32,346 bases of DNA from assembly GCA_030426845.1 (NCBI GenBank), contig JAUHXR010000070.1, positions 1 to 32,346 on the forward strand, given 5' to 3'. The notes beneath the pieces were generated by a model, which saw only the letters and a program-made list of their open reading frames with translations, was not told the origin of the DNA and ran no database searches. Every line of letters starts with the position of its first letter. Position 1 is the first letter of the stretch. A program made the position numbers and the translations under genes. This document shows positions 1 to 32,346 of the stretch, piece after piece. This DNA is from Polyangia bacterium (GTDB lineage Bacteria > Myxococcota_A > Polyangia > Polyangiales > Sandaracinaceae).

Positions 1-151
1 CCGGGATCCGCTCGCGGTTGAAGCGCGCGAGCTTCTCGAGGAGGTGGTGATCCTGCAGCAGGACGGGGCCGCCCTGGCCGGCGGTCTGCGAGCGCTGGTT
101 GTCGACGACGGGGGCGCCGTTCTCGGTAGTGAGGGTGGGTCGTTGGCTCAT
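1..151 (-). CDS. Catalase, N-terminal part (gene cut by left edge)
   Basis: The first 50 residues of a monofunctional heme catalase, which breaks down hydrogen peroxide to water and oxygen. The visible N-terminus carries [14 protein letters not shown], a GGPVLLQD segment and [13 protein letters not shown], the standard opening of clade 3-type small-subunit catalases (known family pattern [14 protein letters not shown]...[22 protein letters not shown]). The catalytic His and heme Tyr lie outside the window. The start is the ATG at 151-149, preceded by a good AAGGAGA ribosome-binding site. The gene is divergent from an OxyR-type regulator, and the 89-bp region between them holds OxyR-like half-sites, so peroxide induction by that regulator is expected. 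Identity is secure; katA versus katB naming cannot be decided from this fragment. Confidence 0.93.
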
Positions 152-183
152 CGGGGGTCTCCTTCGCGGATGCGTTGAGGTGA

Positions 184-237
184 CTATGGGGAGCCAGCGC
201 CTATCGATCTAAGATATCGTTGCTATGGTTTTGATAG
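184..237. promoter_or_regulatory. Probable OxyR operator between catalase and oxyR
   Basis: CTAT at 201-204, CTAT at 223-226 and ATAG at 234-237 fall in an 11-bp register (CTAT-N7-ATAG at 223-237). This is the spacing of the known OxyR tetramer site ATAG-N7-CTAT-N7-ATAG-N7-CTAT. The half-site expected at 212-215 is degenerate (AGAT), and a further CTAT at 184-187 lies off register. The site abuts the oxyR start codon, which would suit autoregulation, and lies about 50-70 bp upstream of the catalase start, which would suit activation. Location between the two genes supports the call; binding itself is inferred. Confidence 0.6.
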
Positions 238-240
238 CCA

Positions 241-1155
241 ATGACGTTCAATGCATTCGACTTCACGCTGCGCCAGATGCAGTACGCGCTCGCGATCGAG
301 GAGACGGGCGGGTTTCGCCGCGCGGCCGAGGCCTGCGGGGTGAGCCAGCCCTCCCTGAGCGCCCAGGTCGCGCAGCTCGAGCTCGCGCTCGGCGTGCGAC
401 TCTTCGAACGATCCCGGCGCGCGGTCCTCGTGACGCCCGAGGGGGCGACCTTGCTCGCGCGCTTCCGCCGCGCGGTCACCGCGGCCAGCGACGTGGCGGC
501 CGCCGCGAGCGGGCTCCTCGATCCGCTCTCGGGCGTGCTCCGCGCGGGGGTCATCCCCACCATCGCGCCGTACCTGCTGCCGGGCGTCGGCGCCGCGCTG
601 CCGGACGCGCTCCGGGTGGAGTGGCGCGAGGGCAAGACGGAGGAGCTGGTGCGCGACCTCGAGGCGGGCGAGCTCGACGCGGCCCTGCTCGCGCTCGAGG
701 CCGACGTCGGGGCCGCGGCGGTCGAGCCGGTGGCGCGCGACCCCTTCGTCCTCGCGATGGCCCACCACCACCCGCTCGCGTCCTCGCGCCAGCGGATCGA
801 GCCTCACCGCCTGCTCGAGCTGCACGTCCTCCTGCTCGACGAGGGGCACTGTCTGCGCGAGCAGGCCCTCGAGGTCTGCGCGGCGGATCGCGACGAGACG
901 TTCCGCGCGACGAGCCTCGCGACCCTCGTCCCGATGGTCGCGCGGGGCGAGGGCGTGACGCTGCTGCCGACGATCGCGCTCGCGGTGGAGAACCGCGACG
1001 GCTGGTTCCACACGCGCAGCTTCAAGTCGCCGGCGCCGGGCCGGACGCTGGGCGTGATCTGGCGCCCCGACTCCCCGCGCGAGCCCGCCGCCCGAGCCCT
1101 CGCGGACGCGGCCCGGGCAGCGGCCCCGAAGCACCTGCGGATCGGCCGCGCGTAG
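241..1155 (+). CDS. oxyR: OxyR-type LysR-family peroxide sensor
   Basis: LysR-family transcription factor of 304 residues, the usual length. The N-terminal winged helix-turn-helix (about residues 10-68) contains the OxyR-like stretch GGFRRAAEACGVSQPSLSAQ. The effector domain carries GHCLREQALEVC, so Cys204 and Cys213 sit nine residues apart exactly like the redox pair Cys199/Cys208 of E. coli OxyR (LEDGHCLRDQAMGFC). The disulphide switch therefore looks intact. The gene is divergent from a catalase gene and starts just after OxyR-like half-sites, the classic arrangement. The ATG at 241 lacks a clear Shine-Dalgarno sequence, but no better in-frame start exists before the conserved domain. It should activate the catalase gene on peroxide exposure. 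Confidence 0.93.
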   Translation: MTFNAFDFTLRQMQYALAIEETGGFRRAAEACGVSQPSLSAQVAQLELALGVRLFERSRRAVLVTPEGATLLARFRRAVTAASDVAAAASGLLDPLSGVLRAGVIPTIAPYLLPGVGAALPDALRVEWREGKTEELVRDLEAGELDAALLALEADVGAAAVEPVARDPFVLAMAHHHPLASSRQRIEPHRLLELHVLLLDEGHCLREQALEVCAADRDETFRATSLATLVPMVARGEGVTLLPTIALAVENRDGWFHTRSFKSPAPGRTLGVIWRPDSPREPAARALADAARAAAPKHLRIGRA

Positions 1156-1318
1156 CAGCCCGTTGAAGCACCTCTCCGCGCGCCTCACGGCCGGGAGCCC
1201 GCGCCTGGGCGGCGCATCGCTCCTCGAGAATCCTCCGGGATTCCCTCGTCCCGCTGCGCCACTCAGGCGCGCCCTCGCAACCGCGATCCATCACGGTCGA
1301 TTCTCCAACGGGCCGCTA
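1153..1318. repeat. Short element bounded by 13-bp inverted repeats between convergent genes
   Basis: TAGCAGCCCGTTG at 1153-1165 and CAACGGGCCGCTA at 1306-1318 are inverted copies matching at 12 of 13 positions. They enclose about 140 bp that includes a smaller GAATCC/GGATTC-type hairpin near 1228-1243. The left copy begins at the oxyR stop codon and the right copy ends 2 bp before the aqpZ stop codon, so the element fills the whole convergent gap. It could be a MITE-like repeat with terminal inverted repeats, or a long-range bidirectional terminator. No open frame inside it looks real, and no transposase is nearby. Confidence 0.4.
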
Positions 1319-1320
1319 GC

Positions 1321-2055
1321 CTACTTCTTCGATCCCGCGCGTTCTCCGCCCTCGAACAGGGATCGGTAGGCGAACCCCGCGAGGACCGCCCCGACGATCG
1401 GCGCGACCCAGAACAGCCAGAGCTGAGCGAGCGCCCAGCCGCCGACGAAGAGCGCCGGGCCGGTGCTGCGGGCCGGGTTCACCGAGAGGTTGGTCACCGG
1501 GATGCCGATGAGATGGATGAGCGTGAGCCCTAGGCCGATCGCGATCGGCGCGAAGCCCTTGGGCGCACGCGCGTCGGTCGCGCCCATGATGATGGTGAGG
1601 AACGCGAACGTGAGCACGACCTCGGCCACGAGCGCGGCGACCATCGAGTAGTGACCGGGGGAGTGCTCGGCGTACCCGTTCGAGGCGAAGCCGTTCGCCA
1701 CGTCGAACTCCGCGGAGACGCCGCTCCCGATCGAGCCGCTCGCGATGACGTAGAGCACGCCAGCGCCCGCGATCGCGCCCACCACCTGAGCGGCGATGTA
1801 CGGTCCGGCTTCCTTCGCGGGGTGACGGCCGCCGGCCACCAGGCCGAGGGTCACCGCGGGGTTGAGATGGCACCCCGAGATGTGACCGATCGCGTAGGCC
1901 ATCGTGAGCACGGTGAGGCCGAACGCGAACGACACCCCCACCAGGCCGATCCCGACGTCGGGGAAGCCGGCCGCGAGGACCGCGCTCCCGCACCCGCCGA
2001 AGACGAGCCAGAAGGTGCCGATCACCTCGGCGGTGAGCTTCTTCGAGAGAGGCAC
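1321..2055 (-). CDS. aqpZ: Aquaporin Z water channel
   Basis: Inner-membrane major intrinsic protein of 244 residues (E. coli AqpZ has 231), closely matching AqpZ along its length. It has the opening [20 protein letters not shown], the two NPA boxes HLNPAVT (Asn65) and SVNPARS (Asn193), and the selectivity-filter Arg196 after the second NPA. His181 in [12 protein letters not shown] also fits the AqpZ selectivity filter and favours water over glycerol. I chose the GTG at 2055-2053, eight codons before the conserved AEVIGTFW, because GGAGG lies 6 nt upstream. An upstream ATG at 2106 would add 17 residues with no family counterpart. It is convergent with oxyR and lies downstream of glgP on the same strand, about 200 bp apart, so it is probably transcribed separately. 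Confidence 0.95.
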
Positions 2056-2202
2056 GTCAGGCCTCCACTCGGCAGCGAGAAGCGGTGGCGGTCCGAGCGG
2101 CGACAATGCGGTTCATGCGAGCCTCCTTGGCTCGCACCTCTGCAAGGGCCTCGCCGAGCGGCGGACAGCCCGCTTGCACGACTCGCGACGCGATCGCGTG
2201 GG

Positions 2203-2232
2203 GGGCGCGGCCTACAAGCGTGGGCCGCGCCC
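2203..2232. terminator. Strong hairpin downstream of glgP
   Basis: GGGCGCGGCC at 2203-2212 pairs perfectly with GGCCGCGCCC at 2223-2232 around a 10-nt loop, about 20 bp beyond the glgP stop codon on the minus strand. There is no T-run after it, so a classical Rho-independent terminator is not supported. A second, smaller stem (GCGAGCC/GGCTCGC, 2117-2135) lies further on, in the aqpZ leader. The rest of 2056-2253 shows no gene. Confidence 0.35.
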
Positions 2233-2253
2233 TACATGGCGCTCCGAGCGCCC

Positions 2254-4719
<2,466 letters not shown>

Positions 4720-4772
4720 GGGGCGAGCATCCCCGAAGGTCCGCCGTCACGCAAACCTGAGTTAACGATCCC

Positions 4773-4808
4773 AGCTGCGACCGTGGGTCGTGCGCGTGGC
4801 ACGCAGCT
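4773..4808. repeat. Nested inverted repeat in the glgP/lipoprotein divergent gap
   Basis: AGCTGCG (4773-4779) and CGCAGCT (4802-4808) are perfect inverted copies. They enclose two smaller complementary pairs, ACC-gtg-GGT and TGC-gcgtg-GCA, so the strand could fold as a compact three-way junction. It overlaps a sigma-54-like TGGCAC at 4797. It may be an operator or mere chance in GC-rich DNA. Confidence 0.25.
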
Positions 4809-4872
4809 TGAGTCACCGGCTCTGGAGCCCGGCGGATGTGCCAGGGCGTGCCTTCCCTCAGCCGGAGACCCC

Positions 4873-5850
4873 ATGCGCTTGCTCTCGTTCGCCCTCGTCT
4901 GGCCCGCCCTCCTGGCCGTCGGTTGCTACGGCGAGCACGGCCGCGGCCGCGTCGACGCAGGCCCTGGCGACGCGGGGATACGCACCAGTTGCAACTGCTG
5001 CGGGCGCCTAGTCCCGGTCACGCGTGGCGAGTCCTGCGAGCTCGTGTGCTGGCCCTTATGCGTGCCGGACGCAGGGACTCCCCCGCCGCCCGGCTGCGAG
5101 GAGAGCGCCACGCCCCGGCTCCTCGATCAGCTCTGCGCCGACGCGGTGTATGCGGGGACCCCGACCACCATCCCGGTCGCGTTCGGCGGCGAGGGAGAGT
5201 GCTACTGCGGCGAGCAGGTCGGCTGCCGGGCCGAGCGTGGGGCCGAGCCCTTCGTCCTCGAGCTGACCACCGAGCTCTGCGCCGGCGAGCTGCTGTGCGA
5301 CGGATGCTTCCCGTTCGTCGATGGCGGCTGCACGCTGCCCGCCCTCGAGGAGGGACTCTGGGAGGTGCGCAACAACGGCGAGCGGCTCTTCACCCTCGGC
5401 GTCTCGCCGCGCGGTGGGCCGCGCCCGGAGTGGGGGCTGAGCTGCGAGTCGCGCGGCGCGTCCAACATCCACGCCTGCGACCACACCTGGCCGCCCCGCC
5501 CGGTCCCCGCGGAGACCCGGATCTGCCACCCCACCGCGGCGAGCGCGGGCGAGCGCGTGACCCTGCGCGTCACCGAGGGCTGCGCGAGCTGCGGCACCTT
5601 CGCCGGCCCGTGCGACGTGGAGGTGTTCGACGACATCATCCGCGTCACACCGACGCTGCTCGAGGCGACCTGCACCGTCGACTGCCCCGGCGGCGGCTGC
5701 CAACCGCAGCCGCACACCTGCGTCACCCCTCCCCTGCCGGCCGGCCTCTGGCGGGTCGACGTCGTCGGCTCCGGGATCCGTTCGAGCCTCGAGGTGGTCG
5801 ACGCGGGCCAACCGGTCACGCCCGGGGAGCTCTGCACCTTCGGCGGCTGA
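4873..5850 (+). CDS. Cysteine-rich lipoprotein with two internal repeat modules
   Basis: Predicted secreted lipoprotein of 325 residues. A hydrophobic signal peptide ends in LLAVGC with the lipidated Cys18, and is followed by a low-complexity RVDAGPGDAG linker typical of myxobacterial surface lipoproteins. The mature part is very rich in cysteine (CNCCG, CYCGEQVGC, CDGC, CASCG), suggesting many disulphides. Two halves (about residues 85-175 and 200-310) look like repeats of one beta-rich module: each has clustered cysteines, then a C-x-LP/PPLP stretch, then GLW-x-V (Trp163 and Trp293) and a closing strand (LFTLGV, SSLEVV). I do not recognise a named family. The start ATG has GGAGA upstream. 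It may share a promoter style with the next gene (TGGCACGC element at 4797). Function unknown. Confidence 0.8.
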   Translation: MRLLSFALVWPALLAVGCYGEHGRGRVDAGPGDAGIRTSCNCCGRLVPVTRGESCELVCWPLCVPDAGTPPPPGCEESATPRLLDQLCADAVYAGTPTTIPVAFGGEGECYCGEQVGCRAERGAEPFVLELTTELCAGELLCDGCFPFVDGGCTLPALEEGLWEVRNNGERLFTLGVSPRGGPRPEWGLSCESRGASNIHACDHTWPPRPVPAETRICHPTAASAGERVTLRVTEGCASCGTFAGPCDVEVFDDIIRVTPTLLEATCTVDCPGGGCQPQPHTCVTPPLPAGLWRVDVVGSGIRSSLEVVDAGQPVTPGELCTFGG

Positions 5851-5859
5851 CGCGCGCTC

Positions 5860-5884
5860 TGTCCCAGGGACGTCCCCTGGGACA
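5860..5884. terminator. Perfect 10-bp hairpin after the first lipoprotein gene
   Basis: TGTCCCAGGG (5860-5869), loop ACGTC, then CCCTGGGACA (5875-5884), starting 10 bp after the stop codon at 5850. The stem is perfect, but no T-run follows, so it may be a non-canonical terminator or a dispersed intergenic palindrome. Confidence 0.4.
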
Positions 5885-5922
5885 CCGCCGTCGTGTGCGG
5901 GACGCGCCGCCCGAGGCCCAGG

Positions 5923-5938
5923 TGGCACGCGAGCTGCT
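5923..5938 (+). promoter_or_regulatory. Candidate sigma-54 (-24/-12) promoter
   Basis: TGGCAC at 5923-5928, five bases, then CTGCT at 5934-5938. The -24 GG and -12 GC are separated by exactly 10 bp, as in the consensus TGGCAC-N5-TTGC, with one mismatch (C for the first T). It would start transcription near 5948, only a few bases before the ATG at 5951, giving a nearly leaderless mRNA. That tight geometry is the main reason for doubt. A weaker relative (TGGCAC-N5-TTGA, 4797-4811) precedes the lipoprotein gene at 4873. Confidence 0.35.
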
Positions 5939-5950
5939 TTCAGCCCGCGC

Positions 5951-6700
5951 ATGCGACGCCACCTCCTGTGCCTCCTCCTCGGATCCCTCGCCGCCGGCTG
6001 CCTCGGGCGCCCCCCGGCCGAGGGCGACCTCTGCGACGACACCTGCCGCTGGGCCGGAGACGGCGAGTGCGACGACGGCGGCGAAGGCTCGCTCTATTCG
6101 GTCTGCGCGCTCGGCACCGACTGCGGCGACTGCGGCCCTCGCGAGGCGCCGACGCCGCCCTCCAACCCGGGCGAGCCGGGTCCGGGCGTCCCGCCGGGCG
6201 AGCCGGGCGAGCCGGTCGACCACGGGATCCCCGCCGACTTCCCGCCCCTGAGCGCGCAGTACCGCGCCCACGGCACCTGGCGCCACGACGGCTCGGGGTT
6301 CGAGGACATCCCCAACCAGAGCTTCGCCGCGATCGACGAGATCCCGGTGCGCGAGGGCGTCGCGACCTACGGCGCGCTCTACGACTCCTCGGCCGGCGTC
6401 TACCGCGTCGAGCTCGACGACGGGCCGGGCGGGGTCACCATCCGCCTCGAGCTGCGCAGCCTCGACGTCGGGACCTACGCGCTCGGCGGCTTCGACGGGA
6501 CCATCGAGCGCGAGGAGCGACGCAACGGGACGTACACCTACGCGACGGACGTCGAGGGTGGCTACGGCACGGTCGAGATCGTCGGCCAGTCGGACACGGC
6601 GCTCTGGGGCCGCTTCTCCGGCCGCCACTGCTACCGCCCGACCCCCGGCGTGAACTGCTCCAGCGTGTACGACGGCCGCTTCAGCGCGACGCGGCCGTGA
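5951..6700 (+). CDS. Lipoprotein with CDDGG cysteine motif and proline-rich linker
   Basis: Predicted lipoprotein of 249 residues: signal peptide ending in SLAAGC (lipidated Cys17). A short cysteine module (about residues 28-63) follows with the pattern C-x3-C, WAGDGECDDGG, CALGTDCGDCG, seen in many secreted myxobacterial proteins and resembling small metal- or calcium-binding, disulphide-stabilised repeats. A proline/glycine linker (about 65-95, PGEPGPG-type repeats) leads to a C-terminal domain of about 150 residues, predicted mostly beta, ending in a cysteine pair (HCYRPTPGVNC). The C-terminal domain is not recognised. There is no Shine-Dalgarno before the ATG, which would fit initiation on a very short leader. 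It is convergent with the dipeptidase gene, leaving only 6 bp. Confidence 0.78.
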   Translation: MRRHLLCLLLGSLAAGCLGRPPAEGDLCDDTCRWAGDGECDDGGEGSLYSVCALGTDCGDCGPREAPTPPSNPGEPGPGVPPGEPGEPVDHGIPADFPPLSAQYRAHGTWRHDGSGFEDIPNQSFAAIDEIPVREGVATYGALYDSSAGVYRVELDDGPGGVTIRLELRSLDVGTYALGGFDGTIEREERRNGTYTYATDVEGGYGTVEIVGQSDTALWGRFSGRHCYRPTPGVNCSSVYDGRFSATRP

Positions 6701-6706
6701 CCGATC

Positions 6707-8095
6707 TCAGCCGCGCAGCTCCTCGAGCGCGCCGAGCTCGGCGTAGAGGTGGACGTTCGCGACGATCGCCTTCTTGAAGACGCCGAGGTGCATCGACTCG
6801 TTCGGTCCGTGCGCGCCCGTCTCGGGGTCCATCACGCCGTTGAGGATGAGCGGGAGCTCGGCGAACCGGCGTCCGAACATCGCGACGAAGGGGATCGAGC
6901 CCCCGACCCCGATCTGCACGAGGCCGCGGCCCCAGGCCTTCTCGTAGGCGCGGTCGGCCGCCGCGAACGCGGGGCCCTTGGGCTCGTAGAGCCACGACTC
7001 GCCGCCGCCGTGGCGCGTCAAGCTCACCTTCACACCTCCAGGCGGATCGGCGAGGAGGACGGAGGCGATGGCCGCGTAGAGCTCCTCGCCGGTCTGGCCG
7101 GGCGCCACGCGGCACGAGAGCTTGGCCGAGGCGCGGCGGCGCACCGCGTTCTTCTCGCGGCCCGGCGCGGGCAAGGTCGTCGAGAGCACGGTCACCGCGG
7201 GCTGGCGCCACACCCACTCGGCCGGCGTGCGGCCGCGCATCGGCAGCGGCGCGACGTCGTCGAGGAGGCGCGCGCCCCGCCGGATCACGTCCTCGTCGAG
7301 CGGCACGTCGCGGCTCGCCTCGGCCCAGGCCGCGGGCACCTCGACCCGGCCGACCTTCATCCGGCCGTCCTCGTCGACGAGGCGGGTGATGAGCTGCATC
7401 AGCGCGATGCACGGGTCGGGGATCACGTTGCCCCAGAGCCCCGAGTGGACGTCGGCGCGGAGCGACTCGCACGTGAGCTCGACCTCGAGCAGGCCGCGCA
7501 GCGACACCGTGAGGCCTGGCACGTCGGGCGAGGGGTTCTCGCAGTCGGTCAGCACCATGACGTCCGACTCGAAGGCGTCGGGGTAGGTGTCCATGAAGCG
7601 CTCGAGCACCGGCGAGCCGATCTCCTCCTCGCCCTCGATGAGGAGCTTGATGTTGAGCGGCAGCTCGCCCGCCTCCGCGAGCCACGCCTCGATCGCGGCG
7701 AGGTGCGAGACCCAACCGCCCATGTCGTCAGCGGATCCGCGCCCGTAGAGGCGCTCGCCGCGCGTGACCGCCTCGTGGGGGTCGCTGTCCCACTCCTCGC
7801 CGGCCACCGGCTGCAGATCGAGGTGCCCGTAGATCAAGAGCGTCGGCTTGTCGGGGCCCGCGGTCATGCGCTCGGCCGCGACGCAGGGGTGGGCGCCGTC
7901 GAGCTCGAGGAGCCGCGCGCGCTGCATCCCGAGCGCCTCGAGGTCGCCGCGGATCCGCTCGGCGAGCCGCCGCACGTCGGGGGCGTGGGCGTCGTCGCAG
8001 GAGATGGCCGGGATGCGCAGGTAGTCGATGAGCCGCGCGAGGGTCTGGTCGTAGGCGGCCTCTGCGCGCTGCGCGACGAGCTCTGCCTGAGTCAT
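6707..8095 (-). CDS. M20-family metallodipeptidase
   Basis: Di-zinc M20 peptidase of 462 residues, normal for cytosolic non-specific dipeptidases of the CNDP/DapE-like group. Metal-site motifs are in order: IYGHLDLQPV (His91, Asp93), GRGSADDMGG (bridging Asp123), IEGEEEIGS (catalytic and ligand Glu near 157-158), LTDCENP (Asp184) and, near the end, NGVMDPETGAHGPNES with the last His ligand. The lid/dimerisation domain lies in the middle. It probably hydrolyses dipeptides or related N-acyl amino acids. No signal peptide is visible. The start ATG at 8095-8093 overlaps the stop codon of the upstream gene by 4 bp (ATGA), so the two are translationally coupled. The frame stays open upstream, but that stretch is the shadow of the preceding gene. 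Confidence 0.93.
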   Translation of the reverse strand: MTQAELVAQRAEAAYDQTLARLIDYLRIPAISCDDAHAPDVRRLAERIRGDLEALGMQRARLLELDGAHPCVAAERMTAGPDKPTLLIYGHLDLQPVAGEEWDSDPHEAVTRGERLYGRGSADDMGGWVSHLAAIEAWLAEAGELPLNIKLLIEGEEEIGSPVLERFMDTYPDAFESDVMVLTDCENPSPDVPGLTVSLRGLLEVELTCESLRADVHSGLWGNVIPDPCIALMQLITRLVDEDGRMKVGRVEVPAAWAEASRDVPLDEDVIRRGARLLDDVAPLPMRGRTPAEWVWRQPAVTVLSTTLPAPGREKNAVRRRASAKLSCRVAPGQTGEELYAAIASVLLADPPGGVKVSLTRHGGGESWLYEPKGPAFAAADRAYEKAWGRGLVQIGVGGSIPFVAMFGRRFAELPLILNGVMDPETGAHGPNESMHLGVFKKAIVANVHLYAELGALEELRG

Positions 8096-8730
8096 GTGTC
8101 GTCTCCCTTGGCGCCGGGATCCCTCCGGCACAGCGTGAACCAGTAGTCGAGCAGCTCGTCCACGTCGACCTCGCGCGACGCGCGGCCGATCGAGACGTGG
8201 GACGAGACCCGCCGCATGAAGTCGCGGGTCCGGTGATAGACCAGGCGCTGGAGGCCGGCCGAGCTCTCGCGGATCGGCGGCCAGCCGTCGGGGACCGCGG
8301 CGTCCGGCACGACGAAATAGTCGATGACGACCCCGCCGCGCGGCTCCCAGGCCGGGTTCCCCGCGGTCGCGCGGGCGACGAAGTAGCCGGGGTGGATGAA
8401 CCACGCGTTGCTCGCGTTGTAGCCGAACAGGCGCTCGCGCTCGCCGGCGGGGCGGGCGAAGCGCTTCTCGAAGCGCTGGAAGTAGCCGAGCGTCGCGATC
8501 GTGTTGCGGCCCGCGTGGTGCACCGGGGTGAGATCGCCGACCGCGTCGGGGACGAAGTGAGCGAGCTCGATTCGCGGCGCGTCGGCCGCTCGCTCGAAGA
8601 GGCTCGCCTGATCTCTCCGCCCCAGCGCGTCCACCTCGGCGGCGCGCGCCGCCGCGGGCTGCGCGTCGAGGTAGTCGGCGATCGCGGCGATCGGAGCGCC
8701 CGAGCGGATCATCGAGACGAGCTCGCCCAT
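8092..8730 (-). CDS. Conserved-looking protein of unknown function, coupled to dipeptidase
   Basis: Soluble protein of 212 residues from the ATG at 8730-8728 (MGELVSMIRSG); a start at 8763 would add 11 basic residues. I do not recognise the family. It has an alpha-helical N-terminal third (about 1-55), then a mixed region with several aromatic/His motifs (LAHFVP, VHHAGRN, NASNAWFIHPGYFVA, VIDYFVVP), and a helical C-terminus ending LLDYWFTLCRRDPG. No signal peptide or membrane segment is seen. Its stop codon overlaps the dipeptidase start (ATGA), which argues for a shared mRNA and related roles. Codon use matches the neighbours, so it is a real gene rather than a shadow. Confidence 0.75.
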   Translation of the reverse strand: MGELVSMIRSGAPIAAIADYLDAQPAAARAAEVDALGRRDQASLFERAADAPRIELAHFVPDAVGDLTPVHHAGRNTIATLGYFQRFEKRFARPAGERERLFGYNASNAWFIHPGYFVARATAGNPAWEPRGGVVIDYFVVPDAAVPDGWPPIRESSAGLQRLVYHRTRDFMRRVSSHVSIGRASREVDVDELLDYWFTLCRRDPGAKGDDT

Positions 8731-8819
8731 CCGCCGCTTTCTTGACCGAGGATCGGCCCGCACGCTACCCGGGAAGAACGGAGCCGCGGTGGGCGAGCCG
8801 CGATCCGAGGGAGGACGAC

Positions 8820-9278
8820 ATGCCTCGAGCCCAGCAGCTCGCGGCGTGCGGGGTGACCTGCGCGCTGCTCATCCTGGCGGCCCACGCGGACGCGCAGCCC
8901 CACGGGCCGGTGCGCGTCGCGCTCGGCGAGCTCAGCGGGGCGCGGGCCCCGGAGCTCGGCGAGGCGCTGCGCGACACCCTGCGGCGGACGCGCGACGTGC
9001 GGCTCACCGACCGCCCGCGGGCGCAGCTCGTCTTGCGGGGATCGGTCCAGCGGATCGAGCGCCGCGTGGTCGACGGGCAGGTCCAGATCGACTGCGAGGT
9101 CTCGGTGATCGTGGCCGACGCGCGCGGCGGCGCGATCCGGGCGATGCTCCGCGGCCGCGCCGGAGCCCGCGGCGGCACCGACGAGGCCGCGCTCTCGGGG
9201 AACGCGCTCCGGGCCGCGGTGCGGGGCGCGCTGCGGCCGCTCCGCGCGAGCGGCCACGCGCTCGCCCGCGGCTACTGA
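8820..9278 (+). CDS. Small secreted periplasmic protein, unknown
   Basis: Protein of 152 residues with a clear signal peptide (hydrophobic core CGVTCALLILAA, cleavage after HADA before Gln). The mature part begins VRVALGELSGARAPELGEALRDTL, followed by LVLRGSVQRIERR, CEVSVIVADARGGAIRAML and a helical end. This alternation resembles the small CsgG/LpoB-like alpha/beta fold often found in periplasmic or outer-membrane-associated proteins, but the match is by style only. The start is the ATG at 8820 with a strong GGGAGG just upstream. It lies divergent from the unknown/dipeptidase pair and 34 bp before the CapA-like gene, probably in one transcript with it. Confidence 0.72.
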   Translation: MPRAQQLAACGVTCALLILAAHADAQPHGPVRVALGELSGARAPELGEALRDTLRRTRDVRLTDRPRAQLVLRGSVQRIERRVVDGQVQIDCEVSVIVADARGGAIRAMLRGRAGARGGTDEAALSGNALRAAVRGALRPLRASGHALARGY

Positions 9279-9312
9279 CCGGCGACCGGGCGGCTCTGGC
9301 ATCATCGGCGGG

Positions 9313-10941
9313 TTGCGCTGGTTGCTCCGCCCGGCCCTCGTGGCCTCGATCGTCGCGCTCTCGGTACCCGCTAGCGCCCAGCGCCTCGGGCCGAGCATCG
9401 CGGTCGGCGGCGACGTCCTCTACGACGCGCCGCTGGCGTACCAGCTCACGCACCGCGCCGAGGACGTCGGACGCGAGCGCGCCTACGCCGAGGTCTTCCA
9501 GGATCTTCGCCCGCTCTTCGAGGGCGTCGACCTCACGGTGGTGAACCTCGAGGTGCCGATCAGCGCGCGCTACCGCGAGCGCTCGCCCGACGAGGACGTG
9601 CCGGTGTTCCACGCGCCCCGGGACTTCCTCGCGGCGCTGCGCGCGGCCGGGATCGACGCGGTGACGGTCGCGAACAACCACGCCTACGACCAGGGCCTGC
9701 GCGGGCTGCGCGACACGCTCGCCGCGCTCGAGCGCGAGCGGCTCGAGCCGATCGGGGCGGGGGAGGACGCGGACGCGGCCGGGCGCGCGCGGATCCTCGA
9801 GGCGCGCGGAGCCCGGATCGCGATCGCGGCCTGGACCGAGGGGAGCAACCACCGCCCGCACCACGCCGAGGGCGCGGGCCCGCGCATCGCGTTCCTCCGC
9901 GACGACACGATCCGCGCGTCGATCGGCGCCGCGCGCGCGGAGGCCGACCTGGTGATCGCGATGTTCCACTGGGCGCACGAGGACCTGACCCGCCCGCGGC
10001 CCCTCATGCGCGAGGTCGCGCGCGCGGCGGCGGAGGCGGGCGCCGATCTCGTGGTCGGCACGGGGACGCACGTGCCGGGCAGCACCGAGCACATCCGCAC
10101 CGCCGACGGCCGCGAGGTCCGGGTGCTCTACTCGCTCGGCAACCTCCTCGCCGCGATGGAGGAGCCCGCCGGGACGCTCGCGAGCCGGGAGGTCGGGGTC
10201 CGCGATGCGCCCCTCGCGCTCGTACGCACGCGCTGGCGCGGCGAGCGGCTCGAGGTGACGGAGGTCGACGTGCGCCCGTGCTGGATCGCGCGCCCCCTCG
10301 GCCGGGCGCCGTGGCTCGAGGCGGGCCAGCTCGCGGTCTCGCGCCCGATGGACCTGACGGCCGAGCTCGCCCGGCTCGAGCGCGCGGGCTGCGGCGAGGT
10401 CTGTGCGCGCCGCGCGAGCGCCTACCGGCGACGCATCGCCCTGATGGAGCGCGCGATGGCCGACGTCGCGGCCGCGCCCGCGCCTCTCCGCGCGCCAGCG
10501 GCGGCGGGGGCTGGGACGACGGCAGGGACGAGGGCTGGGACGAGGGCTGGGACGAGGGCCGCGGCGAGGCCGGCCCCGACGCGCGCGCGGAGCCCGACCG
10601 CGCGGCCTCGCCCGGTGATCGCGGACGACGACCCGCGCCTCGCCCCGTACCTCCGCGGCGTCGACCTCGGCGCGCGCTTCGCGTCCGGCGCGATCGTGGA
10701 GTCCTCGGTCGACGAGGCCGCGCTGCGCCGGCTCGCCGCGCTCCTGCGCGAGGATCGGAGCTTGCGCGTCGACGTCGTCGGCTACGCGACCGAGGCCGAG
10801 CGCGTCGCGCGCGCGTCCACCGGCGCGATGCGGGCCCGCCGGGTAAAGGGCCTCCTCGCGGTGCTCGGCCCGTCGCGGTCGCGGTTCCAGACCCGAGGCG
10901 CGACCGGCCCGGCCGGCGTCCGCGTGCGCGTCCACCGCTGA
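9313..10941 (+). CDS. CapA-family metallophosphatase with OmpA-like C-terminal domain
   Basis: Exported protein of 542 residues. After a signal peptide (VPASA-Q) comes a CapA/PgsA-type calcineurin-like phosphoesterase domain (about 27-310): VGGDVLYD, VVNLEVPIS, VTVANNHAYDQG, VIAMFHWAHED, VVGTGTHVPG and YSLGNLL are the expected metal-site blocks. In PgsA/CapA proteins this domain supports polyglutamate or capsule synthesis. A Cys-containing helical segment and an Ala/Pro/Thr/Arg-rich linker follow. The last 100 residues look like a divergent OmpA-like peptidoglycan-binding domain (LAALLREDRSLRVDVVGYAT, RARRVKGLLAVLG). The combination suggests a phosphatase held at the cell wall. The apparent start is TTG at 9313 with GGCGGG upstream; no ATG or GTG fits the signal peptide better. 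No capB or capC is nearby. Confidence 0.82.
   Translation: MRWLLRPALVASIVALSVPASAQRLGPSIAVGGDVLYDAPLAYQLTHRAEDVGRERAYAEVFQDLRPLFEGVDLTVVNLEVPISARYRERSPDEDVPVFHAPRDFLAALRAAGIDAVTVANNHAYDQGLRGLRDTLAALERERLEPIGAGEDADAAGRARILEARGARIAIAAWTEGSNHRPHHAEGAGPRIAFLRDDTIRASIGAARAEADLVIAMFHWAHEDLTRPRPLMREVARAAAEAGADLVVGTGTHVPGSTEHIRTADGREVRVLYSLGNLLAAMEEPAGTLASREVGVRDAPLALVRTRWRGERLEVTEVDVRPCWIARPLGRAPWLEAGQLAVSRPMDLTAELARLERAGCGEVCARRASAYRRRIALMERAMADVAAAPAPLRAPAAAGAGTTAGTRAGTRAGTRAAARPAPTRARSPTARPRPVIADDDPRLAPYLRGVDLGARFASGAIVESSVDEAALRRLAALLREDRSLRVDVVGYATEAERVARASTGAMRARRVKGLLAVLGPSRSRFQTRGATGPAGVRVRVHR
10513..10560 (+). repeat. 12-bp tandem repeat in the CapA-like gene linker
   Basis: Unit GGGACGAGGGCT: two exact copies at 10525-10536 and 10537-10548, a third with one change at 10549-10560, and a degenerate one at 10513-10524. 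In frame it encodes repeated Gly-Thr-Arg-Ala in the linker between the phosphatase and OmpA-like domains. Whole units can be gained or lost without a frameshift, so linker length may vary between strains. Confidence 0.85.
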
Positions 10942-10959
10942 GCGCGCTAGGCTGCCCCG

Positions 10960-12321
10960 ATGCGCCATGTGCTTTGCGCGGCTCTCGCCCTCCAGGCGCT
11001 CGTCGGCTGCAGCCAGGCCGTCCCCTACGAACCGACGGGCTCACGATCCGGGAGCCGCCTCCAGGTCGAGCGCTACGCGACCGCGGCGGACGGCCCGATG
11101 ACCCACCGGCGCGTCCTCGACACCGAGCTCGGCATGGAGTGCGTGTTCCGGCGCGCGGCCGACGGCGTCGAGCGCTGCCTGCCAGCCACCGTCGACCGCA
11201 TCCGGTACGCCGACCCCGACTGCGAGGTCCCGATCACCGCCGCGATCTACTCCTGCGAGCCCGATCAGTTCATCTCCGGCTACCCGTCGACCCCGCGGCT
11301 CTCCTACGAGCAGGTATGCCCCGAGAGCCCCGGCCTCGAGGCCTACGCGGTCGGCCCCGAGGTGGAGCTCAGCGATCCCGACGGCAACTACTCCCTCTTC
11401 GCGATCGTGAACGGCGCCTGCGAGGAGATCTTCCCCGAGCTCGGCCACTGGCGGTCGCTGACGCCGCTGCCCGTCGAGCAGTTCGTGGCCGGTGAGCGGC
11501 GCCGGCTGCCGGCCGCGGGCGAGCGCATCGGGCGCGAGTACATCGCGGGCGAGGACGGGTCCGAGTCCCCGGCTGGCCACTACGACAACGAGACCGGCCG
11601 GAGCTGCACAGCGTACGGCGCGAACGAGGCGTGGCGCTGTGTCCCCGGCGAGCTGCGCCAGGACTTCGGCGACTGGTCCACGGAGTGCGCCGCTACGCGC
11701 CTCGCGTCGACGAGCTGCGACCCGGCGTCGATCACGTTTCTCGATCAGTACGTCTGGCGGAACACCTGCGAGGAGGAGGAGGAGCCGCACTTCTTCGCGC
11801 CGGAGCGAACGGTCACGCCGGAGGAGGTGACGGCGGCCTGCCCCGAGTACATCCACGAAGACAACCCGACCGGCACGCGCCTTTACGCCCTCCGCCCGAT
11901 CGACGCGGAGCTCGCGCGGTTCCCGTCGACGCGAATCGGGACGGGCCGGCTGCGCTGGTTCCCGGAGCGCGGCGAGGACGGCTACTTCGACGCGGAGCTC
12001 GGAGAGCCGTGCCGGCCGTTCGAGATCGAGGGCCAGCTCCGGTGCCTCCCCGGCCGGGTCACCCGCGCCGACGTCTTCAGCAGCTCGGACTGCACTCAGC
12101 CCGCGATCCAGGACGGGACGCTCTGCGGCGAGTACTTCGTCACGTTCCCCGGCAGGCTCTGCGAAGGGGGGGCCCAGGTGTCCCGCCGGGGCGCGCCGCT
12201 CGATCAGGTCTTCCTGCAGTACCCCGTGGATTGCCGAGCGGCCACCTACACGCGCGATCTGTACGCGCTCGAGCGCGTCCCCCCGGAGACCTTCGCGCTC
12301 ATGGACGTCGTCGTCGACTGA
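10960..12321 (+). CDS. Repeat-module lipoprotein A (paralogue of the next gene)
   Basis: Predicted lipoprotein of 453 residues with signal peptide ending in ALVGC (Cys17). The mature protein consists of about three copies of a cysteine module. The pattern is Arg-Leu-x-x-x-Tyr/Phe, a D-x-E-L stretch, Cys, a short strand, then R/W-RCLP or RCVP, an aromatic stretch, and a final D-x-x-C. Examples are DTELGMECVFR...VERCLP, GHYDNETGRSC...WRCVP and DAELGEPCRPF...LRCLPGR. Similar RCLP modules are common in secreted proteins of large-genome myxobacteria and have no known activity. The end, VPPETFALMDVVVD, is nearly identical to that of the downstream gene. It follows the CapA-like gene by 18 bp, so it could be cotranscribed with it. 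Confidence 0.8.
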   Translation: MRHVLCAALALQALVGCSQAVPYEPTGSRSGSRLQVERYATAADGPMTHRRVLDTELGMECVFRRAADGVERCLPATVDRIRYADPDCEVPITAAIYSCEPDQFISGYPSTPRLSYEQVCPESPGLEAYAVGPEVELSDPDGNYSLFAIVNGACEEIFPELGHWRSLTPLPVEQFVAGERRRLPAAGERIGREYIAGEDGSESPAGHYDNETGRSCTAYGANEAWRCVPGELRQDFGDWSTECAATRLASTSCDPASITFLDQYVWRNTCEEEEEPHFFAPERTVTPEEVTAACPEYIHEDNPTGTRLYALRPIDAELARFPSTRIGTGRLRWFPERGEDGYFDAELGEPCRPFEIEGQLRCLPGRVTRADVFSSSDCTQPAIQDGTLCGEYFVTFPGRLCEGGAQVSRRGAPLDQVFLQYPVDCRAATYTRDLYALERVPPETFALMDVVVD

Positions 12322-12473
12322 GCCTGCGGCGGCTCGGAACGGCCGGACCCACGAGCTTCGAGCCGATGAGGCGCGCGCCGATGCATGCCGCCAAGTCCAT
12401 CGCCGCCGCCGGTGTCAGTTCGTCGCCCGCCCCCGCGTATGTCCTCTCGTAGCCTCTGAGGTAGCCTCCTCCC

Positions 12474-13847
12474 ATGCGTCACGAACCTTGCTTACTGCTC
12501 CTCGCGGTCGCGCTGACCGGCTGCCCGTCCTCGTTCTCACCGGGGGACGACGCGGTCCGCTCCGGAAGCCGCCTGCGGGTCGAGCGCTACGAGCCGGCGG
12601 AGGGGGGCCCGGCGATGTACCGGGACGTGTTCGACACCGAGATTGACGACGTCTGCGCGTTCACGCTCGCCACCGACGGGCGCTGGCGGTGTCTTCCCCA
12701 GCGCGGGACGCTCGTGTACTACCGGGACGGCGCGTGCACGCAGCCGATCGTCGAGGTGACTGACTGCCCCCTCGGCCGCTGGAGGACGGGACGCGCGGGA
12801 CCCCCGGCTGCATGCGACGAGGAAGTTGCGCTCCAGGCGTATGAGGTCGGGGCGATCGTGGAAGTCGCGCAGCCCTACCGGGTCGGCCCCGAGGGCTGCG
12901 TGGAAGCCAGCTCCGGCCCCGACGCGGGGTGGGCCGCGCTCACGCCCGTGGGTCCGGAGCGCTTCGTCGCGGCCGAGCGGCGCGTGCTCCCCCAGGACGA
13001 TGCGCGGATCGGGCGCGTGGTCTTCGCGGCCGAGGATGGATCCGTGTCGCCCGGGGGTTTCTACGACCACATGGAGGACGCACCCTGCGCTCCTCAGGGC
13101 CCGGGTGGACCACGCGCCTGCACGACGAGGCGACCGACGAGCGCGGTGCTGACGGGCCCCGATTGTGAAGCGGCCCTCGGACAGACGAGCTGCGAGCCCG
13201 AAGGGACGCTGTTCTTCACGCAGCCGGCGCGCTCGGACGGATGCGGCTTCGCGCCGTGGCGCGTCTACGCCGCCGACGGCCCTCCCGTGTCCGTCGACCC
13301 CGCGATCGAGATCTGCCCACGCTGGCGAACGCTGGAGGACATCCCGAGCTACCGTCTGCGCGCGATCGACGACGAGCTGGCCCGGTTCTCGGATACCCCC
13401 GTCGGCGACGGGCGCCTCCGCCGATACCCCGAGCGGAGGGGCTTCTTCAGCCATCTCGGCGAGGACTCGCCGTACCTGGACACCGAGCTGAGCCTCGGGT
13501 GCACGCCGATGCAGGTCGGCAGCGAGACTCGTTGCGTGCCCGTCGATCGAGTGGCGCGGGAGCTCAGCACCGGCACGTTCGTCGATCCCGGTTGCACTCG
13601 TGCCGCGCTTCGGGAGCCGTCCGACGAGCCGGTGTGCGGGACGTACGTCGCGGTGCCCTCGACCCCGACCACCTGCGTGGTGAATGAAGTGGAGGTCTAC
13701 CGTCGCGGCGCCGAGCACCCCGAGGGCTTCGTCCGCGACGACTCCGGCGCCTGCGTTACCGACAGCCCAGGGGTGCCGCTTCGGTACGTCGAGCTCGAGC
13801 CCGTCCCCCCCGAGACCTTCGCGCTCATGCGCGTCGTCACCGACTGA
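12474..13847 (+). CDS. Repeat-module lipoprotein B (tandem paralogue)
   Basis: Predicted lipoprotein of 457 residues: MRH start and lipobox ALTGC (Cys17), like its neighbour. It shares the opening RSGSRLRVERYE, the segments FVAAERRVLP, IGRVVFAAEDGSVSPGGFYD and RLRAIDDELARF, and the closing PVPPETFALMRVVTD with the upstream gene, so the pair arose by tandem duplication. It has three cysteine/RCLP-type modules; the middle one has CTTRRPTS in place of RCLP, so that repeat is degenerate. The 152-bp gap between the paralogues contains no gene, but has a short direct repeat GTAGCCTC at 12449-12456 and 12461-12468 just before the start. It is convergent with the GMC gene, 27 bp apart. Function unknown. 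Confidence 0.8.
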   Translation: MRHEPCLLLLAVALTGCPSSFSPGDDAVRSGSRLRVERYEPAEGGPAMYRDVFDTEIDDVCAFTLATDGRWRCLPQRGTLVYYRDGACTQPIVEVTDCPLGRWRTGRAGPPAACDEEVALQAYEVGAIVEVAQPYRVGPEGCVEASSGPDAGWAALTPVGPERFVAAERRVLPQDDARIGRVVFAAEDGSVSPGGFYDHMEDAPCAPQGPGGPRACTTRRPTSAVLTGPDCEAALGQTSCEPEGTLFFTQPARSDGCGFAPWRVYAADGPPVSVDPAIEICPRWRTLEDIPSYRLRAIDDELARFSDTPVGDGRLRRYPERRGFFSHLGEDSPYLDTELSLGCTPMQVGSETRCVPVDRVARELSTGTFVDPGCTRAALREPSDEPVCGTYVAVPSTPTTCVVNEVEVYRRGAEHPEGFVRDDSGACVTDSPGVPLRYVELEPVPPETFALMRVVTD

Positions 13848-13874
13848 GTCCGCCGGCCGGGTCCCCAAGTACGA

Positions 13875-15530
13875 TCAGCTCAGCCGGTCCGCCAGCGACG
13901 CGAGGCCCTGCCCCTCGACCAGCCGGTCCGCGATCGACTCGGCCACCGCCGCGATCGTGAGCGACGGATTGACACCGAGCGCGCCGGGGATCGACGCGCC
14001 GTCGATCACGAAGAGCCCCGGGTTGGCGAAGACCTCGCCGTTCGGGTCGACCACCCCGTGGTCGCGCGACTCCGCCATCGGGCAGCCACCGAGCGGGTGG
14101 CTCGTGCTCACCGTCCCGTCCTTGCGGTAGCCGTCGAGGAAGAGCTCGCCGCCGAGCGCGGCGTAGATCCGGCGCATCGCGTCGACCGCCGCGCTCCAGC
14201 GACGCTCGGTCGCGGGGTGGGTGTCCGGCCAGCGCACCACCGGCGTGCGACCGTCGGGCCCGAGCTCGATCCGCCCCTCGGACTCGTCCAGCGCGAGGCA
14301 GCCCATCGTCAGCATCCGCCGCGAGAACGTCGTGAGGCGCTGCATGTAGCCCTCGCCCCAGTGCGGCACCGGCTGGCCGTCCGGGTTGATCCGCGGCCCC
14401 GTGCTGCCGCGCCCGAGCGCGCCCGGATCCTGAGCCGGGCGGAGCGTCGCGAACTGCTCGAGCGCGAGGTACATCGGCGCGGCGTAGAACGGGATCAGCA
14501 GGAACTGGTGCTCCGGCCAGAAGCTCGGACAGAAGCTCGACATCGGCTTGCCCTTGTGGCCCTCCACCGCGAGCTCGAGCTCCGGCCCGACGATCCCCGT
14601 GACGCCGTAGTCGCCGTTGCCGCTGAGCTGCGCGCCGACCGCGCTCGAGAGCTCCCTCGCGCCCTCGAAGGCGTCTCGAGAGCGGAGCAGGAGCCCCGTC
14701 GACGCCACGCAGCCGGCCGCCACCACGAGGACGCGGCACTCGCGCTCGAACGCGCGCGCGACCCCGCTCCGCCGGTCCACGCCGATCACCGCGTAGCCGT
14801 CCCGCGTCGGCTCGACCCGCTCGACCTCGCAGCCGGTCTGGAAGGTGACCCCGGCCGCGAGCGCGCGCGACAGGTAGTTCTTCGTCAGGTCCTGGCGCCC
14901 CTCGAAGCGCTGCCCCTGCGCCCACCAGCCCTCGTTCGCGTCGTCCTGATCGGCGAGCTTGAGCGGGGCCGCGGTCGCGCCGATCCGGCGGCAGCCCTCG
15001 GCGAAGACGAGGTCGCGCTTGGTCGCGAGCTGCCAGTGCGGCACCTCCGCGTCGGTCCAGCGCATCCGGTTCACGCGGAGCTCGGCCTCGACCCGCGCGT
15101 AGACCGGGTCGAGCGCGGCGCGCGAGTAGATCGACGGCCACTGGCGGCGCCCGCCCGCGTCGCGCTCGAACACCATCGACGGCGCGCGCAGGCTCACCCC
15201 GAGGTAGAGGTTGCTCCCGCCGCCGACCCCCGTGCCCGCGAGCACGTTCATGCTCGGGACGCCCGGCCGGTACGCGCCGTCCGGGTCGGTGAAGAGCTCG
15301 GCGACCCGCGCGAGGTAGTCGGGCTCGAGCGACTGGCGGTTGCGCGTGCCGTCCTCGGTGAGGGGGAGGCCGGCCGAGTCGGGGTCGAAGCGCCCCGTCG
15401 GGTCGTCGCCCTTCTCGAGGACTTCGACCGTGTAGCGCCCGCCGAGCGCGTCGCGCACGTGCTCGCCGATCCGCGCGGCCATCACCGCGCCGCCGAAGCC
15501 CGAGCCGACGATCACGACGTCCGCGTACAT
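13875..15530 (-). CDS. GMC-family FAD oxidoreductase (cholesterol-oxidase/gluconate-dehydrogenase-like)
   Basis: Flavoprotein of 551 residues. The N-terminus is the FAD-binding ADVVIVGSGFGGAVMAARI, followed by the GMC block NVLAGTGVGGGSNLYLGV. The C-terminal block has HPLGGCPM (His478) and GVNPSLTIAA (Asn521), the expected catalytic His/Asn pair of GMC enzymes, so it should be active. The HPLGGC form is typical of cholesterol-oxidase-like and membrane dehydrogenase-like members, which oxidise an alcohol group. It has no signal peptide of its own. The ATG at 15530 shares one base with the stop codon of the upstream Tat-lipoprotein gene (TGATG). In gluconate 2-dehydrogenase the Tat signal of the small subunit carries the folded FAD subunit out of the cell, and the same piggy-back export is likely here. 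The frame stays open upstream of the start but is a shadow. Confidence 0.92.
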   Translation of the reverse strand: MYADVVIVGSGFGGAVMAARIGEHVRDALGGRYTVEVLEKGDDPTGRFDPDSAGLPLTEDGTRNRQSLEPDYLARVAELFTDPDGAYRPGVPSMNVLAGTGVGGGSNLYLGVSLRAPSMVFERDAGGRRQWPSIYSRAALDPVYARVEAELRVNRMRWTDAEVPHWQLATKRDLVFAEGCRRIGATAAPLKLADQDDANEGWWAQGQRFEGRQDLTKNYLSRALAAGVTFQTGCEVERVEPTRDGYAVIGVDRRSGVARAFERECRVLVVAAGCVASTGLLLRSRDAFEGARELSSAVGAQLSGNGDYGVTGIVGPELELAVEGHKGKPMSSFCPSFWPEHQFLLIPFYAAPMYLALEQFATLRPAQDPGALGRGSTGPRINPDGQPVPHWGEGYMQRLTTFSRRMLTMGCLALDESEGRIELGPDGRTPVVRWPDTHPATERRWSAAVDAMRRIYAALGGELFLDGYRKDGTVSTSHPLGGCPMAESRDHGVVDPNGEVFANPGLFVIDGASIPGALGVNPSLTIAAVAESIADRLVEGQGLASLADRLS

Positions 15531-16360
15531 CAGTAGAGGTCCCCGTTCGCGTCGACGATCGCCGAGAGGTCGTCGCCCGGGGTCGGCTCTGGCGCGACGT
15601 TGTAGGTGTAGTCGTCGAGCACGCCCATCCGGGCCAGCGCCCCGAGGTCCTCGGTGCTCGCGTCGACGAGCCGCCCGTCGATCGTCCGCGGGTAGCCGCG
15701 CACCGCGACGCCCGCCTCGCGGTCCTCGAACGCGGGGAAGCCGAGCGCGCGCAGGCCCGCGTCGCTCCGGATCGCGCCGAGGTAGGCGATGAACCCGACC
15801 GCCCGCACGAACGGGAGCCACGGCGCGCGCTCGGGCTGCGCGAACGCCCGCGCGACCACCTGCCGCTGGAGATCGGACGGCAGGTTGGCGAAGCGTGTCA
15901 GCGGCCGCTCCGTCGCGGCGAGCGCGTCGAGGTCGGCGTCGATCACCGCGCGGAGCGCGACGTCGAAGCCCTCGGCCACCCCGAGCACCGCGCCCGGCAG
16001 CTCCGGCACGAGCCCGAGGCGACGCGCCGCCGGGAGGAAGGTCGCGAGCCGCATCGCCTCGAACGCCTCGACCTCGGCCGCCCCTGGCCGGGTCACCCGG
16101 CCGGCCTCGTCGCGCGCGGTTGGGATCAGCACGTCGAGCAGCGCCCGGATGTTCGTCTCGGCCGCGCGGTCCGCGTCCGACGGGCCGATCGTCTCGACGG
16201 GGACGGGCGGCAGGTCGTTGCGCTCGCCGGGGACGATCTCGGTCGCGCAGCCGCTCGCCACCCCGAGCCCGAGCGCGCTCAGCGTGCGCAAGACGAGCCG
16301 CCGCGAGACCGGGGCTCGTGAAAGGCTCTCGTAAGGCTGGCGTGCTCCGCGTGCAGGCAT
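15530..16360 (-). CDS. Tat-exported lipoprotein, gluconate 2-dehydrogenase subunit 3-like
   Basis: Protein of 276 residues. The N-terminus carries a twin-arginine signal (SRRLVLRTLS, Arg20-Arg21) and a lipobox VASGC (Cys38). The mature part has features of the gluconate 2-dehydrogenase subunit 3 family: a helical bundle with ALLDVLIPTARD near the start and FVRAVGFIAYLGAIRSDAG plus RGYPRTIDG near the end. In known complexes this subunit binds the FAD-containing GMC subunit and exports it through Tat. The partner GMC gene follows directly with a 1-base overlap. There is no cytochrome c subunit next door; the nearest candidate is the di-heme lipoprotein 10 kb away. The membrane side after export is unknown, but a periplasm-facing lipoprotein is expected. 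Confidence 0.85.
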   Translation of the reverse strand: MPARGARQPYESLSRAPVSRRLVLRTLSALGLGVASGCATEIVPGERNDLPPVPVETIGPSDADRAAETNIRALLDVLIPTARDEAGRVTRPGAAEVEAFEAMRLATFLPAARRLGLVPELPGAVLGVAEGFDVALRAVIDADLDALAATERPLTRFANLPSDLQRQVVARAFAQPERAPWLPFVRAVGFIAYLGAIRSDAGLRALGFPAFEDREAGVAVRGYPRTIDGRLVDASTEDLGALARMGVLDDYTYNVAPEPTPGDDLSAIVDANGDLY

Positions 16361-16479
16361 CGTTCGGTCGCGCGGGCCCGGGATAGCAGGTCGATCCGAG
16401 GCGTCCGTTGCAGAGATCGCAAGGTCCTCTTCGGTTCTTGGTGATGGACCCGATCCTCGCCCTTGAGTAGCGATCGCAG
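16361..16479. promoter_or_regulatory. Divergent promoter region of the two GMC operons
   Basis: The only 119 bp between the minus-strand Tat/GMC operon and the seven-gene plus-strand operon must hold both promoters. I see no convincing -35/-10 or -24/-12 pair and no long palindrome. Location alone supports the call; shared regulation is an inference. Confidence 0.45.
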
Positions 16480-18408
16480 GTGAATCGATCCGAGCCGCGA
16501 CCGCGCCGCCTCGTCGTCCTCGCCGCCCTGACCCTCGGGGTGGCGGGCTGCGCGGCCGCCCCGCCGACGGGGCCGGGGACCGAGGAGGTCGCGTTCCAGT
16601 GCGGCGATCCGGCGCCCGGCGAGGGCTACGAGTACGTCGTGATCGGCTCGGGCGCGGGCGGCGGCCCGGTCGCGGCGCGGCTCGCGCGCGCCGGCCACCG
16701 GGTGCTCCTCGTCGAGGCGGGCGAGGACGTCGGCGACCGGCTCGAGTACCAGGTCCCCGCGCTCCACGCGTTCTCGACCGAGCACCCGGACCTCGCCTGG
16801 CACTACTACGTCGACCACCACGCCGAAACGGGCGTCGACGAGACGGACTCGAAGCACACCCCCGACGGGATCCTCTACCCGCGCGGCAGCGCGCTCGGCG
16901 GCTCCACCGCGGTCAACGCGCTCGTGACCGTCCTGCCGTCGCGCTCCGACTGGAACCGCCTCGCCGAGCTCACCGGCGAGCCCGCGTGGCGCGCCGCGGC
17001 GATGGATCCCTACGTCGACCGGGTCTTCGAGTGGCTGCCCACCACGATCCCCGATCCGACCCTCGCGATGGACGACCCCGACGTCGTCCAGTTCCTCCTC
17101 GCCGCGGCCAACGAGCTCGGCGCGGGCATGCGCGCCCCGAACGGCGTCGAGCCCTTCGTCGAGGTGAGCTCCACCGCCGAGCTGTCGCGCCTCCTCACCC
17201 AGGACGTGAACGCCGCGCTCCGCCGCGCCGAGACCACCGGCGTCTACCGCTTCCCCCTCGCCACCACCCCCGACGGCCACCGCTCGGGCACGCGCGAGCT
17301 GCTGCTGGAGACGGTGGCGGCCGGCTGCCCGCTCGAGATCCGCACCGGCACCTTCGCGACCCGGATCCTCCTCGACCGCTCCGGCATGGTCCCGCGCGCG
17401 GTCGGCGTCGAGCTGGCCCGGGGCCGCGGCCTCTACGGCGCCGCCCTCGACCGACAGAACCCGCCCACCGAGCGCGAGAACGTCGGCGCGAGCCGCGAGG
17501 TCATCCTCAGCGCGGGCGCCTTCAACTCGCCGCAGCTCCTCATGCTGAGCGGGATCGGCGAGCCCGAGCACCTGCGCGAGCACGGGGTCGAGGTGGCCGC
17601 GGCGAGCCCCGGGGTCGGGCAGAACCTCCAGGACCGCTACGAGGTCGCGGTGGTCAGCGAGCTGCCGCGCGAGCTCAGCCTCACCGCGCCCTGCCTCATC
17701 GGCGTCGGCCCGCTCGCGGAGGACCCGTGCCTCGACGAGTGGCGCGCGGGGCGCGGCGTCTACACGACGACCGGCTTCCTCGCGTCGGCGCTGCAGCAGA
17801 GCGACGGCGCAGCGCTCGCCGACCTGCAAGTCTTCGCGACACCCGGCGACGCGCGCGGCTACTTCCCCGGCTACGCCGAGGCCGCGGTCCAGCGCCGCGA
17901 TCGCTTCAGCTGGGTCGTCCTAAAGGCCCACACCCGGAACCGCGACGGCGAGGTCCGCCTGCGGAGCGCCGACCCGTTCGAGCCGCCGTCGATCGCGTTC
18001 AACTACTTCGACGAAGCGGACCCCGCCAACGACCCCGACATGCGCGCGCTGATCGAGGCGGTGCGGTTCATCCGCGGGGTCGAGGATCGGGTGCGCGAGC
18101 GCGAGCCGAGCCTGAGCGAGGTGTGGCCGGGCGACGACGTCCAGACCGACGCGGAGCTCGCCGCGTGGATCCGCCGCGAGACCTGGGGCCACCACGCGTC
18201 CTGCACCGCCCCGATGGGGCGGGACGACGACCCGATGGCCGTCCTCGACCCGCGGATGCGGGTGCGCGGGGTGCGCGGGCTGCGGGTGGTGGACGCGTCG
18301 ATCTTCCCGGAGATCCCGGGCACGTTCATCGCGTTCCCGATCTACATGGCGTCGGAGCGCGCGGCCGACTTCATCCTCGAGGACCTCGAGACCGGGGAGG
18401 CGCCGTGA
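16480..18408 (+). CDS. Lipoprotein GMC oxidoreductase with altered active-site position
   Basis: GMC flavoprotein of 642 residues, exported as a lipoprotein. The signal RPRRLVVLAALTLGVAGC (Cys24) contains twin arginines, so Tat export of the folded FAD enzyme is plausible. FAD motif: YVVIGSGAGGGPVAARLARA (Gly56, Gly58, Gly61), then the GMC block YPRGSALGGSTAVNALV. The C-terminal domain has GHHASCTAPMG with His572 as the usual catalytic base. The second catalytic position, 44 residues later as in choline oxidase (His466/Asn510), is Phe616 in PGTFIAFP, where Asn or His is normal. It may belong to a GMC subgroup with altered chemistry. The GTG start at 16480 has weak GGAG-like sequence upstream. 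It is the first gene of the seven-gene run, and its stop overlaps the next start (GTGA). Confidence 0.9.
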   Translation: MNRSEPRPRRLVVLAALTLGVAGCAAAPPTGPGTEEVAFQCGDPAPGEGYEYVVIGSGAGGGPVAARLARAGHRVLLVEAGEDVGDRLEYQVPALHAFSTEHPDLAWHYYVDHHAETGVDETDSKHTPDGILYPRGSALGGSTAVNALVTVLPSRSDWNRLAELTGEPAWRAAAMDPYVDRVFEWLPTTIPDPTLAMDDPDVVQFLLAAANELGAGMRAPNGVEPFVEVSSTAELSRLLTQDVNAALRRAETTGVYRFPLATTPDGHRSGTRELLLETVAAGCPLEIRTGTFATRILLDRSGMVPRAVGVELARGRGLYGAALDRQNPPTERENVGASREVILSAGAFNSPQLLMLSGIGEPEHLREHGVEVAAASPGVGQNLQDRYEVAVVSELPRELSLTAPCLIGVGPLAEDPCLDEWRAGRGVYTTTGFLASALQQSDGAALADLQVFATPGDARGYFPGYAEAAVQRRDRFSWVVLKAHTRNRDGEVRLRSADPFEPPSIAFNYFDEADPANDPDMRALIEAVRFIRGVEDRVREREPSLSEVWPGDDVQTDAELAAWIRRETWGHHASCTAPMGRDDDPMAVLDPRMRVRGVRGLRVVDASIFPEIPGTFIAFPIYMASERAADFILEDLETGEAP

Positions 18409-19640
18409 GGCGCGCCGTCACGATCGTCTTCGCCGCCGCCCTCCCCGTCGCGGTGGCCGCGGGCTGCGCAGACTTCGGGCCGACCTGCAACGACCTCGCG
18501 GCGGATCTCGCGTTCTGCGACGTGCGCCCGGTGGAGCTCCGCTGCGACGAGCTGAGCGCGACCGAGCGGAGCGAGCTCGAGGCGGAGATGATCGCGCGCG
18601 GCTGCGGCGCGGTCTGGGTCACCGACGCCGAGACGCAGCAGACGCGCGTCGACCCCCGCATGTGCACCGCGTTCGGCTGGGACTGCCCGGAGGCGAGCGG
18701 GCCGGACCACGACTTCGCGCCGGAGGCGACGGTGGTGTTCGTCGGCGGGATCGACGGCCGCGCCGAGTTCGACTGGAACCCGCGCGTGATCGCCGAGGTG
18801 GAGCGGCGGACTGGCGCTCGCGTGGTGCACGCCCCGTTGCCTCCGTGGAGCCCCGTGCCGACCCGCGCGGCCGCCCTCGCCGACGCGCTCGCGCAGATCG
18901 ACGGGCCGGTGAACCTGATCTGCTACGCGGTCTCGGGCCTCGACTGCCGCTTCCTCGTCAGCCCGGGCGGGCTCTACGCGACCGAGCCCGCGCGGCAGGC
19001 CGAGACCGCGGCCCGGGTCCGCAGCATCACCACCGTGGCCACCGCCCACCGCGGCACCGAGGTCGCGACGGTGGCGCTCCGCGCGCTCGAGGGTGACCGC
19101 GGCGACGAGCTCCTCGACGTGCTCCTCGGCGACCAGGCCGGCAGCGGCGCGCGGCTTCCGAGCGAGCCCGTCGTCCGCGAGACCTTGCGCGGGCTCGGCA
19201 ACGGCTACGCCGAGCTGTTCAACGCCGAGGTCGTCGACGCGGACGGCGTCTACTACCAGTCCTTCGCCGGGGTCAGCTTCATCCTGGGCCAGCCATGGTT
19301 CCCGAGCGACGAGACGGTCCGGCGCTTCTGCGGCCAGGCCACCGACCCGCTCGTCCGCTACGACCTCGGGGTCCGCGACTTCATGAGCGAGCCGCTGCTG
19401 GTGAGCGCGCCCTTCGCCGGCCGCACCCTCGGCTCGGGCGGGCTCACCGTCGTGAGCCCGAGCGACGGACAGGTCTCGGTCGACAGCGCGCGCTGGGGCG
19501 CGTTCCGCGGCTGCCTCCCCGCCGATCACTACGACGTGGTCGGCCAGCTCGAGGACCGCGGTCCCGACCCGATCACCGGCTTCGACGCGGCCGGCTTCTA
19601 CACGGCCGTGGTCGGCGACCTCGCGGCGAGGGGGCTGTGA
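18405..19640 (+). CDS. Lipase-fold lipoprotein lacking the nucleophile serine (pseudo-lipase)
   Basis: Lipoprotein of 411 residues (lipobox VAAGC, Cys21) with a cysteine-patterned N-terminal domain, then an alpha/beta-hydrolase domain homologous along its length to the next gene's lipase. The nucleophile elbow reads [20 protein letters not shown] where the paralogue has [20 protein letters not shown]. The catalytic Ser is Ala175 and the preceding His is Tyr. Asp354 (PSDGQV) and His375 (ADHYD) remain, at the same 179- and 21-residue spacing as in the active paralogue. It is probably not a serine hydrolase; it may bind lipid or partner the active lipase. The GTG start overlaps the upstream stop by 4 bp and has GGGGAGG before it. 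The frame is intact, so this is not a decaying pseudogene. Confidence 0.88.
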
Positions 19641-20899
19641 TGCGTCGCTGCGTCGTGCACGCCCTCCTCGCGCTCGCGGCCACGCTCACCTTGGGCGGCT
19701 GCGCCGACCTGCTCGCGTCCCAGCAGCGCTGCGACTACCTCAACGACCGCGTCGCGATGTGCTTCGGCGACGACTTCGGCGACATCGCCTGCGACGGGGT
19801 CAGCGACCGCGATCTCGAGACCGTGATCGGCGCCCTCGATCGCTCGGGCTGCGCGTTCGTCCGCGAGGCGGTGCCGCTCGACGGCGACCTCACCGCCGCG
19901 ACCTGCCGCCTCTTCGGCGAGGGCTGCCTGACCTCGTTCCAGCCGCCGCCCGCGCATCGCCCGAACCCGCTGCCGGTCGTGCTCGTGAACGGCATCGACG
20001 TCTCGCCCGCGTTCCGCTACTCGGACCGCATCCTCGACACGATGCGGGTCGAGGGCGGCCACGACGTCCACCTCGCGATCCTGACGCCCTACGAGACGCC
20101 GGCGCGCCGCGCGCGGATCCTGTGGGACCGCGTCCAGGAGATCGTCGCGGACACCGGCGCCCCGCGCGTCCACCTGATCTGCCACTCGCTCGGCGGGCTC
20201 GACTGCCGCTACCTCGTGAGCCCGGGGGGCCTGCACCACGAGGTCGAGGCGAGCCACACCGACATCGTCTCGCGCGTCGCCTCGATCACCACCTTCTCGA
20301 CCGCGCACCGCGGCACGCGCGCCGCGGACGTGAGCCTCGGCCTGCTCCCCGATTACGCGCAGATCGAGGGCGTCAACGCGCTCGCGACCTACCTCGGCGA
20401 CTGGTTCACCGAGCGCGAGCTCGAGGAGGACGTGCACCTGCGCGAGTCGATCGCGGCGTTGAGCCTCGCCCAGGCGAGCGCATTCAACGTCGACGTGCCC
20501 GACGCGGACGGCGTCTACTACCAGTCCTTCGCCGGCTTCAGCCGCCCGTTCGGCGCCGCGCCCGACGGCTTCGACGCGCGCGTCGCCGAGGCCTGCGCGG
20601 CCGACGGCGAGGACGGGATGCGCTACTTCCACGGCGTCCACGACTACATGGCGACCTCGCTCATCCCGAGCGGCGACATCGTCGGGCGCCCCGAGGTCGA
20701 GGACGGCCCCGAGATCCCGAACGACGGCCTCGTCGCGATCGAGAGCGCGCGCTGGGGCCGCTTTCGCGGCTGCGTGCCCGCCGATCACATGGAGCAGCTC
20801 GGCCAGCGCGACATCCCCGACGTCAACGTGCGCACCGGGTTCGACGTCGCGCGCTTCTACGCCGAGATCGCGGCCGAGCTCGGGGAGCTGGTCCCGTGA
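19640..20899 (+). CDS. Family I-type triacylglycerol lipase/esterase, lipoprotein
   Basis: Lipoprotein of 419 residues (lipobox TLGGC, Cys21). After an N-terminal domain with cysteines spaced as in the upstream paralogue comes a Pseudomonas/Burkholderia-type lipase domain. [10 protein letters not shown] is the first strand and oxyanion region (Asn for the usual His), [15 protein letters not shown] is the nucleophile elbow (Ser183), [13 protein letters not shown] carries the acid (Asp362), and [10 protein letters not shown] carries His383. The Asp-His spacing of 21 is close to the 22 of Burkholderia lipases. It should hydrolyse long-chain esters at the cell surface or periplasmic face. No lipase-specific foldase gene is in the window. 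The ATG at 19640 shares one base with the preceding stop codon (TGATG). The disulphide-type Cys in CHSLGGLDC is shared with its paralogue. Confidence 0.9.
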
Positions 20900-21483
20900 G
20901 GCCCCGCCTGATCCGGCCCGTGGTCCTCGCGCTCGCCCTCGTCGGCTGCGTGCCCCTGGGCATCGCGCCGGACATGGGCGAGCCGGCCGACCCCTGCGAT
21001 GAGGCCGCCCTGCTCTTCGAGTCGTGCGGCGCCTCGCTCGCGTTCCTCTACCCGGAGCGCTGCGCGGGCGCGTCGGCAGTGATCGCCGAGTGCGTGCTCG
21101 ACCACGGGCGCACCTGCGACGACCTCGCGACCCTCGACGTCGAGGACTGCGTCGTCCAGCAGACCGAGCGTGACGGCTACGACGAGCCCCTCGCCGTCGA
21201 CTTCGTGACCGTCGTGCCCCCGGTGGAGGAGCCGCCCGAGACGGGGCCCGAGGACACCGACCTCGCCTGCGCCGACGGCGTCGACAACGACGGCGACGGC
21301 TACTTCGACTGCGACGACCTCGACTGCCGCGAGGGGGCTGGCGTCACGGTCTGCGGCGAGTCGACCGACGCGCTCTGCGCCGACGACCTGGACAACGACG
21401 AGGACGGCCTCGTGGACTGCGCGGATCCGTCCTGCGCGGGCCGCACCGCCCCGTGCCCCGGAGGAACCGATGCCCGATCCTGA
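20896..21483 (+). CDS. Calcium-repeat lipoprotein
   Basis: Lipoprotein of 195 residues (lipobox ALVGC, Cys18). The N-terminal domain has C-x9-C cysteine spacing like the two lipase-type neighbours. After a Pro/Glu-rich linker ([14 protein letters not shown]), the tail has two acidic repeats, [15 protein letters not shown] (about 125-144) and [15 protein letters not shown] (about 161-180). These are EF-hand-loop-like D-x-D-x-D-G calcium motifs with a closing cysteine, as in thrombospondin type 3-like repeats. It could bind calcium and anchor or regulate the lipase partners; Pseudomonas-type lipases are calcium-dependent. The GTG start overlaps the lipase stop by 4 bp (GTGA). Its own end overlaps the transporter start by 14 bp. 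Confidence 0.82.
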
Positions 21484-23887
21484 GCTCTCCCGTCCGTCCC
21501 GCGGCTTCGAGCGCGCCGGCGCGGCCCTGGGCCGCCTGGTGCTCCGGCATCGCGCGGCCACGATCGTCCTCAGCCTCCTGGCCTGCGCCGCGCTCGGCGC
21601 GGGCGCGATGCACCTCTCCTTCTCCACCGACTACCGGATCTTCTTCGCGCCCGACGATCCCCAGCTCGCGAGCTTCGCGGCGCTCGAGGACCAGTTCACC
21701 CGAACCGACAACGTGGTGTTCGTCATCCGGGCGCGCGAGGGCGACGTCTTCGCGCCCGGCCCCCTCGCGGCCGTCCAGGAGCTCACCGAGGCGGGCTGGG
21801 AGCTCCCCTTCGCCGCGCGCGTCGACTCGCTCACGAACTTCCAGCACAGCTACGCGCTCGACGAGGACCTGGTCGTCGAGGAGCTGGTGCACGCGCCGGC
21901 CGGCGACCTCGACGCGGCGGAGCTGTCGCGGCTCCGCGAGGTCGCGCGCGCCGAGCCGCTCCTCGTCGGCGGCCTCCTCGCGGACGACCTCGAGGCCGCG
22001 GGGGTGAACGTCGTGCTGCGCCTGCCGCGCGAGGACCCGGCGGAGGTCACCGAGGCCGCGGCGGCGGCGCGCGCGCTCGTGGCCCGCGTCTCGGCCGCGC
22101 ACCCCGAGGTGGAGATCCGCGCGAGCGGGATGGCGCTCATGAACGACGCGTTCATGGAGGCCTCCATTCAGGACATGGTCCGCATCGTCCCGGTCATGTA
22201 CCTGGTGATGATCCTCGTGCTCGCGGCGCTCCTGCGCAGCGCGAAGGCCACCGCGGTGGTGGTCGCGATGGTCGCCGCGTCCTGCGCGGTGGTGATGGGC
22301 GTCGGGGGCTGGCTCGGCTACCCGCTGACCCCGCCGACCGCGGCCGCGCCGACGATCGTCCTGACGCTCGCGATCGCCGACTCGGTCCACATCTTCCTGA
22401 GCTGGCAGCAGGCCCAGCGCGACGGCTTGAGCGCGCACGACGGCCTGGTCGAAGCGCTCCGCGTGAACCTGCGCCCCGTGTTCCTCACGAGCCTCACCAC
22501 GATGATCGGCTTCCTCGCGTTGAACTTCGCCGAGGCGCCCCCCTACTGGCACCTCGCCAACATGACCGCGGCCGGTATCGCGGCCGCGTTCCTCCTCTCG
22601 GTCACGCTCCTGCCCGCGATCCTCGGCTCGCTCCACATCCCCGTCCGCGCCCAGGCCACGCGCCGCGCCGCGTGGCTCGACGGGCTCGCGGGCTGGGTCC
22701 TGCGCCACCGCGTCGCGCTCCTCGCGGCCGGCGCAGCCAGCCTCGTCGCCTTCGGCGCGCTCGCGGCCCGGCTCGAGACCAACGATCAGTTCGTCGACTA
22801 CTTCGACGACAGCATCGCGTTCCGCCCGGACAGCGAGTTCCTCATGGAGCACCTGACGGGCATCTACCAGCTCGACTTTCAGCTCGAGAGCGGGGAGGAG
22901 GGCGGCGTCAACGACCCTACCTACCTGCGGACGCTCGAACGCTTCACCGCGTACCTCCGCCAGCAGCCCGAGGTGGAGCACGTCTACGGCTACGCCGACA
23001 TCATCGCCCGCGTGAACCAGAACATGCAGGGCGACCGGCCGGGCACCCGCCGCGTCCCCCGCGACCGCGAGCTCGCGAGCCAGTACCTGCTGCTCTACGA
23101 GCTGTCGCTGCCGTACGGCCGCGACCTCAACGACCGCCTCAGCATCGACCGCTCCTCCAGCCGCCTCACCGTGACGGTGAAGGACCTCTCGAGCCAGGAG
23201 CTGCGCGCGTTCAACCACCGCGCCGAGGCGTGGCTCCAGCACCACGCGCCCGCGTCGATGCACGCGCGCGCGATCGCGCCGGTCGTGATCTTCAGCGCGC
23301 TGAGCGACCGCAACACCGAGGCGATGATGCGGGGCAACGTCGCGTCGCTGCTCCTGATCAGCCTCTGCCTCATCTTCGCGCTCCGCAGCGCGAAGCTCGG
23401 CCTCCTGAGCCTGCTGCCGAACATCGTCCCGATCGTCTTCGGCTACGGGCTCTGGGCGCTGCTGTTCGGCGAGATCAACATCGTCGCCTCCGTCGCCGGC
23501 GCGATCTGCCTCGGCATCATCGTCGACGACACCATCCACTTCCTCGCCAAGTACCGCATCGCGCGCATGGAGGGCGCGAGCGCAGAGGACGCGGTGCGCC
23601 GCGTGATCCGGACGGTCGCGCCGGCCCTGATCGTGACCTCGCTCGTGCTCATCCTCGGCTTCGGAGTGCTCACCGCCTCGGGCTTCCAGATGAACAGCTA
23701 CCTGGGCCTCCTCACGGTGTTCGTCGTCGCCTCCGCGCTCGTCGCGGATCTGCTCCTGCTCCCCGCGCTCCTCGTGTGGCTCGACGGCCGCCCGCGCTCC
23801 GCGCCGGCGCGCCGCGAGCCGCCCCCGCCGGCGTCCCACCCGAGCGGGAGCTTCCCCCTCACCGCGAGCGGCGAGCACCCCATCTGA
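21470..23887 (+). CDS. MMPL/RND-superfamily lipid exporter (HpnN-like)
   Basis: Inner-membrane protein of 805 residues with a two-fold repeat, each half having one membrane helix, a periplasmic domain and five helices. Helix 1 is [17 protein letters not shown]. The first helix bundle includes [17 protein letters not shown] and the family motif [11 protein letters not shown]. The second half has [18 protein letters not shown] and [15 protein letters not shown], the conserved acidic RND/MMPL segment for proton coupling. The family exports lipids such as hopanoids (HpnN) and mycolates (MmpL). It overlaps the upstream gene by 14 bp and has a strong GAGGAA ribosome-binding site. Next to a LolA-like carrier and a barrel protein, it probably forms a three-part hydrophobic-cargo export path. 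The charged Pro/Arg tail after the last helix is cytoplasmic. Confidence 0.92.
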
Positions 23888-23952
23888 GCCCGTCTCCACC
23901 GAACCGCGCCGGCCCGCGCCGGCCCGCGGCCTGTGCCCGAAAGGAACCGACC

Positions 23953-24747
23953 ATGAAGAAGAAGCTCACCCTCGCCGCGCTCGCCGCGGCCCTGATGGCC
24001 CTCGTCGTCGTCCCCGCCCTCGCGGTCGGCCAGCGCGACCCGGGCACCCAGATCGCGCAGGAGCTGGCGCAGCGCAACCGCGGCTACGGCGACATGCGCG
24101 CGGAGGTCGAGATGGTCCTCCGCACCGCGGACGGCCGGGACAGCCGCCGCGCGATCCGCCTGACCTCGCTCGAGCGGCCCGCGGCCGACGAGGGCGACCT
24201 CTCGATGATCGTCTTCGACAGCCCGCGCGACGTCGCGGGGACCGCGCTCCTCTCGCACGCCGGCGTCGGCGAGGACGACCAGCAGTGGCTCTACCTGCCA
24301 GCCGCGCGCCGCACCCGGCGCATCTCGAGCGGCAACATGACCGGCCCGTTCGTCGGCAGCGAGTTCAGCTACGAGGACATCACCGGCGGCGAGGTCGACA
24401 AGTACACGTGGCGACTCCTCGGCGAGGCGCCCTGCGGCCAGGCGACCTGCCGCCGGCTCGAGACGCGGCCCCGCTACGAGGGCTCGGGCTACGCGCGCCG
24501 CGTCGTCTCGATCGACGCCGAGTACCGCATTCAGCAGATCGAGTTCTTCGATCGCCGCGACCAGCGGATGAAGACGCTGACCTACTCCGACTACCGCCGC
24601 CACGGGCGCTTCTGGCGCGCGCACCGCTGGACGATGGTCAACCACCAGAACGGCAAGTCGACCACGCTCGTCTTCCGCAGCCTCGAGCTCGGCACCGGGC
24701 TCAACGAGCGCGACTTCACCCGGGCCGCGCTCGAGCGCGCCCGCTGA
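23953..24747 (+). CDS. LolA-like outer membrane lipoprotein-sorting protein
   Basis: Periplasmic protein of 264 residues: signal peptide (ALMALVVVPALA-V), then the LolA-like half-barrel fold of proteins annotated as outer membrane lipoprotein-sorting protein. Recognisable parts are the start (ELAQRNRGYGDMRAEVEMVL), MIVFDSPRDVAGTALLSH, WLYLPAARRTRRISSGN, GSEFSYEDITG and the end RAHRWTMVNHQNGKSTTL with ERDFTRAALER. This subfamily usually stands next to MMPL/RND transporters, as here, and is thought to ferry hydrophobic cargo from the transporter to the outer membrane. It is not the housekeeping LolA. The start ATG has AAGGAA upstream. The gap of 65 bp after the transporter, with a repeated CGCGCCGGCC stretch at about 23907-23925, is the largest within this run of genes. 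Confidence 0.9.
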   Translation: MKKKLTLAALAAALMALVVVPALAVGQRDPGTQIAQELAQRNRGYGDMRAEVEMVLRTADGRDSRRAIRLTSLERPAADEGDLSMIVFDSPRDVAGTALLSHAGVGEDDQQWLYLPAARRTRRISSGNMTGPFVGSEFSYEDITGGEVDKYTWRLLGEAPCGQATCRRLETRPRYEGSGYARRVVSIDAEYRIQQIEFFDRRDQRMKTLTYSDYRRHGRFWRAHRWTMVNHQNGKSTTLVFRSLELGTGLNERDFTRAALERAR

Positions 24748-24787
24748 GCCGACCCGTCCCACGACCCTCGCCGCCCGTCAATCCGTC

Positions 24788-25981
24788 ATGCGAACTACGC
24801 ATCTCCTCGGACTGCTGCTCGCCGCCCTCGCCTCCGCGGGGTGCGGGGTGACCGCGCAGCTCCGAGGGCACGCCGCGCTCGACGGGCGGCTCTACCTCCA
24901 GCCCAACCGCTACGCGCGCCAGGCGGGCGGCTCGGGCCCCAGCGTCATGGCCGAGCCGGAGCTCTCGCTCCAGGACGACAACCGCGAGCACACCGCGACG
25001 TTGCGCCCGTTCGGCCGCTTCGATCCGTTCGACCCGTACCGGACCCACTGGGACATCCGCCGCGCCGACTACGAGCTGACCGACGGCGAGTGGGAGCTCG
25101 CGCTCGGCCAGGGCCAGTTCAACTGGGGCCGCCTCGAGGGGCTCCGGCTCGTCGACGTGATGAACCAGCGCGACCTCGTCGAGGACGTCGACGGAAGCCA
25201 GAAGCTCGGCCAGCCCTACGTGCAGCTCGGCCTGATCACCGGCGACTGGACGCTGCGGGTCTTCTACCTGCCCTACTTCCGCGAGCGCACGTTCCCCGGC
25301 GTCCGGGGTCGCCTCCGCTCTCCGCTCGTGGTGGACACGGGCGCGCCGGTCTACGAGTCCGCGCTCGGCGCGTTCCACCCCAACGTGGCCGCGCGGGCCG
25401 AGGTCAACGACGGCGACCTCGACCTCGGCCTCGCGGTGTTCAGCGGGACGGCGCGCGAGCCGCGCTTCCTCGCGCAGATCAGCGACCAGGACGTCGTGCC
25501 CGGCTACCCGATGATGCAGCAGGCCTCGTTCGACGCCTCGCTCACCGTCGACGCGACCGTGTTCAAGCTCGAGGCGGTCGGGCGGCTCTACGGCGCCGAC
25601 CTCGCGCCGAGCGCCGCCGTCGCGGGCGGGCTCGAGCACACGCTGTGGGACATCGAGGGGAGCGGCGTCGACCTCACCTTCGCGCTCGAGTACCGCTACG
25701 ACTACCGGCCGCGGCGCGCGCCCTTCACGTTCTGGAACAACGACGTCTTCGCCGGGGTGCGCCTCGCGTTCAACGACGCGGAGGCGACCGAGATCCGCGC
25801 CGGCGCCATCACCGACCTCTTCACCGGCTTCACCTTCGCGACGGTGCGGGCCGAGCGCCGGCTCGACGAGCACTTCAAGCTCTTCCTCGAGGGGCGCTTC
25901 TTCCTCGGCGGCGAGGGCCAGCTCGAGAGCGCGTTCCTCAGCGATCAGTATCTGCAGGCGCGGCTCGCGTTCTATCTGTGA
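24788..25981 (+). CDS. Outer-membrane beta-barrel protein, end of the lipid operon
   Basis: Protein of 397 residues with an N-terminal signal. Both a lipobox-like SAGC and a signal-peptidase-I site (GVTA-Q) are possible; for a barrel the latter is more likely. The mature part shows alternating strands with aromatic girdle residues (WELALGQGQFNWGRL, VFYLPYFRERTFPG, FALEYRYDYRPRR) and ends in LQARLAFYL, a near-canonical barrel C-terminus. It looks like the DUF1302-type barrels found with RND transporters and periplasmic carriers, but I cannot confirm the family. It is probably the outer-membrane end of the export path. The last 44 bp overlap the LysR gene end on the opposite strand. Confidence 0.82.
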   Translation: MRTTHLLGLLLAALASAGCGVTAQLRGHAALDGRLYLQPNRYARQAGGSGPSVMAEPELSLQDDNREHTATLRPFGRFDPFDPYRTHWDIRRADYELTDGEWELALGQGQFNWGRLEGLRLVDVMNQRDLVEDVDGSQKLGQPYVQLGLITGDWTLRVFYLPYFRERTFPGVRGRLRSPLVVDTGAPVYESALGAFHPNVAARAEVNDGDLDLGLAVFSGTAREPRFLAQISDQDVVPGYPMMQQASFDASLTVDATVFKLEAVGRLYGADLAPSAAVAGGLEHTLWDIEGSGVDLTFALEYRYDYRPRRAPFTFWNNDVFAGVRLAFNDAEATEIRAGAITDLFTGFTFATVRAERRLDEHFKLFLEGRFFLGGEGQLESAFLSDQYLQARLAFYL

Positions 25982-26870
25982 GCCGCGCGTGGAGCGCGTC
26001 GAGGAGCCAGCGGCCGGCGATCCCCGGCGGGTCCGCGAGGCGGTGCAGGGTGACGAGGGGCACGCGCGGGTGCGCCCGGCCGAGGTCGAGCGCCTCGAGC
26101 CGCCCGGCCGCGATCTCGGGTGCGGCGAGGTGGTCGGGGAGCCGGCCCCACCCGTAGCCGTCGACGAGCAGCGCGAGCTTCGACTCGAGGCTCGCGACCC
26201 GCCAGGTGCGCGCGCTGTCCACGCCGTGATCGACCCCGGCCGTGCGCCGGCTCCGGTCGCTCACCACGATCTGGATCGCGCGCTCGAGCGGCGCGGGCCC
26301 GAGCGGCGGCGCGTGATCGAGCAGCGCGTGGCCCGGCGCGCAGACGGGGACCATCTCGACCTCGGTGAGCGGCTCGGTGACCACGCCGCGCGGCGGCTCC
26401 CCGAGATCGACCCCGACCCCGATCTGGCAGACGCCCTCGGCCACGAGCTCCACGACGGCCCCGAGGGCCTCGGTCCGCAGCGACAGGTCGAGCTCGCCGT
26501 AGCGCTCGGTCAGCTCGCTGAGGACCTCGAGGAGCACCGGCATCGGGAAGAGCACGTCCACCGCGAGCGAGAGCGTCGGCTCGAGGCCCGAGGCGAGCTG
26601 CCGGGCGCGCGCGGTGAGCTGATCGATCCGATCGACCGCCGCGCGCGTCTCGGGCAGGAGCGCGCGGCCCGCGTCAGTGAGCGTCGGCTTGCGCCCGGTG
26701 CGGTCGAAGAGCGGCACCTCGAGCAGGCGCTCGAGGTTCGCGATGGAGTAGCTCACGGCCGACTGGACGCGCCGCAGCCGCTTGGCCGCGCGGCTGAAGC
26801 TCCCCTCCTCCACGACCGTGAGGAACACGCGGAGCTGGTCGAGGGTGATCGGCGCGTCCGGATCGCTCAT
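25938..26870 (-). CDS. LysR-family transcriptional regulator
   Basis: LysR regulator of 310 residues, normal length. The DNA-binding helix-turn-helix is at about 8-68 (LDQLRVFLTVVEEGSFSRAA, RVQSAVSYSIANLE, FDRTGRKPTLTDAG). The effector-binding domain follows from about 90 (LSLAVDVLFPMPVLLEVLSE, GVGVDLGEPPRG). The ligand is unknown. The start ATG at 26870 lies 5 bp after the stop of the cytochrome c gene, so it is in the operon of the oxygenase and cytochrome and probably controls it. It also overlaps the 3' end of the barrel gene by 44 bp tail to tail, so it may link the two operons. The frame stays open far upstream, but that is a shadow of the cytochrome gene. Confidence 0.9.
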   Translation of the reverse strand: MSDPDAPITLDQLRVFLTVVEEGSFSRAAKRLRRVQSAVSYSIANLERLLEVPLFDRTGRKPTLTDAGRALLPETRAAVDRIDQLTARARQLASGLEPTLSLAVDVLFPMPVLLEVLSELTERYGELDLSLRTEALGAVVELVAEGVCQIGVGVDLGEPPRGVVTEPLTEVEMVPVCAPGHALLDHAPPLGPAPLERAIQIVVSDRSRRTAGVDHGVDSARTWRVASLESKLALLVDGYGWGRLPDHLAAPEIAAGRLEALDLGRAHPRVPLVTLHRLADPPGIAGRWLLDALHARLTDRTRAAPADTDR

Positions 26871-26875
26871 GAGCG

Positions 26876-27466
26876 CTACTCGGCCGCCTCGCCCCCCGCG
26901 TCCTCCTCGGGCGCCGCGAGCTCGATCATCGTGCTGCCCTCGTCGCCCTGGTGCGGGTGGCAGGAGAAGCAGCTGAAGCCGCCGCCGGTCGCCTCGTCGA
27001 AGTCCTCGCCGCCCACCAGGGTCTGGGTCGTGGGCATCACGTGGTTGAACATGAAGCGGAGCATCGGCCCGTACTGCGCGACCATCGCGCGCTGCTCCGG
27101 CGAGCCGGTGGGCGGCAGCGCGGGGAGCGCGTTGCTCGGCATCGCGAAGTCGCCCGACGCCGCGCCCGGCCCGTGGCAGGTCGCGCAGGTCACGCGCGCG
27201 TAGCGCTCCTCGTCGAACTCGCGGAACATGACCGACATCCGCGGCAGGACCTCGGCCTGCATCCACGCCGCCTTGTCCTGAGGCGACATCGAGGCCCAGG
27301 GCTGCGGGGGAGACGGCACCTCCTCGGGGGCGGCCTCGGCCTGCTCGGCGCCCGCCGTGCCCGCGCCGTCCTCGCTCGCGCCTTCGCTCGTCGCCTCGCC
27401 GCCGCCGCACGCGGCCAGGATCGTCGCGGCCAGGGTGATCGCCACGGCCCAGATCGTTCGATGCAT
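26876..27466 (-). CDS. Di-heme cytochrome c lipoprotein
   Basis: Lipoprotein of 196 residues: signal ending in ILAAC (Cys20), then an Ala/Glu/Ser/Gly-rich tether (about 21-55) and a cytochrome c domain with two CxxCH heme sites, CATCH (Cys94, Cys97, His98) and CFSCH (Cys166, Cys169, His170). Met residues such as FAMP (109) and HVMP (144) are candidate axial ligands. It should carry electrons in the periplasm. It lies 43 bp downstream of the RPE65-type oxygenase and 5 bp before the LysR gene, all on one strand. Known carotenoid oxygenases do not need a cytochrome, so the pairing is noteworthy. It could equally accept electrons from a GMC dehydrogenase of the central island. A strong GGAGG precedes the ATG. 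Confidence 0.9.
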   Translation of the reverse strand: MHRTIWAVAITLAATILAACGGGEATSEGASEDGAGTAGAEQAEAAPEEVPSPPQPWASMSPQDKAAWMQAEVLPRMSVMFREFDEERYARVTCATCHGPGAASGDFAMPSNALPALPPTGSPEQRAMVAQYGPMLRFMFNHVMPTTQTLVGGEDFDEATGGGFSCFSCHPHQGDEGSTMIELAAPEEDAGGEAAE

Positions 27467-27509
27467 GTCTCGTTTCCTCCCCGTATCGCTGCGCCCGCCG
27501 GATGCTACG

Positions 27510-29531
27510 TCACGGCTCGAGGTTCGGATACAGCCGGGCCTCGAACGCGCTCGCGAGGGCCTCCGCGCCCGGGACGCGCGCGACGGCCGCGCGCAGCTCG
27601 TCGGCCACCGGGACCGCGTAGCTCGAGGCCCGCGCCTCCACGCTGGGCAGCCACGCGGTGTGGAGCGAGAAGCCCAGCTTGAGGTCGGGGTGCGCGAGCC
27701 GGCAGCGCGGGCCGCCCGCGAGGTCGGCCGCGTCGAAGATCCACAGCTCGGTGCGGCTCGGCGTGTACATCGTCCCGACCAGGTAGCCGTCCGTCGGCCC
27801 GTCGCCGCGCGGCACGTACTGGAGCGAGCCGGCCATCGTCCCCTCGGGGAGCACGAACCGGTCGGCGATCGTCATCGTCCGCGTGTCGATGCGGTGCACC
27901 GCCGAGGGGCGCCCGCCCTCCCCCATCCCGAGGATCGCGTCGAGCGACGTCAGGCGGTGCGGGTACTTCTCGTAGAGCTCGAAGACGAACTCGGTCAGCA
28001 GCTCGGGGAAGCACCCCTCGCTGCACCAGTAGATCTGCTCGATGCGCTCGGGCAGCTCGGCCTCGGTGTTGAGGCCCGCCCCGGCGTAGAGCGCGAGCGC
28101 CCAGCTCGTCTGCTCGTCGGCGAGGACGTGCGACTCGAGCACCTCGCCCTCCGCCGCGTCGATCACGTAGCGGCCGAAGCGGCCGACGTCCATCGCGCCC
28201 ACCGCGAGCATCCCGTGCAGCTCCGGCGCGATCGGCGCGCGGTCGTAGGCCGAGACGTCGTAGGGCCGGATCCACTCGGAGAGATCGGTGGCCGGCGAGT
28301 GCGCGAGGTGGACCGTGATCCGCCCGCCCGCGTCGTCGTAGTCGGCCACGAAATGGTCCGACTCGAGCGGGAAGGTCACCGCCCGACACGTCACCCGCCG
28401 GACTCCGTCCTCCCCGACCTCGGCGTCGGCTCGGAGGGCGGCGCGCGGCACGACGTAGAGCGTCGTCACCGGGAGCTGGGCGCGGGTGACGATCGCGCGC
28501 ACCGTGCGCTCGACCAGGTCACCGCTCGGGACGGGGTCGTCGTAGCCCGACTGGAGGCCGATCTTGAAGCCCGTCTCGAGCACGACGACGTGGTCACGGG
28601 TGACCGCGACCTGATGGATCGACTGGGCGATCGACACCTCGTCCCCGCTCGGCAGGACGAGCCGCCAGCGCTCGAGCGCGCCGGCTCCGTCCCAGCGGAT
28701 CAGGTCGGTGAAGGTGTCCGGGACGAAGCGCGGGAGGTGCTCGTCGAGGAGCGCCTCGAGCGCACGATCGACCCGCGTCGTGATCCGCGCGAGCCGCGCC
28801 TCGAGCCAGTGGTAGGCGCGGTCGATCCCGAGCGCGGTCGCGATCACGTCGAAGGAGCGCGCCATCCACCGCGGCATCGCCTGGAGCAGCGCGACCACCG
28901 GGATGGTCTCGAGGATGTTCAGCACCCCTCGGCCGTAGTTGACCGTGAACAGCTCCCGAGTACGCGGATCGTACGCCGGATGCGCGGGGCTCAGGACGAC
29001 CGGGAACGCCGCGTTGGGCAGCGCCTCGGGCCGCCACTCGGACCGGCGCCCCACCGGGCTCGCGTAGGCGAGCGTCTCCGGGTCGATCTCGATCGGGCGA
29101 CCGGCGTCGTAGGTCAGCAGCATCCGGGTCGGCGCGCCGGGCGAGGGCATCGGTACGAACGCGGTGTTCGCGAAGTCGCGCGTGCCGAGGAGCCCGACCC
29201 GGACGAGGCCGCTCGAGACGAAGCGGAACAGCTCGAGCGAGGGGTCGCCGTGGGTGATCCGATCGGCCATGAGGTCGGGCGTCTGCGGGAAGCAGCTCGT
29301 CACGCCGATCCGCGTGGGCGACAGGTCGAAGCGCGACACGAGCCCGTCGCCGACCATCAGCGTGGTCTCGAGCCGGCCGGGGGCGGCGCTCACCGTGTTC
29401 GCCGGGGTGACGAGGAAGAGGTGGCCGCGCAGGTCGACCGGGAGCGCGCCATCGACGACGTCGAGCGTCAGGTCGTCGTGCTCGGTGCGAGCGGTGTCGA
29501 GCAGCGAAGGGGGAACTCGCGGGGTGAGCAC
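27510..29531 (-). CDS. RPE65/carotenoid-oxygenase family protein
   Basis: Member of the iron(II) carotenoid cleavage oxygenase family, 673 residues, longer than the usual 450-550. Seven-bladed propeller motifs are seen: LRGHLFLVTP, GDGLVSRFDL and YDPRTRELFTVNYG. Four histidines match the metal ligands: His184 (SPAHPAYD), His306 (SIHQVAV), His393 (SDHFVADY) and His624 (SLHTAWLP), so it looks catalytically complete. An extra helical segment of about 90 residues follows the first ligand. Family members cleave carotenoids, apocarotenoids or stilbenoids; the substrate here is unknown. I chose the GTG at 29531 because GGAGG lies 5 nt upstream. An ATG at 29561 would add 10 residues, lacks a ribosome site, and would overlap a possible methyltransferase start. 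It is followed by the cytochrome c and LysR genes. Confidence 0.88.
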   Translation of the reverse strand: MLTPRVPPSLLDTARTEHDDLTLDVVDGALPVDLRGHLFLVTPANTVSAAPGRLETTLMVGDGLVSRFDLSPTRIGVTSCFPQTPDLMADRITHGDPSLELFRFVSSGLVRVGLLGTRDFANTAFVPMPSPGAPTRMLLTYDAGRPIEIDPETLAYASPVGRRSEWRPEALPNAAFPVVLSPAHPAYDPRTRELFTVNYGRGVLNILETIPVVALLQAMPRWMARSFDVIATALGIDRAYHWLEARLARITTRVDRALEALLDEHLPRFVPDTFTDLIRWDGAGALERWRLVLPSGDEVSIAQSIHQVAVTRDHVVVLETGFKIGLQSGYDDPVPSGDLVERTVRAIVTRAQLPVTTLYVVPRAALRADAEVGEDGVRRVTCRAVTFPLESDHFVADYDDAGGRITVHLAHSPATDLSEWIRPYDVSAYDRAPIAPELHGMLAVGAMDVGRFGRYVIDAAEGEVLESHVLADEQTSWALALYAGAGLNTEAELPERIEQIYWCSEGCFPELLTEFVFELYEKYPHRLTSLDAILGMGEGGRPSAVHRIDTRTMTIADRFVLPEGTMAGSLQYVPRGDGPTDGYLVGTMYTPSRTELWIFDAADLAGGPRCRLAHPDLKLGFSLHTAWLPSVEARASSYAVPVADELRAAVARVPGAEALASAFEARLYPNLEP

Positions 29532-29592
29532 ATCGACCTCCGCACCCAGGGTACCTTGCATGTCCGAACGAGCGGGCGATCATGCGCGCGTC

Positions 29593-30684
29593 GTGATCAA
29601 GTACCTCGGCAGCAAGCGCCTCCTCCTCGGCCCGATCGTGGCCGCGGTGAAGGGCTTCGGCGAGGTCGAGCGCGCGGTCGACCTGTTCAGCGGGACCTCC
29701 CGCGTCGGGCGGGCGCTCAAGGCGGCCGGGCTCCACGTGACGGCCAACGACCACCTCGCGTTCGCGGCGACGCTGGCCCGCTGCTACGTCGCCGCCGACC
29801 GCGCCCGCTGGGCCGGGCCGGCCGAGGCGCTGCTCGCGGAGCTGGCCGAGACCCCGCCGCGCGCGGGCTACTTCACGCAGGCCTTCTGCGAGGACGCGCG
29901 CTACCTCCAGCCCGACAACGGCGCCCGGGTCGACGCGATCCGCGACGCGATCGCGGCCCGCGGGCTGCCCCCTGCCCTCGAGGCGATCGCGCTCACCTCG
30001 CTCATGGAGGCCGCCGATCGCGTCGACTCCACGACCGGCGTCCAGATGGCCTACCTCAAGGGCTGGGCGCGCCGCTCGTTCAACCCGCTGACCCTCCGCC
30101 TGCCCGCGCTGATCGACGGCGAGGGCGAGGCGCTCCAGCTCGAGGCGGAGGAGGCGGCGGAGGTGGACGCGGACGTCGCGTACCTCGACCCGCCGTACAA
30201 CCAGCACAGCTACCTCGGCAACTACCACGTGTGGGAGACGCTGGTGCGCTGGGACGCGCCCGAGACCTACGGCGTCGCCAACAAGCGCGTCGACTGCAAG
30301 ACGTACAAGAACCCGTTCAACTCGCGCGTCCGCATCGCCGACGCGCTCGCCCGCGTGGTCGCCCGCGTCAGGGCGCGCCACCTCGTCGTCTCGTTCAGCG
30401 ACGAGGGGAACCTCACGCGCGCGCAGCTCGAGGAGATGCTCGCCGAGCGCGGGCACGTTCGCGTCCTGAGCACCGACTTCAAGCGCTACGTCGGCGCGCA
30501 GATCGGGATCTTCAACCCGAGCGGCGAGAAGGTCGGCAAGGTCAGCCACCTCCGGAACCGCGAGCGCCTGTTCCTCGTGTCGCCCGACCGCGCGGCGGTG
30601 GAGCGCGCGGAGGCGGCGGCCCGTGACGCCTTCGCCGCCGCTGCGACGAGGCCGGCGAGTGCGCGCGCCGGCGATCGGGGCTAG
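29593..30684 (+). CDS. Orphan D12-class DNA adenine methyltransferase
   Basis: DNA N6-adenine methyltransferase of 363 residues in the D12 (Dam/M.EcoRV-like) group. The opening IKYLGSKRLLLGPI is the family's N-terminal S-adenosylmethionine motif, DLFSGTSRVGRALKAAG (from residue 30) is motif I, and AYLDPPYNQHSY contains the catalytic DPPY (Asp199-Tyr202). I prefer the GTG at 29593, which begins the family's usual MIKYLGSKR. An ATG at 29560 would add 11 residues (MSERAGDHARV). Neither has a good ribosome site. No restriction endonuclease gene adjoins, so it may be an orphan regulator or a restriction remnant. The C-terminal 40 residues are Ala/Arg-rich and probably disordered. It is divergent from the oxygenase gene across only about 61 bp. 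Confidence 0.9.
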   Translation: MIKYLGSKRLLLGPIVAAVKGFGEVERAVDLFSGTSRVGRALKAAGLHVTANDHLAFAATLARCYVAADRARWAGPAEALLAELAETPPRAGYFTQAFCEDARYLQPDNGARVDAIRDAIAARGLPPALEAIALTSLMEAADRVDSTTGVQMAYLKGWARRSFNPLTLRLPALIDGEGEALQLEAEEAAEVDADVAYLDPPYNQHSYLGNYHVWETLVRWDAPETYGVANKRVDCKTYKNPFNSRVRIADALARVVARVRARHLVVSFSDEGNLTRAQLEEMLAERGHVRVLSTDFKRYVGAQIGIFNPSGEKVGKVSHLRNRERLFLVSPDRAAVERAEAAARDAFAAAATRPASARAGDRG

Positions 30685-30695
30685 TACGGAGCGCC

Positions 30696-31379
30696 ATGAG
30701 CCCCCCGCTGCTCCGCGCCGCCCTCACCGCGGCCTTCCTCGCCGGCCTCGCCGGCCTCGCGCCCGCGACCGCCGCCGCGCAGGTGCAGGTGGTCGAGGAG
30801 GAGCAGGCCGGCGATCAGATCGTCGAGCGCGGCCAGATCCGCGAGGGCCGCGGGACGCAGCTCGGCCTCTACCTGGCCTCGCCGATCTACGCGACGCCGC
30901 TGCGGCGCGACGACGGCCAGGAGCTGCCGGTCCTGTTCCCCGGCGCGGTCGCGGGCGTGCGCGGCGGGTGGGAGCTGCCGGTCGGCCTGGCGCTCGAGCT
31001 CTACCTCGAGGGCGGCCTGCACGGCGTCGACAACCCGGGCGTCGACCCGAGGGTCGTGATGCTGCAGCTCGGCGTCGGCGGCAGCGCGCGCTTCCTGTTC
31101 TTCAACCCCACCGCCTTCGTGCCCTTCGTCCAGGCGTCGCTCGGCGTCCGCCTGATGGGCTTCGATTGGCCCGACGGCCGCGAGGCGGAGGGCGCCACCC
31201 TCGACATCGGCGGCGGGATCGGCGCGCAGATCGAGCTCACCGCGCACCTCGGGCTCGAGCTCGGGATGCTCGTGGGTGCGCTGCTGCCGGGGAACTACTT
31301 CGCCGACACTGCGCTCTGGCTGCATCCTTTCGCTGGCGTCACCTTCTACACCGACGAGAACGAGTCGCCGCAGCGCTGA
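30696..31379 (+). CDS. Small outer-membrane beta-barrel protein
   Basis: Protein of 227 residues: signal peptide (LAGLAGLAPATAAAQ), an acidic start to the mature part (VVEEEQAGDQIVE), then alternating strands with the typical small-barrel pattern (GLYLASPIYATPL, VALELYLEGGLHG-like, VMLQLGVGGSARFLFF, FVPFVQASLGVRLMG) and ending HPFAGVTFYTDENESPQR. This resembles OmpA/OmpW-size eight-stranded porin-like proteins of myxobacteria; no specific function is seen. It begins 11 bp after the methyltransferase stop with GGAG upstream, so it is probably cotranscribed, although no functional link is evident. Confidence 0.75.
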   Translation: MSPPLLRAALTAAFLAGLAGLAPATAAAQVQVVEEEQAGDQIVERGQIREGRGTQLGLYLASPIYATPLRRDDGQELPVLFPGAVAGVRGGWELPVGLALELYLEGGLHGVDNPGVDPRVVMLQLGVGGSARFLFFNPTAFVPFVQASLGVRLMGFDWPDGREAEGATLDIGGGIGAQIELTAHLGLELGMLVGALLPGNYFADTALWLHPFAGVTFYTDENESPQR

Positions 31380-31478
31380 CGGATCTCTGACAGGGCCCTG
31401 CGATCCAATCGTAAGTGGTGTCGCCCTCGATCCGCGCTACGCCGATTGACCGCTTCCTTTCCGTTCCGGAGCGCCGTC

Positions 31479-31949
31479 ATGGCCAGCCACGAGACCCGCC
31501 TCCTCATCCGCCGTCAGCTCCTCGCGCGCCCCGATGAGCGCCGCGCGCCGGTCCCCGTCGACGAGCTCGAGACCCTCGACCTCGCGGCCCACCCCGAGCT
31601 CCACCTCGACGAGCTGCCGAGCGAGGTCACCGAGCCCTCGATCCAGATCGGACCCGCGCAGATCGAGCCCGCGCAGATCGAGCCCGCGCAGATCGAGCCC
31701 GCGCAGATCGGGCCCGCGACCGAGGTCACCTACATCGAGGCGGGCCCGACCGACCCGATGATGCAGGACCCGCGTGAGGGCGTGCACACCCTCGACGAGC
31801 CGCTGCTCATGCCGACCCAGCCCACGGCGCCGCCCCCGCGGCCGACCCAGGCGCCGGCCTCGGAGCCGTCGCCGGAGCCGCGCTCGCTGATGCGCCGCTT
31901 CGTCGAGCGGCTGCTGCGGGGCGTCGGCCTCACGCCAGCTCCTCGGTGA
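31479..31949 (+). CDS. Short protein with QIEPA repeats, unknown
   Basis: Protein of 156 residues from the ATG at 31479 (MASHETRLLIRR), which has CGGAG 8 nt upstream; an upstream TTG at 31446 is less likely. No signal peptide or membrane segment is present. Residues 56-80 are five copies of Gln-Ile-(Glu/Gly)-Pro-Ala. A Pro/Thr/Ser-rich region follows, and a basic amphipathic C-terminal helix (MRRFVERLLRGVGL). It looks like a mostly disordered cytoplasmic protein, perhaps a scaffold, but I do not recognise it. The last 20 bp overlap the asparaginase gene end on the other strand. The 99-bp gap before it (31380-31478) holds no clear promoter. Confidence 0.65.
   Translation: MASHETRLLIRRQLLARPDERRAPVPVDELETLDLAAHPELHLDELPSEVTEPSIQIGPAQIEPAQIEPAQIEPAQIGPATEVTYIEAGPTDPMMQDPREGVHTLDEPLLMPTQPTAPPPRPTQAPASEPSPEPRSLMRRFVERLLRGVGLTPAPR
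31644..31718 (+). repeat. 15-bp tandem repeat, five copies
   Basis: CAGATCGAGCCCGCG repeated five times without gaps; the first and last copies differ by one or two bases at the fifth to seventh positions of the GAG codon (GGA, GGG). In frame it encodes (QIxPA)5. Near-identity at DNA level suggests recent slippage expansion, so copy number may vary between strains. Confidence 0.92.
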
Positions 31950-32346
31950 GCTCCCCCCGGAGCGAGCGCCCCGCGAGCGTCCGCACGTCGTCCGGGTCGA
32001 TGTCCTGCGCGAGCAGGAACGCGAGCTTGGCGAGCGCCGCCTCGGCCGTCATGTCCGCGCCCGGGACGACGCCCGCGTCGAGCAGCGCGCGCCCGGTGCT
32101 GTAGCTGGGGCGCACGCGGCCGCGGAGGCACTGGGTGACGTTGACGATCACCACGCCGCGGTCGGAGGCGTCGCGGAGCGCGCCGATCAGGTCATCGCCG
32201 CGGTCGGGGGCGTTGCCCGCGCCGAAGGTCTCGAGCACCAGGCCCTCGAGCGGCGGCCGCAGGAAGTTCTCGAGGATCGCGCGGGTCATCCCCGGGTAGA
32301 GCCGGAGCGCGGCGACGTGGGGGTTGAGCGCGCCGTGGACGCGCAG
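31930..32346 (-). CDS. Type I L-asparaginase, C-terminal part (cut by right edge)
   Basis: The last 138 residues of a cytoplasmic L-asparaginase, which hydrolyses asparagine to aspartate and ammonia. The visible C-terminal domain has the family blocks LEGLVLETFGAGNAPDRGD, DRGVVIVNVTQCLRGRV, TGRALLDAGVVPGADMTAEA and LAKLAFLLAQD, closely matching AnsA-type enzymes (known pattern GVVIVNVTQC...GVVSGxDMTxEAAL). The catalytic Thr residues lie in the missing N-terminal domain, so activity cannot be judged. No distinction from the related GatD amidotransferase subunit is needed, as the length to the stop codon fits asparaginase. Its 3' end overlaps the QIEPA gene by 20 bp. Confidence 0.9.
   Translation of the reverse strand: MRVHGALNPHVAALRLYPGMTRAILENFLRPPLEGLVLETFGAGNAPDRGDDLIGALRDASDRGVVIVNVTQCLRGRVRPSYSTGRALLDAGVVPGADMTAEAALAKLAFLLAQDIDPDDVRTLAGRSLRGELTEELA

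Follow-up and report, generated by a model that had tools for sequence, protein, structure and literature searches.

A conserved putative pseudo-lipase encoded beside its predicted active paralogue in myxobacterial genomes

Pseudoenzymes are well studied in eukaryotes. As far as we can judge from a limited literature search, clean bacterial pseudoenzymes with an active sister in the same conserved operon seem to be scarce. In this work a tandem pair of lipase-like genes, designated A and B, was analyzed within a stretch of 32,346 nucleotides from a Polyangia bacterium, which is referred to as the window. The bacterial lipases of class I.1/I.2, with representatives from Burkholderia, Pseudomonas aeruginosa, Acinetobacter (LipA) and Proteus, align with A and B over the whole hydrolase domain. 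They have the Ser/Asp/His triad in common with B, whereas A lacks the nucleophile, and they differ from both proteins, to which they are about 20-24% identical, by the absence of a Cys-rich N-terminal extension (about 80 residues) and of a lipobox-like Cys.

Pairs of lipase-like paralogs are described for plants, in which EDS1 forms heterodimers with PAD4 or SAG101 via the hydrolase domains and takes part in signaling (PMC9528080). By analogy these paralogous proteins may serve as a model for a possible pairing of A and B, but they function in plant immunity and carry an additional EP domain, and the comparison with A and B applies to the level of the fold. Non-catalytic insect lipases and yolk proteins possess incomplete triads and are proposed to bind or carry lipids (PMC7240578). 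Like A they combine a lipase fold with an incomplete triad; unlike A they belong to the animal neutral and acid lipases and lack an active copy as operon partner. Regarding the gene neighborhood, clusters of the AmeABCD type, which comprise a DUF1302 outer-membrane protein, a DUF1329/LolA protein and an RND transporter and are involved in monoterpene metabolism (PMC6394551), show the same architecture as a trio of genes in the window. However, lipases are not mentioned in that publication, and the outer-membrane protein of the window has no Pfam match. Lipase pseudoenzymes are already known from eukaryotes; a bacterial one resembling A and B appears to be unreported, and no report of such a pair was found in the open-access literature.

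The features of the window to which the following analysis refers are:

13875..15536, minus strand: GMC2, a GMC oxidoreductase in the divergent part of the cluster
15530..16360, minus strand: small protein with a twin-Arg and lipobox-like N-terminus, conserved beside GMC2
16480..18408, plus strand: GMC1, a GMC-family oxidoreductase with a lipobox-like N-terminus, whose stop shares 4 nt with the start of A
18405..19640, plus strand: gene A, putative pseudo-lipase lipoprotein of 411 aa with Ala175, Asp354 and His375
18927..18929, plus strand: codon GCG of Ala175 in gene A; the position is Ser in B and every other homolog inspected
19640..20899, plus strand: gene B, predicted lipase and lipoprotein of 419 aa with the complete triad Ser183/Asp362/His383
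20896..21483, plus strand: small lipoprotein, rich in Cys and carrying acidic double-disulfide repeats (NF033662); the start is uncertain
21470..23887, plus strand: MMPL/RND transporter (HAE3-like)
23953..24747, plus strand: periplasmic LolA-like protein (PF17131, DUF1329-related)
24788..25981, plus strand: predicted outer-membrane protein, start uncertain (24788 or 24848)

Both lipase-like frames are open, A from GTG at 18405 to TGA at 19640 and B from ATG at 19640 to TGA at 20899, and the two genes have one base in common at their junction (TGATG). Over the full length (419 columns) A and B share 35% identity, a likeness which at E = 1e-56 (BLASTP) is not due to chance. The elbow of A reads [11 protein letters not shown] and carries Ala175 (GCG) in the nucleophile column opposite Ser183 (TCG) of B, while Asp354 and His375 are matched to Asp362 and His383. 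An earlier note on this DNA had described an intact frame of A and a close alignment of the two proteins around the elbow, and both descriptions are borne out. The same note had emphasized identical spacings of the catalytic residues. In the window this is true, since 179 residues lie between Ser or Ala and Asp and 21 between Asp and His in both proteins, and the spacing of 21 is invariant in all 12 tandem proteins; the longer one, in contrast, ranges from 171 to 187 in the orthologs, so the equal values of 179 are partly coincidence and were not used as evidence. A lipobox-like Cys21 is present in A and B and is aligned in 11 of 11 rows of the model alignments.

AlphaFold2 models of both proteins were of moderate confidence (mean pLDDT 68.4 for A and 67.7 for B), with poor confidence in the loop of the catalytic Asp. 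Their closest matches were class I.1/I.2 bacterial lipases, which they matched over the whole hydrolase domain with Z scores of 19-20 (A) and 20-22 (B); the first 100 residues with their many conserved Cys lie outside the structural matches. A profile of the family matched solved Burkholderia lipases with E about 1e-42, placing the Ser column on the nucleophile of the GHSQG motif; the correspondence of the Asp and His columns to the Burkholderia NDG and to the His after it is confined to a second, weak segment. Based on the modeled alpha/beta-hydrolase fold and a triad with Ser in the nucleophile elbow, B is predicted to be a class I.1/I.2 lipase with full triad. The same fold was also found in mS79 of the Tetrahymena mitoribosome (PDB 6z1p, chain BK; Z 16.8 to A), which is perhaps another non-catalytic use of it.

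Searches for the pair within the same order and class revealed five further genomes (G080, G143, G145, G129 and G209), so that the sample comprises six genomes, mostly MAGs. Four of the five are also available as named records (JANYHK010000039, JANXVA010000119, JAQBQJ010000220, JAGQIK010000052), described as Myxococcales bacterium or Labilithrix MAGs. A scan of the contigs with A alone as query yielded no relative; relatives were found with a two-row alignment as query, which also returned the loci L085 and L086, discarded as not being tandem pairs. Among 318 genomes of the class, with the best few candidates considered per genome, A was never found without B nor B without A, and both were found in these six genomes only.

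In all six genomes the first copy carries Ala in the nucleophile column, within the elbow C[YW]AV[SGA]G, although the A proteins of the other genomes are only about 42-47% identical to that of the window. The Ala codon is GCG in five genomes and GCC in one. The second copy has Ser in six of six genomes, within the elbow CHSLGG, and likewise keeps Asp362 and His383 throughout. Asp and His are also retained in every A copy, so Ser is the sole member of the triad that was lost. Other inspected homologs, which are non-tandem and stand in other gene contexts, carry Ser; further Ser-bearing paralogs are located outside the cluster in the window's own genome (L041:8915-10177 on contig C240 and L049:195-1295 on contig C100). 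The earlier note had named two observations that would speak against a genuine loss, a Ser in orthologs of the first gene and a shifted Ser acting as catalytic replacement, and the claim survived both comparisons. With Ala common to all A copies, a private mutation or sequencing error is rejected. The position of the shifted Ser reads S/G/A/G/G/G in the six A copies; a Ser which is present in the window only, and replaced by Gly or Ala elsewhere, is not a conserved replacement. Cys173 is an unlikely nucleophile as well, the same Cys being present in B and in near single homologs. A thus represents a homolog of an enzyme which lacks an essential catalytic residue and is kept across species, and from its sequence we classify it as a conserved pseudo-lipase that is not expected to form an acyl-enzyme.

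In a maximum likelihood tree of 28 proteins, the A copies (100/100) and the B copies (99/99) form separate clades which are sisters to each other (95/89). The tree supports one duplication and one loss of Ser, and this loss occurred before the sampled myxobacterial families diverged. A is under purifying selection, with a dN/dS as low as that of B: for the single genome pair G143 and G145, at a dS of about 0.6-0.7, values of 0.22 (A), 0.27 (B), 0.25 (GMC1) and 0.21 (GMC2) were obtained. Within the whole set of six genomes, A has diverged somewhat further than B (mean identity 0.47 vs. 0.54). The suggestion of the earlier note that A is selected for something other than Ser-based hydrolysis is hence borne out as far as selection is concerned, and a non-hydrolytic function is supported at the level of the sequence. 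That A is a decaying copy, a sequencing error or an assembly artefact can practically be dismissed, given the same Ala in six genomes, the intact frames, the low dN/dS and the conserved gene order.

The retained Asp and His in all six A copies might be taken to indicate that A is a Ser-independent enzyme, in which a His/Asp dyad acts as general base in another reaction. Such an enzyme could also account for part of the 13 positions that are invariant in A and never common to B, among them His142, Trp148, Val176 and Tyr376, the last of which lies beside the catalytic His; a Tyr or Trp at position 174, preceding Ala175, is a further A-specific feature. These residues suggest a site under constraints of its own. 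However, Asp and His are part of the motif WGxFRGCxPADH, which is kept throughout the family, so their retention may be structural and is not strong evidence for catalysis. Moreover, of the 62 family-core positions, defined as near-invariant in 18 Ser-bearing homologs, 50 are conserved in five or all six A copies. We therefore consider a Ser-independent enzyme quite unlikely.

Comparison of the flanking sequences revealed the same gene order in five genomes: GMC1, A, B, the Cys-rich lipoprotein, the MMPL transporter, the LolA-like protein and the outer-membrane protein on one side, GMC2 and the small twin-Arg/lipobox protein on the divergent side. In G129 the remainder is rearranged and the core of GMC1, A and B is intact. 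The twin-Arg/lipobox protein is probably a small subunit or export partner of GMC2, which itself matched a cholesterol oxidase model only weakly and far below the cut-off. For the outer-membrane protein, which is conserved after the LolA-like gene, a barrel was deduced from the sequence. The trio of LolA-like, outer-membrane and MMPL genes also occurs at loci that lack both the lipase pair and the GMC genes (L115:11430-16344; L116, L117, L119, L120) and therefore looks like a module which was joined by the lipase pair and GMC1. In G143 and G145 MMPL and LolA-like protein are encoded in one frame of about 1070-1080 aa (L087:12580-15786, L083:10101-13343) with an internal signal-peptide-like stretch, representing either a fusion or a missed stop. 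The repeats of the Cys-rich lipoprotein, assigned to NF033662 in the window, appear similar by eye in G209 (L084:10409-11134) and are absent in G080, G143 and G145. Two adjacent genes of the window (10960-12321 and 12474-13847) both match DUF7481 (PF24297) and possibly derive from a further tandem duplication.

The tightest junction within the cluster is that between GMC1 and A, with an overlap of 4 nt in all six genomes, compared to A and B, which overlap by 1 nt in four genomes and are separated by 3 or 16 nt in the other two. Together with the persistence of GMC1, A and B in the rearranged G129, this would fit a role of A as chiefly the partner of GMC1 rather than of B, namely as a lipid-binding subunit presenting an alcohol or sterol-like substrate. 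Overlapping genes indicate coupling and not contact, though, and B is just as inseparable from A, so we regard this assignment as unlikely.

The earlier note had proposed three roles for A, of which lipid binding and dimerization with the lipase may apply. The third, that A substitutes for a foldase, can be extended to a folding helper or secretion partner of B. Some class I.1/I.2 relatives of B depend on a foldase of their own (e.g., 2es4, 9g8u), and, as another difference from these lipases, no member of the Lif family (PF03280) over the cut-off was found in the six genomes, with one sub-threshold match in G000; this search had no positive control, as no control genome gave a signal. On the other hand, Proteus-type I.1 lipases fold without the aid of a chaperone (PMC3530535), and many Ser-bearing homologs, including close ones, occur without a pseudo-lipase neighbor. 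These points weakly disfavor the foldase role, which we consider very unlikely.

Taken together, A is in our view probably a conserved pseudo-lipase which derived from a duplication of B and serves in the envelope as a partner that binds lipids without hydrolyzing them. The loss of activity, the lipid binding, the physical pairing as well as the pathway and its direction are what we infer from the comparisons described above. A goes back to a second copy of the lipase gene B, its nucleophile changed from Ser to Ala ahead of the split of the sampled families, and it has been retained since then. According to our proposal, it would pair, as a lipase-fold lipoprotein of the envelope, most likely with B and/or the co-translated GMC1, and its task would be to retain a lipid ester, or the alcohol released from it, or to pass either of them on without cutting. 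B would cleave the lipid ester, the GMC enzymes would oxidize the released alcohol, and the trio of MMPL, LolA-like and outer-membrane proteins would provide transport. The retained Asp and His could confer residual or different chemistry on A. A more far-reaching version, which we put forward tentatively and consider doubtful, is an obligate heterodimer of active B and inactive A, co-translated with GMC1, whose dead subunit binds or passes on the lipid or performs a Ser-free His/Asp reaction; if true, it would be, to our knowledge, the first bacterial case.

The pair of A and B represents a simple system for testing how a dead paralog acquires a job. It also points to an undescribed envelope pathway of myxobacteria, in which the hydrolysis of esters, the oxidation of alcohols and the transport of lipids may come together.
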